From assembly GCF_016881005.1 (NCBI RefSeq), contig NZ_JACOPV010000004.1:310001-374000 (forward strand): 64,000 nt of DNA, read 5' to 3'. The translations under genes and the position numbers were made by a program. The stretch comes from Pseudomonas arcuscaelestis (GTDB lineage Bacteria; Pseudomonadota; Gammaproteobacteria; Pseudomonadales; Pseudomonadaceae). Below, piece after piece: positions 1 through 64,000 of the stretch. The notes beneath the pieces were generated by a model, which ran no database searches, was not told where the DNA came from, and saw only the letters and a program-made list of their open reading frames with translations. Every line of letters begins with the position of its first letter. Positions within the stretch are counted from its first letter, which is position 1.

Positions 1-74
1 ATGATGACGTCGCCGAAGGCTATATCCTTTCTTGCTGCAGCGTGCCCAAGGGCGACGTGCGTATCGAGTTCTGA
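1..74 (+). CDS. C-terminal end of a probable 2Fe-2S ferredoxin-domain reductase (partial, possibly GbcB)
   Basis: The window opens inside a plus-strand gene in frame 3. Its last 23 codons end in GYILSCCSVPKGDVRIEF and a TGA at 72-74. This ending resembles the C-terminus of plant-type 2Fe-2S ferredoxin domains found in the FAD-dependent reductases of Rieske oxygenases, where the last cluster cysteine lies in this segment. In Pseudomonas the glycine betaine demethylase reductase gbcB often sits near the ltaE-glyA-sox cluster, so GbcB is the best guess. That identity is inference from gene order, because only 23 codons are visible. The next gene is convergent, with its stop about 25 bases away. 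Confidence 0.45.
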   Translation, partial: DDVAEGYILSCCSVPKGDVRIEF

Positions 75-98
75 CTGGGGGCTTTCGCCCCGCGATGA

Positions 99-1724
99 TC
101 AGACGCTGAAGCGTGCCACTAGCCCGTTCAGGTCAACTGCCAAACGTGACAGCTCGGCGCTTGCCGCGCTGGTCTGGTGGGCGCCGGTGGCCGACTGCAC
201 CGACAGGTCGTTGATGTTGACCAGGTTGCGGTCCACTTCGCGAGCCACCTGGGCCTGTTCTTCGGCAGCGCTGGCGATTACCAGATTACGCTCGTTGATC
301 TCGGCTACCGCACCGGTAATGGTGTCCAGCGCCAGGCCTGCGCCGCGGGCAATATTGAGCGTCGACTCGGCGCGTTCGGTGCTGTTGCGCATGGAGTTGA
401 CTGCTTGTTCGGTGCCGCCCTGGATACTGCCGATCATGCGCTCGATTTCGCTGGTTGATTGCTGGGTGCGATGCGCCAGGGCGCGGACTTCATCAGCTAC
501 CACGGCAAATCCACGACCGGCTTCACCGGCCCGTGCCGCTTCGATGGCGGCATTGAGTGCCAGCAGGTTGGTCTGGTCTGCCAGGCCGCGAATGACGTCG
601 AGAACCTTGCCGATATCGCGTGATTCTTCCGCCAGGTTGCCGATCAGATCGGCAGTGCCCTGTACATCGACACTCATGCGCTCAATGGCGCTGACAGTCT
701 CCAGCACCAGGTCGCGGCCATCACCTGCCGAGCGCGTGGCTTCCTTGGACGCTTCCGAGGTGCTGACGGCATTGCGCGCCACTTCTTCGACGGCGCTGGT
801 CATTTCGGTGACTGCGGTGGCGGCCTGTTCGATTTCGTTGTTTTGCTGTTGCAGGCCTCGGGCGCTTTCGTCCGTAACGCTGTTCAATTCTTCGGCAGCC
901 GAAGCCAGTTGAGTGGCAGAGCCGGCGATCAACTGCAGTGTGTCGCGCAGCTTGTCTTGCATCTTGGCCATGGCCCGCAGCAGGCGTGCGGCTTCATCAT
1001 GACCTTCGATGTGGATGTTGCGTGTGAGATCGCCTTCGGCAATGCGTTCGGCAGCCTGCAGGGCATCATCGATAGGTTTGACGATACTGCGGGTCAGCAG
1101 CAAGGCGCAGCCCAGGGTCAGCACCGTGGCGAACAGCAGCAGGCTGACCACCAGGGTGACGGCGTTGGAATACTGCTGCGCAGCCGTCTGGTTGATCGTA
1201 CGGGTTTGCTCGGTGTTGATGCTGACCAATTGATCCATGACGCTGTTGATCTGCTCGGAACTGTTGAGCATGTCGCGGTTGATCAGGTTGCGCAGGGTTT
1301 CCAGGTCATTGTTCTGCGAGGCCAGTTGCATACGGTTCTCCAGCTCGCGGTATTGGCCGAGCAACTGCACATACTGGTTATAGGCGGCACGCTCCTGGGC
1401 TCCATAGATCAGCGGTTCGTAGACCTTGCGGGCTTCGTCGATCTGCTGGTTGCGCTGGGCGATCAGGTTGCGTGTGTTCTGCAGCGTGTCGGCTTCGCGA
1501 TTGAGTAGCAGTCGATACGACAGGGTACGCAGGCGCAGGGTCAACTGGGTGAGCTGATCAACGTTGGTAATGCTCGGTACGGTGGAATTCTCGATAATTT
1601 CGCCAGCCTGGCGAATCTTGCTCATTTGATTCAGCGCGAACAGACCCAACCCCAGCATCAGGGCGCCAATAAGGGCAAACCCCAGCAGCGCGCGCGGGGC
1701 AATATTCATGTTACGAAGGGACAT
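99..1724 (-). CDS. Methyl-accepting chemotaxis protein, 4-helix-bundle type
   Basis: A 541-residue inner-membrane chemoreceptor that would signal to CheA/CheW. The N-terminal membrane helix spans roughly residues 10-31. A helical periplasmic domain of about 155 residues follows, then a second membrane helix (about 186-210), a HAMP domain to about 263, and a cytoplasmic coiled coil whose conserved hairpin tip ([18 protein letters not shown]) is at about 384-402. The sensor length and helical character fit the small 4-helix-bundle class; the ligand cannot be read from sequence. I chose the ATG at 1724 (MSLRNMN) over one 33 bases upstream because GGAAG lies six bases before it and the shorter form begins just before the membrane helix. 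A flagellar sigma-28-like promoter lies about 65 bases upstream. Confidence 0.93.
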
Positions 1725-1786
1725 AGTGGTCTTCCGGAGGGGGAAAATAGCGCGCACTTCATGCGACAGATTGAGGATTGCCTTGC

Positions 1787-1813
1787 CTATCGGTCAACAT
1801 TTGGCAGACTTGA
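1787..1813 (-). promoter_or_regulatory. FliA (sigma-28) type promoter for the chemoreceptor
   Basis: Read on the minus strand the region gives TCAAG, a 14-base spacer, then ACCGATAG. The flagellar sigma factor consensus is TAAAG or TCAAG, about 15 bases, then GCCGATAA. The site is upstream of and correctly oriented toward the chemoreceptor starting at 1724, which is a typical member of the FliA regulon. Confidence 0.6.
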
Positions 1814-1998
1814 GGGGTGGATGTACAAACTGCGCGTCAGCGATCAGTTTTCCTGACAAGCGGACACCTGAAGCGGGAACCAGACTGCCAAAGCCAGGTC
1901 AATCTGCACCAGGCCGAAGCGTCTAACCCGATATCCCTGGCTAGCACGCGGACTTTTCTTTATCGTGTGCGCCCCCTGAAAAACCCGAGAAGGCAATC

Positions 1999-2229
1999 AT
2001 GTTGGAAACTTCCCTCAGTCAATTGGAACAACTCGTCAGCGACCTGGTACAGAAGAATCAGGAACTGAGCGAGCGCAACGAGCAGATCAACGCGCAACTG
2101 GCCCAGGCCAAGGATGAAAACGAGAGCCTGCAACTGGCGCTGATGGAGCAGGAAGAAAAGCAGGGCTCTACCGCTGCACGCATTCAGGCTCTGGTTGAAC
2201 GCGCAAGCGCTGGTGCCGTCAACGCATGA
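1999..2229 (+). CDS. Small coiled-coil protein of the TIGR02449 (ZapB-like) type
   Basis: A 76-residue, highly charged protein predicted to be almost entirely coiled coil, rich in Gln, Glu, Leu and Asn (for example LVSDLVQKNQELSERNEQI). It resembles the roughly 70-residue TIGR02449 proteins usually encoded immediately upstream of zapA in Pseudomonas. It starts at an ATG preceded by GAGAAGG at good spacing. Its stop codon overlaps the start of the zapA-like gene by four bases, so the two are translationally coupled. A role as a ZapA partner in Z-ring assembly is inference. The canonical zapA locus of pseudomonads lies beside 6S RNA and ygfA, neither of which is here, so this looks like a second copy of the pair. 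Confidence 0.75.
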   Translation: MLETSLSQLEQLVSDLVQKNQELSERNEQINAQLAQAKDENESLQLALMEQEEKQGSTAARIQALVERASAGAVNA

Positions 2230-2528
2230 GAACTTCAGCACAGCCGATCAATGTCGTGTCGATTCTCGGCAGCGATTATTCGATCAAGGCTCCCGAAGGC
2301 CAGGAGCAGGCCCTGTCGCAGGCCGTGCAGATGCTCAACGCCTCGCTGGCCGAAACCAAGCGTAAATATCCGACGCTGATCGGTGACAAGCTGCTGGTTC
2401 TTGCAGCCCTCAACCTCTGCTCGCAGCAGATCGATCTGCAAGCGCAGCACCAGCAAGCCCTCGACCGTTACCAAGAGCAAGTCAGCGCCACGGTCGATGC
2501 CATTGCCCGGACCATCGGCGACAGCTGA
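2226..2528 (+). CDS. ZapA-like cell division protein (probable paralog)
   Basis: A 100-residue protein with the ZapA architecture. An N-terminal beta-rich domain ([19 protein letters not shown], about residues 10-28) is followed by a segment containing [13 protein letters not shown] (about 55-67), which matches the conserved ZapA ALNL/ALNI region, and a C-terminal coiled coil. ZapA cross-links FtsZ protofilaments. The length matches the family (about 100-110). It overlaps the upstream coiled-coil gene by four bases. The expected 6S RNA does not follow; there is a hairpin and then a chemoreceptor. That argues for a paralog rather than the main zapA, although I cannot see the rest of the genome. 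Confidence 0.75.
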
Positions 2529-2562
2529 CAGGCCCCCGCAACTCCCATTTTCTCTTTTGCTT

Positions 2563-2587
2563 GCTCACTGCCCCGCTGGCAGTGAGC
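2563..2587 (+). terminator. Hairpin after the zapA-like gene
   Basis: A perfect 10-base-pair stem (GCTCACTGCC and GGCAGTGAGC) with a five-base loop begins about 35 bases after the zapA-like stop. No T-run follows, so it may be a processing or attenuation hairpin rather than a strict intrinsic terminator. Confidence 0.5.
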
Positions 2588-2626
2588 GGCATTGTTGTGG
2601 GTCAATGGAGTTATTGTATTTTCGTC

Positions 2627-2634
2627 TGTATACA
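2627..2634. promoter_or_regulatory. TGTATACA palindrome upstream of the McpH-like gene
   Basis: A perfect 8-base palindrome (CTGTATACAA in context) 50 bases upstream of the chemoreceptor start at 2684. GntR-family and related regulators often bind TTGTATACAA-like sites, and the TATACAAT stretch could equally be part of a -10 element. The role is inference. Confidence 0.25.
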
Positions 2635-2683
2635 ATTGGCCTGGCTATTGCAGCACAAGGCTTATTTACTCAGGGGAAGATTC

Positions 2684-4621
2684 ATGCAGTTTTGGCGGCG
2701 CAGCATTCAGTGGCAATTGATCGCAAGCATGGGCGCAGCCCTGTTGGTGAGCATTCTTATCGTGGTCGGGATCTACTCGGTGGCCGTCAATCGCCTGACC
2801 GAACGTTACCTGGTCGACACCGCCTTGCCGGCAAGCATTGAGGCAATTCGTAACGACATTGAGCGAATGTTGAGCCGTCCGCTGACCGCTGCGGCCGACA
2901 TTGCCAACAACACCCTGCTGCGCGACTGGCTGGCCGCAGGTGAAGACAGTGCCCAGGCGCCGCAATTTATTGAGTACCTCGAAGCCTTGCGCCAGAAAAA
3001 CCAAGCGTTCACGGCGTTGTTTGCAGGCACCGAAACCAATCACTACTACAACGAAAAAGGCCTGGACCGGACCCTGAGCCGCAGCAACCCGGCGGACAAA
3101 TGGTTTTACGGTTTTATCGACAGCGGCAACCCGCGCCTGCTCAACATCGACACCGATGGCAGCACCGGTGAGTTGGCGCTTTTTATCGACTATCGGGTGG
3201 AGAAGGCCGGTAAGTTGGTGGGCATCGCCGGGCTTGGCCTGCGCATGACCGAGCTGTCGGAGCTGATCCACAACTTCAGCTTCGGTGAGCGTGGACGGGT
3301 GTTTCTGGTACGCAGTGATGGCCTGATTCAAGTTCACCCGCAGCAGGAGTTGAGCGGCAAGAAAAAACTCTCCGAGCAAATCGGCGAGTCCGCAGCCCAG
3401 GCTGTGCTAAGCAAGGGTGATGGTTTGCACAGTAGCCGTTTCGAGCGCGATGGCGAGGGTTATCTGGCATTGAGCCTGCCACTTCGCGACTTGAACTGGA
3501 CTCTGGTTGCCGAAGTTCCAGAGGCACAGATCTACGCTCCTGTGCGCGAGACAGTCTGGCTGACCAGCCTGATTGGCGGCGCCGTGGCGCTGGTATCGCT
3601 GTTGCTGGTGGTGCTGTTGGCCCGTGGCATTGTCCGGCCGATTCGTCGGGTAACTGGCGCCCTGTTGGCGATTGGTAATGGGGGCGGTGATCTAAGTCAG
3701 CGCCTGGATGAATCGCGCGCCGATGAACTGGGCGATCTGGCCCGTGGGTTCAATCGCTTTATTGATAGCCAGCGGACCTTGATTGGCGAAGTGCTGCGCA
3801 CCAGCGAGCGTTTGCACAGTGCTGTTGCACAAGTGACCCAGGTGGTGGACAACACTGCCGAACGTTCCGGACGTCAGCAGGAAATGACCGAGATGGTCGC
3901 CACGGCGGTGCATGAAATGGGCCTTACCGTACAGGACATTGCCCAGAATGCTGGCAATGCCGCGCAGGCATCGGAAACAGCCCGCACAGAAGCGCTCGAG
4001 GCGCGTGAAGTGGTCCGGCGCTCGATTGCCCATATCGAGGGCATGTCGGGTGAGATTGGCCAGGCCGCCCACGCCGTGGGTGAACTGGCCAATGAAGTGG
4101 CATCAATTGACGAAGTATTGGCAGTGATTCGCAGTATTTCCGAGCAAACCAACCTGCTGGCGCTCAATGCGGCCATTGAAGCTGCACGGGCAGGTGAGAT
4201 GGGCCGCGGTTTTGCCGTGGTTGCCGACGAGGTGCGAACATTGGCCCGACGTACCCAGGTGTCTACCGATGAAGTGCAGCAGATGATCCTGCGTCTGAAG
4301 CATGGCGCCGGTAGCGCTGTGGCGTCGATGCAGGCTGGGCAGGTGGCAACGGGCACCGGGGTGCAATCCAGCCAGCAGACCGGCGCTTCACTGAGCACCA
4401 TTACCGATCAGGTCGAACACATCAGCGATATGAACCATCAAGTGGCGACGGCGACTGAAGAGCAGTCGGCGGTGACTGAAGAGATCAATCGTACTGTTCA
4501 GGGAATATCCGATCTGGCGCGGCAGACAGCGTCGGAAGTGCAGGGGTGTCGAGAGGAATGTCAGGCACTGCGCGGCTTGGCGGATGACCTGGCGCGGCAG
4601 ATGGGTGGCTTCAGGTTGTAG
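2684..4621 (+). CDS. mcpH: Methyl-accepting chemotaxis protein, dCACHE type, McpH-like
   Basis: A 645-residue chemoreceptor. The first membrane helix is at about residues 10-32, a large periplasmic domain at about 35-285, a second helix at about 292-314, HAMP to about 370, then the signalling coiled coil with its hairpin tip ([18 protein letters not shown]) at about 488-505. The periplasmic domain has dCACHE features, including a WFYGFIDSG segment and [15 protein letters not shown] near its second module. In P. putida the receptor between a zapA-like pair and ltaE is McpH, which recognises purines; the name is assigned here by that gene order and is not proven. The ATG at 2684 is used because AGGGGAAGA precedes it and the protein then starts just before the membrane helix; an in-frame start at 2561 has no such support. 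Confidence 0.88.
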
Positions 4622-4628
4622 ATCGATT

Positions 4629-4679
4629 CGTGGGGCAAGCTGGCTCGTGCTACTGCGACGACTCGGCTTGCCCCGCGAT
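4629..4679. repeat. REP-like inverted repeat
   Basis: Arms GGGGCAAGC (4632-4640) and GCTTGCCCC (4666-4674) are perfect complements, and the right flank ends in the GCGAT typical of Pseudomonas REP elements. It lies between the convergent stops of the McpH-like gene and ltaE, where it may act as a bidirectional transcription barrier. Confidence 0.7.
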
Positions 4680-4686
4680 GCGGCTG

Positions 4687-5727
4687 TCAGGCATTCATCA
4701 CTTCGCGAATGTCTGCCGCCAATTCCCGAACCCGCGCCTCTTCGGTGTCCCAAGAGCACATGAATCGTGCACCACCGCTGCCGATGAAGGTGTAGAAGCG
4801 CCAGCCCTTGTTGCGCAAGGCTTCCAGAGCAGGTTCGGACATCTGTAGGAACACCCCGTTGGCTTCGACCGGGAACATCAACTCCACACCTGGCACGTCA
4901 CTTACCAATTGGCTGAGCAACTGTGCGCAGCGGTTGGCGTGGGCGCCGTATTTGAGCCAGGCGTCGCCTTCGAGCAAGCCTACCCAAGGGGCAGACAGAA
5001 AACGCATTTTCGAGGCCAATTGACCGGCTTGCTTGCAGCGGTAGTCGAAGTCTTCAGCCAGATCGCGATTGAAGAACAGGATCGCTTCACCCACGGCCAT
5101 ACCGTTTTTGGTGCCACCAAAGCACAGCACATCGACGCCGGCTTTCCAGGTCAGCTCGGCTGGCGAGCAGCCAAGGTAGGCGCAGGCGTTGCTGAAACGG
5201 GCGCCGTCCATGTGCAGGTTCAGGCCAAGCTCTTTGCAGGTGGCACTGATTGCCTTGAGTTCGTCCGGGCGGTAGACGCTGCCCACCTCGGTGGCTTGGG
5301 TAATGGTGACCACGCGTGGTTTGGGGTAGTGAATGTCCTGGCGTTTCAGCGCGACTTCACGAATCGATTCGGGGGTCAGCTTGCCAGCCACGCTGCGGGC
5401 AGTCAGCAGTTTTGAACCGTTGGAGAAGAACTCCGGAGCGCCGCATTCGTCGGTTTCGACGTGGGCGGTCTCGGAGCAGATTACGCTGTGATAGCTCTGG
5501 CACAGGGACGACAGCGCCAGTGAGTTGGCCGCGGTGCCGTTGAAGGCGAAGAACACCTCACAATCGGTTTCGAACAGTTTGCGAAAGTACTCGGCGGCAC
5601 GGGCAGTCCATTGGTCGTCGCCGTAGGAGCGGTCGTGACCCTGGTTGGCTTTTTCCATCGCGGCCCAGGCTTCCGGGCAGATACCTGAGTAGTTGTCGCT
5701 GGCGAATTGCTGGCTTTGATCTGTCAT
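4687..5727 (-). CDS. ltaE: Low-specificity L-threonine aldolase
   Basis: A 346-residue cytosolic PLP enzyme of fold type I that cleaves L-threonine and L-allo-threonine to glycine and acetaldehyde. The cofactor lysine is Lys207 in the motif FGGTKNGM, and Asp174 in HMDGARF is placed to contact the pyridine nitrogen. Length matches the aldolase family. It starts at an ATG preceded by AGGACA at a suitable distance. It is divergent from glyA, with 251 bases between the two starts. The pairing makes sense, since both enzymes produce or consume glycine and feed the one-carbon pool. Confidence 0.93.
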   Translation of the reverse strand: MTDQSQQFASDNYSGICPEAWAAMEKANQGHDRSYGDDQWTARAAEYFRKLFETDCEVFFAFNGTAANSLALSSLCQSYHSVICSETAHVETDECGAPEFFSNGSKLLTARSVAGKLTPESIREVALKRQDIHYPKPRVVTITQATEVGSVYRPDELKAISATCKELGLNLHMDGARFSNACAYLGCSPAELTWKAGVDVLCFGGTKNGMAVGEAILFFNRDLAEDFDYRCKQAGQLASKMRFLSAPWVGLLEGDAWLKYGAHANRCAQLLSQLVSDVPGVELMFPVEANGVFLQMSEPALEALRNKGWRFYTFIGSGGARFMCSWDTEEARVRELAADIREVMNA

Positions 5728-5795
5728 GACACTGTCCTGTGAACGACGCAGATCAGCACTCTAAACCAAGAAATGTAGCGTCGCCTATACAAAGC

Positions 5796-5850
5796 ATCGT
5801 GGGGAAGCCTGCTCCTGGCCAGCCCTGTTGGCGCAGGCTTGTGCCGCGAT
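5796..5850. repeat. REP-like imperfect inverted repeat in the ltaE-glyA gap
   Basis: The left arm 5796-5812 and right arm 5833-5850 are near complements (ATCG..GG..AAGCCTGC against GCAGGCTTGTGCCGCGAT) around a roughly 20-base centre. It sits in the 251-base divergent region between ltaE and glyA. Apart from it I see no further confident promoter or operator there. Confidence 0.5.
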
Positions 5851-5978
5851 GAGGCTGCATGTCGTAAACGCACCACTGCAAGGCGTGCGTAGGCATCTAG
5901 GCTGTCTGCGTCGGTCATACCATCGCTGAAAAGGGCGATTGCCCCATAAGAACCGATGCCGCTGCCGGGAGAGACGCA

Positions 5979-7232
5979 ATGTTCAGCAAGCAAGACCAGA
6001 TCCAGGGTTACGATGATGCACTGCTGGCGGCGATCAATGCCGAAGAGCAACGCCAGGAAGATCACATTGAACTGATCGCCTCGGAGAACTACACCAGCAA
6101 GCGCGTCATGCAGGCCCAAGGCAGCGGCCTGACTAACAAATACGCTGAAGGCTATCCGGGCAAGCGCTACTACGGCGGTTGCGAGCATGTGGATAAAGTC
6201 GAGCAACTGGCTATCGATCGCGCCAAGCAATTGTTCGGCGCCGACTATGCAAACGTCCAGCCGCATTCAGGCTCTTCGGCCAACAGCGCCGTGTACCTGG
6301 CTCTGTTGCAAGCAGGTGACACCATCCTCGGCATGAGCCTGGCGCATGGTGGTCATTTGACCCACGGCGCCAAGGTGTCGTCATCGGGCAAGTTGTACAA
6401 CGCCGTGCAGTACGGCATCGATACCGGCACAGGGTTGATCGACTACGACGAAGTCGAACGTCTGGCGGTGGAAAATAAGCCGAAGATGATCGTTGCCGGT
6501 TTCTCAGCCTACTCGAAAACCCTCGACTTCCCACGTTTTCGTCAGATCGCTGACAAGGTCGGGGCCTATCTTTTTGTCGACATGGCGCACGTTGCCGGCC
6601 TGGTTGCTGCGGGCCTCTATCCAAACCCGCTGCCGTATGCCGACGTGGTCACTACCACGACGCACAAAACCCTGCGTGGCCCGCGCGGGGGCTTGATCCT
6701 CGCGCGCAGCAACGAAGAAATCGAGAAGAAGCTCAATGCAGCCGTATTCCCTGGCGCTCAGGGTGGCCCGCTGATGCATGTGATCGCGGCCAAGGCGGTG
6801 TGCTTCAAGGAAGCTCTGGAGCCTGGCTTCAAGACCTATCAGCAGCAGGTCATCGACAATGCCCAGGCCATGGCCAAGGTGTTCATCGATCGCGGTTTCG
6901 ATGTGGTTTCCGGCGGCACCGACAACCATTTGTTCCTGGTCAGCCTGATTCGTCAGGGCCTGACCGGCAAGGATGCCGACGCTGCCCTGGGCCGCGCGCA
7001 CATCACCGTCAACAAGAACGCCGTCCCGAATGACCCGCAGTCACCGTTCGTCACTTCTGGCCTGCGGATCGGCACCCCGGCCGTCACCAGCCGTGGCTTC
7101 AAGGTTGCCCAGTGTGAAGAGCTGGCCGGCTGGATCTGCGACATTCTCGACAACCTCGGTGATGCCGATGTCGAGGCCGATGTGGCGAAGAACGTGTCGG
7201 CACTCTGTGCAGATTTCCCGGTTTATCGCTGA
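5979..7232 (+). CDS. glyA: Serine hydroxymethyltransferase
   Basis: A 417-residue cytosolic PLP enzyme interconverting serine plus tetrahydrofolate with glycine plus 5,10-methylene-THF. The Schiff-base lysine is Lys230 in [14 protein letters not shown], with Asp201 in VDMAHVAGL for the pyridine nitrogen. Full family length, with the N-terminal IELIASENY signature at about 31-39. The ATG at 5979 is preceded by GGGAGA. soxB starts 20 bases after its stop, so it heads the sarcosine oxidase operon. There it can turn sarcosine-derived glycine and methylene-THF into serine. Pseudomonads usually carry a second glyA elsewhere, so this is probably the sarcosine-linked copy. Confidence 0.97.
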
Positions 7233-7252
7233 GTGCTCCAGGAGTGAAAACT

Positions 7253-8503
7253 ATGCAACGTTACTCGGGCTTCGGCCTCTTCAAACACTCGCTCAGCCAT
7301 CACGAAAACTGGCAGCGCATGTGGCGCACACCGACCCCGAAAAAGGTCTACGACGTGGTCATCGTCGGCGGTGGCGGGCATGGCCTGGCCACTGCCTACT
7401 ACCTGGCCAAGCAACACGGCATCACCAACGTTGCAGTGGTCGAGAAGGGCTGGTTGGGCGGTGGCAACACTGCACGCAACACCACCATCGTGCGCTCCAA
7501 CTACCTGTGGGACGAGTCGGCGCATCTCTATGAGCACGCGATGAAGCTTTGGGAAGGCTTGTCTCAGGACATCAACTACAACGTGATGTTCTCCCAGCGC
7601 GGGGTCTACAACCTGTGCCACACCCTGCAGGACATGCGTGATTCGGAACGTCGGGTCAGTGCCAACCGCCTCAACGGTGTCGATGGCGAGCTGCTCAATG
7701 CCCAGCAGGTCGCCGATGAGATTCCATACCTGGACTGCTCGAAAAACACCCGCTACCCCATCATCGGCGCCACTGTGCAGCGGCGCGGTGGTGTCGCCCG
7801 TCATGATGCCGTGGCCTGGGGCTTTGCCCGCGCCGCCGACGCCTTGGGCGTTGACCTGATCCAGCAGACCGAAGTGATCGGTTTTCGCAAGGAAAACGGC
7901 GTTGTCATCGGGGTCGAGACCAATAAGGGCTTCATTGGTGCCAAGCGTGTCGGCGTGGTCACCGCAGGTAACTCCGGGCACATGGCCAAGCTGGCCGGTT
8001 TCCGTCTGCCGATCGAGTCGCATCCGCTGCAGGCACTGGTGTCCGAGCCGCTCAAGCCGATCATCGACAGTGTGATCATGTCCAACGCCGTGCATGGCTA
8101 CATCAGCCAGTCCGACAAGGGCGATCTGGTCATCGGTGCTGGTATCGATGGGTGGGTCGGCTACGGTCAGCGCGGTTCCTACCCGGTAATCGAACACACC
8201 TTGCAAGCCATCGTCGAAATGTTCCCGATTCTTTCGCGGGTGCGCATGAACCGCCAGTGGGGCGGCATCGTCGACACTACGCCGGACGCTTGCCCGATCA
8301 TCTCCAAGACCCCAGTCAAGAACATGTTTTTCAACTGTGGCTGGGGCACCGGTGGCTTCAAGGCCACGCCGGGTTCAGGCAACGTCTTTGCCGCCAGTCT
8401 GGCCAAGGGCGAAATGCACCCGCTGGCCAAACCTTTTTCCATCGACCGTTTCCACAACGGCGCACTGATCGACGAACACGGCGCTGCCGCTGTCGCCCAC
8501 TAA
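7253..8503 (+). CDS. soxB: Sarcosine oxidase beta subunit
   Basis: A 416-residue flavoprotein subunit of heterotetrameric sarcosine oxidase, which oxidatively demethylates sarcosine to glycine, passing the one-carbon unit to tetrahydrofolate and reducing oxygen to hydrogen peroxide. A dinucleotide-binding fold begins with [16 protein letters not shown] at about 35-50. His184 in [11 protein letters not shown] is the likely covalent attachment site for FMN by comparison with known SoxB proteins (inference). The ATG at 7253 follows CAGGAG; a GTG nine bases earlier overlaps that ribosome site and is less likely. soxD follows after 14 bases. Confidence 0.96.
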
Positions 8504-8517
8504 CAGGAGAAATCCCC

Positions 8518-8847
8518 ATGTTGCATATCTTCTGTCCCCACTGCGGCGAGCTGCGTTCCGAGGAAGAGTTCCACGCTGCAGGCCAGGCGCATATTCCGCG
8601 GCCGCTGGACCCTAACGCCTGCTCCGACGAGGAGTGGGGCGACTACATGTTCTTTCGCGACAACCCCCGCGGCCTGCACCACGAGCTGTGGATTCACGCT
8701 GCCGGATGCCGCCAGTACTTCAACGCCACCCGTGACACGGTGACCTACGAAATTCTGGAAACCTATCCGATCGGCGCCAAGCCGCAAGTGACCGGCAAAA
8801 GCACCAGCCCGCAGTTGGCAGTCAGTGGTCAGGGAGAAAAGGTATGA
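8518..8847 (+). CDS. soxD: Sarcosine oxidase delta subunit
   Basis: A 109-residue zinc-binding subunit of heterotetrameric sarcosine oxidase. Cys6 and Cys9 (FCPHCG) together with His60 and Cys64 (WIHAAGC) form a plausible zinc site matching the known SoxD fold. The ATG at 8518 is preceded by CAGGAGA. Its stop overlaps the soxA start by four bases, consistent with coupled synthesis of complex subunits. Length is at the upper end of the usual 90-110 residues. Confidence 0.96.
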   Translation: MLHIFCPHCGELRSEEEFHAAGQAHIPRPLDPNACSDEEWGDYMFFRDNPRGLHHELWIHAAGCRQYFNATRDTVTYEILETYPIGAKPQVTGKSTSPQLAVSGQGEKV

Positions 8848-11800
8848 GCCAGGTCTATCGCCTGTCCAACGGCGGTCGCATTGATCGCAGCAAAGTGTTG
8901 AACTTCACCTTCAACGGTCAGACCTATCAGGGCTATGCCGGTGACACCCTGGCTGCCGCATTGCTGGCCAACGGCGTGGATATTGTCGGGCGCAGTTTCA
9001 AATACTCGCGTCCTCGCGGGATCATCGCGGCTGGTTCTGAAGAGCCGAACGCAATCCTGCAAATCGGTGCGACCGAAGCCACTCAGGTGCCAAACGTGCG
9101 CGCCACTCAGCAGGCGCTGTATGCGGGCCTGGTGGCCACCAGCACCAATGGCTGGCCGAGCGTGAACACCGACATGATGGGGATTCTCGGCAAGGTTGGC
9201 GGCAAGTTGATGCCACCGGGTTTCTACTACAAGACTTTCATGTATCCGCAGTCATTCTGGATGACTTACGAGAAGTACATCCGCAAGGCGGCGGGCCTTG
9301 GTCGCGCCCCGCTGGAGAACGATCCGGACAGCTACGACTATATGAGTCAGCACTGCGATGTGCTGATCGTTGGCGCAGGTCCCGCCGGTCTGGCGGCGGC
9401 GCTGGCAGCAGGTCGCAGCGGTGCGCGGGTGATCCTTGCCGATGAGCAGGAAGAGTTCGGCGGCAGCCTGCTCGACAGCCGTGAGAGCCTCGATGGCAAA
9501 CCTGCGGCTGAATGGGTTACAGCTGTTGTAGCGGAACTCAAAGGCATGCGTGAAGTCACCCTGTTGCCACGGGCGACGGTCAACGGCTATCACGATCACA
9601 ATTTTCTCACCATTCACGAGCGCCTGACCGACCACCTCGGCGATCGCGCGCCGATAGGTACCGTGCGCCAGCGTATGCATCGGGTGCGGGCCAAGCGTGT
9701 GGTGCTGGCGACCGGCGCTCACGAACGTCCGCTGGTGTATGGCAACAACGATGTGCCGGGCAACATGCTTGCCGGTGCGGTCTCTACCTATGTGCGTCGT
9801 TATGGTGTCGCACCGGGCCGTAATATGGTTCTGTCGACCAATAACGACCACGCCTACCGCGTGGCGCTGGACTGGCACGACGCCGGTCTGAAAGTGGTCG
9901 CCATTGCCGATGCCCGCCACAATCCTCGTGGATCGCTGGTGGAAGAGGCACGGGCCAAGGGCATTCGGATTCTCACCTCCAGTGCGGTCATCGAGTCCCG
10001 CGGCAGCAAGCATGTAACCGCTGCCCGCGTGGCCGCGATTGACGTCAAGGCACATAAAATTACCAGCCCGGGCGAATGGCTGGACTGCGATCTGGTGGCC
10101 ACCTCCGGCGGCTACAGCCCGGTGGTGCATCTGGCTTCGCACTTGGGCGGCAAGCCGACCTGGCGTGATGACATTCTTGGCTTTGTACCTGGTGATGCAC
10201 CGCAAAAACGCGTGTGTGTCGGTGGCATAAACGGCGTTTTCGCCTTGGGCGATTCGCTGGCCGATGGCTACGAAGGTGGCGTGCGCGCTGCAAGTGAAGC
10301 GGGCTTCAAGGCTGTGCCGGGGACGCTTCCAAAAGTGTTGGCGCGTCAGGAGGAAGCGACGATTGCGCTGTTCCAGGTACCCCACGACAAGAACACTGCG
10401 CGGGCGCCGAAGCAATTCGTCGACCAGCAGAACGACGTGACCGCTGCGGCTATCGAACTGGCCACGCGTGAGGGTTTCGAGTCGGTCGAGCACGTTAAGC
10501 GTTATACCGCGCTGGGCTTCGGTACCGACCAGGGCAAGCTGGGCAATATCAACGGTCTGGCGATTGCTGCCCGCTCCATGGGTATCACCATTGCGCAGAT
10601 GGGCACCACCATGTTCCGTCCCAACTACACGCCGGTCACCTTTGGCGCCGTGGCCGGGCGGCATTGCGGTCATCTTTTCGAACCGGTGCGCTTCACCGCA
10701 CTGCATGCCTGGCACCTGAAAAACGGTGCCGAGTTTGAAGATGTTGGGCAGTGGAAGCGGCCGTGGTACTTCCCGCGCAATGGCGAAGACATTCATGCCG
10801 CGGTGGCTCGTGAATGCAAGGCCGTGCGCGACAGCGTCGGCCTGCTCGACGCCTCGACCCTGGGCAAGATCGACATCCAGGGCCCGGACGCACGCGAGTT
10901 CCTCAACCGTATCTACACCAACGCCTGGACCAAGCTGGATGTGGGCAAGGCCCGTTATGGCCTGATGTGCAAGGAAGACGGCATGGTCTTCGACGACGGC
11001 GTAACCGCCTGTGTCGGCGAAAATCATTTCATCATGACCACCACCACGGGCGGCGCGGCGCGTGTGCTGCAGTGGCTGGAAATCTACCAGCAGACCGAAT
11101 GGCCTGACTTGAAGGTGTACTTCACCTCGGTCACCGACCATTGGGCGACCTTGACCCTGTCTGGGCCAAACAGCCGCAAACTGCTGAGTGAAGTCAGTGA
11201 TATCGATCTGGACAAGGACGCCTTCCCGTTCATGACCTGGAAAGAAGGTTTGGTCGCCGGCGTACCAGCACGGGTATTCCGTATTTCCTTTACCGGGGAG
11301 CTTTCGTACGAGGTCAACATCCAGGCCAACTACGCTATGGGCGTGCTGGAGAAAATCGCCGAGGCGGGCAAGCAGTACAACCTTACCCCTTACGGCACGG
11401 AGACCATGCACGTCCTGCGGGCCGAGAAGGGCTTCATCATCGTAGGCCAGGACACCGACGGCTCAATGACCCCGGATGACTTGAACATGGGCTGGTGTGT
11501 GGGCCGGACCAAGCCGTTTTCGTGGATCGGCTGGCGCGGTATGAACCGTGAGGATTGCGTGCGGGAAAACCGCAAGCAATTGGTCGGTCTCAAGCCTGTG
11601 GACCCGAACAAATGGCTGCCTGAAGGCGCGCAACTGGTCTTCGATCCGAAGCAACCGATTCCGATGGACATGGTCGGTCACGTGACCTCCAGCTACGCCA
11701 GCAACTCCCTGGGCTATTCCTTCGCCATGGGCGTGGTCAAAGGCGGGCTCAAGCGTATCGGCGAGCGCGTCTACTCGCCGCAGGCCGATGGCAGCGTGAT

Positions 11801-11861
11801 CGAGGCAGAGATCTGCTCCTCGGTGTTCTTCGATCCAAAGGGCGAGCGGCAGAACATCTAG
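8844..11861 (+). CDS. soxA: Sarcosine oxidase alpha subunit
   Basis: The 1005-residue large subunit of heterotetrameric sarcosine oxidase. The first ~100 residues form a ferredoxin-like fold (LNFTFNGQTYQGYAGDTLAA) without the usual cluster cysteines. An FAD/NAD-binding region begins at about 171 with CDVLIVGAGPAGLAAALAAG. The C-terminal ~390 residues resemble GcvT aminomethyltransferase and would take the methylene group onto tetrahydrofolate. Full family length. It overlaps soxD by four bases. A 100-base gap with a REP element separates it from soxG, the only sizeable break in this operon. Confidence 0.96.
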   Translation: MSQVYRLSNGGRIDRSKVLNFTFNGQTYQGYAGDTLAAALLANGVDIVGRSFKYSRPRGIIAAGSEEPNAILQIGATEATQVPNVRATQQALYAGLVATSTNGWPSVNTDMMGILGKVGGKLMPPGFYYKTFMYPQSFWMTYEKYIRKAAGLGRAPLENDPDSYDYMSQHCDVLIVGAGPAGLAAALAAGRSGARVILADEQEEFGGSLLDSRESLDGKPAAEWVTAVVAELKGMREVTLLPRATVNGYHDHNFLTIHERLTDHLGDRAPIGTVRQRMHRVRAKRVVLATGAHERPLVYGNNDVPGNMLAGAVSTYVRRYGVAPGRNMVLSTNNDHAYRVALDWHDAGLKVVAIADARHNPRGSLVEEARAKGIRILTSSAVIESRGSKHVTAARVAAIDVKAHKITSPGEWLDCDLVATSGGYSPVVHLASHLGGKPTWRDDILGFVPGDAPQKRVCVGGINGVFALGDSLADGYEGGVRAASEAGFKAVPGTLPKVLARQEEATIALFQVPHDKNTARAPKQFVDQQNDVTAAAIELATREGFESVEHVKRYTALGFGTDQGKLGNINGLAIAARSMGITIAQMGTTMFRPNYTPVTFGAVAGRHCGHLFEPVRFTALHAWHLKNGAEFEDVGQWKRPWYFPRNGEDIHAAVARECKAVRDSVGLLDASTLGKIDIQGPDAREFLNRIYTNAWTKLDVGKARYGLMCKEDGMVFDDGVTACVGENHFIMTTTTGGAARVLQWLEIYQQTEWPDLKVYFTSVTDHWATLTLSGPNSRKLLSEVSDIDLDKDAFPFMTWKEGLVAGVPARVFRISFTGELSYEVNIQANYAMGVLEKIAEAGKQYNLTPYGTETMHVLRAEKGFIIVGQDTDGSMTPDDLNMGWCVGRTKPFSWIGWRGMNREDCVRENRKQLVGLKPVDPNKWLPEGAQLVFDPKQPIPMDMVGHVTSSYASNSLGYSFAMGVVKGGLKRIGERVYSPQADGSVIEAEICSSVFFDPKGERQNI

Positions 11862-11870
11862 GTGTGAGCA

Positions 11871-11931
11871 CTGCCCCGCGATGACTTCGCTGCAGCCGGC
11901 AGCGCATAGCGGGGCAAGCCGCTGCTACAGG
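11871..11931. repeat. REP element within the sox operon
   Basis: GCCCCGC (11873-11879) and GCGGGGC (11909-11915) form an inverted repeat, followed by AAGCCGCTGCTACAGG, close to the Pseudomonas REP core. It fills the soxA-soxG gap and could stabilise or attenuate the polycistronic transcript. Confidence 0.65.
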
Positions 11932-11961
11932 CAGGTCCACAGAATTCAAGGCAGGTGAGTA

Positions 11962-12594
11962 ATGAGCACGATCAACGTTTACCAGCAACGCCCAGGCAAC
12001 GACGTCAAGGCAGAGTCGCCACTGCATCACGCCGACCTGTCCAGCCTGGTCGGCAAAGGCCGCAAGAACGCCGGGGTGACCCTGCGCGAGCACAAGTTTC
12101 TGGGTCATTTGACCTTGCGTGGCGATGGCCGTGATCCGGCTTTTGCCGGTGGGGTATTCAAGGCTTTGGGGTTGGAGTTACCGGTGGCACTGACGGTAGT
12201 CGCCAATGGCGAGATGTCGCTGCAGTGGCTGGGTCCGGATGAATGGCTGCTGATCGTTGCTGGTGGCCAGGAGTTCGCCGTCGAACAGAAACTGCGTGAT
12301 GCCCTCGAGGGGCAGCACATCCAGGTGGTCAATGTCAGTGGCGGGCAAACCCTGTTGGAACTGAGCGGCCCGAATGTTCGCGAAGTGCTGATGAAATCCA
12401 CCAGCTACGATGTACATCCAAACAACTTCCCGGTCGGCAAGGCTGTGGGCACGGTGTTCGCCAAGTCGCAGTTGGTGATCCGCCGAACTGGCGAGGAAAC
12501 CTGGGAGTTGCTCATTCGTCGTAGCTTCTCCGACTACTGGTGGCTGTGGCTGCAGGACGCGGCGGCTGAATACGGTTTGAGCATCGAGGCCTAG
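11962..12594 (+). CDS. soxG: Sarcosine oxidase gamma subunit
   Basis: A 210-residue subunit completing heterotetrameric sarcosine oxidase; it has a small aminomethyltransferase-like fold without its own cofactor. The segment LQWLGPDEWLLIV (about 89-101) and a C-terminal SDYWWLWLQDAA stretch are characteristic of SoxG. The start ATG follows GGCAGGTGAGTA with a weak but usable ribosome site. It lies 100 bases after soxA, past a REP element, and purU begins 11 bases after it, so the order soxB-D-A-G-purU is kept. Confidence 0.94.
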   Translation: MSTINVYQQRPGNDVKAESPLHHADLSSLVGKGRKNAGVTLREHKFLGHLTLRGDGRDPAFAGGVFKALGLELPVALTVVANGEMSLQWLGPDEWLLIVAGGQEFAVEQKLRDALEGQHIQVVNVSGGQTLLELSGPNVREVLMKSTSYDVHPNNFPVGKAVGTVFAKSQLVIRRTGEETWELLIRRSFSDYWWLWLQDAAAEYGLSIEA

Positions 12595-12605
12595 GGAGCG
12601 AGATC

Positions 12606-13463
12606 ATGAGCCGAGCACCGGACACCTGGATTCTTACCGCTGACTGTCCGAGCCTGCTCGGCACTGTGGATGTGGTGACCCGATATTTGTACGAGCAGCA
12701 TTGCTATGTCACCGAGCACCACTCGTTCGATGACCGTTTGTCTGGGCGCTTCTTCATTCGGGTGGAGTTCCGCCAGTCGAATGATTTCGATGAGGTCAAT
12801 TTTCGCGCCGGCCTTGCCGAGCGTGGCGAAGCCTTCGGCATGCTGTTCGAGCTGACTGCGCCCAAGCATCGGCCGAAAGTGGTGATCATGGTTTCCAAAG
12901 CTGACCACTGCCTCAACGACCTGCTTTACCGCCAGCGCATCGGGCAGTTGAGCATGGACGTTGTGGCGGTGATCTCCAACCATCCCGACCTTGAGCCGCT
13001 GGCTCATTGGCACCGTATTCCCTACTACCACTTCGCCCTTGATCCGCACGACAAACCGGCGCAAGAACGCAAGGTGCTGCAGGTAATCGAGGCGTCTGGG
13101 GCCGAGCTGGTGATTCTTGCCCGCTACATGCAAGTACTGTCGCCAGAGCTGTGCCGCAAGCTCGATGGTTGGGCGATCAACATTCATCACTCCCTGCTGC
13201 CCGGGTTCAAGGGCGCCAAACCTTATCACCAGGCTTACAACAAGGGCGTGAAACTGGTCGGGGCCACGGCCCATTACATCAACAACGACCTCGACGAAGG
13301 GCCGATCATCGCCCAGGGCGTGGAGTCGGTCGATCATAGTCATTATCCCGAAGACCTGATCGCCAAGGGCCGTGATATCGAGTGCCTGACGTTAGCGCGG
13401 GCGGTGGGGTATCACATCGAGCGACGGGTGTTCTTGAACGCCAACAGAACGGTCGTGCTTTGA
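12606..13463 (+). CDS. purU: Formyltetrahydrofolate deformylase
   Basis: A 285-residue enzyme that hydrolyses 10-formyl-THF to THF and formate, balancing the one-carbon pool. An N-terminal ACT domain (about 8-85) is followed by a formyltransferase fold. The catalytic triad of this fold is visible as Asn192, His194 (INIHHSLLPG) and Asp230 (DLDEGPI), with the usual 36-residue spacing between His and Asp. Being adjacent to sarcosine oxidase, it would recycle folate when methyl groups are released in excess; this placement is known from other pseudomonads. A near-perfect REP hairpin overlaps its last base. Confidence 0.96.
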   Translation: MSRAPDTWILTADCPSLLGTVDVVTRYLYEQHCYVTEHHSFDDRLSGRFFIRVEFRQSNDFDEVNFRAGLAERGEAFGMLFELTAPKHRPKVVIMVSKADHCLNDLLYRQRIGQLSMDVVAVISNHPDLEPLAHWHRIPYYHFALDPHDKPAQERKVLQVIEASGAELVILARYMQVLSPELCRKLDGWAINIHHSLLPGFKGAKPYHQAYNKGVKLVGATAHYINNDLDEGPIIAQGVESVDHSHYPEDLIAKGRDIECLTLARAVGYHIERRVFLNANRTVVL

Positions 13464-13484
13464 TCGCGGGGCAAGCCCCGCGAT
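13463..13484. repeat. Perfect REP hairpin after purU
   Basis: ATCGCGGGGC and GCCCCGCGAT form a perfect 10-base-pair stem around AA. It begins at the last base of the purU stop codon and could terminate or protect the upstream transcript before fdhA. Confidence 0.75.
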
Positions 13485-13573
13485 GGAAACAACAGATTCC
13501 AGTAATACAGCGCCGCCTGCGGGCTGCGCACTTTGCACCGCTACATAACAACAAACTTTAGCGAGGTAAAAGC

Positions 13574-14773
13574 ATGTCTGGTAATCGTGGTGTCGTGTAT
13601 CTGGGCGGCGGTAAGGTCGAGGTGCAAAAAATTGACTACCCGAAAATGCAGGATCCGCGTGGCAAGAAGATCGAGCACGGGGTGATTCTCAGGGTGGTCT
13701 CCACCAACATCTGCGGCTCGGACCAGCACATGGTTCGTGGCCGTACCACTGCTCAGGTCGGTCTGGTGCTGGGTCATGAAATCACCGGTGAGGTGATCGA
13801 AAAAGGTCGGGATGTTGAGAACCTGCAGATCGGTGATCTGGTTTCAGTGCCATTCAACGTCGCCTGCGGCCGCTGCCGCTCGTGCAAGGAACAACACACC
13901 GGTGTCTGCCTGACCGTTAACCCGGCGCGTGCCGGTGGTGCCTATGGCTATGTCGACATGGGCGACTGGACCGGTGGCCAGGCCGAGTACGTGCTGGTGC
14001 CGTACGCCGATTTCAACTTGCTGAAACTGCCCAACCGCGACAAGGCCATGGAGAAAATCCGCGACCTGACCTGCCTCTCCGACATCCTGCCAACCGGGTA
14101 CCACGGAGCGGTCACTGCGGGTGTCGGTCCGGGCAGCTCGGTGTACATCGCCGGCGCCGGCCCGGTGGGTCTGGCTGCCGCAGCTTCGGCGCGTTTACTG
14201 GGTGCTGCGGTCGTCATTGTCGGTGACGTCAATCCGGTACGCCTGGCTCACGCCAAGGCACAAGGTTTCGAAATTGCCGATCTGTCCCAGGACACCCCGC
14301 TGCATGAGCAGATCGCCAACCTGCTGGGCGAGCCGGAAGTCGACTGCGCAGTCGATGCCGTAGGCTTTGAGGCGCGTGGTCATGGCCACGCCGGTGCCAA
14401 GCATGAAGCCCCGGCCACCGTGCTCAACTCACTGATGGGCGTTGTGCGGGTAGCGGGCAAGATTGGCATTCCTGGCCTGTATGTCACAGAAGACCCGGGA
14501 GCGGTGGATGCTGCGGCGAAGATCGGTAGCTTGAGCATCCGTTTTGGCCTTGGTTGGGCCAAGTCGCACAGCTTCCACACCGGTCAAACACCGGTAATGA
14601 AATACAACCGTCAGCTGATGCAGGCCATTATGTGGGACCGCATCAACATTGCCGAAGTAGTGGGTGTGCAGGTCATCAGCCTGGATCAGGCGCCCGAAGG
14701 CTATGGCGAATTCGATGCCGGGGTACCGAAGAAGTTTGTGATCGATCCGCACAAACTGTTCAGCGCGGCGTAA
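13574..14773 (+). CDS. fdhA: Glutathione-independent formaldehyde dehydrogenase
   Basis: A 399-residue zinc-dependent medium-chain dehydrogenase that oxidises formaldehyde to formate with tightly bound NAD. The catalytic zinc ligands are Cys47 (NICGSDQH) and His68 (GHEITGE). The structural zinc is bound by Cys98, Cys101, Cys104 and Cys112. A Rossmann motif GAGPVGLAAAA begins near 194 of the coding frame. Residue numbers agree with the well-studied P. putida enzyme. It follows purU by 110 bases containing a REP hairpin. It would detoxify formaldehyde formed when sarcosine is oxidised without tetrahydrofolate. Confidence 0.97.
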   Translation: MSGNRGVVYLGGGKVEVQKIDYPKMQDPRGKKIEHGVILRVVSTNICGSDQHMVRGRTTAQVGLVLGHEITGEVIEKGRDVENLQIGDLVSVPFNVACGRCRSCKEQHTGVCLTVNPARAGGAYGYVDMGDWTGGQAEYVLVPYADFNLLKLPNRDKAMEKIRDLTCLSDILPTGYHGAVTAGVGPGSSVYIAGAGPVGLAAAASARLLGAAVVIVGDVNPVRLAHAKAQGFEIADLSQDTPLHEQIANLLGEPEVDCAVDAVGFEARGHGHAGAKHEAPATVLNSLMGVVRVAGKIGIPGLYVTEDPGAVDAAAKIGSLSIRFGLGWAKSHSFHTGQTPVMKYNRQLMQAIMWDRINIAEVVGVQVISLDQAPEGYGEFDAGVPKKFVIDPHKLFSAA

Positions 14774-14777
14774 GGCC

Positions 14778-14845
14778 ATCGCTAGGCACGGCCGCTCCCA
14801 CCGCACTTGCATCATTACTCGGTAGAAGCGGGCGTGCCCAGCGAT
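14778..14845. repeat. Paired REP units (BIME-like)
   Basis: Two inverted REP cores, 14778-14796 and 14827-14845, are complementary with two mismatches. They lie just after fdhA. The rest of the 216-base gap before the DUF2780 gene shows no clear gene. Confidence 0.6.
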
Positions 14846-14989
14846 ACGCTCAAAGCCACAGCGCATCCCAATGCGGATAATCCCCTGGGTCTTTATGTGG
14901 CCCAGGCTCGGCGGCAACCGCGGAACATTCGGCCGTCCGAGCAGTCCAATCCTCGTTTTCCCTGCCTTTACGGCTGACGAGGTCTATTC

Positions 14990-15556
14990 ATGAAACGTTT
15001 TGCACTGGTCACTCTGATGACCCTGGCTGCCAGCTCGGCATTTGCCTTTAATCTCAGCGATGCGGCCAATGCCGTTTCTGCCATGCAAGGCAACAAGGAC
15101 GACGCTGCGGTGCAGGCGCCCGCCGCTTCGGCGAATTTACTCAATACCCTCGGCAGTGAGCTGAAAGTTACCCCTGAGCAGGCCATCGGCGGTACCGGTG
15201 CCTTGCTGGGGCTTGCCCGTAATCAGTTGAGCAGCACCGATTACGAACAACTGAGCAAAGCCGTGCCGGGGCTGGATATGCTTTCCGGCGAAAATGCTCT
15301 GGGTGGTTTGAGCGGGCTGGGCGATTTGCTTGGCAAGAGCGGTAAGTCGTCGGCCTTGAGCAATGCCCTGGGCGACAATGTTAAAGATACCACTGATCTG
15401 AACAACGCTTTCAGTGCCCTGGGCATGGACTCCGGCATGATTGGCCAGTTTGCCCCGCTGATTTTGCAGTACCTCGGTCAGCAGGGCGTTGCAGGCTCGC
15501 TGTTGCAGAGCCTTGGCGGTCTGTGGGGGACACCTGCGGCCATACCGTCGGTATAA
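14990..15556 (+). CDS. Exported DUF2780 (VcgC/VcgE-like) protein
   Basis: A 188-residue protein of unknown function. It has a clear signal peptide with a likely cleavage after SSAFA (residue 19). The mature part is rich in Gly, Leu, Ser and Ala, with repeated short helices (GGLSGLGDLLGK, SALSNALGD), which fits the DUF2780 family found next to fdhA in pseudomonads. No catalytic motif is visible. The start ATG follows GACGAGG. It is probably monocistronic, since the next gene converges on it with only six bases between the stops. Confidence 0.85.
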   Translation: MKRFALVTLMTLAASSAFAFNLSDAANAVSAMQGNKDDAAVQAPAASANLLNTLGSELKVTPEQAIGGTGALLGLARNQLSSTDYEQLSKAVPGLDMLSGENALGGLSGLGDLLGKSGKSSALSNALGDNVKDTTDLNNAFSALGMDSGMIGQFAPLILQYLGQQGVAGSLLQSLGGLWGTPAAIPSV

Positions 15557-15562
15557 CGTCGC

Positions 15563-16927
15563 TTAGCCCGCTTCGGAAAAATTCACCATGCGCACCGGGC
15601 GACGGAAGCCGCCCGTGAGCACCAGCAGATATGCCAGGCCCAGACCGAACCAGCTCAAACCTATGGTCAAGGTCAGGGTCGACAGGCTGGTCCAAAGCCA
15701 CAGGGTAAGGCTCATGCCCACCAGGGGAACCAGACCATAACGCAGCAACCCCGACAGGTTGCGATGGCAGGTTTCACTGATCAAGTGCGTGCGAATCACC
15801 GCCAGGTTTACCGCCGAGAATGCCACCAGCGCCCCAAAGCTGATCAGCGATGCCAGGGTGGCGAGGTCGATGATCAGCGCCAGCAGTGAAAATGCCGAAA
15901 CCACCAAGGTTGCGACTACAGGTGTACCGAAGCGCGGCGAAAGTCTGGCGAACCAGCGCTGTGGCAAAACGTTGTCGCGGCCCATGGTGTAGAGGATTCG
16001 CGATACCGCCGCTTGCGACGCCAGGGCCGAGCCCAGGCTGCCAGCGACAAAAGCTGCGGTGAAGAAGTTGGCCAGGAACTGTCCGCCGGCCTTGAACATC
16101 ACCTCGTTGGCCGCCGCATCGGTATTGGCGAAATGACTTCCTGGCAGTACCAGTTGGCTGATGTAGGCCAGCAGGGTGAACAGCAAGCCGGCGCCCAGCG
16201 TCGTGAGGATGATCGCCCGTGGTACGTCACGACGTGGATCCTTGGTTTCCTCGGCCAGGGTCGACACCGCGTCGAAGCCAAGGAACGACAAGCACAGTAC
16301 GGCTGCACCCGCCATCAACTGGGTAAAGCCCGGTTGGCTGCCATCGCCAAGCAGCGGCGAGAGCACATCGACTGGCGCACCTGCGCCCAGGGTCTTGAAC
16401 GACAGCGCCACAAAAACACCGATAAAGATGATCTGGGCGCCGACAATCAGGTTGCTGGCCTTGGCCACCGAGTGAATGCCGATCACGTTCAATACTGTGA
16501 CCAGGGTGATCGAGCCGAGGATGAGCGTCCACACCGGAATGCTTGGGAAGGCGATATTCAGGAACAGGCCGATGAGCAGGTAATTGATCATCGGAATGAA
16601 CAGGTAATCGAGCAGCAGCGACCAGCCAGCGAGAAAGCCGACGCTCGGTCCGAACGCCAGATTGGTGTAGGAGTAGGCGGAGCCGGCCACTGGAAAGCGC
16701 CGAACCATGAAGCTGTAGGACGTCGCGGTGAACAGCATGGCCAGCAGGGTGACCAGGTAGGCACCAGCGGTGCGCCCTCCGGTAATTTCGGTAACGATAC
16801 CGTAGGTGGTGAATATGGTCAGGGGAACCATGTACACCAGGCCGAAGAACACCAGGGCAGGAAGGCCGAGGACGCGGCGCAGTTGGGCGGAATCTGCCTG
16901 GGCAGCATTGCTGGGTTGATTGGCCAT
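15563..16927 (-). CDS. APC-superfamily permease, PuuP/PlaP-like (putrescine importer type)
   Basis: A 454-residue inner-membrane transporter with about 12 predicted membrane helices. The sequence tracks E. coli PuuP closely in several places: an early VYMVPLTIFTTYGIV, then RRFPVAGSAYSY, LLDYLFIPMINYLL, LSFLGFDAVSTLAEET and SRILYTMGRDNVLPQRWF. PuuP and PlaP import putrescine by proton symport; substrate here is inferred from this resemblance and could be another amine or amino acid. The ribosome site before the ATG is weak (GGATCG). The 116-base upstream gap is AT-rich compared with its surroundings, which suggests a promoter. Confidence 0.85.
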   Translation of the reverse strand: MANQPSNAAQADSAQLRRVLGLPALVFFGLVYMVPLTIFTTYGIVTEITGGRTAGAYLVTLLAMLFTATSYSFMVRRFPVAGSAYSYTNLAFGPSVGFLAGWSLLLDYLFIPMINYLLIGLFLNIAFPSIPVWTLILGSITLVTVLNVIGIHSVAKASNLIVGAQIIFIGVFVALSFKTLGAGAPVDVLSPLLGDGSQPGFTQLMAGAAVLCLSFLGFDAVSTLAEETKDPRRDVPRAIILTTLGAGLLFTLLAYISQLVLPGSHFANTDAAANEVMFKAGGQFLANFFTAAFVAGSLGSALASQAAVSRILYTMGRDNVLPQRWFARLSPRFGTPVVATLVVSAFSLLALIIDLATLASLISFGALVAFSAVNLAVIRTHLISETCHRNLSGLLRYGLVPLVGMSLTLWLWTSLSTLTLTIGLSWFGLGLAYLLVLTGGFRRPVRMVNFSEAG

Positions 16928-17043
16928 TTATCGATCCGAGCGTTTTTGTATTTATTTATTGCTCGATTTTTATCCAGTTAAATGGCCAATAGCAAAGAAG
17001 AATCCCTAATGTTGATTATTAAGACAGGTTTTAATCAAATCAT

Positions 17044-17961
17044 TCAGGCCTGTGCTCGCGGGCTCGCCAGCGACTGATCAAGCGCCGCCTTCAAGGTTTC
17101 GATACGCTGATCCTTGGCGTGCCAGAGCTGGTTGACCCAGTCCTGCACCGCCTGGCGCACAGCAGGATCGTTTTCGTAGTCACCCTTGCACAGCACCGGG
17201 TCCAGTTCGCGTACCTGAATATCGATGATGACCTTGGGAACCGCGCCACTGAGTAAATCCCAGAACCCCGGCGCCTTGTCGCCGGGATAGACGATTGTCA
17301 CGTCGAGCAGGGCGTCCAGTTGCTCGCCCAGCGCTGCTAGAACGAAGGCCACGCCTCCCGCCTTGGGTTTGAGCAGGTGTTTGAACGGTGACTGCTGCGC
17401 CGCACGCTTGGCCTCGGTAAAGCGTGTGCCCTCAAGGTAATTGACCACGGTTACCGGCTGGCGCTTGAACAATTCGCAGGCAGCCTTGGTGATTTCCAGG
17501 TCCTGGCCCTTGAGTTGCGGATGCTTATCGAGAAACGCCTTGCTGTAGCGCTTCATGAACGGGTAATCCAGCGCCCACCAGGCCAAGCCCAGCAGTGGCA
17601 CCCAGATCAGTTCCTTTTTAAGGAAGAATTTGAAGAAAGGGATGCGCCGGTTGAGCACCTGGATCAGTGCCGGAATATCTACCCAGCTTTGATGGTTACT
17701 GATGGCCAGATACGATGTGTCCAGGCGCAGGCCGTCAGCACCGCGAACCTCCCACTGGGTGGGAATGCACACGCGAAAAATAAGTTTGTCGATTTCGGCC
17801 CAGGTCTCGGCAATCCACATTACCGCCCATGAAGCGTAATCACGGTAACGGCCGGGCAAAACCAGTTTGAACAGGGCAAAGACCATCAGCGGGCCGATCA
17901 GGACCAAGGTGTTGAGCAGCAACAGCGAGGTCACAAGAATGCCCGTTAGTAAGCGGCGCAT
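17044..17961 (-). CDS. YihG-type membrane acyltransferase
   Basis: A 305-residue inner-membrane lysophospholipid acyltransferase-like protein. An N-terminal membrane helix (about 1-30) precedes the PlsC-type motif NHQSWVD, in which His90 and Asp95 form the catalytic HxxxxD pair. A second motif, YLEGTRFTEAKR, provides the EGTR phosphate-binding loop. E. coli YihG shares this arrangement and modifies phospholipid acyl chains. I prefer the ATG at 17961 because the 33 upstream codons look like leader sequence and the shorter form begins directly with the membrane helix. Confidence 0.87.
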   Translation of the reverse strand: MRRLLTGILVTSLLLLNTLVLIGPLMVFALFKLVLPGRYRDYASWAVMWIAETWAEIDKLIFRVCIPTQWEVRGADGLRLDTSYLAISNHQSWVDIPALIQVLNRRIPFFKFFLKKELIWVPLLGLAWWALDYPFMKRYSKAFLDKHPQLKGQDLEITKAACELFKRQPVTVVNYLEGTRFTEAKRAAQQSPFKHLLKPKAGGVAFVLAALGEQLDALLDVTIVYPGDKAPGFWDLLSGAVPKVIIDIQVRELDPVLCKGDYENDPAVRQAVQDWVNQLWHAKDQRIETLKAALDQSLASPRAQA

Positions 17962-18141
17962 AAGAAAGCTCTTATATTCAAGTAGGCGACCGGCAATGAT
18001 AAGCACCCTAACGGCATACGCCAAATGCTCGGGTCCGGTTGCAGGGCACAAATGTTTCACATTGTGTTGAATAGACTGTTCGCGCGAACCTATCCAGCCT
18101 TCGCAGTCTAATCACTGTCTTATCTCAAGGAAGCGGATCCT

Positions 18142-18645
18142 GTGAAACCTGTACTCGCATTGCTGTCGTTGCTGGCCCTTCCGGTGATGGCTGCTGAACC
18201 AACCCTGTATGGCCGCTACGAATACATCACACTGCCGGAGTTTGCGGGGGAAACCTTGAAAGCCAAGATGGACACCGGCGCCCTCACCGCGTCGCTGTCG
18301 GCCAAGGACATCGAAATGTTCACCCGTGATGGAGAGGACTGGGTGCGTTTTCGCCTGGCGACCAAGGAGTCCGACGGCAAGGTCTACGAACACAAGCTGG
18401 CGCGCATCAGCAAGATCAAGAACCGCGCTGACGAAGATGAAGACGGTGAAGGTGCGGAAGTCAGCAAGCGCCCGGTGGTTGATCTTGAGCTTTGCCTGGG
18501 CGACGTCAAACGCACGGTGGAGGTGAACCTCACCGACCGCAGCAGCTTCAACTACCCGCTGTTGATCGGTGCCAAGGCCTTGCGCGAATTCAAGGCAGCG
18601 GTGAACCCGGCGCGGCGCTTCACCGCCGGCAAGCCCGAGTGTTGA
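18142..18645 (+). CDS. Exported retropepsin-like protein (PF05618, RimB-like family)
   Basis: A 167-residue protein of the family annotated as ATP-dependent zinc protease but structurally related to retropepsins. A signal peptide covers residues 1-18 (cleavage near VMAA-EP). The aspartic protease-like motif is MDTGALTASL with Asp44. An acidic insert (ADEDEDGEGAE) lies near 97-107 and a conserved LIGAKALREF follows near the C-terminus. The start is GTG, preceded by AAGGAAG. The rimABK-linked member of the family lacks a signal peptide, so this is a separate, probably periplasmic, paralog. It lies 112 bases before creB on the same strand. Substrate unknown. Confidence 0.82.
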   Translation: MKPVLALLSLLALPVMAAEPTLYGRYEYITLPEFAGETLKAKMDTGALTASLSAKDIEMFTRDGEDWVRFRLATKESDGKVYEHKLARISKIKNRADEDEDGEGAEVSKRPVVDLELCLGDVKRTVEVNLTDRSSFNYPLLIGAKALREFKAAVNPARRFTAGKPEC

Positions 18646-18668
18646 TAGCGGCGTCAGTTCCAGGCGTC

Positions 18669-18755
18669 GAGCTGCAAGCTGCAAGAAAAGGCACTTCAGT
18701 GTAACGTCACGCTATCTGCTTCTACTTGAAGCTTGTAGCTTGAGGCTTGCAGCTC
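18669..18755. repeat. Inverted repeat ending at the creB start
   Basis: GAGCTGCAAGC (18669-18679) and GCTTGCAGCTC (18745-18755) are perfect 11-base complements. Additional related GCTTGTAGCTTGAG copies lie inside the right arm. The right arm ends two bases before the creB GTG and covers the likely ribosome site. This is a different repeat type from the REP elements. Confidence 0.65.
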
Positions 18756-18757
18756 CC

Positions 18758-19441
18758 GTGCCCCACATACTTATTGTTGAAGACGAAGCGGCGATCGCCG
18801 ACACGCTGATTTTTGCCTTGCAAGGCGACGGCCACAGCACCGAGTGGGTGACACTCGGCAATGCTGCCCTGGAGCAGCAGCGTCTGCACCCCGCCGACCT
18901 GATCATCCTCGACATCGGTTTGCCGGACATCAGCGGTTTTGAAACCTGTCGCCAATTGCGGCGTTTCAGTGACGTACCGGTGATGTTCCTCAGTGCGCGC
19001 GACGGTGAAATCGACCGCGTGGTGGGCCTGGAAATCGGTGCCGATGATTATGTGGTCAAGCCGTTCAGTCCACGCGAGGTCGCCGCTCGGGTACGGGCGA
19101 TTCTCAAGCGTATGGCGCCACGCGCTGAACCCGTGAGCAGCGTGACAGCGGTGTTCCATGTCGATACCCAGCGCATGCAGATTAGCTACCGTGGCCAGGC
19201 CTTGAGTCTGACTCGTCATGAGTTTCGTCTGTTGCAGAGCTTGCTGGATCAACCCGAGCGGGTGTTCAGTCGTGAGCAGCTGCTCGACGCTGTAGGTGTG
19301 GCTGCCGAGGCCGGTTACGAGCGCAATATCGACAGTCACATCAAAAGCCTGAGGGCCAAGCTGCGTCAGGTTGCCGTCGACGCCGAACCGATCCAGACTC
19401 ATCGCGGTCTTGGCTACAGCTACAGTCCAGGCCATAGCTGA
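18758..19441 (+). CDS. creB: Response regulator CreB
   Basis: A 227-residue OmpR-type transcription factor. The receiver domain has Asp9, phospho-acceptor Asp52 (ILDIGLPDISG) and a conserved Lys in YVVKPFSPRE at about 101. A winged helix occupies the C-terminal third. With CreC it controls creD and, in P. aeruginosa, responses to cell-wall antibiotics. The GTG at 18758 (MPHILIVEDE) is preferred over a TTG at 18740 because it starts exactly at the receiver. It abuts creC, which begins at the last base of its stop. I found no TTCAC-N6-TTCAC tag upstream of creD. Confidence 0.92.
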   Translation: MPHILIVEDEAAIADTLIFALQGDGHSTEWVTLGNAALEQQRLHPADLIILDIGLPDISGFETCRQLRRFSDVPVMFLSARDGEIDRVVGLEIGADDYVVKPFSPREVAARVRAILKRMAPRAEPVSSVTAVFHVDTQRMQISYRGQALSLTRHEFRLLQSLLDQPERVFSREQLLDAVGVAAEAGYERNIDSHIKSLRAKLRQVAVDAEPIQTHRGLGYSYSPGHS

Positions 19442-20874
19442 TGCGCCTTGGGATTCGGATCTTTCTGGTCTATTTCCTGTTTGTCGGGCTGACCGGTTAT
19501 TTCATTCTGAGCACGGTGCGTGAGCAGATCCGCCCGGGCGTGCGTCAGTCCACCGAAGAAACCCTGGTGGACACCGCCAACCTGCTGGCCGAGATACTTC
19601 ACGATGACGTCAAGGCTGGCACCCTGGGCCAGAGTCGTTTGCCGCTGCTGTTGCGCGCGTACGGTCAGCGTCAGCCAAGGGCCGAGATCTGGGGCTTGTC
19701 GAAAAATCAGGTCAACCACCGTATCTATGTAACCGATGCCAAGGGCAAGGTTCTGCTCGACTCCAGTGGAGAGGCCGTGGGCCAGGACTATTCCCGCTGG
19801 AATGACGTCTACCTGACGCTTCGCGGTGAGTACGGTGCGCGCTCGACCCGCAGCGACCCCGATGATGCCGAGTCATCGGTCATGCACGTAGCCGCGCCGA
19901 TTCTCGATGAAGGCAAAATTATTGGTGTGGTCACCGTGGCCAAGCCGAACAAGTCGCTGCAACCTTACATCGACCGTTCCGAGCAGCGTTTGCTGTACCT
20001 GGGAGTAGGCCTGATCGGGCTGGGCTTGCTGGTTGGCGCTGCGTTGTCTTGGTGGCTGGCGCGCTCGTTGCGGCGTCTGACTCATTACGCCCAGACTGTC
20101 AGTGAAGGCGAGCGCACTACACTGCCGCGCTACCGAGGTGGTGAGCTGGGGCAGTTGGCTGCGGCGGTCGAACGGATGCGCACGCAATTGGAAGGCAAGG
20201 ACTACGTCGAACGCTATGTGCATACGCTGACCCACGAACTCAAGAGTCCACTGGCGGCCATCCGCGGGGCCTCGGAGCTGTTGCAGGGGCCAATGTCGGA
20301 GGAACAGCGCCAGCGCTTTGCCGGCAACATCGAAAGCGAAAGCGCCCGCATGCAGCAGTTGATCGAGCGCCTGCTCAATCTGGCGCAGGTCGAGCAGATG
20401 CAAGCGCTGGAAGAACAGCAACAAGTAGCGTTGGCAGCCTTGATCGATGAGTTGTTGCTGGCCCAGAGTGCGCGTATCGAGAGCAATCGCTTGCAGGTGC
20501 GCCAACGTGTGCCTGCTCAAACCCGACTGCTGTGCGAGCCGTTCCTGATGCGCCAGGCCATTGCAAATTTGTTGGACAACGCCCTGGACTTCACGCCACC
20601 TGGCGGCTTGCTGCTTTTTGAGTTGGAGCAACACGGTGCGCGCGTGGCCTTGAGTCTGTTCAACCAGGGCGAGGCGATTCCCGAGTACGCCCTGGGCCGT
20701 TTGAGCGAGCGCTTTTATTCGCTACCGCGACCACTGAGCGGGCGCAAGAGTACGGGTTTGGGCTTGAACTTCGTCGAGGAGGTGATGCAACTGCATGGTG
20801 GCTCGCTGGAGGTCGCCAACGCCGAAGCGGGGGTTCGGGTTCGATTGTGGTTGCCCGCCAAGCGCCTGGGCTGA
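19441..20874 (+). CDS. creC: Sensor histidine kinase CreC
   Basis: A 477-residue inner-membrane kinase. The first membrane helix is at about 7-25, a periplasmic CACHE-like sensor spans roughly 30-182, the second helix about 185-206, then HAMP. The phosphorylated histidine is His265 in HTLTHELKSPLAAI. The ATP-binding domain shows an N box around ANLLDNALDF and a G box in KSTGLGLNFVEEV. It phosphorylates CreB. The gene overlaps creB by one base and precedes creD by 95 bases. Confidence 0.94.
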   Translation: MRLGIRIFLVYFLFVGLTGYFILSTVREQIRPGVRQSTEETLVDTANLLAEILHDDVKAGTLGQSRLPLLLRAYGQRQPRAEIWGLSKNQVNHRIYVTDAKGKVLLDSSGEAVGQDYSRWNDVYLTLRGEYGARSTRSDPDDAESSVMHVAAPILDEGKIIGVVTVAKPNKSLQPYIDRSEQRLLYLGVGLIGLGLLVGAALSWWLARSLRRLTHYAQTVSEGERTTLPRYRGGELGQLAAAVERMRTQLEGKDYVERYVHTLTHELKSPLAAIRGASELLQGPMSEEQRQRFAGNIESESARMQQLIERLLNLAQVEQMQALEEQQQVALAALIDELLLAQSARIESNRLQVRQRVPAQTRLLCEPFLMRQAIANLLDNALDFTPPGGLLLFELEQHGARVALSLFNQGEAIPEYALGRLSERFYSLPRPLSGRKSTGLGLNFVEEVMQLHGGSLEVANAEAGVRVRLWLPAKRLG

Positions 20875-20969
20875 AATTCCACATACTCTGCACGCAGTCT
20901 CCATACAACTTCCCAAGGGCTCCATTTTGAACAAGCAGACTCTGCTTATCGAAACCGGAGCCTTGCTTT

Positions 20970-22304
20970 ATGAACCGAACCTTGAGTATCAAACTGGGCA
21001 CCATCGCTTTGTTGGTGGTGCTTCTGCTTATCCCGCTGCTGATGATCAGTGGCTTGATTGACGAGCGACAGTCGCTGCGTGACGAGGTGATTGAGAACAT
21101 TGCCCAGAGTGCCAGCTACAGTCAGCAGATCAGCGGTCCGGTGCTGGTGGTGCCGTACCGTAAAACCGAACGAAGCTGGAAGACTGAAGACGGCAAGAGC
21201 GTCGAGCAAGCCAAGCAAGTCAGTGGCCTGCTGTACTTTCTGCCGGATACCTTCGAGCTGAAGTCGAACATCGACACCGAGCTGCGTTCACGAGGCATCT
21301 ATCAGACGCGGTTGTTCCACGCCAACAACCACATCAGCGGTCAATTCAAGGTGCCAGCAAACTGGGGTATTACTGAAGACGTTGACGACTATCGCTTCGA
21401 CCCCGCGTTTCTGGCCGTGGGCATCAGTGACATCCGCGGCATCGAAAAAGGCTTGCAGCTTCAGTTCAACGACCAGCGCCTGGATTTTCAGGCCGGTACC
21501 ACCTTGAGCTGGTTGGGCGGCGGGGTTCATGTGATGCTCGGCGATCTCAACAGCAAGACAGAAACCCGGTTCGACTACGCCTTCGATCTCAGCTTGCAGG
21601 GAACCGGTCAGTTTCATGTGTTGCCGGTTGGTCGTAGCACCACCGTCAGCATGGCAGCCAACTGGCCGCATCCAAGTTTTGTCGGCAATTACCTGCCGAG
21701 CAGCCGCACGATTGACGCGGGTGGTTTCTCTGCACGCTGGCAGACCTCGTTTTTCTCCACCAACCTCAAGGATGCTTTGACGCAATGCGTGGTCAATGCC
21801 AGTTGCGAGGAGTTTCATAGCCGCGCCTTTGGCGTCAGCTTCGTCGATCCGGTGGATCAATACCTCAAGAGTGAACGGGCGATCAAATATGCGCTGCTGT
21901 TCATTGCCTTGACCTTCGCCGGATTCTTCCTCTTCGAGATTCTCAAGAACCTCAGCGTGCATCCAATCCAGTACGCCCTTGTGGGCGCTGCGCTGGCATT
22001 GTTCTACCTGCTGCTGTTGTCGTTGTCGGAACACCTGGGCTTTGGCCTGGCCTACCTGTTGTCTGCAGGTGCCTGTGTGCTGCTGATCGGCTTCTACCTT
22101 TGCCACGTGCTGCACAGCCTGATGCGAGCAGCGGCCTTTGCCGTGGGGTTGGCGGTGCTTTACGCGATGCTGTACGGGCTACTCAGCGCCGAAGACTATG
22201 CATTATTGATGGGCTCGTTGCTGTTGTTCGGCATGCTGGGTGTATTCATGGTTCTGACCCGTCGCCTGGACTGGTACAGCGTTGGGTCGGGGAGACAGCA
22301 ATGA
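20970..22304 (+). CDS. creD: Inner-membrane protein CreD
   Basis: A 444-residue inner-membrane protein. One N-terminal helix (about 8-28) precedes a periplasmic domain of about 270 residues, then a block of roughly six helices from about 305 to 435. CreD is the main target of CreB in enterobacteria and pseudomonads and is tied to envelope integrity and beta-lactam response; its biochemical activity is unknown. Start ATG preceded by CGGAGC with spacing about 10. Its own 95-base upstream gap may hold a CreB-dependent promoter, though I could not locate the tag sequence. Confidence 0.93.
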   Translation: MNRTLSIKLGTIALLVVLLLIPLLMISGLIDERQSLRDEVIENIAQSASYSQQISGPVLVVPYRKTERSWKTEDGKSVEQAKQVSGLLYFLPDTFELKSNIDTELRSRGIYQTRLFHANNHISGQFKVPANWGITEDVDDYRFDPAFLAVGISDIRGIEKGLQLQFNDQRLDFQAGTTLSWLGGGVHVMLGDLNSKTETRFDYAFDLSLQGTGQFHVLPVGRSTTVSMAANWPHPSFVGNYLPSSRTIDAGGFSARWQTSFFSTNLKDALTQCVVNASCEEFHSRAFGVSFVDPVDQYLKSERAIKYALLFIALTFAGFFLFEILKNLSVHPIQYALVGAALALFYLLLLSLSEHLGFGLAYLLSAGACVLLIGFYLCHVLHSLMRAAAFAVGLAVLYAMLYGLLSAEDYALLMGSLLLFGMLGVFMVLTRRLDWYSVGSGRQQ

Positions 22305-22367
22305 GGGGGTTGCGAGAGGAGCGGCGGGTGGGGGCGGTGCTGGCTCGGCGGATTGAGCGCTGGCTAC

Positions 22368-22416
22368 ATCGCGGGGCAAGCCCACTCCCGCAGTGGGAGG
22401 GGGTGTACCCCACGAT
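22368..22416. repeat. REP element between creD and gst
   Basis: Begins with ATCGCGGGGCAAGCCCACTCC and continues with an inverted CCCACTCCCGCAGTGGGAG core. It separates the convergent creD and glutathione transferase genes and may terminate both. Confidence 0.7.
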
Positions 22417-22424
22417 AGGATGGG

Positions 22425-23054
22425 TCAAACCGAAGGATCGGTAGCCAACATCGACGCCCGCTGGCTGGCCTGGGCATACCAGGCCGCCAGTTTGGGTTGC
22501 TGCTCGCGCCAGCCGAAGTCCGGCATGCGCAAATCCAGATAGCCCAGGGCGCAGGCCACGCCAATGGCAGCGATGTCGAAGGCCGAGCTCAGTTCCGCCA
22601 TGTGCTCCTGCTCAAGGCTTGTCAGGCCGCGACGGATTTTTTCCTGTTGTGCCTCGATCCAGCTGTCCCAGCGCATTTCCTGCGGGCGCAGGAAGGTTTC
22701 GTAGCGCGTCAGTACCGCCGCATCCATGATCGCATCGGCAAGGGAGGCGAGGGTCAGGCGATGCCAGCGCGACCAACCTTCCTTGGGGATCAGTGCAATA
22801 CCCACATGCTGCTGATCGAGGTATTCACAGATAACCCGGCTGTCGTGAAGCACGCTGCCATCGGCCAGGCGCAGGGCCGGGATTTTCCCTGCAGGATTGC
22901 CCTGGTTGAGCTCGGCGACTGGATTGATCGGCGTCAGATTGACGCTTTGCAGCGTTACGCGATCGATTTGCCCGGTTTCGTGCAGCACTACCATGACCTT
23001 GCGAACGAAGGGCGAGGCCGGGGCGTGGAACAGGGTCATGCTTGCTGCGCTCAT
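22425..23054 (-). CDS. Glutathione S-transferase
   Basis: A 209-residue cytosolic protein with the two-domain GST layout. The N-terminal thioredoxin fold (SPFVRKVMVVLHE at about 14-26, then a cis-Pro KIPALRLADG and HDSRVICEYL at about 70-79) is followed by an all-alpha C-terminal domain ending with AAIGVACALGYLDLRMPDF. Ser14 of the SPFVRKV segment is a plausible glutathione-activating residue, but the substrate is unknown. It lies nine bases after msrA on the same strand, suggesting a two-gene oxidative-stress operon. Confidence 0.9.
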   Translation of the reverse strand: MSAASMTLFHAPASPFVRKVMVVLHETGQIDRVTLQSVNLTPINPVAELNQGNPAGKIPALRLADGSVLHDSRVICEYLDQQHVGIALIPKEGWSRWHRLTLASLADAIMDAAVLTRYETFLRPQEMRWDSWIEAQQEKIRRGLTSLEQEHMAELSSAFDIAAIGVACALGYLDLRMPDFGWREQQPKLAAWYAQASQRASMLATDPSV

Positions 23055-23063
23055 GTTCGACCC

Positions 23064-23729
23064 TCAGTTGCCTTGCAGGCTGGGCGGCAGGCATACGCCC
23101 GTGCCAGCGATCCCGCAGTAGCCCTCGGGATTCTTGGCCAGGTATTGCTGGTGGTAGGCCTCGGCGAAGTAGACCGTTGGCGCTTCGGCAATTTCGGTGG
23201 TGATTTCGCCGAAGCCGGCCTTGGTCAGTTCAGCCTGGTAGGCCTGCTTGCTGGCTTGCGCTTCTTCTAGTTGCTCGGGGGTGGTGCAGTAGATCACCGA
23301 GCGGTACTGAGTGCCGATGTCGTTACCCTGGCGCATGCCCTGTGTCGGGTTGTGCAGTTCCCAGAACATGGCCAACAGTTCGCCGTAGCTGACCTTGTCC
23401 TGGTCGTAGACCACCAACACCACCTCAGTGTGGCCGGTCAGGCCCGAGCAGACTTCTTCGTACGTCGGATTTGGCGTATAGCCGCCAGCGTAGCCAACGA
23501 CGGTGCTGACGACGCCTTCCCGTTGCCAGAAGCGTCGTTCGGCGCCCCAGAAGCAGCCGAGGCCGAAGATGGCGAAACCGACGTTCTCGAAGAACGGGCC
23601 AAGCAACGGCGTGTCTTTGAACACGTAGTGCTTTTCTGGCAGGGTCATGGGAGTTTCGCGGCCAGGCAGGGCCTGTTCCGCAGTGGGCAGGACGTTTTTG
23701 TTCACCAGGATTTCCGAGCGCAGGACCAT
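23064..23729 (-). CDS. msrA: Peptide methionine sulfoxide reductase A
   Basis: A 221-residue enzyme reducing methionine-S-sulfoxide in proteins. The catalytic Cys59 is in [10 protein letters not shown], and the family motifs GYAGG and [10 protein letters not shown] follow. Resolving cysteines are probably in the C-terminal [10 protein letters not shown] segment. The N-terminal extension of about 50 residues before the catalytic motif is common in pseudomonads. ATG preceded by AGAGGAA. It is the first gene of a pair with gst. In P. aeruginosa msrA also sits beside dipA, and the same neighbour is seen here. Confidence 0.95.
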
Positions 23730-23798
23730 AAACCCATTCCTCTTTGAAGTAGGACGATAAGGGATAGAGTCTTAGTGTGCCCGAGTGTTACGCCGCTG

Positions 23799-26492
23799 TC
23801 AGGCGATTGGGCCGCGTGGATAACGCTTGAGTCGCTCAATCAGCTCAGTCCCCGGAATCGGCCGGTCGAACAGATAGCCCTGGCCAACGTCGCAACGATG
23901 GCGGCGCAGGAACGCAAGCTGCTCGGCGGTCTCGATGCCCTCGGCAACAACCTTAAGCTTGAGGTTATGAGCCATGGCTACCACCGCCGAGGTGATTTCC
24001 ATGTCGTTCTGATTGGCGGGAATCTCATGAATGAAGCTGCGGTCGATTTTGAGGATGTCGATCGGAAACTTCTTCAGGTAGCTAAGTGAGGAGTAACCAG
24101 TACCAAAGTCGTCCATCGCCAGGGTGAGGCCGAGTTTTTTCAGCTGGTCGAGCTGGCGGTGGGTGTCTTCGGTGGCTTCAAGCAGCAAGCCTTCGGTCAG
24201 TTCCAGCTCCAGCAGGTGGGGCGGGAGGGCTTCTTCTTCGAGAATCTTGGCAATCGAGGCCACCAGATCAGGATCGGAAAACTGCTTGGGCGACAGGTTG
24301 ATCGCCACTTGCAGGTTGCCCAGCCCGGCCCTGCTCAACTGCTGACTCATGCGGCAGGCCTGGCGGGCGATCCATTTGCCGATGGGAATGATCAACCCGG
24401 TCTCTTCGGCAACGCTGATGAACTGGTCCGGACGGATCATGCCCTTGTCAGGGTGGTTCCAGCGCAGCAGGGCCTCCAGGCCCAGCAGGCGGCCACTGCG
24501 CAGGCACAGTTTGGGCTGGTAGAACACATCCAGTTCATTTTGGGTCAGGGCGCGGCGCAGGTTGTTTTCAACGAACAGCTTGTAGCTGGCTTCGGCGTTC
24601 AGCGCCTCGGTGAACACTTGCGCCTGATGCTTGCCGTTGGCCTTGGCCTTGTGCAGCGCAAGCCCCGCATTTTTCATCAGGGTTTGCGGGTCGCGACCGT
24701 GCAGCGGCGCGCAGGCCAGGCCGACGGAACCGGTGACGCTGATCAATTGGTTGTCGACGAACATTGGTTTGTCGAGCGTACGCAGCAACTGCTGGGCAAT
24801 CTCCAGGCCGCTGTGGATGTTGGTGTCTTCGAGCAACACGGCGAATTCGTTACTGGCAAAACGTGCCAGGCTGCCTCCGGCGCTGAGGCTGTTGCGCAGA
24901 CGCCGAGCCAGGCTGATCAACAGCTTGTCACCGGTCTGGTGACCGAGGCTGTCGTTGATCCGCTTGAAGTTGTCGATGTCCACCAGCAGCAGGCAAATGG
25001 GACTGTCGCTGTCGAGGGCAAAGCGTTCGTCGAGGTTGCGGATGAATGCCGGGCGATTGCCGAGGCTGGTCAAGTTGTCGGTGTAGGCCAGGCGTTCAAT
25101 GCGCTGCTGGGCCAGTTTGCTTTGGGTGATGTCTTCGTAGATACCGATGTAATGGGTCAGTTCCCGGTTGTCACCGTAAACTTTGGAAATCGATAGCTGC
25201 CCCCAGTACGGCTCCAGGTTCTTGCGTCGGCTTTTGAACTCGCCTTGCCAGCTGTTGCTCATGGCCAGGCTCGATTGCGCATCGAACAACAACTCGCTGA
25301 GGTTCTCCAGCGCGGGCAGCTCCGAAAGCCGATGGCCGTGGACCTCGTCGGTGCTGTATTGGGTGATGGCGGTGAAGCTTGGGTTGACGTACTCGACCAC
25401 GCCGTCGCGGTTGACCAGCAAAAAGGCATTGGCGCTTTGTTCTACGGCGCGCTGGAACAGGTACAGGGCGCTGGTGGCGGTACGCCGGTTGTGATTGTTG
25501 ATAACCTGCGCGAATTGATCGGCCAGTTCACCGGCAAAGGCAATTTCGTCTGTCTGCCAAGCCCGCGCCGAGCCAGTCTGTTCAAGGCACAAGACGCCAA
25601 CCACTTGGCCATCGATACGGATACTGGCGTCGAGCATGGCATTGATGTCGCGCGGGCGCAGACTTTCGGCCATTTCCCGGGTACGCGGATCGTGGGTCGC
25701 ATTGTGAGCGTCGATGGCGCGGCTGGTATGCAAGGCCTCGAGGTAGTCGGGGAAGCAACTGGCGTCGATGGGCTCAGGCAGGTGATGTTCCTGGGCTACG
25801 CGGTAATAGGCGGAAATCGGCTCCAGACGCTGCCCCTCCAGATACCAGAGGCTTGCGCAGTCGATCTTGTAGATCTCGCAGGCGCTGCGGGTGATCAGTT
25901 CGGCGGCTTCAAGCAGTGAGTTGCCGGCGCTGTAGCGATGACGGGCCAGGTGCAGGATCAACTCCTGCTGGGCGCGTACCCGCTCCAGATGTTCAAGCTG
26001 TTCCTGCTGGGCTTGCTGGTTCAGTTGCAGGGCGATCTGCAGGCGGTTGTTGCGGGTTTCCAGGTCGGCAGCGCTGAGGTCCGGACCCTCCCCTGGCTGG
26101 GTGTCGATCACGGTCCGATAGCCGCGTAGCAACTGACGGTTGTGCTGCTTGTAGGCTTCACCCACCTCCAGCACGTGCATCGGTCCTTGAGCGGTGTGTA
26201 GGGTGTAACGCACCAGATAGTGCGGACGCTGGCTCAGTTGCAACTGGATGGCGTCATGCAGTTTGTAGCGAGCTTCGGGTTCCATCAGGCTGGCATAAGG
26301 TGATCCTACCAACGCGCAGAGCTCGACCGCAGCCAGGCCAAATTGGCGTTCACATGTGGGGTCGAGGTATAGCAGGGCCCAACTCGCCTCATTCAGCCGT
26401 TCGAAACGCAGCATGCCGAGCCGCGAAGGCACGGGCAATTGCGTCACGACCTCGGCCACCATACGGCTGGCGGCATCGGGTTGGCTTTTCAT
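23799..26492 (-). CDS. dipA: Cyclic-di-GMP phosphodiesterase DipA
   Basis: An 897-residue multidomain signalling protein: N-terminal PAS-like region (about 25-130), coiled-coil linker (about 145-180), GAF (about 190-335), PAS (about 345-460), GGDEF (about 465-625) and EAL (about 640-897). The diguanylate cyclase signature is ASNEF at 546-550 instead of GGDEF, so cyclase activity is unlikely. The EAL domain looks complete, with GLEALLRW at about 671-678, MDDFGTGYSSL and a later VVAEGIET. P. aeruginosa DipA, a phosphodiesterase needed for biofilm dispersal, has the same length, degenerate motif and neighbours (msrA, aceF). No transmembrane segment is evident. Confidence 0.93.
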   Translation of the reverse strand: MKSQPDAASRMVAEVVTQLPVPSRLGMLRFERLNEASWALLYLDPTCERQFGLAAVELCALVGSPYASLMEPEARYKLHDAIQLQLSQRPHYLVRYTLHTAQGPMHVLEVGEAYKQHNRQLLRGYRTVIDTQPGEGPDLSAADLETRNNRLQIALQLNQQAQQEQLEHLERVRAQQELILHLARHRYSAGNSLLEAAELITRSACEIYKIDCASLWYLEGQRLEPISAYYRVAQEHHLPEPIDASCFPDYLEALHTSRAIDAHNATHDPRTREMAESLRPRDINAMLDASIRIDGQVVGVLCLEQTGSARAWQTDEIAFAGELADQFAQVINNHNRRTATSALYLFQRAVEQSANAFLLVNRDGVVEYVNPSFTAITQYSTDEVHGHRLSELPALENLSELLFDAQSSLAMSNSWQGEFKSRRKNLEPYWGQLSISKVYGDNRELTHYIGIYEDITQSKLAQQRIERLAYTDNLTSLGNRPAFIRNLDERFALDSDSPICLLLVDIDNFKRINDSLGHQTGDKLLISLARRLRNSLSAGGSLARFASNEFAVLLEDTNIHSGLEIAQQLLRTLDKPMFVDNQLISVTGSVGLACAPLHGRDPQTLMKNAGLALHKAKANGKHQAQVFTEALNAEASYKLFVENNLRRALTQNELDVFYQPKLCLRSGRLLGLEALLRWNHPDKGMIRPDQFISVAEETGLIIPIGKWIARQACRMSQQLSRAGLGNLQVAINLSPKQFSDPDLVASIAKILEEEALPPHLLELELTEGLLLEATEDTHRQLDQLKKLGLTLAMDDFGTGYSSLSYLKKFPIDILKIDRSFIHEIPANQNDMEITSAVVAMAHNLKLKVVAEGIETAEQLAFLRRHRCDVGQGYLFDRPIPGTELIERLKRYPRGPIA

Positions 26493-26680
26493 TGAGAACT
26501 CGCTTCAAGGAGGCTGTTCGCGAAGATAATGCAATTTGCTACTACGCGTGTTGGCAAGGTTGCATCATGCAGCTGAGGCTTACAAGCAATACAGAACCCT
26601 GCGCATACTTTGTCGGCCTTGAAGCTGAAACCTTGAGCCGCACCGTAGCTGGCAATGACACGGGCGCTGGAATGGCGGGC

Positions 26681-26710
26681 AAAAAAAGCCCCGCCAAAGT
26701 GACGGGGTTG
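26681..26710 (-). terminator. Intrinsic terminator downstream of aceF
   Basis: Read on the minus strand, a CCCCG/CGGGG stem with a nine-base loop is followed by C and then seven Ts. It lies about 70 bases beyond the aceF stop and is the second of two hairpins there. Confidence 0.75.
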
Positions 26711-26740
26711 AGGTACGAGCGTGGCAGCTCGAAAAGGGAC

Positions 26741-26768
26741 CCTGTCTCCCTCGGCAGAGGGAGACAGG
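26741..26768 (-). terminator. Strong hairpin immediately after aceF
   Basis: CCTGTCTCCCTC (26741-26752) pairs perfectly with GAGGGAGACAGG (26757-26768) across a four-base loop. It begins nine bases after the aceF stop on the minus strand and is followed by a short CCCTTTTC, a weak T-tract. Together with the next hairpin it forms a tandem terminator. Confidence 0.7.
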
Positions 26769-26776
26769 AAACAGCA

Positions 26777-28411
26777 TTACAGCAGCATGGTGCGGATGTC
26801 GGTCAGCAGGTCGCCCAGGCGCTTGGTGAAGCGCGCGGCAGCTGCACCGTTGATCACGCGGTGATCGTAGGACAGCGACAACGGCAGCATCAGCTTGGGC
26901 TGGAAGGCCTTGCCGTCCCAGACTGGCTGGATGGTTGCCTTGGAAACACCCAGGATCGCCACTTCCGGCGCGTTGACGATCGGCGTGAAGCCGGTGCCGC
27001 CAATATGGCCGAGGCTGGAAATGGTGAAGCAGGCGCCTTGCATGTCGTCAGCCGACAGTTTCTTGGTCCGGGCTTTTTCAGCCAGGGCCGCCGCTTCGCC
27101 AGCCAGTTGCAGCAGGCTCTTCTGGTCGACGTTCTTGATCACCGGCACCAGCAGGCCATCCGGAGTGTCTACGGCGAAACCGACGTTGACGTATTTCTTG
27201 CGGATGATCGCTTTGCCGCTAGGCGCCAGCGAGCTGTTGAAGTCTGGCAGTTCCTTGAGCAGGTGGGCACAGGCCTTGAGCAGCAGTGGCAGTACGGTCA
27301 GCTTGACGCCGGCCTTCTCTGCAACGGCTTTCTGCGCAACGCGGAAGGCTTCCAGCTCGGTGATATCGGCGCTGTCGAACTGGGTAACGTGCGGCACGTT
27401 CAACCAGCTGCGATGCAGGTTGGTAGCACCCATCTGCATCAGGCGAGTCATCGGCACTTCTTCGATTTCGCCGAAACGGCTGAAATCGACTTCCGGGATC
27501 GGCGGGATGCCAGCACCACCGGTTGCACCGGCGGCTGGAGCTTCCTTGGCCTTGTGCATCATGGATTTGACGTAAACCTGTACGTCTTCCTTGAGGATGC
27601 GACCGTGCGGGCCAGTTGCCGATACAGCACTCAGCTCGACGCCGAACTCACGGGCCAACTGACGCACGGCAGGGCCGGCGTGAACCTTGGCACCGCTGGC
27701 AGCGGCTGGGGCAGCAGCCGGAGCTGCAGCAGGTGCTGGCGCAGCGGCAGGAGCGGCAGCTGGTGCAGCTTCAGCCTTGGCAGGCGCCGGAGCGGCAGCG
27801 GCAGGTGCTGGGGCAGCAGCCGGAGCAGCGCCAGCCACTTTCAGCTTGAGGATCAGGTCGCCGGTACCGACTTCGTCGTCCAGCTTGGCAATCACGGCTT
27901 CGACCACGCCAGCGGCTGGAGACGGGATCTCCATCGAGGCTTTGTCCGATTCCAGGGTGATCAGCGACTGGTCGGCTTCGACGGTGTCGCCGACCTTGAC
28001 CAGTACTTCGATGATCTTGGCTTTACCCGAAGAACCGATATCCGGAACGTGGATGTCCTGGACAGTGGCAGCAGCGGGCGCCGCTGCCGGGGCCGCTGGG
28101 GCCTCGGCAACGGGTGCAGCAGCAGGTGCAGCGGCAGCAGCAGGGGCGGCGGCCGGAGCCTCAGGCGCAGCAGCTGCGCCCTCGACTTCCAGTTCCATCA
28201 GTTCGTCGCCTTCTTTCAGACGATCGCCCAGCTTGACCTTCAGCGACTTGATAACACCGGCCTTGGGGGCCGGGATTTCCATGGAGGCCTTGTCGGACTC
28301 CAGGGTCAGCAGGCTTTGGTCAGCCTCGATGCGGTCGCCAACTTTGACGAACAGCTCAATGATTTCACCTTCACCGCTGCCGATGTCAGGTACGCGAATG
28401 AGTTCGCTCAC
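26777..28411 (-). CDS. aceF: Dihydrolipoamide acetyltransferase, pyruvate dehydrogenase E2
   Basis: A 544-residue core subunit of pyruvate dehydrogenase that transfers acetyl groups to CoA. Two lipoyl domains carry modifiable lysines at Lys41 and Lys157 (both in ESDKAS). They are joined by Ala/Pro-rich flexible linkers at about 80-116 and 197-245. A peripheral-subunit-binding domain (AVRQLAREFGVELSAVSATG) lies at about 249-268. The catalytic domain ends with SYDHRVINGA carrying the active-site His. The linkers are unusually rich in Ala, Pro and Glu, as expected. It follows aceE by 12 bases and is followed by tandem hairpins. Confidence 0.97.
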   Translation of the reverse strand: MSELIRVPDIGSGEGEIIELFVKVGDRIEADQSLLTLESDKASMEIPAPKAGVIKSLKVKLGDRLKEGDELMELEVEGAAAAPEAPAAAPAAAAAPAAAPVAEAPAAPAAAPAAATVQDIHVPDIGSSGKAKIIEVLVKVGDTVEADQSLITLESDKASMEIPSPAAGVVEAVIAKLDDEVGTGDLILKLKVAGAAPAAAPAPAAAAPAPAKAEAAPAAAPAAAPAPAAAPAAAPAAASGAKVHAGPAVRQLAREFGVELSAVSATGPHGRILKEDVQVYVKSMMHKAKEAPAAGATGGAGIPPIPEVDFSRFGEIEEVPMTRLMQMGATNLHRSWLNVPHVTQFDSADITELEAFRVAQKAVAEKAGVKLTVLPLLLKACAHLLKELPDFNSSLAPSGKAIIRKKYVNVGFAVDTPDGLLVPVIKNVDQKSLLQLAGEAAALAEKARTKKLSADDMQGACFTISSLGHIGGTGFTPIVNAPEVAILGVSKATIQPVWDGKAFQPKLMLPLSLSYDHRVINGAAAARFTKRLGDLLTDIRTMLL

Positions 28412-28423
28412 TTAAAATACTCC

Positions 28424-31069
28424 TCAGCAGTCCAGTGGGTTGCGTTTGTCCGGGTCGATGCCGAACTTGGTGATCGCTTCAGCCACGACCTTCGGTTCGA
28501 TGTCGCCACGGTCAGCCAAGGCTTCCAGTGCAGCCAGCACGACGAAGTGGCGGTCGACTTCGAAGAAGTGACGCAGCTTCTTGCGGCTGTCGCTGCGACC
28601 GAAACCATCGGTACCCAGGACTTTGAATTCTTTGCTCGGTACCCACTGACGAATCTGTTCGGCGAACAGCTTCATGTAGTCGGTGGACGCGATGACTGGA
28701 CCCTTACGGCCAGCCAGGCACTCTTCGACGTAGGTGATCTGCGGCTTCTGACCCGGCTTGAGACGGTTGCTGCGCTCTACAGCCAGGCCGTCGCGACGCA
28801 GTTCGTTGAAGCTGGTGACGCTCCAGACGTCGGCACCGACGTTGAACTCTTCACGCAGGATCTTCGCCGCTTCACGCACTTCACGCAGGATGGTGCCGGA
28901 GCCCATCAGTTGTACGTGATGTGCCGCTTCGCGGGTGTCTTCCTCGAGCAGGTACATGCCCTTGATGATGCCTTCCTCGGCGCCGGCCGGAATGGCTGGC
29001 TGGGTGTAGGCTTCGTTCATCACGGTGATGTAGTAGAAGACGTCCTGCTGCTCTTCGGTCATCTTCTTCATGCCGTCCTGAATGATCACCGCCAGCTCGT
29101 AGCCGTAGGTCGGATCATAGGTGCGGCAGTTCGGGATGGTCGCGGCCAGCAAGTGGCTATGACCGTCTTCGTGCTGCAGGCCTTCACCGTTGAGGGTGGT
29201 ACGGCCGGCGGTACCGCCGATCAGGAAGCCACGGGTGCGGCTGTCGCCAGCAGCCCAGGCCAGGTCACCAATACGCTGGAAGCCGAACATCGAGTAGAAG
29301 ATGTAGAACGGCAGCATCGGCTGGTTGTGGTTCGAGTACGAAGTACCGGCAGCGATGAAGGAGGACATGGCGCCCGCTTCGTTGATGCCTTCTTCGAGGA
29401 TCTGACCTTTTTTGTCTTCGCGGTAGAACATCACCTGGTCTTTATCGACTGGCTCGTAGAGCTGGCCGACCGACGAGTAGATGCCCAGTTGGCGGAACAT
29501 GCCTTCCATACCGAAGGTACGGGCTTCGTCCGGGATGATCGGAACGATGCGCTGGCCGATTTCCTTGTCCTTGACCAGCTGCGCGAGGATTCGCACGAAG
29601 GCCATGGTGGTGGAGATTTCACGGTCGCCCGAGCCGTCCAGGATAGCCTTGAGGGTTTCCAGTGGTGGGGTCGGGATGCTCATGCTCTTGGCGCGGCGCT
29701 GAGGCACGAAACCGCCCAGGGCAGCACGGCGCTCGGCCAGGTAACGGGCTTCGGCGCTGCCTTCTTCAGGTTTGAAGAACGGCAGGTTTTCCAGGTCTTC
29801 GTCCTTGACGGGGATGTCGAAACGATCACGGAAGTGACGCAGGCTGTCGACGTCGACTTTCTTGGTGTTGTGCGCGATGTTTTTCGCTTCACCAGCACCG
29901 GTGCCATAACCTTTGATGGTCTTGGCCAGAATGACGGTTGGCTGGTCTTTGTGGTTGACCGCCTGATGGTAGGCTGCATAGACCTTGTACGGGTCGTGGC
30001 CACCACGGTTGAGCTTCCAGATCTCGTCGTCGGACAGGTCGGCGACCATGGCCTTGAGTTCTGGGGAGTTGAAGAAGTGCTCACGGACGAACGCGCCGTC
30101 CTTGGCCTTGTAGTTCTGGTACTCGCCGTCGATGACTTCGTCCATGCGACGCTGCAGGATACCGTCGACGTCTTTGGCCAGCAGAGGGTCCCAGAAACGG
30201 CCCCAAACGACTTTGTTGACGTTCCAGCCACCACCACGGAACACGCCTTCGAGTTCCTGGATGATCTTGCCGTTGCCGCGAACCGGGCCGTCGAGGCGCT
30301 GCAGGTTGCAGTTGATGACGAAGATCAGGTTGTCCAGCTTCTCGCGGCCTGCCAGGGAGATCGCGCCCAGGGATTCTGGCTCGTCGCACTCGCCGTCGCC
30401 CAGGAAACACCAGATCTTCTGCTTGCCGGCAGGGATGTAGCCACGGCTTTCCATGTACTTCATGAAACGCGCTTGGTAGATCGCCTGGATCGGGCCCAGA
30501 CCCATGGAAACGGTTGGGAACTGCCAGAAGTCAGGCATCAACCATGGGTGAGGGTAGGACGACAGGCCTTGACCATCGACTTCCTGGCGGAAGTTGTTCA
30601 TTTGGTCTTCGGTGATGCGGCCTTCCATGAACGCGCGGGCGTAGACGCCTGGCGAGGTGTGGCCCTGGAAGTAGATCAGGTCGCCGCCATGCTCGTCGGT
30701 CGGGGCTTGGAAGAAGTAGTTGAAGCCGATGTCATACAGAGTGGCGCTGGAGGCGAAGCTCGAAATGTGGCCGCCCAGATCCGAATCTCGCAGGTTGGTG
30801 CGCATTACCATGGCCAACGCGTTCCAACGGATCAGCGAACGGATGCGGCGTTCCATGAACAGGTCGCCAGGCATGCGTGCTTCGTGGGTAACGGGGATGG
30901 TGTTGCGGTACGGCGTGGTGATGGCATATGGCAGCTGAGAGCCACTACGGGTGGCCAACTCGCCCATACGGGTCATCAGATAGTGAGCGCGGTCTTCGCC
31001 TTCTTTGTCGAGAACCGACTCCAGGGCGTCCAGCCATTCCTGGGTTTCGACGGGATCGAGGTCTTGCAT
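28424..31069 (-). CDS. aceE: Pyruvate dehydrogenase E1 component
   Basis: An 881-residue thiamine-diphosphate enzyme that decarboxylates pyruvate and acetylates the E2 lipoyl group. It belongs to the homodimeric E1 class of gamma-proteobacteria. The ThDP/Mg motif GDGECDEPESLGAI is near 236-249, and the N-terminal QEWLDALESVL matches the E2-binding end. ATG preceded by CTGGAGC. It is the first gene of aceE-aceF, divergent from glnE across 383 bases that contain two matching palindromic operators, suggesting control by a GntR/FadR-type regulator such as a PdhR homologue. Confidence 0.97.
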   Translation of the reverse strand: MQDLDPVETQEWLDALESVLDKEGEDRAHYLMTRMGELATRSGSQLPYAITTPYRNTIPVTHEARMPGDLFMERRIRSLIRWNALAMVMRTNLRDSDLGGHISSFASSATLYDIGFNYFFQAPTDEHGGDLIYFQGHTSPGVYARAFMEGRITEDQMNNFRQEVDGQGLSSYPHPWLMPDFWQFPTVSMGLGPIQAIYQARFMKYMESRGYIPAGKQKIWCFLGDGECDEPESLGAISLAGREKLDNLIFVINCNLQRLDGPVRGNGKIIQELEGVFRGGGWNVNKVVWGRFWDPLLAKDVDGILQRRMDEVIDGEYQNYKAKDGAFVREHFFNSPELKAMVADLSDDEIWKLNRGGHDPYKVYAAYHQAVNHKDQPTVILAKTIKGYGTGAGEAKNIAHNTKKVDVDSLRHFRDRFDIPVKDEDLENLPFFKPEEGSAEARYLAERRAALGGFVPQRRAKSMSIPTPPLETLKAILDGSGDREISTTMAFVRILAQLVKDKEIGQRIVPIIPDEARTFGMEGMFRQLGIYSSVGQLYEPVDKDQVMFYREDKKGQILEEGINEAGAMSSFIAAGTSYSNHNQPMLPFYIFYSMFGFQRIGDLAWAAGDSRTRGFLIGGTAGRTTLNGEGLQHEDGHSHLLAATIPNCRTYDPTYGYELAVIIQDGMKKMTEEQQDVFYYITVMNEAYTQPAIPAGAEEGIIKGMYLLEEDTREAAHHVQLMGSGTILREVREAAKILREEFNVGADVWSVTSFNELRRDGLAVERSNRLKPGQKPQITYVEECLAGRKGPVIASTDYMKLFAEQIRQWVPSKEFKVLGTDGFGRSDSRKKLRHFFEVDRHFVVLAALEALADRGDIEPKVVAEAITKFGIDPDKRNPLDC

Positions 31070-31180
31070 GGCTTGCTCCAGGGCGGAAAGGCTTCCAGAA
31101 TCGGTTGCCTGAGTTTGCGACTGGCCTTTTGGGCAGACGACATGAAATTCTTGGATTACCGGAGAGTGTACCGGCGTTGT

Positions 31181-31193
31181 GTAGTTTTACTAC
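31181..31193. promoter_or_regulatory. Palindromic operator 1 upstream of aceE
   Basis: GTAGT-TTT-ACTAC, extended by one more base pair to TGTAGT-TTT-ACTACA (31180-31194). It contains the GT-NNN-AC core typical of FadR-subfamily GntR regulators such as PdhR. Its centre is about 118 bases upstream of the aceE start. Confidence 0.6.
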
Positions 31194-31232
31194 AAATGAA
31201 TCACCATTTCATGCTTTTGAGGTGAAGAAGGA

Positions 31233-31245
31233 GTAGTAAAACTAC
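31233..31245. promoter_or_regulatory. Palindromic operator 2 upstream of aceE
   Basis: GTAGT-AAA-ACTAC has the same arms as operator 1 but a complementary centre (AAA for TTT). The centres are 52 bases apart, close to five helical turns, so two dimers could bind one face of the DNA. Confidence 0.6.
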
Positions 31246-31452
31246 AGAAAAATGGCTCGTGGCCTCTGTTCAGGTTGTGGGATAAAACGATACCGGTAGT
31301 TAAAAACAAGTTACGAAAAGGTTTGCTGCGATGGTTTCTGCCAGAGAATCAGGTTTTTCAGCTATTTCTAACTTTTGTACGACAGTCCAACCGTGGTCAT
31401 GCAGCTTTCGTCCACTCGCTGGCAAACTTTACTCGCCGATCAAGGATAGACC

Positions 31453-34389
31453 ATGAGCCTGCCACTGCTGGTCGAAGTGCCAACCACCCTTGAACCGTTG
31501 ATCAGTCGCAACGCGCAATCCTTGCGCGCAGCCGTTGCGCAGACGCCTTCATTGTCTGTGGATGACTGGACCGACGAACGTTGGGATCAGTTCACTCGAG
31601 TAACCGCTGCCAGCGATTTTGTTCTCGAACAGGTGCTGCGCGACCCGGCCATGCTCCTCGATCTGGTCAGCAGCGGTGAACTGGATCGCAGCTTTGCGCC
31701 AGGAGAGCTGTGTGCGCAAATCGCAGGTGCTACGCAGGCTGCCGAGAGCGAAGATGAACTGGCGCGCAATCTGCGCCGCCAACGTAGCCGCCAGCAGGTA
31801 CGGATTATCTGGCGTGACCTGAACCGCCAGGCTGACCTGGTGCAGTCGTGCCGCGACCTCTCTGACCTGGCCGATGCTTGCATCGATCAGGCTTATCAGT
31901 GGTTGTACCCACGTCATTGCCAGCAGTTTGGCACCCCCATGGGCCATCGCAGCGGATTGCCACAGCATATGGTGGTGCTGGGCATGGGCAAGCTCGGTGC
32001 GGTCGAGTTGAACCTGTCATCGGATATCGACCTGATTTTCGCCTTTCCCGAAGGTGGCGAAACGGAAGGGGTGAAGCGTTCGCTGGACAACCAGGAGTTC
32101 TTCACTCGCTTGGGGCAGCGCCTGATCAAGGCCCTGGACCCTATTACCGTCGACGGCTTTGTGTTCCGGGTCGACATGCGCTTGCGTCCTTATGGTTCGG
32201 CTGGCGCCCTGGTGCTCAGCTTTAATGCGCTGGAGCAGTATTACCAGGATCAAGGGCGCGACTGGGAACGCTACGCAATGATCAAGGCGCGGGTGGTCGC
32301 AGGTGACCAGGTTGCCGGTGCGCAGTTGCTGGATATGCTGCGCCCGTTCGTTTATCGGCGTTACTTGGACTTCTCGGCCATCGAAGCCCTGCGCACCATG
32401 AAGCAGCTCATCCAGCAGGAAGTGCGGCGCAAAGGCATGGCCGACAATATAAAGCTGGGGGCCGGTGGTATTCGCGAAGTCGAGTTCATTGCCCAGGCTT
32501 TCCAGTTGATACACGGTGGACGAGACCTGAGTCTGCAGCAGCGCCCGCTGCTCAAGGTTCTGGCGACCCTTGAGGGCCAGGGCTACCTGCCGCCTGCGGT
32601 GGTTGCCGAATTGCGCGAGGGTTACGAGTTTCTGCGTTACACCGAGCACGCGATCCAGGCGATTGCCGACCGCCAGACACAAATGCTGCCTGACGATGAA
32701 CTGGACCGTGCGCGCATCGCCTTCATGCTCGGTTTTGCTGACTGGGCGAGTTTTCATGAGCAACTGATGCATTGGCGCGGGCGGATCGACTGGCACTTCC
32801 GGCAAGTCATTGCCGATCCCGATGAAGATGAAAGCGAAGAAGGTGAAGTGATTGTTGGCGGTGAGTGGCTGCCGTTGTGGGAAGAGGCTCAGAATGAAGA
32901 GGCCGCTTGCCGTCAACTTCAGGACGCCGGCTTTGCTGATCCCGGCAAGGCGCTCAAGCAGCTTGCCGGGCTGCGTTCCAGTCCACAATTGCGCGCCATG
33001 CAGCGGCTGGGGCGTGAGCGCCTCGATGCCTTCATTCCGCGCTTGCTGGCCCAGGCGGTTGAACATGCCGATCCAGACCTGGTGCTGGAGCGGGTATTGC
33101 CGCTGGTCGAGGCGGTAGCTCGGCGTTCGGCCTATCTGGTGTTGTTGACCGAGAACCCTGGAGCGTTGCGCCGCTTGCTGACCCTGTGCGCCGCCAGCCC
33201 ATGGATCGCCGAGCAGATCACCCGCTTCCCGTTGCTGCTTGATGAACTGCTCAACGAAGGCCGTTTGTTCAGCCCGCCGCTGGCCCCAGAGTTGGCAGCG
33301 GAATTGCGTGAGCGCCTGACGCGAATTCCGGAAGACGATCTTGAGCAGCAGATGGAAGCACTGCGTCACTTCAAACTGGCCCATAGCCTGCGGGTTGCTG
33401 CTTCCGAGATCGCCGGCAATCTGGCGCTGATGAAAGTCAGTGATTACCTCACCTGGCTGGCCGAAGCCATTCTCAACCAGGTTCTGGCCTTGGCCTGGCG
33501 CCAGACCGTGGCGCGTCATGGTCAGCCCAAGCGCAGTGATGGCAGCTTGTGTGACCCGGGCTTCATCATTATTGGCTACGGCAAAGTCGGTGGTATCGAG
33601 CTTGGTCATGGTTCGGACCTTGATCTGGTATTCATTCATGACGGTGATCCGCAGGCTGAAACCGATGGCGCCAAGCCCATCGACAGCGCGCAGTTCTTCA
33701 CCCGCCTGGGTCAGCGCATCATTCACCTGCTGACCACCCAGACCAACTCTGGGCAGCTCTATGATGTAGACATGCGTTTGCGTCCTTCCGGCGCATCGGG
33801 TTTGTTGGTCAGTTCGCTGGGCGCCTTTGAGCGCTATCAGCAAAACGAGGCCTGGACCTGGGAGCATCAGGCCCTGGTGCGGGCGCGGGTGCTGGTGGGT
33901 TGTCCGCAAGTGGGGGCGGCCTTCGAAGCCGTGCGCGCACAGGTTCTCGGCCAGGCGCGTGACTTGGCCAAGCTACAGGCCGAAGTCAGCGAGATGCGGG
34001 CCAAGATGCGAGACAACCTCGGGACCAAGGTCAGCGCTGCTGGTACCGGCGCCAATGCTTTCGAGGCCGGTGTGCCCTTCGATATCAAGCAGGATGCCGG
34101 TGGTATCGTCGATATCGAATTTATGGTGCAATACGCCGCTTTGGCCTGGTCTCACGAGCACCCGGAGCTGCTGCGCTACACCGACAACATCCGCATTCTC
34201 GAAGGCCTTGAAGAAGTCGGGCTGATGCCCGCAAGTGATGCGGTGCTGCTGCGTGAGGTGTACAAGGCGTTTCGCTCCGCTGCTCATCGACAGGCGCTGC
34301 AAAAGCAGGCCGGGGTGATCGATGCCACCCAGTTTGTTCAGGAACGCCGCGAAGTGCGACGGATCTGGGGTGAGCTGGGACTGACATAA
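31453..34389 (+). CDS. glnE: Glutamine synthetase adenylyltransferase/adenylyl-removing enzyme
   Basis: A 978-residue bifunctional enzyme that adenylylates and deadenylylates glutamine synthetase in response to PII. It has two nucleotidyltransferase domains. The N-terminal (deadenylylase) one has GKLGAVELNLSSDIDLIFAF at about 178-197. The C-terminal (adenylylase) one has GYGKVGGIELGHGSDLDLVF at about 712-731. Each shows the paired metal-binding Asp residues (SDIDL, SDLDL). Length matches the family. Start ATG preceded by AAGGAT. It is divergent from aceE and is followed by the waa operon after 157 bases. Confidence 0.97.
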   Translation: MSLPLLVEVPTTLEPLISRNAQSLRAAVAQTPSLSVDDWTDERWDQFTRVTAASDFVLEQVLRDPAMLLDLVSSGELDRSFAPGELCAQIAGATQAAESEDELARNLRRQRSRQQVRIIWRDLNRQADLVQSCRDLSDLADACIDQAYQWLYPRHCQQFGTPMGHRSGLPQHMVVLGMGKLGAVELNLSSDIDLIFAFPEGGETEGVKRSLDNQEFFTRLGQRLIKALDPITVDGFVFRVDMRLRPYGSAGALVLSFNALEQYYQDQGRDWERYAMIKARVVAGDQVAGAQLLDMLRPFVYRRYLDFSAIEALRTMKQLIQQEVRRKGMADNIKLGAGGIREVEFIAQAFQLIHGGRDLSLQQRPLLKVLATLEGQGYLPPAVVAELREGYEFLRYTEHAIQAIADRQTQMLPDDELDRARIAFMLGFADWASFHEQLMHWRGRIDWHFRQVIADPDEDESEEGEVIVGGEWLPLWEEAQNEEAACRQLQDAGFADPGKALKQLAGLRSSPQLRAMQRLGRERLDAFIPRLLAQAVEHADPDLVLERVLPLVEAVARRSAYLVLLTENPGALRRLLTLCAASPWIAEQITRFPLLLDELLNEGRLFSPPLAPELAAELRERLTRIPEDDLEQQMEALRHFKLAHSLRVAASEIAGNLALMKVSDYLTWLAEAILNQVLALAWRQTVARHGQPKRSDGSLCDPGFIIIGYGKVGGIELGHGSDLDLVFIHDGDPQAETDGAKPIDSAQFFTRLGQRIIHLLTTQTNSGQLYDVDMRLRPSGASGLLVSSLGAFERYQQNEAWTWEHQALVRARVLVGCPQVGAAFEAVRAQVLGQARDLAKLQAEVSEMRAKMRDNLGTKVSAAGTGANAFEAGVPFDIKQDAGGIVDIEFMVQYAALAWSHEHPELLRYTDNIRILEGLEEVGLMPASDAVLLREVYKAFRSAAHRQALQKQAGVIDATQFVQERREVRRIWGELGLT

Positions 34390-34413
34390 GCTGTTGAACC
34401 AGGCGAACCAGGC

Positions 34414-34428
34414 GGCAGGAAGCCTGCC
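34414..34428. terminator. Hairpin after glnE
   Basis: GGCAGG-AAG-CCTGCC, 24 bases after the glnE stop. No T-run follows, so it is a weak terminator candidate. The rest of the 157-base gap before waaF contains AT-rich TATATAG and TATAAAG stretches that could serve as -10 elements, and a GGGAGGC/GCCTCCC inverted repeat just before waaF. Confidence 0.4.
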
Positions 34429-34546
34429 ACGACCACACTACAGCCCGAGTGGCGTACACTGGTCCATATATAGCCTGAATATAAAGAGGGGAGGCCAGGC
34501 TGTTCGCGGACAGGCTGCAGCCTCCCTGATCGTTTCTGGATAAAGC

Positions 34547-35596
34547 ATGAGAATTTTGATCATTGGCCCCAGCTGGGTGGGCGACATGGTAATGGCGCAA
34601 ACCCTGTTCCATTGCCTGAAGCAGCAACATCCGGCGTGTGTGATCGACGTGCTGGCCCCCGAGTGGAGCCGGCCGATCCTCGAACGCATGCCTGAAGTTC
34701 GCCAGGCCTTGAGCTTTCCGCTCGGCCACGGCGCGCTGGAACTGGCGACGCGGCGGCGCATTGGCAAGTCCCTGGCCGGTCAGTACGACCAGGCAATTTT
34801 GCTGCCTAACTCGATGAAGTCGGCGCTGGTACCGTTTTTTGCGGGTATTCCCAAGCGTACCGGCTGGCGCGGCGAAATGCGTTTTGGCCTGCTCAACGAT
34901 GTGCGCAAGCTGGACAAGGCGCGTTATCCGCTGATGATCGAGCGCTTCATGGCGCTGGCGTATCCACCGGGTACCGAGCTGCCCAAGCCGTACCCGCGTC
35001 CGAGCCTGCAGATCGAGGCCGCCAGTCGTGATGCCGCGCTCGCCAAGTTTGGCCTGAGCCTGGATCGCCCAGTGTTGGCGCTGTGTCCGGGTGCCGAGTT
35101 TGGCGAGGCCAAGCGCTGGCCTTCGGAGCATTACGCCAAAGTTGCCGAGGCCAGGATTCGTGAGGGTTGGCAGGTCTGGCTGTTCGGTTCGAAGAATGAC
35201 TTTGCCGTGGGCGAGTCGATTCGCGATCGGCTGATTCCCGGCCTGCGTGAAGAGGCAAGCAATCTCAGCGGCGAAACGTCACTGGCCGAGGCCATTGACC
35301 TGCTCTCGTGCAGCGATGCCGTGGTATCTAACGACTCCGGCCTCATGCATGTCGCGGCCGCGCTGAACCGCCCGCTTGTTGCGGTCTATGGCTCTACCTC
35401 GCCGGGCTTTACCCCACCGTTGGCCGATCAGGTCGAAGTGGTGCGCCTGGGGCTGGAATGCAGCCCGTGCTTTGACCGTACCTGCCGTTTCGGCCACTAC
35501 AATTGCTTGCGTCAGCTCGAACCCGAGGCGGTGGAGGCTGCCTTGGCGCGCCTCAATGGTCCGAGCCTGATCGATGTCATGGCCGAGGTCGACTAA
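34547..35596 (+). CDS. waaF: ADP-heptose:LPS heptosyltransferase II
   Basis: A 349-residue GT-B glycosyltransferase (family GT9) that adds the second heptose to the LPS inner core on the inner face of the cytoplasmic membrane. The N-terminus MRILIIGPSWVGDMVMAQTL is the typical WaaF start, and the nucleotide-sugar site shows CPGAEFGEAKRWP at about 182-194 and SNDSGLMHVAAAL at about 261-273. It is the first gene of the operon and abuts waaC with no spacing. In P. aeruginosa ilvE lies between glnE and waaF; here it does not. Confidence 0.96.
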   Translation: MRILIIGPSWVGDMVMAQTLFHCLKQQHPACVIDVLAPEWSRPILERMPEVRQALSFPLGHGALELATRRRIGKSLAGQYDQAILLPNSMKSALVPFFAGIPKRTGWRGEMRFGLLNDVRKLDKARYPLMIERFMALAYPPGTELPKPYPRPSLQIEAASRDAALAKFGLSLDRPVLALCPGAEFGEAKRWPSEHYAKVAEARIREGWQVWLFGSKNDFAVGESIRDRLIPGLREEASNLSGETSLAEAIDLLSCSDAVVSNDSGLMHVAAALNRPLVAVYGSTSPGFTPPLADQVEVVRLGLECSPCFDRTCRFGHYNCLRQLEPEAVEAALARLNGPSLIDVMAEVD

Positions 35597-36655
35597 GTGC
35601 GGGTATTGCTAATCAAGACCTCTTCTTTGGGGGACGTGATTCATGCGCTGCCGGCGCTGACCGATGCGGCCCGGGCGATTCCCGGTATTCGCTTCGATTG
35701 GGTGGTCGAGGAAGGTTTTGCCGAGATCCCCAGCTGGCATCCGGCAGTGGACAAGGTTATTCCGGTGGCGATCCGCCGTTGGCGCAAGAATCTCTGGCAG
35801 ACCTTCAAGAATGGCGAGTGGCGCCAGTTCAAGCAGCGCCTGCGCGAGACCAAGTATGACCTGGTGATCGATGCCCAGGGCTTGGTCAAGTCTGCCTGGC
35901 TAACCCGTTACGTGAAGGCACCGGTGGCCGGTCTGGACCGCTATTCGGCCCGTGAAGGGCTGTCCAGCCGCTTCTATGACCGGCGCTTTTCGGTACAGCG
36001 GGGGCAGCATGCGGTAGAGCGTGTGCGCCAGCTGTTTGCCCTGGCCCTCGGTTACGATTTGCCTGCGGGCCTTGGCGATTATGGGCTGGATCTCGATCGC
36101 CTGCAGTTACCCCCGGCTGCGCCGTTCGTGGTGTTCCTGCACGGTACTACCTGGGCGACCAAACATTGGCCCGAGGCCTATTGGCGGCAACTGGCCGAGC
36201 GTATGGGCCAACAAGGTCTTGAGGTGCGCTTGCCATGGGGCAACGCGGCAGAGCAAGCTCGCGCCGAGCGAATCGCCAAAGGCTTGAACAACTGTCAGGT
36301 ACTGCCCAAATTGAACCTGGTGGGTGTCGCCCGCGTGTTGGCAGCTGCCAAAGCGTGTGTGGCGGTAGACACCGGCCTTGGCCACCTGGCAGCGGCGCTC
36401 GATGTGCCGACGCTGTCCCTGTTCGGCCCGACCAACCCCGGCCTGACCGGTGCCTATGGCAAGTCGCAGGTGCACCTGGGCAGCGATTTTTCCTGCGCAC
36501 CGTGCCTGCAGAAAAAATGCACTTACAAACCGAGCGCTGAAGATCAGCGCCGGTTCGATCTCAAACGCGAGTGGCCGCTGTGCTTCACTCGCCTGAATCC
36601 CGAGCGTGTGGCGAGCCAATTGCGCGCGTTGCTGCTGGCTGAGGATGTTCGTTAA
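35597..36655 (+). CDS. waaC: ADP-heptose:LPS heptosyltransferase I
   Basis: A 352-residue GT9 enzyme that transfers the first heptose to Kdo2-lipid A. The N-terminal MRVLLIKTSSLGDVIHALPAL contains the conserved KTSSLGDVIH acceptor loop. The C-terminal half has FLHGTTWATKHWP and AVDTGLGHLAAALDVP for ADP-heptose binding. It starts with GTG immediately after the waaF stop, so it relies on translational coupling. Its last base is the first base of waaG. Confidence 0.96.
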   Translation: MRVLLIKTSSLGDVIHALPALTDAARAIPGIRFDWVVEEGFAEIPSWHPAVDKVIPVAIRRWRKNLWQTFKNGEWRQFKQRLRETKYDLVIDAQGLVKSAWLTRYVKAPVAGLDRYSAREGLSSRFYDRRFSVQRGQHAVERVRQLFALALGYDLPAGLGDYGLDLDRLQLPPAAPFVVFLHGTTWATKHWPEAYWRQLAERMGQQGLEVRLPWGNAAEQARAERIAKGLNNCQVLPKLNLVGVARVLAAAKACVAVDTGLGHLAAALDVPTLSLFGPTNPGLTGAYGKSQVHLGSDFSCAPCLQKKCTYKPSAEDQRRFDLKREWPLCFTRLNPERVASQLRALLLAEDVR

Positions 36656-37779
36656 TGCAACTGGCTTTTGTGCTGTACAAATATTTCCCCTTCGGCGGCC
36701 TGCAGCGCGACTTTATGCGTATCGCGTTGGAATGCCAGCGCCGAGGCCATCAGATCCGCGTCTACACGCTGATCTGGGAAGGCGAGGTGCCTGAAGGCTT
36801 TGAGGTGCTGGTTGCGCCCGTGAAGGCACTGTTCAACCATCGGCGTAACGAAAAGCTTACCGCCTGGATGGAGGCAGACCTTGCCAAGCGTCCGGTGGAT
36901 CGCCTGATCGGCTTCAACAAAATGCCGGGGCTGGACGTTTACTACGCTGCCGACGGTTGCTTCGAAGACAAGGCGCAGAACCTGCGCAACTCGATGTATC
37001 GGCGTTGGGGCCGCTACCGGCACTTTGCCGAGTATGAGCGGGCGGTGTTTGCCAAGGACGCCAAGACCGAGGTCCTGATGATCTCGGAGGTCCAGCAACC
37101 CTTGTTCATCAAGCATTACGGCACGCCATTGGAGCGCTTCCACTTGCTGCCACCGGGCATTTCCCAGGACCGTCGCGCCCCTGCCAATGCCGCCGAGATA
37201 CGTGCTGAGTTCCGCCGTGAGTTCGACCTCAAGGATGACCAACTGCTGATGGTGCAGATTGGTTCGGGGTTCAAGACCAAGGGCGTCGACCGCAGTCTCA
37301 AGGCGCTGGCGTCCTTGCCTTCGGCGTTGCGTAAACGTACCCGACTGATGGTAATCGGCCAGGATGATCCCAAGGTGTTCCAACTGCAAAGCGCCGCCCT
37401 TGGTTTGACCGATCAGGTTCAGTTCCTCAAGGGTCGCAGCGATATTCCGCGCTTCCTGCTTGGCGCTGACCTGTTGATTCACCCGGCCTACAACGAAAAC
37501 ACCGGCACGGTGTTGCTGGAAGCGCTGGTTGCCGGCCTGCCGGTGCTGGTGTCGGCTGTGTGTGGATATGCCCATTACATTGCCGAGGCCGATAGCGGCC
37601 TGGTACTGGATGAGCCGTTCGAGCAGCAACAGGCCAATGCGTATCTGCAACGGATGCTCGAAGATGACAGTGCCCGTGCCACCTGGGCGCGTAACGGGCT
37701 GGCGTTCGCCGACAGTGCCGACCTCTACAGCATGCCCGAGCATGCCGCCGATGTGATTCTGGCCACGGAGCGTAAATGA
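36655..37779 (+). CDS. waaG: LPS core glycosyltransferase WaaG
   Basis: A 374-residue GT4-family retaining glycosyltransferase that adds the first outer-core hexose (GalN in P. aeruginosa, glucose in E. coli) to heptose II. The N-terminus LAFVLYKYFPFGGLQRDFMR is characteristic of WaaG. The C-terminal domain shows GSGFKTKGVDRSLKAL and the acidic EX7E-type stretch around NENTGTVLLEALVAGLPVL. It overlaps waaC by one base and waaP by four, so translation is coupled on both sides. Confidence 0.96.
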   Translation: MQLAFVLYKYFPFGGLQRDFMRIALECQRRGHQIRVYTLIWEGEVPEGFEVLVAPVKALFNHRRNEKLTAWMEADLAKRPVDRLIGFNKMPGLDVYYAADGCFEDKAQNLRNSMYRRWGRYRHFAEYERAVFAKDAKTEVLMISEVQQPLFIKHYGTPLERFHLLPPGISQDRRAPANAAEIRAEFRREFDLKDDQLLMVQIGSGFKTKGVDRSLKALASLPSALRKRTRLMVIGQDDPKVFQLQSAALGLTDQVQFLKGRSDIPRFLLGADLLIHPAYNENTGTVLLEALVAGLPVLVSAVCGYAHYIAEADSGLVLDEPFEQQQANAYLQRMLEDDSARATWARNGLAFADSADLYSMPEHAADVILATERK

Positions 37780-38582
37780 AACTGATATTGGCCGAACCGT
37801 TCAAACGCCTTTGGGCCGGGCGCGATGCCTTCGATGCCGTGGAGAACCTGCAAGGCCAGGTGTACCGCGAGCTGGAAGGGCGTCGCACCTTGCGCACCGA
37901 AGTCGAGGGACGTGGCTACTTCGTCAAGATTCACCGTGGCATTGGCTGGGGTGAGATCTTCAAGAATCTGTTCACCGCCAAACTGCCGGTGCTCGGTGCC
38001 GGCCAGGAGTGGCGGGCAGTCCAGCGCTTGCACGAGGTCGGGGTGCCTACCATGACCGCGGTTGCCTATGGCGAACGTGGCAGCAACCCGGCGGCACAGC
38101 ACTCGTTCATCGTTACCGAAGAACTGGCGCCGACCGTCAGCCTGGAAGACTTCAGTATTGACTGGGTCAAGCAGCCGCCTGCGCCGCGCCTCAAACATGC
38201 GCTGATCGCCGAAGTGGCGCGCATGACCGGAATGATGCACCGGGCCGGGGTCAATCATCGTGACTGCTACATCTGTCACTTTTTGCTGCACGCCGACCGC
38301 GAAGTGACGGCCGATGATTTCAAGTTGTCGGTGATCGATCTGCACCGCGCGCAGACTCGGGCCACCATTTCCCGACGCTGGCGCAACAAGGACCTGGCCG
38401 CGCTGTATTTCTCGGCGCTGGATATCGGTCTTACCCGGCGTGACAAACTGCGCTTCTTGCGTGGTTACTTCCAGCAGCCGCTGCGCCAGATCCTTGCCGA
38501 GGAAGCCGCGCTGCTGCGCTGGCTGGAAGGCAAGGCCCAGAAGCTCTACGAGCGTAAACAACGATACGGGGACGCGCTCTGA
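37776..38582 (+). CDS. waaP: LPS core heptose I kinase WaaP
   Basis: A 268-residue kinase-fold enzyme that phosphorylates heptose I of the inner core; essential in P. aeruginosa. The catalytic segment is NHRDCYICHFLL with Asp163, the same number as the catalytic Asp described for P. aeruginosa WaaP. The glycine-rich half carries RGYFVKIHRG, in which Lys51 is a plausible ATP-contacting residue. A later VIDLHRAQ supplies the metal-binding Asp. It overlaps waaG by four bases and shares one base with the next gene. Confidence 0.96.
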   Translation: MKLILAEPFKRLWAGRDAFDAVENLQGQVYRELEGRRTLRTEVEGRGYFVKIHRGIGWGEIFKNLFTAKLPVLGAGQEWRAVQRLHEVGVPTMTAVAYGERGSNPAAQHSFIVTEELAPTVSLEDFSIDWVKQPPAPRLKHALIAEVARMTGMMHRAGVNHRDCYICHFLLHADREVTADDFKLSVIDLHRAQTRATISRRWRNKDLAALYFSALDIGLTRRDKLRFLRGYFQQPLRQILAEEAALLRWLEGKAQKLYERKQRYGDAL

Positions 38583-39316
38583 TGGCGAGTTGGACACTGG
38601 CGCCTGGTTATCAGGCACTGGCGGCGGACTTTGGCAGTATCGAAGCGGTTTTTGCCTTGCAGGGCGAGCGCCTGACTCACGATCCGCTCAGTGAGGTAAT
38701 CCGCATCGAGCGCGACGGGGTCAACTACTACGTCAAGCGCTATACCGGTGCTGGCAAAGGCTTGCGCCGTTACCTTGGGCGCCCGCGCATCAAGGCTGAG
38801 TGGCAGAACCTCAAGCAGTTCGCCAAGTGGGATATTCCCACTGCCGAGGTGGTGGCCTGGGGGCTGGAGCGCAGCGGCCTGAGTTTTGCCCGTGGCGCGA
38901 TGATCACCCGCGAGTTGCCGCGCACCGAAGACCTTTCGGCGTTGGCGGAGCGCAAGGACCCACGCCTGGCTGATCGCGGCTGGGTTGACCATGTCAGTCG
39001 CCAGTTGGCCCGGCACACCCGGGTGATGCATGATCACCACTTCACCCATAACGATCTGAAGTGGCGCAACCTGCTGGTTGATGACCAGGCTCGCCTGTTC
39101 TTGATCGATTGCCCGACGGGCGATTTCTGGTGGGGCTTCATGCTGCGTTATCGAATCACCAAAGACCTGGCGTGCCTGGACAAAGTGGCCAAGTATCATT
39201 TGTCGGCCACCCAGCGTTTGCGCTTCTATCTGCAGTATCGCGGGCGGGAGCGCCTGAACGCGGCGGACAAGCGTCGTGTACGGCATGTGGTGACGTTTTT
39301 CGAGGGACGGGAATGA
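38582..39316 (+). CDS. wapP: LPS core kinase-like protein (WapP-like, InaA family)
   Basis: A 244-residue kinase-fold protein resembling PA5008 (WapP), one of the putative inner-core LPS kinases of P. aeruginosa. The N-lobe has NYYVKRYTGAGKGLRR (Lys52 plausible for ATP). The catalytic loop is THNDLKWRNLLV with Asp158, and the metal-binding Asp is in LFLIDCPTGD. All key residues of an active kinase are present. Start overlaps the waaP stop by one base. The precise sugar target is not known from sequence; the name rests on position in the operon. Confidence 0.85.
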   Translation: MASWTLAPGYQALAADFGSIEAVFALQGERLTHDPLSEVIRIERDGVNYYVKRYTGAGKGLRRYLGRPRIKAEWQNLKQFAKWDIPTAEVVAWGLERSGLSFARGAMITRELPRTEDLSALAERKDPRLADRGWVDHVSRQLARHTRVMHDHHFTHNDLKWRNLLVDDQARLFLIDCPTGDFWWGFMLRYRITKDLACLDKVAKYHLSATQRLRFYLQYRGRERLNAADKRRVRHVVTFFEGRE

Positions 39317-40065
39317 CTGATTTTCTGGCCAAGGCCGAGCTGGCACTGCTTGAGCGCCACGGCCTCAATGGTTTTGACCAGCTATGGGCGCTTCAGCTCG
39401 ACGCGGTGGATGAGCCCAATACCGGTCGCGGTGGTTGGAGTAGCGTTTTCCGTTTGGAGCTGGAGGGTAAGGGTTACTACCTCAAGCGTCAGAGCGACTA
39501 CCTGACCCGCACCTTGCACCGGCCCTTTGGGGAGCCGACCTTTGCCCGCGAGTTCCGCAATATCTGCCGCTACCAAAAGCTGGGGATTCCGGCCCTGCAG
39601 GCGGTCTATTACGGTGAGCGCAAGATCGAAGGCGAGCGCCGGGCGATTCTGCTTACCCGTGCACTGGATGAGTGGAGCGACCTGGATGGTCTGCTGGGGT
39701 TATGGTCGACGCTGGACATCGGCCAGCGCCAGGGCATCCTGCGCGCCTGCGGGCAACTGGCGCGGACGTTGCACACTGCCGGTCAGGTGCATGGCTGCTT
39801 CTATCCCAAACATATTTTCCTGCGTGAACGCAGCGATGGCTGGTTGGCGCAACTGATCGATCTGGAAAAGACCCGGCCGCTGTTGCTGGGAATGCGTGAC
39901 CGCCTCAAGGATCTTGAACCACTGTTGCGCCGCGCGCCGAACTGGAGCGAGGCTGAAGTGCGTCTGCTGCTGGCCAGTTACCTGGACCAGCCGGCCGATA
40001 GTCCGCTGGTCGATAGCTGGCTGCAGCGCCTGGTGCGCCGTCGCCGTGAGAAAGAGGCTCGCTGA
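39313..40065 (+). CDS. wapQ: LPS core kinase-like protein lacking the catalytic Asp (WapQ-like)
   Basis: A 250-residue kinase-fold protein in the position of PA5007 (WapQ). The N-lobe segment GKGYYLKRQSDY carries the expected Lys58. The loop aligned with the WaaP HRDCYICH reads HGCFYPKH, so Cys162 occupies the place of the catalytic Asp; a later LIDLEKTRP could supply the second acidic residue. It may be a degenerate or non-canonical kinase. The ATG at 39313 overlaps the previous stop by four bases; a longer in-frame start at 39109 lies inside the upstream gene and is rejected. It shares one base with the next gene. Confidence 0.85.
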   Translation: MTDFLAKAELALLERHGLNGFDQLWALQLDAVDEPNTGRGGWSSVFRLELEGKGYYLKRQSDYLTRTLHRPFGEPTFAREFRNICRYQKLGIPALQAVYYGERKIEGERRAILLTRALDEWSDLDGLLGLWSTLDIGQRQGILRACGQLARTLHTAGQVHGCFYPKHIFLRERSDGWLAQLIDLEKTRPLLLGMRDRLKDLEPLLRRAPNWSEAEVRLLLASYLDQPADSPLVDSWLQRLVRRRREKEAR

Positions 40066-41507
40066 TGCGTTTGTCCGAACTGAACAATGCCGGGCGTCAC
40101 CCGGAACTTCCCCTGAGCATTGGCCTGGCCGATGCCGCAGGCAGTGCTGATCTGCAGTTGCTCACGCTGCTGCGCGTGTTGCCAGGGCAGCGTTATGTAG
40201 GGGCCGGTGTCTGGCGTGGTAAGCCGGTGCTGGCAAAGTTGTTAGTAGGCAGCAGTGCCTCTCGGCATTTTCAGCGTGAACTCGAAGGGGTGCGCTTGCT
40301 AGCGGCCCAGGGCCTGACTACGCCGTTGCTACTGGCCGATGGTCTGCGCGAGGGCGAAGGCGGTTGGTTGCTGTTCGAGTTTCTGGAAGGTGCGCAGAGC
40401 TTGGCCGATGCCTGGGCAGCGGTTGAAGCCCTGCCGCCGCTCGCGGACGAGCAGCAATTGGTGCTCGGCGAAGCCCTGGCTGCTGTGGCTGGGATGCACG
40501 CCAAAGGACTGTGGCAAGAAGACCTGCACCTGGACAACCTGTTGCGTCAAGGCGGCAAGCTGTACCTGATCGACGGTGCCGGAATCAAGGCGCAAACGCC
40601 GGGCAAGCCATTGTCGCGCCCACAAGTGTTGCAAAACCTTGGGGTGTTTTTCGCCCAATTACCCAAGCGCCTGGAACCTTTCATCGAAGAGCTGCTGGTG
40701 CATTACCTGCTAGCCAATGCCGAGCATGCCTTGCCATTGGAAGCCTTGCAGAAGCAGATCGACAAGGTGCGCAGCTGGCGCCTGAAGGATTACCTAGAAA
40801 AGGCGGGGCGTGAGTGCACGTTGTTCAGCGTCGAGCGTGGCCCTTCCGGCCTGCGCTCGATTCGCCGCGACGAAGTGGCGGCCCTGCTGCCAGTGCTGGA
40901 GCAGGCCGACACGCTGATCGACCAGGGCCATATGTACAAGACCGGAGGTGCCGCCAGTGTCGCGCGTATCGACGTGAACGGTCGGCCACTGGTACTCAAA
41001 CGCTACAACATCAAAAACACGGCACACTGGCTCAAGCGTTTCTGGCGTCCAAGCCGCGCCTGGCATTCATGGATCGAAGGGCATCGCCTGGAGTTTCTCG
41101 GCATCGCCACGCCACGGCCACTAGCGGTGCTGGAACAGCGGGTGATGGGCTTGCGCAGCCGCGCCTACCTGGTGACCGAGTACGCCGATGGGCCGGACCT
41201 GATCGAATGTTTCGCCCCGTATGTCGACAGCGGCGAAGTGCCTGAAGCGCAGCTCCAGGCCTTGCAGGCATTGTTGAAGCAACTGATTCATGAGCGCATC
41301 AGCCACGGCGACATGAAGGGACACAACCTGTTCTGGCAGAACGATCATTGGTCTCTGATTGACCTGGACGCCATGTGCCAGCACGTCACTCAACTCAGCT
41401 TCGCCCCAGCCTTTGCCCGTGATCGGGCGCGGTTGTTGCGTAACTGGCCAAGTGGCAGCGCATTGTACAAGCGGCTGGATGAGTGTTTGCCGAATCTGGC
41501 TGACTGA
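40065..41507 (+). CDS. Tandem kinase-fold protein of the LPS operon (PA5006-like)
   Basis: A 480-residue protein containing two kinase-like halves. The first half (about 1-240) has QEDLHLDNLL with Asp153 and LYLIDGAGIK. The second (about 265-480) has GGAASVARIDVNGRPLVLKRY (ATP lysine near 313), the catalytic loop ISHGDMKGHN with Asp416, and LIDLDAM. Both halves keep an Asp and an Asn in the catalytic loop; the first has lost the HxD histidine. PA5006 of P. aeruginosa occupies the same position. Function unknown, probably LPS core phosphorylation or a related step. It is the last gene of the operon and is followed by a REP element. Confidence 0.85.
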   Translation: MRLSELNNAGRHPELPLSIGLADAAGSADLQLLTLLRVLPGQRYVGAGVWRGKPVLAKLLVGSSASRHFQRELEGVRLLAAQGLTTPLLLADGLREGEGGWLLFEFLEGAQSLADAWAAVEALPPLADEQQLVLGEALAAVAGMHAKGLWQEDLHLDNLLRQGGKLYLIDGAGIKAQTPGKPLSRPQVLQNLGVFFAQLPKRLEPFIEELLVHYLLANAEHALPLEALQKQIDKVRSWRLKDYLEKAGRECTLFSVERGPSGLRSIRRDEVAALLPVLEQADTLIDQGHMYKTGGAASVARIDVNGRPLVLKRYNIKNTAHWLKRFWRPSRAWHSWIEGHRLEFLGIATPRPLAVLEQRVMGLRSRAYLVTEYADGPDLIECFAPYVDSGEVPEAQLQALQALLKQLIHERISHGDMKGHNLFWQNDHWSLIDLDAMCQHVTQLSFAPAFARDRARLLRNWPSGSALYKRLDECLPNLAD

Positions 41508-41515
41508 CGTAGCGC

Positions 41516-41571
41516 CATCGCGGGACAGGCCCCCTCCCACAGCCCATGAGTGCCGTGGGCGGGGGCTGCCC
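41516..41571. repeat. REP element after the waa operon
   Basis: GCCCCCTCCCAC (41529-41540) and GTGGGCGGGGGC (41555-41566) are complementary with one mismatch, preceded by CCATCGCGGGACAG. It lies between the convergent end of the waa operon and the iron-uptake genes. Confidence 0.7.
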
Positions 41572-41579
41572 GGTGAAGC

Positions 41580-41762
41580 TTACTTGGCGACTGGCCAGAA
41601 ACCGCGCAAGCCGTACCAGGCTGGCAAGCCCAGACCGACCCAGGCCAGCGCATCCCACCAGCCGTCACCCAACAAAGCGGCGAACAGCCCCAGCGAGCCA
41701 AGTAGGGCAATCAGCGTTGGCATGCCGAAAACGGCGCCAAAACCCGAAGACTTGCGCTTCAT
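41580..41762 (-). CDS. Small membrane protein, last gene of the iron-uptake unit
   Basis: A 60-residue hydrophobic protein with two likely membrane helices (about 12-32 and 38-55) after a basic MKRKSSG start. No known domain can be named with confidence. Its ATG overlaps the stop of the PepSY gene by four bases, which supports it being translated. Small membrane proteins of this kind are often found after PepSY-type proteins in siderophore-receptor operons, so an accessory role in iron handling is inference. Confidence 0.65.
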   Translation of the reverse strand: MKRKSSGFGAVFGMPTLIALLGSLGLFAALLGDGWWDALAWVGLGLPAWYGLRGFWPVAK

Positions 41763-42892
41763 TGCACGGTTCCCGCTTGTGCTGCGACTACTGGCCTGGC
41801 GGCACGGCGACGTACCAGCCAGAGATACACGCCGCTGCCCAATACAATGATGGTTAGCACATCCAGCACAGCCCAGAGAATCTGCATCGGTCGTCCGCCG
41901 TAGTCACCGAAGTGCAGCGGCTGTGACAGTCCCATTGCATCCATGTACCAGGGGCGATCGCCGATTGCCGTGACGTCCAGCGTCGAGGCGTCGATCAGTA
42001 CCGGTGTCAGCAGATGTGCTGTCAGGTGCGTACCGCCTTTCATGAACACCGCGTAATGATGTTCGCTGGAAAACCGCGTGCCTGGGAAGGCGATAAAGTC
42101 CGGCACCATTGCTGGTGCTGCTTCGCTGGCAATGTCCAGTACGCGGCTGACCGGCGCCAGTTCGGTGAGCGGTGGCGCATCACGGTATGGCGCAACCATG
42201 GCGCTCAAGCTGTCGTTGCGCCACGCTGCGATGACCAGGTCCGAGAGGGCGCTGATCACCCCGGTAACACCAACCACCAAAGCCCAGGTCAAGGTGACGA
42301 TGCCGATCAGGTTGTGCAGGTCGAGCCAGCGCAGGCGACGCGATTTTTCATGACGCACGGTGGCGAACTCCAAGCGGCGCATGAACGGTGCGTAGAGCAC
42401 CACACCGGAGATGATCGCCACCACAAACAGCAAGCCCATGAACGCCAGCAGCAGTTTTCCGGGCAGTCCGGCAAACATATCCACGTGCAGGCGCAGCATG
42501 GTCATCATAAAGCCGCCATTGGCCGAGGGCATTTCCACGGCATCGCCGGTGCGGGCATCGAGCATGAAAGTATGCGAGGAATTCGGCTCGGTACCGGCGG
42601 TGGCCGCCATGATCGCTATTACACCGTTACTGTCATCCTCGTCCCAGCCAAAGTACTGCATGACCTCACCCGGACGGTGAGCCTGGGCCTTGAGCACCAG
42701 CTGTTGCAGGTCGAGTTTTGGCGTGTTGGCCGGCATCTCCTGCAACTGCGGTGCATCGCCCAGCAGGTGGTCGATCTCATGGTGAAAGATCAGCGGCAAA
42801 CCGGTCACTGCCAGCATCAGCAGGAACAGTGTGCAGATCAGGCTGGTCCAGGTGTGGACAAAGGACCAGCGGCGTATGGTTTTACTTTTCAT
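41759..42892 (-). CDS. PepSY-associated membrane protein (iron-regulated type)
   Basis: A 377-residue inner-membrane protein with about four membrane helices (near 15-37, 135-160, 185-210, 340-362) and periplasmic PepSY-like segments. The N-terminal RRWSFVHTWTSLICTLFLLM is typical of the COG3182 family often encoded beside TonB-dependent receptors; some members act as reductases for ferric siderophores in the periplasm. The ATG at 42892 is used because AAGG precedes it; the eight upstream codons lack support. It is downstream of the receptor by 67 bases and overlaps the small membrane protein gene. Confidence 0.87.
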   Translation of the reverse strand: MKSKTIRRWSFVHTWTSLICTLFLLMLAVTGLPLIFHHEIDHLLGDAPQLQEMPANTPKLDLQQLVLKAQAHRPGEVMQYFGWDEDDSNGVIAIMAATAGTEPNSSHTFMLDARTGDAVEMPSANGGFMMTMLRLHVDMFAGLPGKLLLAFMGLLFVVAIISGVVLYAPFMRRLEFATVRHEKSRRLRWLDLHNLIGIVTLTWALVVGVTGVISALSDLVIAAWRNDSLSAMVAPYRDAPPLTELAPVSRVLDIASEAAPAMVPDFIAFPGTRFSSEHHYAVFMKGGTHLTAHLLTPVLIDASTLDVTAIGDRPWYMDAMGLSQPLHFGDYGGRPMQILWAVLDVLTIIVLGSGVYLWLVRRRAARPVVAAQAGTVQ

Positions 42893-42959
42893 GCTACAGC
42901 CTTCAGAACAAGCCAAAACCGCCCTGTGGGGCGGCTAGTGATGCTGCCAACTAAACGCG

Positions 42960-45383
42960 TTACCACTGATAGGTAGCACTGGCCACTACGCTGCGTTGAT
43001 CACCGTAGTAGCAGTAGTAGCCGTCACAGGTAGAGATGTAATCTTTGTCGAACAGGTTAGTGGCGTTCAATTTGATAGACGCGCCTTTCAAGCTGTTATC
43101 CAGGCGGCCCAGGTCATAGTGAACAGTTGCGTCAAACACAGTGAACGCATCAGCCTTCCCCAACCAGGTATTGCCTTGGTCTCCATAGGTATTGCCGGTA
43201 TAGCGCGCACCTGCGCCGATGCCGAAACCGTCCAATACTCCGCTGCGCCAGGTGTAGTCTGCCCACAGGGATGCCTGTTGGTTAGGCATAAGCTGCAGGC
43301 GATTGCCCTTATAAATGCCTTTTTGCACTTCTGACTTGGCCAAGGTGTAAGCAGCGATAATTTTGAGATTTTCGGTCACATCGGAGACCGCCTCCAGTTC
43401 GAGACCCTTCACCTTCACTTCGCCGGTCTGGCTGGTGATGGTCACGTTTCCGACGTTCGAGGTAACCGAGACATTTTTCTGTGTCAGGTCGTAAACGGCA
43501 GCGCTCAACAGCGTGTTGGAGCCGGGAGGTTGGTACTTGATGCCCAGCTCCCATTGTTTACCTTCGGTGGGTTTGAAAGATTGGTCAGGGGATGTGCCCG
43601 CGTTGGTCGCAGTCTGGAAGGACTCAGCATAAGAGAGGTAGGGCACGAAGCCTGAGTCAAAGACATAACTGATTGCCGCATTGCCGCTGAAGTTTTTATA
43701 GCGGTCGGTGTTGGTTGCATCGTCGTCACTGTAATAAGTAGTGCCGGTGTGGACCCAGTCTTCGCGTCCACCCAGAGTCAGGCGCCATTGATCGAGGGCC
43801 ATCTGATCCTGTACATACAGGCCGGTCTGGACGGTCTTTTGGTTGTAGTCGTAGAAGGCATCCGAGCGCGGAGGGCGGACGATTGGCTGGCCATAAATCG
43901 GGTTGTTGACGTTGATTGGCGGGGCCGATCCGAAGATCGATGTGTAAGTGGTATCGGAACGTTGGTGATCAAGCCCGATCAGCAGGGTATGGCTGATAGC
44001 ACCGGTGTCGAAGTTAGCCTGCAGGTTGTTGTCTACTGCAAATTGGCTGATGTCTTCGTCAGTGCTGGTGGTAGAACGAGCAATGTTGCCCTCATCATCC
44101 ACTTGGCTGAAAGGATAGGAGCCGACAGTAACGGCTTGGAATGACAATTCCGATTTGGTGTATCGCAGGTTCTGGCGGAACTGCCAGACATCATTCAAAC
44201 GATGTTCAAAGGCATAACCCAGTGCGTAGTAGGTGCGGTCGTAGTATTCCCAATCAGGATCGCCCAGATTCTTGTGGTGGGATATATCACCGAAAGGTGA
44301 GTCGAGCTTGGTGCCCTGCAGTGGATGGAACTGACTGGTAATACCAGTATCGTCACGAGTGAACTGCGAGAGCAGGGTCAGTTTGGTATCGGTATCGATA
44401 TTCCAGGTCAGGCTGGGCGCAATGTTGTAGCGTTTGTTATCGACATGATCGATTTGAGTACCGCTGTCGCGTACCACACCACTGAGGCCATAAAGGAATT
44501 GCCCTTCGTCGTCGATCTTCCCGGTGCTGGCGAAGTTAATTTGACGATGGTTGTCGCTGCCGTACTGGACTTCGATTTCATTGCTCGACTCTTCGCTGGG
44601 GCGGCGGCTGACCATGTCCAGCATGCCACCCGGTGGAGTCTGGCCGTATACCGACGATGCCGGACCGCGCAGCAGGGCGAGGCGATCGAGATTCCAGGTT
44701 TCCTGCTTGGGGTTGGCATACACGCCTTTTGGTAACGGAAGGCCATCAAGAAACTGGGTGGGTTCGAAACCACGTACACGCAGCCAATCGGCGCGGGTGT
44801 CGCTACCGAAACTGCTGGCAACGATGCCAGGCATGTAGCGAACGGCGTCATCGAGATTTTGCACGCCGCGGTCGCTCATCTGCTCCCGGGTGGCGACAGA
44901 GATTGAGCGAGGTGCTTCGACAAGTGCTGTATCAGTCTTGGTGCCCGCAGCGGTGCGAGTTGCTACGTAACCTTCTACCGGCCCCCACGCGCTTTCCAGA
45001 TCACCGGTGGCATTGATACTGGTCTCCGGCAAGGCCATGACACCTTCCGGCGCCGCGACGAGGCTGTAGGTGCCCGCACTGCTTTGCTGCAGTTGCAAAC
45101 CCGTGCCACGCAGCGCGGCCTGCAATGCGCCGACGCCGTTGTATTGACCGTTGACCGGGGCCGAGGTAAGTCCGTTGGTCAGTCCCGGGTCCATCGACAG
45201 GGCAATGCCGGCCTGGCTTGCGATCTGGTTCAGGGTGCTCGACAGCGGCGCTGCTGGCAGGTTGTAGGTGCGCTGGCTGGATTGCTCGGCAGCAACCAGC
45301 GAAGTGCTCACCACCGGAGCGGACAGGGCAATGGCCAACGCCAGCAGGCTAGGGCGCAGGAAGGTATCGAAAACGCGGGACAT
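42960..45383 (-). CDS. TonB-dependent siderophore receptor with STN signalling domain (FiuA/FhuA-like)
   Basis: An 807-residue outer-membrane receptor. Signal peptide to about residue 31, then an STN domain (about 55-105) that signals to FecR. A plug domain includes ALVEAPRSISVATREQM and RVRGFEPTQFLDGL, and a 22-strand barrel ends in YQW with a terminal aromatic residue. The CDGYYCYYGDQR segment near the end resembles the C-terminus of ferrichrome receptors such as FhuA and FiuA, so a hydroxamate siderophore is the likely ligand (inference). Start ATG preceded by GAGGAG. It lies downstream of fecR after a 153-base gap. Confidence 0.92.
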   Translation of the reverse strand: MSRVFDTFLRPSLLALAIALSAPVVSTSLVAAEQSSQRTYNLPAAPLSSTLNQIASQAGIALSMDPGLTNGLTSAPVNGQYNGVGALQAALRGTGLQLQQSSAGTYSLVAAPEGVMALPETSINATGDLESAWGPVEGYVATRTAAGTKTDTALVEAPRSISVATREQMSDRGVQNLDDAVRYMPGIVASSFGSDTRADWLRVRGFEPTQFLDGLPLPKGVYANPKQETWNLDRLALLRGPASSVYGQTPPGGMLDMVSRRPSEESSNEIEVQYGSDNHRQINFASTGKIDDEGQFLYGLSGVVRDSGTQIDHVDNKRYNIAPSLTWNIDTDTKLTLLSQFTRDDTGITSQFHPLQGTKLDSPFGDISHHKNLGDPDWEYYDRTYYALGYAFEHRLNDVWQFRQNLRYTKSELSFQAVTVGSYPFSQVDDEGNIARSTTSTDEDISQFAVDNNLQANFDTGAISHTLLIGLDHQRSDTTYTSIFGSAPPINVNNPIYGQPIVRPPRSDAFYDYNQKTVQTGLYVQDQMALDQWRLTLGGREDWVHTGTTYYSDDDATNTDRYKNFSGNAAISYVFDSGFVPYLSYAESFQTATNAGTSPDQSFKPTEGKQWELGIKYQPPGSNTLLSAAVYDLTQKNVSVTSNVGNVTITSQTGEVKVKGLELEAVSDVTENLKIIAAYTLAKSEVQKGIYKGNRLQLMPNQQASLWADYTWRSGVLDGFGIGAGARYTGNTYGDQGNTWLGKADAFTVFDATVHYDLGRLDNSLKGASIKLNATNLFDKDYISTCDGYYCYYGDQRSVVASATYQW

Positions 45384-45502
45384 GCAGCAACTCCTCGACG
45401 AATAAGTGCTAACTAGCTTCCTTGCCGAGTGAGATTGGAAAAGTGATAGGGCTTAGTGAAAATAATTTAGATTAATATTTCAACCAGCGCTGCGGACGTG
45501 GT

Positions 45503-45532
45503 TTAACGCCGGCAAGGCCGGCTCCCACGGGA
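45503..45532. repeat. Short REP-like inverted repeat between fecR and the receptor gene
   Basis: GCCGGC-AAG-GCCGGC (45508-45522), followed by TCCCAC, the core of a common Pseudomonas REP variant. It is close to the fecR stop and may end the sigma/anti-sigma transcript. The rest of the 153-base gap is AT-rich and should carry the receptor promoter. Confidence 0.6.
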
Positions 45533-45536
45533 TTGT

Positions 45537-46502
45537 CTAAGGGGTGTCGGGCTTCGCTGCCACCGTCACCCACCAGGGGGTGTGCTGTTCGATCTGCACG
45601 GGCAGGGTCGGCAGCAACGACGTCAGGGCCAGATCGATGTTGTTCAGCGGGAAGCTGCCGGTGATGCGCAGGTCGGCCACCTCCGGTGCCACGCTCAGGT
45701 AGCCACTGCGGTATCGGGCAAGTTCTTCGACCAGGTCGCCCAGGCGCACGTTGTCGACCACCAGCATGCCGCGTGTCCAGGCGTCGGCGCCCATACTCAG
45801 CCCATCGATCTGGCTGAGCTGGTCTTGGCTCATCAACACTTGCTGACCTTCGTGCAGGATTTGCTCGTTGCCGCTGTCCTGTGGCCTGGCGGCCACGGCC
45901 GATTGCAATACGCTCAAGCGCGTCCCCTGGTCTTCGAGCTTGACCAGGAAGCGCGTACCGAGCGCCCGCATGCGTCCGTCCTCGGTGGCGACGATGAAAG
46001 GACGATCATCCTTGTGGCCGGTCTCGATGGAGATCTCACCTTCGTGAAGGACGATCAGGCGTTCTTTTTCATCAAAGCGAATATCCACCGCCGAATGGGT
46101 ATTCAGGCTGATCAAGGTGCCGTCGGTGAGGCGCATGCTGCGTTGCTCGCCGGTGGCTGTACGTTGATCTGCCAGCCAATAGCCCAGCGATTGATAGCTG
46201 CTGACCCAGCCCAAAAAGCCAACTGCCACCACCAGGCTGGCCAGGCCACCTCCCAATTTGCGCACGCGCTGGCGCAGCCCGGCGCGTGATTGCAGCAACG
46301 CCTGGCGCGCAGGCCCGGCTGCGGCGCTGAAGCGCTGGTCAAGCATGCCTAATTGCATCCATGCCCGTTGGTGTTCTTCGCTGGCAGCCAGCCACAGGGC
46401 AAACTCTGCGCGTTCGTCGCAACTGCCACTGCCTGAATCCAGGCACAGCTGCCAGGCAATCGCGGCGTCCAGTACCGTGGCGCTGACCGGCTTGCTGTTC
46501 AT
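45537..46502 (-). CDS. FecR-type anti-sigma/sigma regulator
   Basis: A 321-residue inner-membrane regulator that passes the siderophore signal from the receptor's STN domain to the ECF sigma factor. A cytoplasmic N-terminal DUF4880-like region (about 10-60) carries the motif WQLCLDSGSGSCDERAEF. A membrane helix follows at about 90-108 (GLASLVVAVGFLGWVS). The periplasmic FecR domain starts with GEQRSMRLTDGT and includes GEISIETG, and a C-terminal STN-interacting part ends the protein. The ATG at 46502 overlaps the sigma factor stop by four bases; an upstream start inside the sigma gene is rejected. Confidence 0.93.
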   Translation of the reverse strand: MNSKPVSATVLDAAIAWQLCLDSGSGSCDERAEFALWLAASEEHQRAWMQLGMLDQRFSAAAGPARQALLQSRAGLRQRVRKLGGGLASLVVAVGFLGWVSSYQSLGYWLADQRTATGEQRSMRLTDGTLISLNTHSAVDIRFDEKERLIVLHEGEISIETGHKDDRPFIVATEDGRMRALGTRFLVKLEDQGTRLSVLQSAVAARPQDSGNEQILHEGQQVLMSQDQLSQIDGLSMGADAWTRGMLVVDNVRLGDLVEELARYRSGYLSVAPEVADLRITGSFPLNNIDLALTSLLPTLPVQIEQHTPWWVTVAAKPDTP

Positions 46503-47017
46503 GTCGGCTCGCCGTACAGCGCGATGTAGCACTGACGCATGCCTTGGGCCAGGTACTGGCGCACGCGGGAAACGGACACACCCAGGCGTTCGGCAATTTG
46601 CGAATGGTTCAGGCCGTCGAGGCGGTTGTAGAGGAAAGCCGCTCGCGCTTTGCTCGACAGTTTGCCCAGCAGGCGGTCAATGGCTTTGAGGTCTTCAAGA
46701 ATCAGATGTTGTTCTTCCGGGGAAGGTTGTTCGGCTTCGGGGATCAGCATCAGCTCGGCCAGATAGGCCTGTTCCAGTGCCGCACGGCGAAAATGATCGA
46801 ACAACAGACCCTTGGCGATCGCCAGGATAAAGGCTCGAGGTTCACGCGGCGCCGACAATTGATCGCGACCCAGCAAGCGCACGAAGGTGTCCTGGCTGAG
46901 GTCTTCGGCACGGTCGGCGCAGGCGATATTACGCCGTAGCCAGCCGAGTAGCCAACTGCGATGGTCGCGGTAGAGCGTACCGACCAGCTCACTGTGTGGG
47001 CTTTGTGCGGACGACAA
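46499..47017 (-). CDS. ECF sigma factor, FecI type
   Basis: A 172-residue iron-starvation sigma factor. Region 2 has DLSQDTFVRLLGRD (about 38-51), and region 4 ends with HSQIAERLGVSVSRVRQYLAQGM, a helix-turn-helix for -35 recognition. It should direct transcription of the neighbouring receptor gene under FecR control. The start codon is TTG, preceded by GGGGAA; no in-frame ATG lies near enough to replace it. A Fur-like box sits about 30-50 bases upstream, consistent with iron repression. Confidence 0.92.
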   Translation of the reverse strand: MSSAQSPHSELVGTLYRDHRSWLLGWLRRNIACADRAEDLSQDTFVRLLGRDQLSAPREPRAFILAIAKGLLFDHFRRAALEQAYLAELMLIPEAEQPSPEEQHLILEDLKAIDRLLGKLSSKARAAFLYNRLDGLNHSQIAERLGVSVSRVRQYLAQGMRQCYIALYGEPT

Positions 47018-47045
47018 GGCGTTCCCCGAAAAAGATGTGTTAACT

Positions 47046-47065
47046 AACGAGAATTATTCGCGATT
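47046..47065. promoter_or_regulatory. Candidate Fur box upstream of fecI
   Basis: AACGAGAATTATTCGCGATT resembles the interleaved inverted pattern of Pseudomonas Fur boxes (GAGAATTATT..GCATT-like). It lies 29-48 bases upstream of the sigma factor start, where Fur would block transcription in iron-replete cells. Assigned by eye. Confidence 0.5.
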
Positions 47066-47112
47066 GTTACAGAATCTCCTTGTGAAACGCAATTGACGCT
47101 CATCGGATGATG

Positions 47113-47817
47113 TTAAAAGCCGTGACTTTGTTGACGTCGGCGCCGCCAACGTTGCAACTGTTGGTCGAGCTGGGCCGGGCTGTCCAACTGCTGGCGCCGC
47201 GCCTGGCTGAATAAAATCAGGGCCAGTTCGGCAGTAACCATGGCATCGGCACTGGCGTTGTGGCGTTCTACCGCTTCGAGGCCGAAACAGGCTGTCCAGT
47301 CGTCCAGCCCGGCTTCGCGCAGGGTTAGCTGCGGGTTCAGCAGGGGAGCCAGTTCAGCGACGTCGATGAACGGGTGCTGCAGGCGATAGCCGAGGTTGTC
47401 TTTCAGGGCGCGTGCGAGCATGCGCTGGTCGAATGGGGCATGAAAGGCCAATACGGGGCTGTCGCCAATAAAAGCCATCAGGTCGAGCAGTGCCTCGGCT
47501 GGATCGCAACCTGCTGCAATAGCGCTGGGTCCCAGGCCATGGATCAACACGCTGGAGGTCAGCTTGTGGTCGCGTTGATAGAGCGTGCGCTCGAACTGCT
47601 GACTGAAATCTATCGCGCCATCTTCGATGACCACTGCGCCAATCGAAAGTACCTGGTCACGTTGGGTGTTCAGGCCGCTGGTTTCCAGGTCGAGCACAAC
47701 CCAGCGTTGAGAGCGCAAGGTGTTGTCACCGAGCGCGGCCGCAGGTGCCAGCTGGGCGACGCGCTGGCAGATCTGCTCATCGATTTGTCGAGGGCGTAGC
47801 CAGGCAAAAAGACTCAC
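47113..47817 (-). CDS. DnaQ-like 3'-5' exonuclease (DEDDh)
   Basis: A 234-residue protein with the full DEDDh exonuclease set: VVLDLETSG (Asp42, Glu44), HAPFDQRML (the second Asp) and HNASADAM (His and final Asp). This is the DNA polymerase III epsilon-like family, but short and lacking the polymerase-binding tail, so a free-standing nuclease is likely. Its start overlaps the stop of the cNMP/CBS/nucleotidyltransferase gene by four bases, and the two probably form an operon. The substrate is unknown. Confidence 0.9.
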   Translation of the reverse strand: MSLFAWLRPRQIDEQICQRVAQLAPAAALGDNTLRSQRWVVLDLETSGLNTQRDQVLSIGAVVIEDGAIDFSQQFERTLYQRDHKLTSSVLIHGLGPSAIAAGCDPAEALLDLMAFIGDSPVLAFHAPFDQRMLARALKDNLGYRLQHPFIDVAELAPLLNPQLTLREAGLDDWTACFGLEAVERHNASADAMVTAELALILFSQARRQQLDSPAQLDQQLQRWRRRRQQSHGF

Positions 47818-49751
47818 AACTGATACCTCAATGCCAGGCTGCTCTGCAGTCGCTGCGCCTGGCGCAATGATTCGCGCAGGATACGCCGGTCCAGATGATT
47901 GAGGCTGTCCGGGTCAACGCGGTTGGAGTAGGGCAGGTTCTGCCGGCTTTGCAACTGATGCTGCTGCATGCGGGTTTGCTGGATGAAGTGGTAGGCCTCT
48001 TCATACGCGGCACCGTCGAGTGGGTCGATCACTTCACGGCTAACCAGTTCGCGCAGGCGTTCCAGGGTATTGTTGGCGCTGATGCCATTGGCCAATGCCA
48101 GAAGACGGGCGCCGTCGACAAAGGGGGTCAGCCCCTGGACCTTGAGGTCGAGCGTGGCGGCTTTATCGCTGCCCTGGCGGGTCAGTACGAATTCGCGGAA
48201 ACGACCTACGGGCGGGCGCTGGCGCAAGGCGTTGCCAGCCATCATGCGTTGAAACAGACGGTTATCGGCTACTTGCTCGAGAATGCTCTGGCGTAGCTGT
48301 TCGCAGGCGCTTTCATTGCCCCAGACCACTCGCAGGTCAAAATAGATGCTGGAGGCCAGGAGATTTTCCGGCGTGGCCTCGCGAATGAACGCGGCAAATC
48401 GGCGTGCCCATTCCGAGCGCGACAGGCAGAGCTCGGGATTGCCGGCCATGATGTTGCCCTTGCACAGGGTAAAACCGCATTGAGCCAGGCCCTGATTGAT
48501 GTACTGGGCCAGTGGCAGCAGGCGACCGCGAATTTCCGCAGCCTGGGCTGCATCGCGGGCTTCAAAAAGAATGCCGTTGTCCTGGTCGGTGTGCAGGGTT
48601 TGCTCACGCCGGCCTTCACTGCCAAAACACAGCCAACTGAAGGGCACACCGGGATCGCCCTTGTCCTGGATAGCGAGTTCGATCACCCGGCATACGGTAT
48701 GGTCGTTGAGCAGTGTGATGATCTGCGTGATCTGCGTCGAGGAGGCGCCGTGGGCGAGCATGCGCTCGACCAGTAGCCCAATTTCGCCACGCAACGACAC
48801 CAGGTTCTCGATCCGCGCGGCGTGGCGAATGGTGCGGGCCAGGTGCACCAGGTCAACACGCTGCAGAGAGAACAGATCGCGCTCCGACACCACGCCGCAA
48901 AGGCGTCTGTCCTCCACCAGGCACACATGCGCAATGTGGCGTTCGGTCATGGCAATGGCGGCGTCAAAAGCGCTGGCCTGCGGGCTGAGGTAGAACGGAT
49001 CGGCGGTCATGTGCTCGGCAATGGGACCCGAGACATCAGCGCTGGCATCGGCGACTACCTGGCGCAGGTCGCGCAGGGTAAAGATACCGATGGGAAAGCG
49101 CTGCCCGTCGACGATCACAATACTGCCGACTTGCTGCTCATGCATCAGTGCCACGGCTTGGCGTACTGGTGTATTCGATTCACAGGTCACCGGGTGGCGC
49201 ATGGCCAACTCACCGAGGCGGGTGTTGAGTGAGTACTGGGTACCGAGGGTTTCCACGGCACGGCGCTGGACCTGTTGATTGACCTGATCGAGCAGGCTGC
49301 TGACGCCCCGCAGGGCGAAGTCGCGAAAAACCTCGGAAAGCGCGAACAGGCGAATGAATGCCGCTTTGTTCAGTTGCAGGCAAAAGGTGTCTTCGCCGGC
49401 CAGGTGTTCTGTGCGGGTGGCACGTTCGCCAAGCAATGCGGCGAGGGGAAAGCACTCGCCAGTGGTGATCTCGAATGTGGTTTCAGTACCGGGGCGCGTT
49501 TCATGTTGGCGCTCGCCGACAACTCGACCCTGCTTGACGATGTAGAAGTGCTCTACGGGCCCGTCATTGGGTTTGATGATGCTGTCATTGGCTGCATAGA
49601 AACGCAGCTGGCATTGTTCGACGAGAAACGCCAGGTGAGCGTTCTCCATCTGGTTGAAAGGAGGAAAGCGTTGCAGAAACTGCAGGGTCCCCTGGATGTT
49701 CTGCATGACTGCAGTCTTTCCGGCCTGGGTGAAGGCGTCCATTTTGCTCAT
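47814..49751 (-). CDS. cNMP-binding/CBS/DUF294 nucleotidyltransferase-like signalling protein
   Basis: A 645-residue cytosolic protein. Order of domains: cyclic-nucleotide-binding fold (about 25-140), two CBS repeats (about 175-300), a DUF294 nucleotidyltransferase domain with GSEGRREQTLHTDQDNGILF (paired Asp in TDQDN), and a C-terminal DUF294_C helical region. It resembles the uridylyltransferase part of GlnD, but its target is unknown. The ATG at 49751 (MSKMDAF) is chosen by resemblance to homologues; a later ATG at residue 16 also has a good ribosome site (GGAAAGA), so the start is uncertain. It overlaps the exonuclease gene by four bases. Confidence 0.88.
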   Translation of the reverse strand: MSKMDAFTQAGKTAVMQNIQGTLQFLQRFPPFNQMENAHLAFLVEQCQLRFYAANDSIIKPNDGPVEHFYIVKQGRVVGERQHETRPGTETTFEITTGECFPLAALLGERATRTEHLAGEDTFCLQLNKAAFIRLFALSEVFRDFALRGVSSLLDQVNQQVQRRAVETLGTQYSLNTRLGELAMRHPVTCESNTPVRQAVALMHEQQVGSIVIVDGQRFPIGIFTLRDLRQVVADASADVSGPIAEHMTADPFYLSPQASAFDAAIAMTERHIAHVCLVEDRRLCGVVSERDLFSLQRVDLVHLARTIRHAARIENLVSLRGEIGLLVERMLAHGASSTQITQIITLLNDHTVCRVIELAIQDKGDPGVPFSWLCFGSEGRREQTLHTDQDNGILFEARDAAQAAEIRGRLLPLAQYINQGLAQCGFTLCKGNIMAGNPELCLSRSEWARRFAAFIREATPENLLASSIYFDLRVVWGNESACEQLRQSILEQVADNRLFQRMMAGNALRQRPPVGRFREFVLTRQGSDKAATLDLKVQGLTPFVDGARLLALANGISANNTLERLRELVSREVIDPLDGAAYEEAYHFIQQTRMQQHQLQSRQNLPYSNRVDPDSLNHLDRRILRESLRQAQRLQSSLALRYQL

Positions 49752-49987
49752 GAGCGTTACCGCAAATTTATGTCGAGCTGTATACATCGACCTTGTTGTT
49801 TTCGACCTTCATGGTCGGTTGCAGTGTCGCCGGTGCCCATTGGACGTAAGTCTAAACAATGCGACGGACAGGTTGAGAAACACGCCGGCTGTCAAATTGC
49901 CGACGAAAGGCGGGTTGCAAGGCGATCAAAAGCGGTCTGAACTTGATTCAAGGGAGATTTTTCCGCGTCATCGATGATGAGAGAGCT

Positions 49988-50431
49988 ATGCCCGACCAAG
50001 ACGACATCCTCAGTGATGCCGAGCGCGAAGCGCTGGCAACGATTACAGCGCCGAAGGCTGCTGCGCAGAAAGTGTTGATCGTCGATGACAATGAGCTGGC
50101 TCGGGAGGCGCTGGCCAGTTACCTGAAAGCCCAAGGTATCAAATGCGTGACGGCGGAAAATGCCCAGCGGGCGCTGGCGTATCTAAAGGGTGAGCGCGGA
50201 ATTGGTCTGTTGATTACAGATTTGCGCATGCAGCCTTTCGATGGACTTGAATTGATCCGCCAGATTCGCGAATCGGAAAAGGCAGCCCTGCCGATCATCA
50301 TCGTGTCCGGTGATGCCGATGTTCCTGATGCCATTGCGGCGATGCATTTGAGTGTTGTCGACTTTCTGCTCAAGCCGATTGATTTGGACAAATTGATGGA
50401 GTTGGTGCGTAAGGAATTGGGGATTACTTGA
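49988..50431 (+). CDS. Single-domain response regulator
   Basis: A 147-residue protein made of a short ~25-residue leader and a receiver domain. Asp35 and Asp36 (VLIVDDNELAREAL) form the acidic pocket, the phospho-acceptor is Asp78 in LLITDLRMQPFDGLEL, and the conserved Lys is in DFLLKPIDLD at about 130. There is no output domain and no kinase gene nearby, so it must work through partners encoded elsewhere. The ATG at 49988 follows GAGAG; an earlier in-frame start at 49943 has no ribosome site. It is divergent from the CBS/nucleotidyltransferase gene. Confidence 0.9.
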   Translation: MPDQDDILSDAEREALATITAPKAAAQKVLIVDDNELAREALASYLKAQGIKCVTAENAQRALAYLKGERGIGLLITDLRMQPFDGLELIRQIRESEKAALPIIIVSGDADVPDAIAAMHLSVVDFLLKPIDLDKLMELVRKELGIT

Positions 50432-50436
50432 AGCAA

Positions 50437-50484
50437 ATCGCGGGGCAAGCCCGCTCCACTGAGGGAGCGGGCCTGTCTCGCGAT
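50437..50484. repeat. Complete REP element
   Basis: Outer ATCGCG (50437-50442) and CGCGAT (50479-50484) flank an inner perfect stem GCCCGCTCC (50449-50457) and GGAGCGGGC (50464-50472). It separates the convergent receiver gene and glcB, 13 bases from the glcB stop. Confidence 0.8.
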
Positions 50485-50497
50485 AAAGGCGACGCGA

Positions 50498-52675
50498 TTA
50501 CAGGCCGTTCTTGGCCTTGAACTCACGACGACGACGATGCAGGACCGGCTCGGTGTAGCCGTTCGGCTGCTTGGTGCCTTCTACCACCAGCTCGACGGCC
50601 GCCTGGAAGGCGATATTGTCGTCGAAGTTTGGTGCCAGCGGACGGTACAGCGGGTCGTTGGCGTTCTGCTTGTCGACTACCGGAGCCATGCGCTTGAGGC
50701 TTTCCAGTACCTGGGCCTCGTTGACAATGCCGTGACGCAGCCAGTTGGCCAGAAGCTGGGCGGAAATGCGCAGGGTCGCGCGGTCTTCCATCAAGCCGAC
50801 GTCATTGATGTCTGGCACCTTCGAACAACCGACACCCTGGTCGATCCAGCGCACAACGTAACCGAGGATGCCCTGGGCGTTGTTGTCCAGCTCGTTGCGG
50901 ATTTCTTCTTCGGACCAATTGGTGTCTGTTGCCAGCGGAATGGTCAGAATGTCATCCACCGACGCAGGCGCACGCTTGGCCAGTTCGGCCTGGCGAGCGA
51001 ATACGTCAACCTTGTGGTAGTGCAATGCATGCAGTGCTGCGGCAGTCGGCGACGGTACCCAGGCAGTGTTGGCGCCTGCCAGCGGGTGAGCGATTTTCTG
51101 CTCGAGCATGTCGGCCATCAGATCAGGCATGGCCCACATGCCTTTGCCGATCTGGGCGCGGCCTTGCAGACCGGTAGCCAGGCCGATATCGACGTTGGAG
51201 TTCTCGTAGGCGCCAATCCACTTCTGGGTTTTCATGGCGCCCTTGCGCACGACAGCGCCTGCTTCCATGGAGGTGTGGATTTCGTCACCGGTGCGGTCGA
51301 GGAAGCCGGTGTTGATGAACACCACACGCTCACTGGCGGCTTTGATACAGGCCTTGAGGTTGACCGTGGTACGGCGCTCCTCGTCCATGATGCCGACCTT
51401 CAGGGTATTACGCTTCATACCCAGAACGTCTTCGATGCGGCCGAACAGCTCGTTGGTGAACGCTGCTTCTTCCGGACCGTGCATCTTCGGCTTAACGATG
51501 TAGACCGAACCGGTACGGCTGTTCTTACGGCTGGTGTTGCCGTTGATGTTGTGAATTGCGGCAAGGTTGGTGATCAGGCCGTCGAGAATACCCTCTGGCA
51601 CTTCATTGCCATCTTTGTCGAGGATTGCGTCGATGGTCATCAAGTGGCCGACGTTACGCACAAACAGCAAGGAGCGACCGTGCAGGGTCACTGTTCCACC
51701 GTTAGGTGCGGTGTATTCGCGGTCCGGGTTCATGGTCCGGGTGAAGGTCTGACCGCCTTTGCTGACGCTTTCCGACAGGTCGCCTTTCATCAGGCCGAGC
51801 CAGTTGCGGTAGATCACTACCTTGTCGTCGGCATCGACAGCGGCAACCGAGTCTTCGCAGTCCATGATGGTGGTCAGGGCGGCTTCCATCAGCACGTCCT
51901 TGACCCCGGCAGCGTCGGTCTGGCCGACCGGAGTGCTGGCGTCGAACTGGATTTCGAAGTGCAGGCCATTGTGCTTGAGCAGAATGGACGTTGGCGCTGA
52001 AGCGTCGCCGAGGAAACCGATCAGCTGTGCGTCATCGCGCAGGCCACTGTTGCTGCCGCCTTTGAGGGCAACGACCAGTTTGCCGCCTTCGATGCGGTAG
52101 GCAGTGGAATCGACGTGCGAGCCAGCAGCCAGTGGTGCGGACTCATCGAGGAAGGCACGGGCGAAGGCGATAACCTTGTCACCGCGAACCTTGTTGTAGC
52201 CTTTGCCTTTTTCCGCACCGCCAGCTTCGCTGATGGCATCGGTGCCGTACAGGGCATCGTACAGCGAGCCCCAGCGGGCGTTGGACGCGTTCAGGGCAAA
52301 GCGCGCATTCATCACCGGCACAACCAACTGTGGACCGGCCATGCGGGCAATTTCGTCGTCGACGTTCTGGGTCGAAGCCTGGAAGTCTGCTGCTTCTGGC
52401 AGCAAGTAACCGATGTCCTGGAGGAAGGCTTTGTAAGCCACGGCATCGTGAGCCTGGCCTTGACGCGCCTGGTGCCAGGCATCGATCTGTGCCTGCAGTG
52501 CGTCACGTTTGGCCAGCAGTGCTTTGTTCTTTGGAGCGAGGTCGTTGATGATCTTTTCTGCCCCCACCCAGAACTGCTCGGCGTTGACGCCGGTTCCAGG
52601 AATGGCTTCGTTGTTCACGAAGTCGAACAGGACTTTGGCGACCTGAAGGCCACCGACTTGAACGTGTTCAGTCAT
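50498..52675 (-). CDS. glcB: Malate synthase G
   Basis: A 725-residue cytosolic enzyme condensing glyoxylate and acetyl-CoA to malate in glyoxylate/glycolate use. The long single-chain G isoform has full length (about 720-725). Active-site segments include the catalytic-acid region [14 protein letters not shown] and the acetyl-CoA-binding [21 protein letters not shown] use the ATG at 52675 (MTEHVQVG); four upstream codons lack support. It is divergent from the gcvR-like gene across a 438-base region carrying a perfect palindrome. Confidence 0.97.
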
Positions 52676-52913
52676 TGCTTGCCTCACTCTCTCTGCTCAG
52701 CTATTGCTCTTCTATTTAAGCCTTTCGCGCTTCTCTAAATACGGCACCAGAACTTGCCCTTTGGGCGGCTGGGTGCGGCCTGCCAGACGGGCTGGCGGGC
52801 GGTTGCGTATTTTCGCAGGCGCCTTGGCAGACATCGGTTTGAACGTTTTGTAGTCCACGCAGCGGCATACTACATGATGCGCCGCAGTTGTGAAAATCAG
52901 ACTAAATACGTCG

Positions 52914-52937
52914 TTCTGCGACTAATAAGTCGCAGAA
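52914..52937. promoter_or_regulatory. Perfect palindrome between glcB and the gcvR-like gene
   Basis: TTCTGCGACT and AGTCGCAGAA are perfect complements around AATA. Without a T-run it is more likely an operator for a dimeric regulator or a structured leader element than a terminator. It lies 239 bases upstream of glcB and 177 upstream of the gcvR-like start. Confidence 0.5.
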
Positions 52938-52956
52938 ATTCACGCCGGGAGACAGC

Positions 52957-52974
52957 ATGTTCTCAAAAAAGTGA
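52957..52974 (+). other. Five-codon open frame with a strong ribosome site
   Basis: ATG TTC TCA AAA AAG TGA, preceded by GGGAGACAGC at ideal spacing, 20 bases after the palindrome. It could be a leader peptide for the gcvR-like transcript. The ribosome site and first codons (GCCGGGAGA...ATGTTC) resemble the glyA start at 5979. Translation is unproven. Confidence 0.25.
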
Positions 52975-53113
52975 CGGATTGTTCCAGATAAATCTTGAAA
53001 CAGTACACGATTGCTTTGAAAAAGCTGCTGCGGCAGGTTGCCGCGGCTTGCCTATACTTTCTGCGCGCCCCGAGTTTTTGGGCGTTTCAAGGCAATCAGC
53101 AGAGGAATGGCGC

Positions 53114-53632
53114 GTGGATCATCTCGTTTTGACAGTAATCGCCCCAGACAAGGCAGGCCAGGTAGAACGCATCGCCGAATGCATTGCCGAGCACAACGGC
53201 AACTGGCTGGAAAGCCGCATGTCGCGCATGGCCGGTCAGTTCGCCGGCATCCTGCGCGTGGCGGTGCCGGCTGAATCCTACGACGAGTTAGTCGGCGCTC
53301 TGAAGGCATTGAGCAAGTACGACATTCGCGTGTTGATTGCCGAGAGTGGTATTGAACCCTCATGCACCTGGAAACCGATCGCGATGGAACTGGTCGGCAA
53401 TGACCGCCCGGGCATTGTCAGGGACATAACGCGTCTGCTTGCCGAGCAGGGGGTCAATCTGGAGCGCTTCACCACGGATGTACGACCAGCGCCCATGAGC
53501 AGCGAGCCGCTGTTTCACGCCGACGCTTTGTTGGCGATGCCACTGACCCTTTCCCTGGAGTCGTTGCAAACCAAGCTCGAAGCGCTGGCCGACGACCTGA
53601 TGGTTGAACTCAAGCTGCGCCCGGAAGAATAG
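53114..53632 (+). CDS. GcvR-like double-ACT regulatory protein
   Basis: A 172-residue cytosolic protein with two ACT domains: about 3-80 (LVLTVIAPDKAGQVERIAE) and about 88-168 (IAMELVGNDRPGIVRDITRL). This layout matches GcvR, the negative partner of GcvA in control of glycine cleavage in E. coli; the effector is glycine there. I use the GTG at 53114, which follows AGAGGAA and gives an N-terminus starting at the first ACT strand; the longer frame from 52754 has no family match upstream. It is divergent from glcB. Whether it controls gcv genes in this organism is inference. Confidence 0.85.
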   Translation: MDHLVLTVIAPDKAGQVERIAECIAEHNGNWLESRMSRMAGQFAGILRVAVPAESYDELVGALKALSKYDIRVLIAESGIEPSCTWKPIAMELVGNDRPGIVRDITRLLAEQGVNLERFTTDVRPAPMSSEPLFHADALLAMPLTLSLESLQTKLEALADDLMVELKLRPEE

Positions 53633-53658
53633 TTATCCCGATTTGCCGGGGACCGGCC

Positions 53659-53667
53659 TGTGGATAA
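53659..53667 (-). promoter_or_regulatory. Perfect DnaA box
   Basis: TGTGGATAA, the reverse complement of the high-affinity E. coli DnaA box TTATCCACA. It is in the 211-base gap between the convergent gcvR-like gene and rarD. Confidence 0.5.
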
Positions 53668-53745
53668 GCTGGGGGAAGCTGGCGCTAGCCCAGGTGGGTC
53701 GTGGCTTTGCGAAGGTTGAGCAAAAAACCACCAATAATCAGCAGC

Positions 53746-53755
53746 TTGTGCACAA
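53746..53755. promoter_or_regulatory. TTGTGCACAA palindrome near the DnaA boxes
   Basis: A perfect 10-base palindrome whose arms differ from the DnaA-box consensus TTWTNCACA at one position. It lies between the two perfect boxes. Confidence 0.35.
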
Positions 53756-53771
53756 AGTACGGGGATGAGGG

Positions 53772-53780
53772 TGTGGATAA
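53772..53780 (-). promoter_or_regulatory. Second perfect DnaA box
   Basis: TGTGGATAA again, in the same orientation as the box at 53659 and 113 bases away. Two perfect boxes within one intergenic gap are more than expected by chance. Confidence 0.5.
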
Positions 53781-53843
53781 CCTTGGGAGAGGTTGCTGCA
53801 GGCCACGACGGGCGTGGCTTGCACGGGTTTGTACGTTTTTTGA

Positions 53844-54731
53844 TCAGCGACGTCGGCGCAGGCTCAACCACGCATCGACGCTGTAGAGGGCAAGGCCTGC
53901 CCAGATGAACATGAAGGCAACCAGTGTGCTGTTCGACAAATGCTCACCAAAAAGCAGTACCGCCTGCAGCAAAACAAGGGTAGGCGCCAGGTACTGCAGG
54001 AAGCCCAGAGTGGTATAGGGCAGATGGCGGGCTGCCGCGTTGAAACATACCAGCGGGATCAGCGTGACAGGGCCTGCGGCAACCAGCCAGAGCGCTTCGC
54101 TGCTGGTGTAGAAGTCTGGATTGGCACTTGCCGCCAGGGGGTTCAGAAGCAGCCAACCGACTGCCAGGGGTACCAGCATCCAGGTTTCCACCACTAGTCC
54201 GGGCAGGGCTGCAACCGGCGCTTGTTTGCGGATCAGTCCATAGAAGCCAAAGCTCAACGCCAGCACCAATGAAACCCAGGGCAGGCTACCAACCTGCCAG
54301 ACCTGCTGAGCCACCCCCAGTGCTGCCAGGCCGACGGCAACCCATTGCAGACGGCGCAAGCGTTCACCCAAGAGCAGCATGCCCAGAAGCACGTTGATCA
54401 GTGGGTTGATGTAGTAGCCCAAACTGGCTTCGAGCATGCGACCGTTGTTCACCGACCAGACGTAGGTCAGCCAGTTGCCAGCAATCAACGAGCCGCTAAG
54501 GGCTAGAATTGCCAGGCGCTTGGGGTTCTCGCGTAATTCGCGCCACCAGCCCGGGTGTTTCCACACCAAGAGAAGCAGGGAGCCGAACAGGGCTGACCAG
54601 AGCACGCGATGGACAATGATTTCCACCGCCGGAACGCTTTGTAGTGCTTTGAAATATAGGGGAAACAAACCCCAAATGATGTAGGCACTCAGGCCCAGGA
54701 TATAACCGCGGCGGGGGTTGGCAGCGTGCAT
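53844..54731 (-). CDS. rarD: RarD-type EamA transporter
   Basis: A 295-residue inner-membrane protein with ten predicted membrane helices arranged as two EamA repeats. The N-terminal GYILGLSAYIIWGLFPLYFK and the following VEIIVHRVLWSALFG match RarD, linked to chloramphenicol tolerance in Pseudomonas. The transported substrate is unknown. Start ATG preceded by AAGGAAT. The SrkA-type kinase gene lies immediately upstream on the same strand (63 bases). Confidence 0.92.
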   Translation of the reverse strand: MHAANPRRGYILGLSAYIIWGLFPLYFKALQSVPAVEIIVHRVLWSALFGSLLLLVWKHPGWWRELRENPKRLAILALSGSLIAGNWLTYVWSVNNGRMLEASLGYYINPLINVLLGMLLLGERLRRLQWVAVGLAALGVAQQVWQVGSLPWVSLVLALSFGFYGLIRKQAPVAALPGLVVETWMLVPLAVGWLLLNPLAASANPDFYTSSEALWLVAAGPVTLIPLVCFNAAARHLPYTTLGFLQYLAPTLVLLQAVLLFGEHLSNSTLVAFMFIWAGLALYSVDAWLSLRRRR

Positions 54732-54794
54732 GCAGATTCCTTGCTTAGGCAGCTAACTAAAAGCACCGCTATTGTAGACAGACTCGGGCGCGCT

Positions 54795-55769
54795 TCAGAA
54801 CAATTTCAGTGGTTCTTCGTCAAGAGCGGCCATTTGCTCGCGCAAGGCGAGTATCTGATCACCCCAATAACGCTCCTGTCCAAACCAGGGGAAACTGCGC
54901 GGAAACGCCGGGTCGTCCCAGCGCCGGGCAAGCCAGGCGCTGTAATGCAGCAGGCGCAGGGCGCGCAGTGGCTCGATCAATGCCAGTTCGCGTGGGTCGA
55001 ATTCATGGAATTCGTTGTAGCCATCCATCAACTCGGCCAGTTGCCCGAGGCGCTCGTGGCGATCACCGGCGAGCATCATCCACAGGTCCTGGACAGCTGG
55101 CCCCATGCGGCAATCGTCAAGGTCGACGATGTGGAAAACTTCATCGCGGCACATCATGTTGCCGGGGTGGCAGTCACCATGCAGGCGAATGGTTTTGTGT
55201 GGAGTGTTGGCGTAAACGTTTTCTACCCGCTTGAGCAAGTCCCGGGCTACTGATTCAAAGGCCGGTAGCAGGCTCTTGGGTACAAAGTTGCCCTCGAGCA
55301 GCGTGGCCAGTGAGGCGTGTCCGAAGTTATCCACCGCCAGTGCTTCGCGGTGTTCGAATGGTCGAGTGGCGCCGACTGCGTGCAAGCGACCGAGCAATTG
55401 GCCGAGGCGATAGAGCTGGTCCAGGTTGCCAGGCTCCGGCGCGCGGCCACCGCGGCGAGGAAACAAGGTGAAGCGGAAGCCGCTGTGTTCGAACAGGGTC
55501 TCACCGTTGTGGATAAGTGGCGCCACCACGGGTACTTCACAATCGGCCAGTTCAGCAGTGAAGCTGTGTTCTTCGAGAATTGCAGCGTTGCTCCAGCGAT
55601 CCGGGCGATAGAACTTGGCGATCAGCGGCTCGGCATCTTCGATACCCACTTGATAGACACGGTTCTCGTAGCTGTTGAGCGCCAGAACGCGAGCATCGCT
55701 GAGAAAGCCGATGCTCTCTACGGCGTCGAGAACCAGGTCGGGCGTGAGCGTTTCGAAGGGATGGGACAT
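54795..55769 (-). CDS. srkA: SrkA/YihE-type stress response kinase
   Basis: A 324-residue cytosolic kinase-fold protein of the SrkA family, which protects E. coli from stress-induced death and phosphorylates serine/threonine residues. The N-lobe has NSYENRVYQVGIEDAEPLIAK, in which the last Lys is the likely ATP ligand. The catalytic loop is RLHGDCHPGNMM and the metal-binding loop IVDLDDCRMGPAVQDLW. Length matches (about 325-330). ATG at 55769 preceded by AGGAAC; the 15 upstream codons are not supported. Confidence 0.92.
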   Translation of the reverse strand: MSHPFETLTPDLVLDAVESIGFLSDARVLALNSYENRVYQVGIEDAEPLIAKFYRPDRWSNAAILEEHSFTAELADCEVPVVAPLIHNGETLFEHSGFRFTLFPRRGGRAPEPGNLDQLYRLGQLLGRLHAVGATRPFEHREALAVDNFGHASLATLLEGNFVPKSLLPAFESVARDLLKRVENVYANTPHKTIRLHGDCHPGNMMCRDEVFHIVDLDDCRMGPAVQDLWMMLAGDRHERLGQLAELMDGYNEFHEFDPRELALIEPLRALRLLHYSAWLARRWDDPAFPRSFPWFGQERYWGDQILALREQMAALDEEPLKLF

Positions 55770-55832
55770 GTCAGTTCCTGCTGTGCGGTTCCCTGCATGG
55801 TATCGCACATTCACCCCGCCGCTTAGCCCGGC

Positions 55833-57734
55833 TCAGGTCCCGACGATTCCACCATCCTCTCGGCGGATAGCCATGACCGATGAGCGCGGCTTGCCATTGG
55901 GCAGGTGCTCGGGGAAGGTCGACCCGCCGGTTTCACCTGGATGCTGGATACCCACGAACAGGGTGCGCTGGTCTGCGGCGAAAGCGATGCCGGTTACCTC
56001 ACACGCCACCGGGCCAACCATGAAGCGACGGATTTCACCGCTGACCGGGTCGGCGCACAGCATCTGGTTGTTGCCCATGCCGGCAAAATCACCGCTGTTG
56101 CTGTAGTCGCCATCGGTAAGGATCCACAAGCGACCATCGGCATCGAACCCCAGCCCATCGGGGCTGTTGAACATGTTTTGCGGGGTGATGTTGCTGGAGC
56201 CACCCTTGGCATCGTGCGGATGTACCGACGGGTTGCCAGCCACTACGAACAGATCCCAGTCGAAACTCATGGCGCCATGATCGTCAGCGCTTTCCTTCCA
56301 GCGCAGGATTTGCCCATAGAGGTTTTTTTCGCGCGGGTTGGGGCCCCCTGCAGGCTGGCCTTCCTCTCCACGTTTGACGTTGTTGGTCAGGGTGCAATAC
56401 ACCTGGCCGTCCTTGGGGCTGACAACGATCCACTCCGGGCGGTCCATGCGCGTTGCCTTGAGCTGGCTGGCGGCCAGGCGAGCATGGATCAGCACCTGTG
56501 CCTGGCTGGCGAAGCCGTTGGCAGCGATCAGGCCATTCTTGCCGTGGGTCATTTCCAGCCACTGGCCTTTGCCGCGCGGGTGGTCGGCGTGCTGATCGCC
56601 GTCGTCGAAGCGAGCAACATAGAGCGTGCCGTGATCAAGCAGGCTGCGGTTGGCGCTGGGTGTCTTATGGTCGATGCGGTCGCGGCTGATGAACTTGTAA
56701 ATGAACTCGCCGCGCTCATCGTCGCCCATGTAGACCACAGCCCGGCCATCACGGGTTTCACTCAGCGCCGCATTCTCGTGTTTGAAGCGACCCAGCGCCG
56801 TGCGCTTGATGGGGGTTGAATCAGGATCGAACGGGTCGATTTCCACCACCCAGCCGTGGCGGTTTAGTTCGTTGGGGTTCTTCGCCAGATCGAAGCGGGG
56901 GTCGTGGGGATGCCAGCCGATCTCTTTGCCGCTGACCGAAGCACCGTAGCGCTTTTGCCCGGCATCGAATTGCTGTGCCTGATCGCTGCTGCCGAAGCAG
57001 TCGGTGAAGTTTTCTTCGCAGGTCAGATAGGTACCCCAGGGCGTCTTGCCGTTGGCGCAATTCTGGAACGTGCCGAGGGCCTTGCGGCCGCTGTTGTCGG
57101 CAGCGGTCTTGAGCCACGCATCGCCAGCGGCAGGGCCGCTGATTCGGATCGGTGAGTTGCCGTGGATGCGCCGGTTATAGCGCGAGTCCTGGACAAACTG
57201 CCATTGACCGTTGCTGCGCTGGATTTCGATTACCGATACACCTTCGGCCGCCTGAGCCTTGTGCACCTCTTCAGCCGAAGTCGGCTGACCGCCGTGTGGG
57301 TACAGGTAGCGGTAGTTGGTGTATTCGTTGTTGATGGCCATCAACGCGCGATTTTCATCACCCGGGAAGGGAAATAGGCTCATACCGTCATTGTTGTCAC
57401 CAAACTGCACTTCCTGAGCCTTGGCTGTGCCTTGTCCGGATACATCGAACGCGGGGGCATTGGCGTGCAGCGGTTGCCCCCAACTGATCAGCACTGAGGC
57501 CTTGTAGCCGGCGGGCAGGCTGATGCTGTCGGCGGTTGCGGCGGGAATGCTGGCAAAGCCGAGCAGACTGCTATTGGCCGTACTGACACTGGCGGCCATC
57601 ACGCTGCGGCTAAGCAGGTTGCCGCCCAGGAACAAGGCGGCGCCGCACAGGGCACCGGCGCCGATGAAGCGGCGCCGACTCAAGCTCGCCAGTTGTTCAA
57701 GATCGGTTGGTTGGTGTTCTTCTAATAGGTTCAT
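55833..57734 (-). CDS. phoX: PhoX-family alkaline phosphatase (DUF839), Tat-exported
   Basis: A 633-residue predicted periplasmic phosphatase of the calcium/iron-dependent PhoX family. A Tat signal lies at about 19-45 (SRRRFIGAGALCGAALFLGG), and the DUF839 core follows, with segments such as WGTYLTCEENFTDCFG, GWHPHDPRFD, YMGDDERGEFIYKF and a C-terminal DADGRLWILTDGD. Length is slightly below the 650-700 of many PhoX proteins. Start ATG preceded by AGGAAG. A degenerate Pho-box-like element lies about 30-50 bases upstream, so phosphate control is plausible but not certain. Confidence 0.92.
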   Translation of the reverse strand: MNLLEEHQPTDLEQLASLSRRRFIGAGALCGAALFLGGNLLSRSVMAASVSTANSSLLGFASIPAATADSISLPAGYKASVLISWGQPLHANAPAFDVSGQGTAKAQEVQFGDNNDGMSLFPFPGDENRALMAINNEYTNYRYLYPHGGQPTSAEEVHKAQAAEGVSVIEIQRSNGQWQFVQDSRYNRRIHGNSPIRISGPAAGDAWLKTAADNSGRKALGTFQNCANGKTPWGTYLTCEENFTDCFGSSDQAQQFDAGQKRYGASVSGKEIGWHPHDPRFDLAKNPNELNRHGWVVEIDPFDPDSTPIKRTALGRFKHENAALSETRDGRAVVYMGDDERGEFIYKFISRDRIDHKTPSANRSLLDHGTLYVARFDDGDQHADHPRGKGQWLEMTHGKNGLIAANGFASQAQVLIHARLAASQLKATRMDRPEWIVVSPKDGQVYCTLTNNVKRGEEGQPAGGPNPREKNLYGQILRWKESADDHGAMSFDWDLFVVAGNPSVHPHDAKGGSSNITPQNMFNSPDGLGFDADGRLWILTDGDYSNSGDFAGMGNNQMLCADPVSGEIRRFMVGPVACEVTGIAFAADQRTLFVGIQHPGETGGSTFPEHLPNGKPRSSVMAIRREDGGIVGT

Positions 57735-57765
57735 GACAGGCTTCCTGCGGGTTTGGCAGTCACCT

Positions 57766-57784
57766 TAGTCAGCACTTATGACGG
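57766..57784 (-). promoter_or_regulatory. Degenerate Pho-box-like sequence upstream of phoX
   Basis: On the minus strand CCGTCAT-AAGTG-CTGACTA resembles the direct repeat CTGTCAT-N4-CTGTCAT bound by PhoB. The first half matches in six of seven positions; the second half is poor. It lies 32-50 bases upstream of the phoX start. Confidence 0.3.
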
Positions 57785-57798
57785 TTTTGTGTCGCTTT

Positions 57799-58563
57799 TT
57801 ATGCAGGCGTTCCGATAAGTACGTAGGACGGTTGAAACTGAACGCGTAACTCGCTCCCGGGAACCACGGCATGACGGTCGAGCCAGGCAGGTTCGGCGAA
57901 GGCACACAGCGTTTGTCCGTTGGTCAGTGCCAGACGAACTTCAGTGGGCGACGAAACTTCTGCAAGCAAGGATTCGACCCTGGCCTGCAAACAGTTGTAA
58001 CCCTCTTCTAGGGTTTCCTGAGGCGCCAGCAGGGTCAACCAGCCAGCCTTGATCAAGGCAATTACAGTTGCTCCGGGCGCAAGCTCAAGGCGCTGGGTGC
58101 TGTCACGGGTAATCAGCGCTTCAATGTTCAGGTCGCCGGCCAGGGCCAGGCAGATTCGGTCGTATTGTCCTTCTGCCTGAATGGCTTGAACACGACCCTG
58201 CAACTGGTTGCGCGCACTGGTGCGCAGCATCAGGCGGCCCAGCAGGTCGAGATCACTGGCGTCTTCGGCCGCTTCTAGAATTTGCGCCTGCAATGCCTGC
58301 AGGCGCTGGTAGAGGCGCAATACTCGCAGGCCTTCCTTGGACAGCTTCGCGCCACCACCGCCGCGCCCGCCAACACTGCGTTCCACCAACGGACTTGCGG
58401 CGAGATTGTTGAGCTCGTCAATGGCGTCCCAGGCGGCCTTGTAACTCATGCCGGCACTCTTTGCCGCACGGGTTATCGAGCCTTGCTCGGCAATGTGCTG
58501 GAGCAGGGCAATGCGCTGGGGGCGACGCACAATGTGTTGAGTGAGCAGGGCAGGCAAGGGCAT
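57799..58563 (-). CDS. modE: ModE-type molybdate-responsive regulator
   Basis: A 254-residue regulator with an N-terminal winged helix (about 12-85) in which AAKSAGMSYKAAWDAIDELN is the recognition region characteristic of ModE, followed by a glycine-rich RSVGGRGGGGAKLS wing. Two TOBE/MOP molybdate-binding domains follow (about 120-185 and 190-254). ModE represses molybdate uptake genes when molybdate is bound. The ATG at 58563 is used because it starts directly before the helix-turn-helix, although its ribosome site is weak; a longer frame overlaps comF. No mod transporter genes are adjacent. Confidence 0.9.
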   Translation of the reverse strand: MPLPALLTQHIVRRPQRIALLQHIAEQGSITRAAKSAGMSYKAAWDAIDELNNLAASPLVERSVGGRGGGGAKLSKEGLRVLRLYQRLQALQAQILEAAEDASDLDLLGRLMLRTSARNQLQGRVQAIQAEGQYDRICLALAGDLNIEALITRDSTQRLELAPGATVIALIKAGWLTLLAPQETLEEGYNCLQARVESLLAEVSSPTEVRLALTNGQTLCAFAEPAWLDRHAVVPGSELRVQFQPSYVLIGTPA

Positions 58564-58624
58564 GGGACTAGACGGATATCGAGGATGGTATCTGGCATGA
58601 AAGTGCCCGTACCCTGGCGGCAAG

Positions 58625-59362
58625 TCAAGCACTGCCAGGCTTGGCGGTGCGCGCCAGGCAGTAGACATCGACCCGGCGGACTCCAGCCTTGCGCAGCAGA
58701 CTGGCGATCGCTTGCGCAGTGGCGCCGGTAGTTAGCACATCGTCTATGAGCGCCACATGTCGACCTTCGAGTGCCTGGGTATCCTCAATGGCAAAGGCCT
58801 GGTGCAGGTTGCGCTTACGCTCGCGGGCCTTCAGTCCTTGCTGTGCTGGCGTATCGACCAGACGCTTGAGGCTTAGCTCTGTGCAGGGAATTCCAGTGTG
58901 CGTGGCCAACCAGCGAGCCAGCATTGCGGCCTGGTTATAGCCACGCTGACGCAACTTGCGACGGCTCAAGGGAACAGGCAAAAGCAGCGTCGGACGCGGT
59001 AGACCTTCGCCAAAGCGATGTGTTAACCAGCGACCGAGCAACTGAGCCAGCAGGCGTCCTGTTGGCCACTGGCTGTTGTACTTGAACCGACTGATCAGAG
59101 CATCCAGCGGAAAACCGTAATGCCAAGGTGTTTCAACCCGGTAGAACGCGGGTGCGCGACGCGTGCACTGTGCGCAGGTCAAGCCATGCATGGGCAACGG
59201 CAGTGCGCAAACCTGGCAGCCATCGCCCAGCCAGGGCAGTTCGATCTCGCAGGCCACGCAGAGCGGGTAAGGCTGCTCGGTGGTTTCGTTGCAGAGCAAA
59301 CACTGCTGATTAATATTTGTACACTTGTAAACCATGCGTTTCAGTTGCAGTTGACAGCGCAT
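58625..59362 (-). CDS. comF: ComF-family phosphoribosyltransferase-like protein
   Basis: A 245-residue protein with an N-terminal zinc-ribbon (CLLCNETTEQPYPLCVAC at about 21-38 and CQVCALPLPMHGLTCAQC at about 49-66) and a C-terminal phosphoribosyltransferase fold containing the PRPP loop VALIDDVLTTGATA. ComF/GntX proteins are linked to DNA uptake or gluconate use; the substrate is unknown. I choose the ATG at 59362 because AAGGA lies seven bases before it. A BirA-operator-like sequence overlaps its first codons, so comF and bioB share a control region. Confidence 0.9.
   Translation of the reverse strand: MRCQLQLKRMVYKCTNINQQCLLCNETTEQPYPLCVACEIELPWLGDGCQVCALPLPMHGLTCAQCTRRAPAFYRVETPWHYGFPLDALISRFKYNSQWPTGRLLAQLLGRWLTHRFGEGLPRPTLLLPVPLSRRKLRQRGYNQAAMLARWLATHTGIPCTELSLKRLVDTPAQQGLKARERKRNLHQAFAIEDTQALEGRHVALIDDVLTTGATAQAIASLLRKAGVRRVDVYCLARTAKPGSA
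59325..59357. promoter_or_regulatory. Candidate BirA operator controlling bioB
   Basis: TTGTAAACC (59325-59333), 15 bases, then AGTTGACAG (59349-59357). The left half is identical to the E. coli bio operator half-site, and the right half matches GGTTTACAA in six of nine positions. The spacing fits the 14-16 bases known for BirA. It overlaps a perfect TTGACA and lies inside the start of the divergent comF. Confidence 0.65.
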
Positions 59363-59379
59363 CTGGCTTCCTTAACTAT
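59351..59379 (+). promoter_or_regulatory. Candidate bioB promoter
   Basis: TTGACA (59351-59356), 17 bases, then AACTAT (59374-59379). The -35 is perfect and the -10 is weak. The spacing and position, 72 bases before the bioB start, suit a sigma-70 promoter repressed by BirA at the overlapping operator. Confidence 0.45.
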
Positions 59380-59450
59380 GCGAACTATCCGTGATGCGCT
59401 GGCGGGCAATCCTTGTCCGGCGCTTGATAAGCCTAAACAAGGAATCGCCG

Positions 59451-60509
59451 ATGAGCGCCAGCACAACTGCAACAACACGTCACGACTGGACCCTGGCCGA
59501 GGTCAAGGCGCTGTTCCAGCAGCCGTTCAATGACCTGATGTTCCAGGCGCAAACCGTGCACCGTGCGCATTTCGACGCCAACCGTGTTCAGGTTTCGACT
59601 TTGTTGTCGATCAAGACCGGCGCCTGCCCGGAGGATTGCAAATATTGTCCACAGTCCGGCCACTACAACACCGGACTGGAAAAGCAGAAGTTGATGGAAG
59701 TGCAGAAGGTCCTCGAAGAGGCTGCCCGCGCCAAAGCCATTGGTTCAACTCGTTTCTGCATGGGCGCCGCCTGGAAACACCCGTCGGCTAAAGACATGCC
59801 TTATGTGCTGCAGATGGTCAAAGGGGTGAAGGCAATGGGCCTGGAAACCTGCATGACCCTGGGCAAGCTCGACCAGGAACAGACCGAGGCGTTGGCGCAG
59901 GCCGGGCTGGACTACTACAACCACAACCTCGATACCTCGCCTGAGTTCTACGGCAGCATCATTACCACCCGCACTTACAGCGAGCGCCTTCAAACGCTGT
60001 CCTACGTGCGTGACGCCGGCATGAAGATCTGCTCGGGCGGGATCCTGGGTATGGGCGAGTCGCTGGATGACCGTGCCGGCTTGCTTATTCAGTTGGCTAA
60101 CCTGCCGGAGCACCCTGAATCGGTACCGATCAACATGCTGGTCAAGGTTGCCGGTACGCCGCTGGAGAACGCCGAAGAAGTCGACCCATTCGACTTTATT
60201 CGCATGCTCGCGGTCGCGCGGATCCTGATGCCGAAGTCGCATGTGCGCTTGTCGGCGGGGCGCGAGGCGATGAACGAGCAGATGCAGGCCTTGGCCTTCT
60301 TTGCCGGTGCCAACTCGATTTTCTACGGTGAGAAACTGCTGACCACTGCCAACCCTCAAGCTGACAAGGATATGCAGCTGTTCGCCCGTCTGGGAATCCA
60401 GCCCGAAGCCCGGGAGGAGCATGCCGACGAAGTTCATCAGGCAGCCATCGAGCAGGCGCTGATCGAGCACAAGAGCAGCGAGCTGTTCTACAACGCCGCC
60501 TCGGCCTGA
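59451..60509 (+). CDS. bioB: Biotin synthase
   Basis: A 352-residue radical SAM enzyme that inserts sulfur into dethiobiotin to form biotin. The radical-SAM cluster cysteines are in [13 protein letters not shown] (CxxxCxxC, about 60-72). Family segments [12 protein letters not shown] and [12 protein letters not shown] follow, the second contributing to the 2Fe-2S/SAM region. I use the ATG at 59451, preceded by AAGGAATCGCCG; the 20 upstream codons show no family similarity. It is the first gene of bioBFHCD and follows the BirA-like operator. bioF begins seven bases after its stop. Confidence 0.97.
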
Positions 60510-60516
60510 GGCGGTC

Positions 60517-61689
60517 ATGGCATTTGATCTGCGCGCGCGGCTGGAGCAACGTCGCGCCGCCGACCTGTATCGCCAGCGGCCATTGCTGGAGAGCCCGCAA
60601 GGCCCGCAGGTAGTGGTTGATGGTCAACCATTGCTGGCCTTTTGCAGCAACGATTATCTTGGCTTGGCCAATCATCCCGAGGTTATCGCAGCCTGGCGTG
60701 CCGGGGCCGAGCGCTGGGGCGTGGGCGGTGGAGCATCGCATCTGGTGATCGGCCACAGCACTCCCCATCACGAGGTGGAAGAGGCGCTCGCCGAACTTAC
60801 CGGCCGTCCGCGTGCGCTGCTGTTTTCCACAGGCTACATGGCCAACCTCGGCGCGCTCACGGCATTGGTCGGCCAGGGTGATACGGTGTTGCAGGATCGT
60901 CTCAATCACGCCTCTTTGCTCGATGCCGGGTTGCTCAGCGGCGCCCGCTTCAACCGTTATCTGCACAATGACGCCAAGAGCCTGGCCAGTCGTCTGGAAA
61001 AGGCGGTGGGCAATACCCTGGTCGTTACCGATGGCGTTTTCAGCATGGATGGCGACATCGCCGATCTGCCGGCGCTGGCGGCGACAGCCAAGGCTGGCGA
61101 TGCCTGGCTGATGGTTGATGATGCCCATGGCCTGGGAACGCTGGGCCGTAACGGCGGCGGAATCGTTGAGCATTTCGGCTTGAGCTGTGAGCAGGTACCG
61201 GTATTGATCGGCACACTGGGCAAGGCTTGTGGCACGGCCGGTGCCTTTGTAGCGGGTAGCGAGGAATTGATTGAGTGTCTGATTCAATTCGCGCGTCCCT
61301 ACATCTATACCACCAGCCAGCCCCCGGCATTGGCGTGCGCAACCTTGCGCAGCCTGCAACTGTTGCGCAGCGAGCACTGGCGCCGCGAGCATCTGGCCGC
61401 GCTGATTCAGCAGTTTCGCAGCGGTGCAGAGCAGATCGGTTTGCAGTTGATGGACAGCTTTACCCCCATTCAGCCGATCCTGATCGGTGACAGTGCGCGG
61501 GCATTGCGCCTTTCGCAGATGCTGCGAGAGCGTGGCCTGCTGGTCACGGCAATTCGCCCACCGACAGTGCCGGCTGGCAGTGCTCGTCTGCGAGTCACCT
61601 TGAGCGCGGCGCACAGTGAAGCCCAGGTGCAGCTATTGTTGGATGCATTGGCCGACTGTTATCCGCTGCTGGAGCCCGCTGATGCGTAA
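60517..61689 (+). CDS. bioF: 8-amino-7-oxononanoate synthase
   Basis: A 390-residue PLP enzyme that condenses pimeloyl-ACP (or -CoA) with alanine to form 8-amino-7-oxononanoate. The cofactor lysine is in [14 protein letters not shown] (about 232-245), with [11 protein letters not shown] upstream for the aspartate contact and [14 protein letters not shown] near the N-terminus. Full family length. The start is seven bases after bioB, and its end overlaps bioH by eight bases. Confidence 0.97.
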
Positions 61690-62413
61690 TCGATTGATAC
61701 TTCTGCCGGGCTGGGGCCTGGGCCGTTCTGCATTACAGCCGTTGGTGGCAACGTTGCGTGCTATCGACCCCGGCCTGCAGGTTGAAATTCAGGACTTGCC
61801 CAGCCTGGTATCCAACGACCCCAATGACTGGCTCGACAAGCTCGACCGGCAGTTGCCGCGCAATGTCTGGCTTGGCGGTTGGTCGTTGGGCGGGATGCTG
61901 GCTGCCGAGTTGGCTGCGCGGCGGGGGGATGAGTGCTGCGGGCTGATCACCCTGGGCAGTAACCTCAGTTTTGTCAGTCGTCCAGATTGGCAGCATGGCA
62001 TGGCTGTGGATACGTTCCAGACGTTCGTCGAGGGCTGCCGCTATCACACCCAAGTGACGCTCAAGCGCTTTGTTTCGCTGTGCAGCCAAGGGGCCGAGGA
62101 TGCCCGCAGCCTGGCCCGCCTGCTCAGTGCCAGCATGCCTGAACCTGCTCCAGAACAATTGGTAGCCGGGCTCGAAGTGCTTGGCAGGCTGGATACCCGA
62201 CCTGCCCTGCAAGCCTACGCGGGCCCGCAGTTGCATCTGTTTGCAGGCCGTGACGGCCTGGTTCCGGCGGAGGTTGCCGGTGTATTGCTCGAGGAATTAC
62301 CCGACGTGGAAGTCGGGCTGCTTGAAGACAGTGCTCATGGTTTTGTTATGGAAACACCTCATGAGTTGGCAGCTGCCATAAAGGCCTTTGTACATGAGAG
62401 TGGCGATGACTGA
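61682..62413 (+). CDS. bioH: Pimeloyl-ACP methyl ester esterase
   Basis: A 243-residue alpha/beta-hydrolase that removes the methyl ester from pimeloyl-ACP methyl ester, ending chain protection by BioC. The nucleophile Ser is in GGWSLGGML (about 65-73), the Asp in [12 protein letters not shown] and the His in [10 protein letters not shown]. The N-terminal [14 protein letters not shown] is typical of BioH. I use the ATG at 61682, overlapping bioF by eight bases; the longer frame inside bioF is rejected. It overlaps bioC by eight bases. Confidence 0.94.
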
Positions 62414-63230
62414 TCTTTCCCTGCCGGCCTTGCCCGGTGCGTTGCCCGACAAGCGTCAGGTGGCCGCCTCGTTCTCGCGCGCTGCCGCCAGTTACGACAG
62501 CGTTGCAGAGTTGCAGCGAGCGGTGGGCAATGCGTTGCTTCAGCAACTGCCCGTGCGCCTTGAAGCTCATCGTTGGCTAGACCTTGGCAGCGGCACCGGC
62601 TACTTCAGTCGCGCCTTGCACCGTCGCTTTCCTCAGGCTGCAGGTGTAGCCGTGGATATCGCCGAGGGTATGCTCCAGCACGCACGGTCGCAGGGTGGAG
62701 CCCATGCTCATGTGGTCGGCGATGCCGAACGCCTGCCACTTCAGGACTCAAGTGTCGAACTGATCTTTACCAGCCTGGCAGTGCAATGGTGCAGCGATTT
62801 TGGTGCGGTGCTCGATGAGGCCAGACGGGTTTTGCAGCCAGGCGGCGTGCTGGCCTTTACCAGCCTTTGTGCAGGCACGTTGCATGAGCTGCGCGAAAGC
62901 TGGCAGGCAGTCGATGGCATGGTGCATGTCAATCGCTTCCGCCCAATGCAGGAGTATCAGCGTCTGTGTGCCGCGAGCGGGCTGCACGTGCAGGCACTGG
63001 AGGTTCGGCCGCATGTCTTGCACTACAGCGATGTGCGCAGCCTGACCCACGAGCTCAAGGCCCTGGGTGCGCATAATCTCAATCCGGGCCGACCCGCGGG
63101 GTTGACCGGTCGAGAGCGGATGCAAGGACTGTTACGTGCCTACGAGCAGTTTCGTCAAAGCCAAGGGTTGCCAGCTACTTATCAGGTGGTCTACGGGATA
63201 CTGCAAAAACCGTTGATGGAAGGGAAGTGA
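62406..63230 (+). CDS. bioC: Malonyl-ACP O-methyltransferase
   Basis: A 274-residue SAM-dependent methyltransferase that methylates the free carboxyl of malonyl-ACP to start pimelate synthesis. The SAM-binding motif is [15 protein letters not shown] (about 59-73), with [10 protein letters not shown] and [10 protein letters not shown] as the following contact segments. The start at 62406 ([11 protein letters not shown]) is preferred; an in-frame ATG lies 12 bases upstream. It overlaps bioH by eight bases and bioD follows one base after its stop. Confidence 0.94.
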
Positions 63231-63231
63231 T

Positions 63232-63912
63232 ATGAGCCCGGGCTACTTCATTGCGGGAACCGATACCGATGTCGGCAAGACCACCGTCGCTGCCGGCTTG
63301 CTGCACGCCGCGCAATTGGCAGGCCTGACTACCCTCGGTGCCAAGCCGGTGGCATCGGGGTGCATTGCCACCGCCAAAGGACTACGCAACGACGATGCCA
63401 TGGCGCTGATTGCGCAAAGCTCGATCAAGTTGCCCTACGAGCAGGTCAATCCCTTTGCTTTCGAACCTGCCATTGCGCCTCACTTGGCGGCTCGAGAGGC
63501 AGGGGTGGTGTTAAGTGTGCAAGGGCTTCTGACGCCCATGCGCCAGATTCTGGAGCAGGGCGCGGACTTCACCTTGATCGAAGGTGCGGGTGGGTGGCGC
63601 GTGCCGCTTTGCGACCAGGCCAACCTGTCGGATCTCGCCATTGCCTTGCAACTGCCGGTGATACTGGTAGTGGGTGTTCGCCTGGGATGCATCAGCCATG
63701 CGTTGCTCAGCGCTGAAGCCATCGCTCGCGACGGCCTGCAACTGGCTGGCTGGGTGGCCAACATCGTTGACCCGCGTACCTCGCGTCTGGAAGAAAACCT
63801 GGCGAGCCTGGCTGAGCGTTTGCCTGCGCCCTGTCTTGGTCGAGTGCCTAAACTCAAGCAGGCAAGCGCCGAGGCGGTGGCGGAGTACCTGCAACTGGAC
63901 CTGCTGGACTAG
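63232..63912 (+). CDS. bioD: Dethiobiotin synthetase
   Basis: A 226-residue ATPase that closes the ureido ring of dethiobiotin from DAPA, CO2 and ATP. The P-loop is GTDTDVGKTTVAAGLL at about 8-23, and the EGAGGWRVPL segment (about 116-125) contributes to the active site. Full family length. It starts one base after bioC and is the last gene of the operon visible; bioA is not in this window. Confidence 0.97.
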   Translation: MSPGYFIAGTDTDVGKTTVAAGLLHAAQLAGLTTLGAKPVASGCIATAKGLRNDDAMALIAQSSIKLPYEQVNPFAFEPAIAPHLAAREAGVVLSVQGLLTPMRQILEQGADFTLIEGAGGWRVPLCDQANLSDLAIALQLPVILVVGVRLGCISHALLSAEAIARDGLQLAGWVANIVDPRTSRLEENLASLAERLPAPCLGRVPKLKQASAEAVAEYLQLDLLD

Positions 63913-63926
63913 TCAGGCTCTATCAC

Positions 63927-63941
63927 ATGGCAGCATGCCAT
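63927..63941 (+). terminator. Candidate terminator after bioD
   Basis: ATGGCA-GCA-TGCCAT forms a 6-base-pair stem, followed by T-rich TATTCATTT, 15 bases after the bioD stop. Weak stem, so the call is tentative. Nothing else is visible in the last 88 bases. Confidence 0.4.
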
Positions 63942-64000
63942 TATTCATTTCAACGGGCCTTTTGCCTGATTGTTTGTTTCAATAGTGGCTGTTCGCCTTT

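Follow-up and report, generated by a model that had tools for sequence, protein, structure and literature searches.

A coiled-coil gene accompanies the gene for a second ZapA-like protein, by sequence an ortholog of ZapAL, in Pseudomonas

In Escherichia coli, the short coiled-coil protein ZapB works with ZapA, whose fold consists of two strands, a helix, a further helix and a long C-terminal helix. Models of E. coli ZapA place its residue N60 in contact with FtsZ F2, and the N60Y substitution abolishes the interaction (PMC12754632). In Caulobacter crescentus, zauP and zapA form an operon, and ZauP has been called the functional homolog of ZapB (PMC7188993, PMC7858052); that system is also linked to ZapT and the terminus. 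The closest described system is that of Pseudomonas aeruginosa, where PA5407, a protein of 96 aa that is 20% identical to the ZapA of this species (PA5227), was named ZapAL and is known from many Pseudomonas species (PMC8371321, 2021). According to that report, ZapAL is recovered with FtsZ in sedimentation assays at a ratio of about 1:1, and its bridging of FtsZ filaments produces stable double filaments (PMC8371321). It lowers the GTPase activity of FtsZ by ~26% at 10 uM, and a ZapAL-GFP fusion is seen at midcell (PMC8371321). The same source describes zapA-deficient cells that become about twice as long when ZapAL is overexpressed, and treats mixing of ZapA with ZapAL as probable from kinetics (PMC8371321). 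ZapAL is nevertheless puzzling, because its deletion from PAO1, singly or together with zapA, gave no obvious defect under normal laboratory conditions (PMC8371321).

Here we analyze a pair of genes in a 64,000-nucleotide stretch of the Pseudomonas arcuscaelestis genome, hereafter referred to as the window. The pair and its surroundings comprise the following features (window coordinates):

99-1757, minus strand: 4HB-type chemoreceptor, divergent from the pair (MCPsignal, 4HB_MCP_1 and HAMP)
1758-1998, strand not applicable: intergenic stretch from the divergent chemoreceptor to the coil gene, delimited by the ORF bounds
1999-2229, plus strand: 76-aa coiled-coil gene from the ORF list, a candidate ZapB/ZauP-type partner
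2226-2229, plus strand: ATGA, the 4-base overlap of the coil stop and the zapAL start
2226-2528, plus strand: 100-aa ZapA-like gene, by sequence an ortholog of PA5407/ZapAL (PF05164, match to PA7, tree)
~2684-4621, plus strand: dCache chemoreceptor, downstream of the pair (dCache_1, HAMP and MCPsignal)

The initial annotation described a coil gene and a zapA-like gene that overlap by four bases between two chemoreceptors, and this is borne out by the ORFs and by Pfam. The zapAL product scores 61.7 bits against PF05164 (E 8.5e-17; cut-off 23.8), placing it in the ZapA family, and the two genes are adjacent on one strand in the arrangement known for ZauP and ZapA. The promoters of both the divergent receptor and the coil gene presumably lie within 1758-1998, and a scan of this stretch for sigma-70-type sequences found no promoter. 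On the 3' side of zapAL, a strong hairpin with a 12-pair stem and without a clear T run occupies 2561-2589; among 33 loci, the same hairpin is found only in the nearest relative (L009). Other hairpins are present on this side in many of the 33 loci, and in nine of them no hairpin of at least six pairs was found 3' of zapAL. The downstream receptor has an ATG at 2684, and its ORF extends back to a TTG at 2561.

The standard Pseudomonas zapA pair was said to lie beside 6S RNA and ygfA, and the window pair was held to be a diverged copy that lacks these neighbors. Indeed, ygfA is absent after the window pair, and an Rfam scan of the 64 kb window returned no families at gathering score. The proposed search for a second zapA near 6S RNA was carried out on the whole genome (6.28 Mb in 88 contigs), and one other ZapA above the cut-off was identified, on contig C1:

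C1:148288-148539, strand not given: canonical zapA (ZapA profile, above cut-off)
C1:148606-148783, strand not given: 6S RNA, next to canonical zapA

The gene order at this locus is a 69-aa coil, zapA, 6S RNA and a ygfA-type gene, as expected of the standard pair, and the coil matches TIGR02449 with 99.6 bits (cut-off 55.4). A coil, zapA and a ygfA-type gene were likewise found together in 16/16 canonical loci of relatives, ten from carriers and six from non-carriers of the second pair. As the genome holds a canonical zapA at C1, the possibility that the window gene is its only copy is ruled out. The two ZapA proteins of this genome are identical at 24 of 98 positions (z 9), and the mean identity of the window protein to 17 canonical ZapA sequences is 22.4%; with the 6S-linked locus lying separately, the window pair is a diverged extra copy, as had been proposed.

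A primer from PMC8371321 was used as a search pattern and matched nine records, one of which is P. aeruginosa PA7. Against 398 genomes of the genus, the PA5407 primer gave one match, with one mismatch, at a place where the listed ORFs do not include zapAL. The PA7 gene encodes 96 aa and begins with MSRDGVQ, as predicted by the primer, and its product is identical to window ZapAL at 36 of 96 positions (z 19). Upstream of it, and overlapping it by four bases, is a coil gene whose product matches the window coil at 42 of 76 positions (z 20), such that the coil is better conserved between the window and PA7 than ZapAL is. Taken together, the predicted start of the PA7 gene, the identity of the two ZapAL proteins and the similar, overlapping coil identify the window pair as the ZapAL locus, and judged by these alignments the window ZapA-like protein is an ortholog of PA5407/ZapAL. 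By gene order, the window coil would then be the counterpart of PA5406. A role at the Z-ring, as suggested in the initial annotation, gains support because the P. aeruginosa ortholog binds FtsZ and is located at midcell (PMC8371321), and, with only 36 of 96 residues shared, we infer the function of the window protein from that of its ortholog. The biochemistry published for ZapAL was done without the coil, and we found no mention of the coil gene in the available part of the report (PMC8371321).

The relationship between ZapAL and canonical ZapA was examined in a tree of 59 selected rows and 105 columns (26 of 38 ZapAL, 15 canonical, 17 from other families and E. coli). ZapAL rows, including the PA7 protein, fall on one side of a single branch with moderate support (78/77), and canonical ZapA falls apart from them; without the divergent row L134, the ZapAL branch (25 rows) has a support of 88/82. 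The canonical Pseudomonas sequences group as a clade of their own (99/97), positioned among the ZapA proteins of other families. Because of long branches, the small number of columns (105) and an untrimmed N-terminal extension in L148, the tree picks neither duplication nor transfer as the origin of ZapAL. L134 itself, from genus g25, is a very divergent ZapAL (branch 5.67) in which the contact Asn is replaced by Arg, and the adjoining coil is recognizable and better kept.

At the position of E. coli N60, Asn is present in the window protein, in 35 of 38 ZapAL rows and in 17/17 canonical rows, and the other named contacts (R16, N18, R44 and Q52) mostly differ from E. coli in both Pseudomonas groups, ZapAL and canonical alike. 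ZapAL has a signature of its own, with Lys or Arg at the N18 position in 38/38 rows and Pro at the R46 position in 37/38. In the ZapAL proteins of L103 and L104, Lys replaces the contact Asn, a substitution that may alter FtsZ binding in this subgroup. A structure model of window ZapAL, built from two input sequences and poor in quality (pLDDT 60), has the order E E H H H; its nine best matches in the PDB are all ZapA entries, with a TM of ~0.4 and none at E<=0.001.

To survey the distribution of ZapAL, up to 16 candidates per genome were scored with a ZapAL profile; of 298 genomes in the genus, 274 had a match at E<=0.001. Nine of these matches were weak (2.2e-9 to 9.5e-8), and the remainder, at 3e-21 or better, were counted as ZapAL by score. 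A second search, in which every candidate was scored, covered the nine genomes with weak matches and 20 of the 24 unmatched ones (29 in all), with three carriers as controls. In the 29 genomes, the ZapAL profile gave weak matches in 20 and none in nine; the notion that these weak matches are divergent ZapAL was rejected, as 20/20 are canonical ZapA by sequence. Removing the nine weak matches from the 274 leaves 265 carriers of ZapAL among the 298 genomes. The coil profile matched in none of the 29 genomes that lack ZapAL and in all three controls, such that the presence or absence of coil and ZapAL agrees in 32/32 re-searched genomes. Moreover, the 4-base overlap is kept in 30/30 same-genus loci (the window included) and is also found in PA7, L102-L104 and L131-L134. 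Among 341 genomes of the order, the coil profile matched in ten at E<=1e-5, all from the same family and representing three of 131 genera. Because the coil is seen in Pseudomonadaceae only (10/341), a horizontal or mobile origin of the pair appears unlikely.

The initial annotation labeled the window coil as TIGR02449-like, and this label was rejected: the window coil has no match to TIGR02449 at E<=1, while the canonical coil scores 99.6 bits. Searching this genome with a canonical-coil profile at E<=10 returned the C1 gene only and did not match the window coil. Aligned with one another, the two coils are identical at 20 of 65 positions (z 2.3), which is not clearly above shuffled sequences, and comparison of the two coil profiles by hhalign gave a probability of 61%. 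In Pfam, the window coil instead matches ZapB (PF06005) best, colinearly over residues 6-68 and with a score of 23.6 bits, below the cut-off of 31.5. The ZapB model matches 8/8 window-type coils and 11/12 canonical-type coils, with best E values of 4.4e-5 for the window type versus 2.6e-6 for the canonical type. Applied to 21 whole genomes (13 carriers and eight non-carriers), it gave no match above the cut-off in any; the window-type coil was the top match in ten of the 13 carriers and second in three, and the best matches in the eight non-carriers (E 0.003-0.05) were equal to those of some carriers. Since the scores lie below the cut-off, canonical coils match about as often and non-carriers have matches of similar strength to those of some carriers, 'ZapB-like' is a lead only for a coil that may belong to this family. 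Outside the family, a coil-sized ORF likewise precedes zapA in 15 of the 17 genomes examined, and the remaining two have none there. The window coil is presumably the partner of ZapAL and would bind it.

We also determined how far the chemoreceptors accompany the pair. Of the 29 relatives that have the pair, 25 also have the divergent receptor; it is 69-99% identical over at least 539 residues in 24 of them and over 470 in one, and the match lies 197-368 bases from the coil. In these relatives, the 4HB receptor and the division module share one intergenic stretch. The downstream receptor was found in 15 of the 29, and G002 is without the divergent one. In G003, G024, G008 and PA7, the pair occurs with no chemoreceptor found when flanks of ~8 kb on each side (5.7 and 1.8 kb in PA7) were searched with both whole receptors; the adjacency is thus real synteny that the pair does not need, and only some lineages have the pair in a chemoreceptor setting. 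After the downstream receptor, at 4687-8503, the window contains genes that from their ORFs we take to be of the ltaE, glyA and soxB types. In 11 of the 29 relatives, including G003 and G024, the pair is flanked by a gbcA-type gene on one side and an ltaE-type gene on the other; for the remaining 18, at most one of these genes was detected within the 10-17 kb examined. We take the ltaE/glyA/soxB/gbcA surroundings to be a region of glycine betaine and sarcosine catabolism. Upstream of the PA7 pair are what, by ORF reading, are presumably DUF2975-like, XRE and lipoprotein-like genes.

In our judgment, the pair is probably a ZapAL module of the Pseudomonadaceae, consisting of a faster-evolving second ZapA and its own coil partner and existing beside the canonical operon. 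Homology, orthology, linkage, co-occurrence and purifying selection were observed here, and the behavior toward FtsZ and at midcell would carry over from P. aeruginosa by analogy. Under this explanation, the coil gene and zapAL would be expressed as a single unit of two overlapping genes, and the coil would act with ZapAL much as ZapB and ZauP act with the ZapA proteins of E. coli and Caulobacter, respectively. The module could tune the bundling of the Z-ring or the ring's link to other structures, perhaps under slow growth, and the chemoreceptors would be neighbors rather than substrates.

Other explanations differ mainly in what they make of the coil and of the receptors. ZapAL might act alone or with canonical ZapA, the coil being a hitch-hiker or acting on canonical ZapA; this we regard as unlikely, though less so than the other alternatives. 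The published activities of ZapAL were obtained without the coil, and the kinetics point to ZapA-ZapAL mixing (PMC8371321). A hitch-hiker, however, would sit poorly with an overlap kept at all 30 loci, with agreement of presence and absence in all 32 genomes, with a coil more conserved than ZapAL between the window and PA7 (42/76 against 36/96) and with the ORF of similar size to the coil that precedes zapA in 15 of the 17 genomes from other families. That the pair positions or clusters the flanking chemoreceptors, a role put forward in the initial annotation, would fit with the conservation of the divergent receptor in 25 of 29 relatives at 197-368 bases from the coil. Yet PA7, G003, G024 and G008 have the pair without a receptor in the flanks, G002 lacks the divergent one, the downstream one accompanies the pair in just 15 of 29, and P. 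aeruginosa ZapAL is an FtsZ-binding protein found at midcell (PMC8371321), leaving that proposal unsupported and, to us, very improbable.

We give still less credence, close to none, to the idea that the second pair is a decaying, functionless duplicate. In nine of ten genomes, conservation is lower for ZapAL than for canonical ZapA, and deletion of zapAL caused no obvious defect under normal laboratory conditions (PMC8371321), as decay would predict. However, pN/pS values between the window and ten relatives range from 0.15 to 0.54 for zapAL and from 0 to 0.48 for the coil, falling below 0.55 in 20/20 comparisons; the reading frames are open in the loci examined, and ZapAL is kept in 265 of 298 genomes. 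From these values, the pair looks to be under selection and not decayed.

The pair is therefore real and mostly known, its ZapA half having already been described as ZapAL. What is perhaps new is that ZapAL is strictly coupled with a coil of its own, giving two parallel ZapA-coil modules per genome; searches of one open literature collection did not find this coupling described, and Sun et al. 2025 as well as Woldemeskel et al. 2017 (ZauP) may bear on it. The strictly linked coil gene is a candidate for the missing partner of ZapAL. As a more tentative and rather doubtful proposal, most Pseudomonas could possess two complete parallel Z-ring modules, one pairing ZapA with the TIGR02449 coil, the other pairing ZapAL with a coil of its own that is perhaps ZapB-like and confined to Pseudomonadaceae. 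The second would be a dedicated adapter for starving or slowly growing cells; it would hold FtsZ in stable double filaments and connect the ring to a partner beyond the reach of the first module.

Compared with known systems, the window pair shares with the canonical ZapA/TIGR02449 coil/6S/ygfA module the order of coil then zapA, the 4-base overlap and PF05164, and differs from it in the coil family, the locus, the ZapA sequence (24/98) and the absence of 6S RNA and ygfA at its side. The coil resembles E. coli ZapB in being a short coiled coil with ZapB as its best Pfam match, but it scores below the curated cut-off, and E. coli zapB has no zapA within the surrounding 4 kb. The ZauP-ZapA operon is similar in gene arrangement, with a coiled-coil gene beside zapA. 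P. aeruginosa ZapAL is likewise a second ZapA-like protein of 96-100 aa with ~20-25% identity to canonical ZapA, and in PA7 it has the same overlapping coil gene upstream; the window protein differs from it in sequence (36/96 to PA7) and in being flanked by chemoreceptors.
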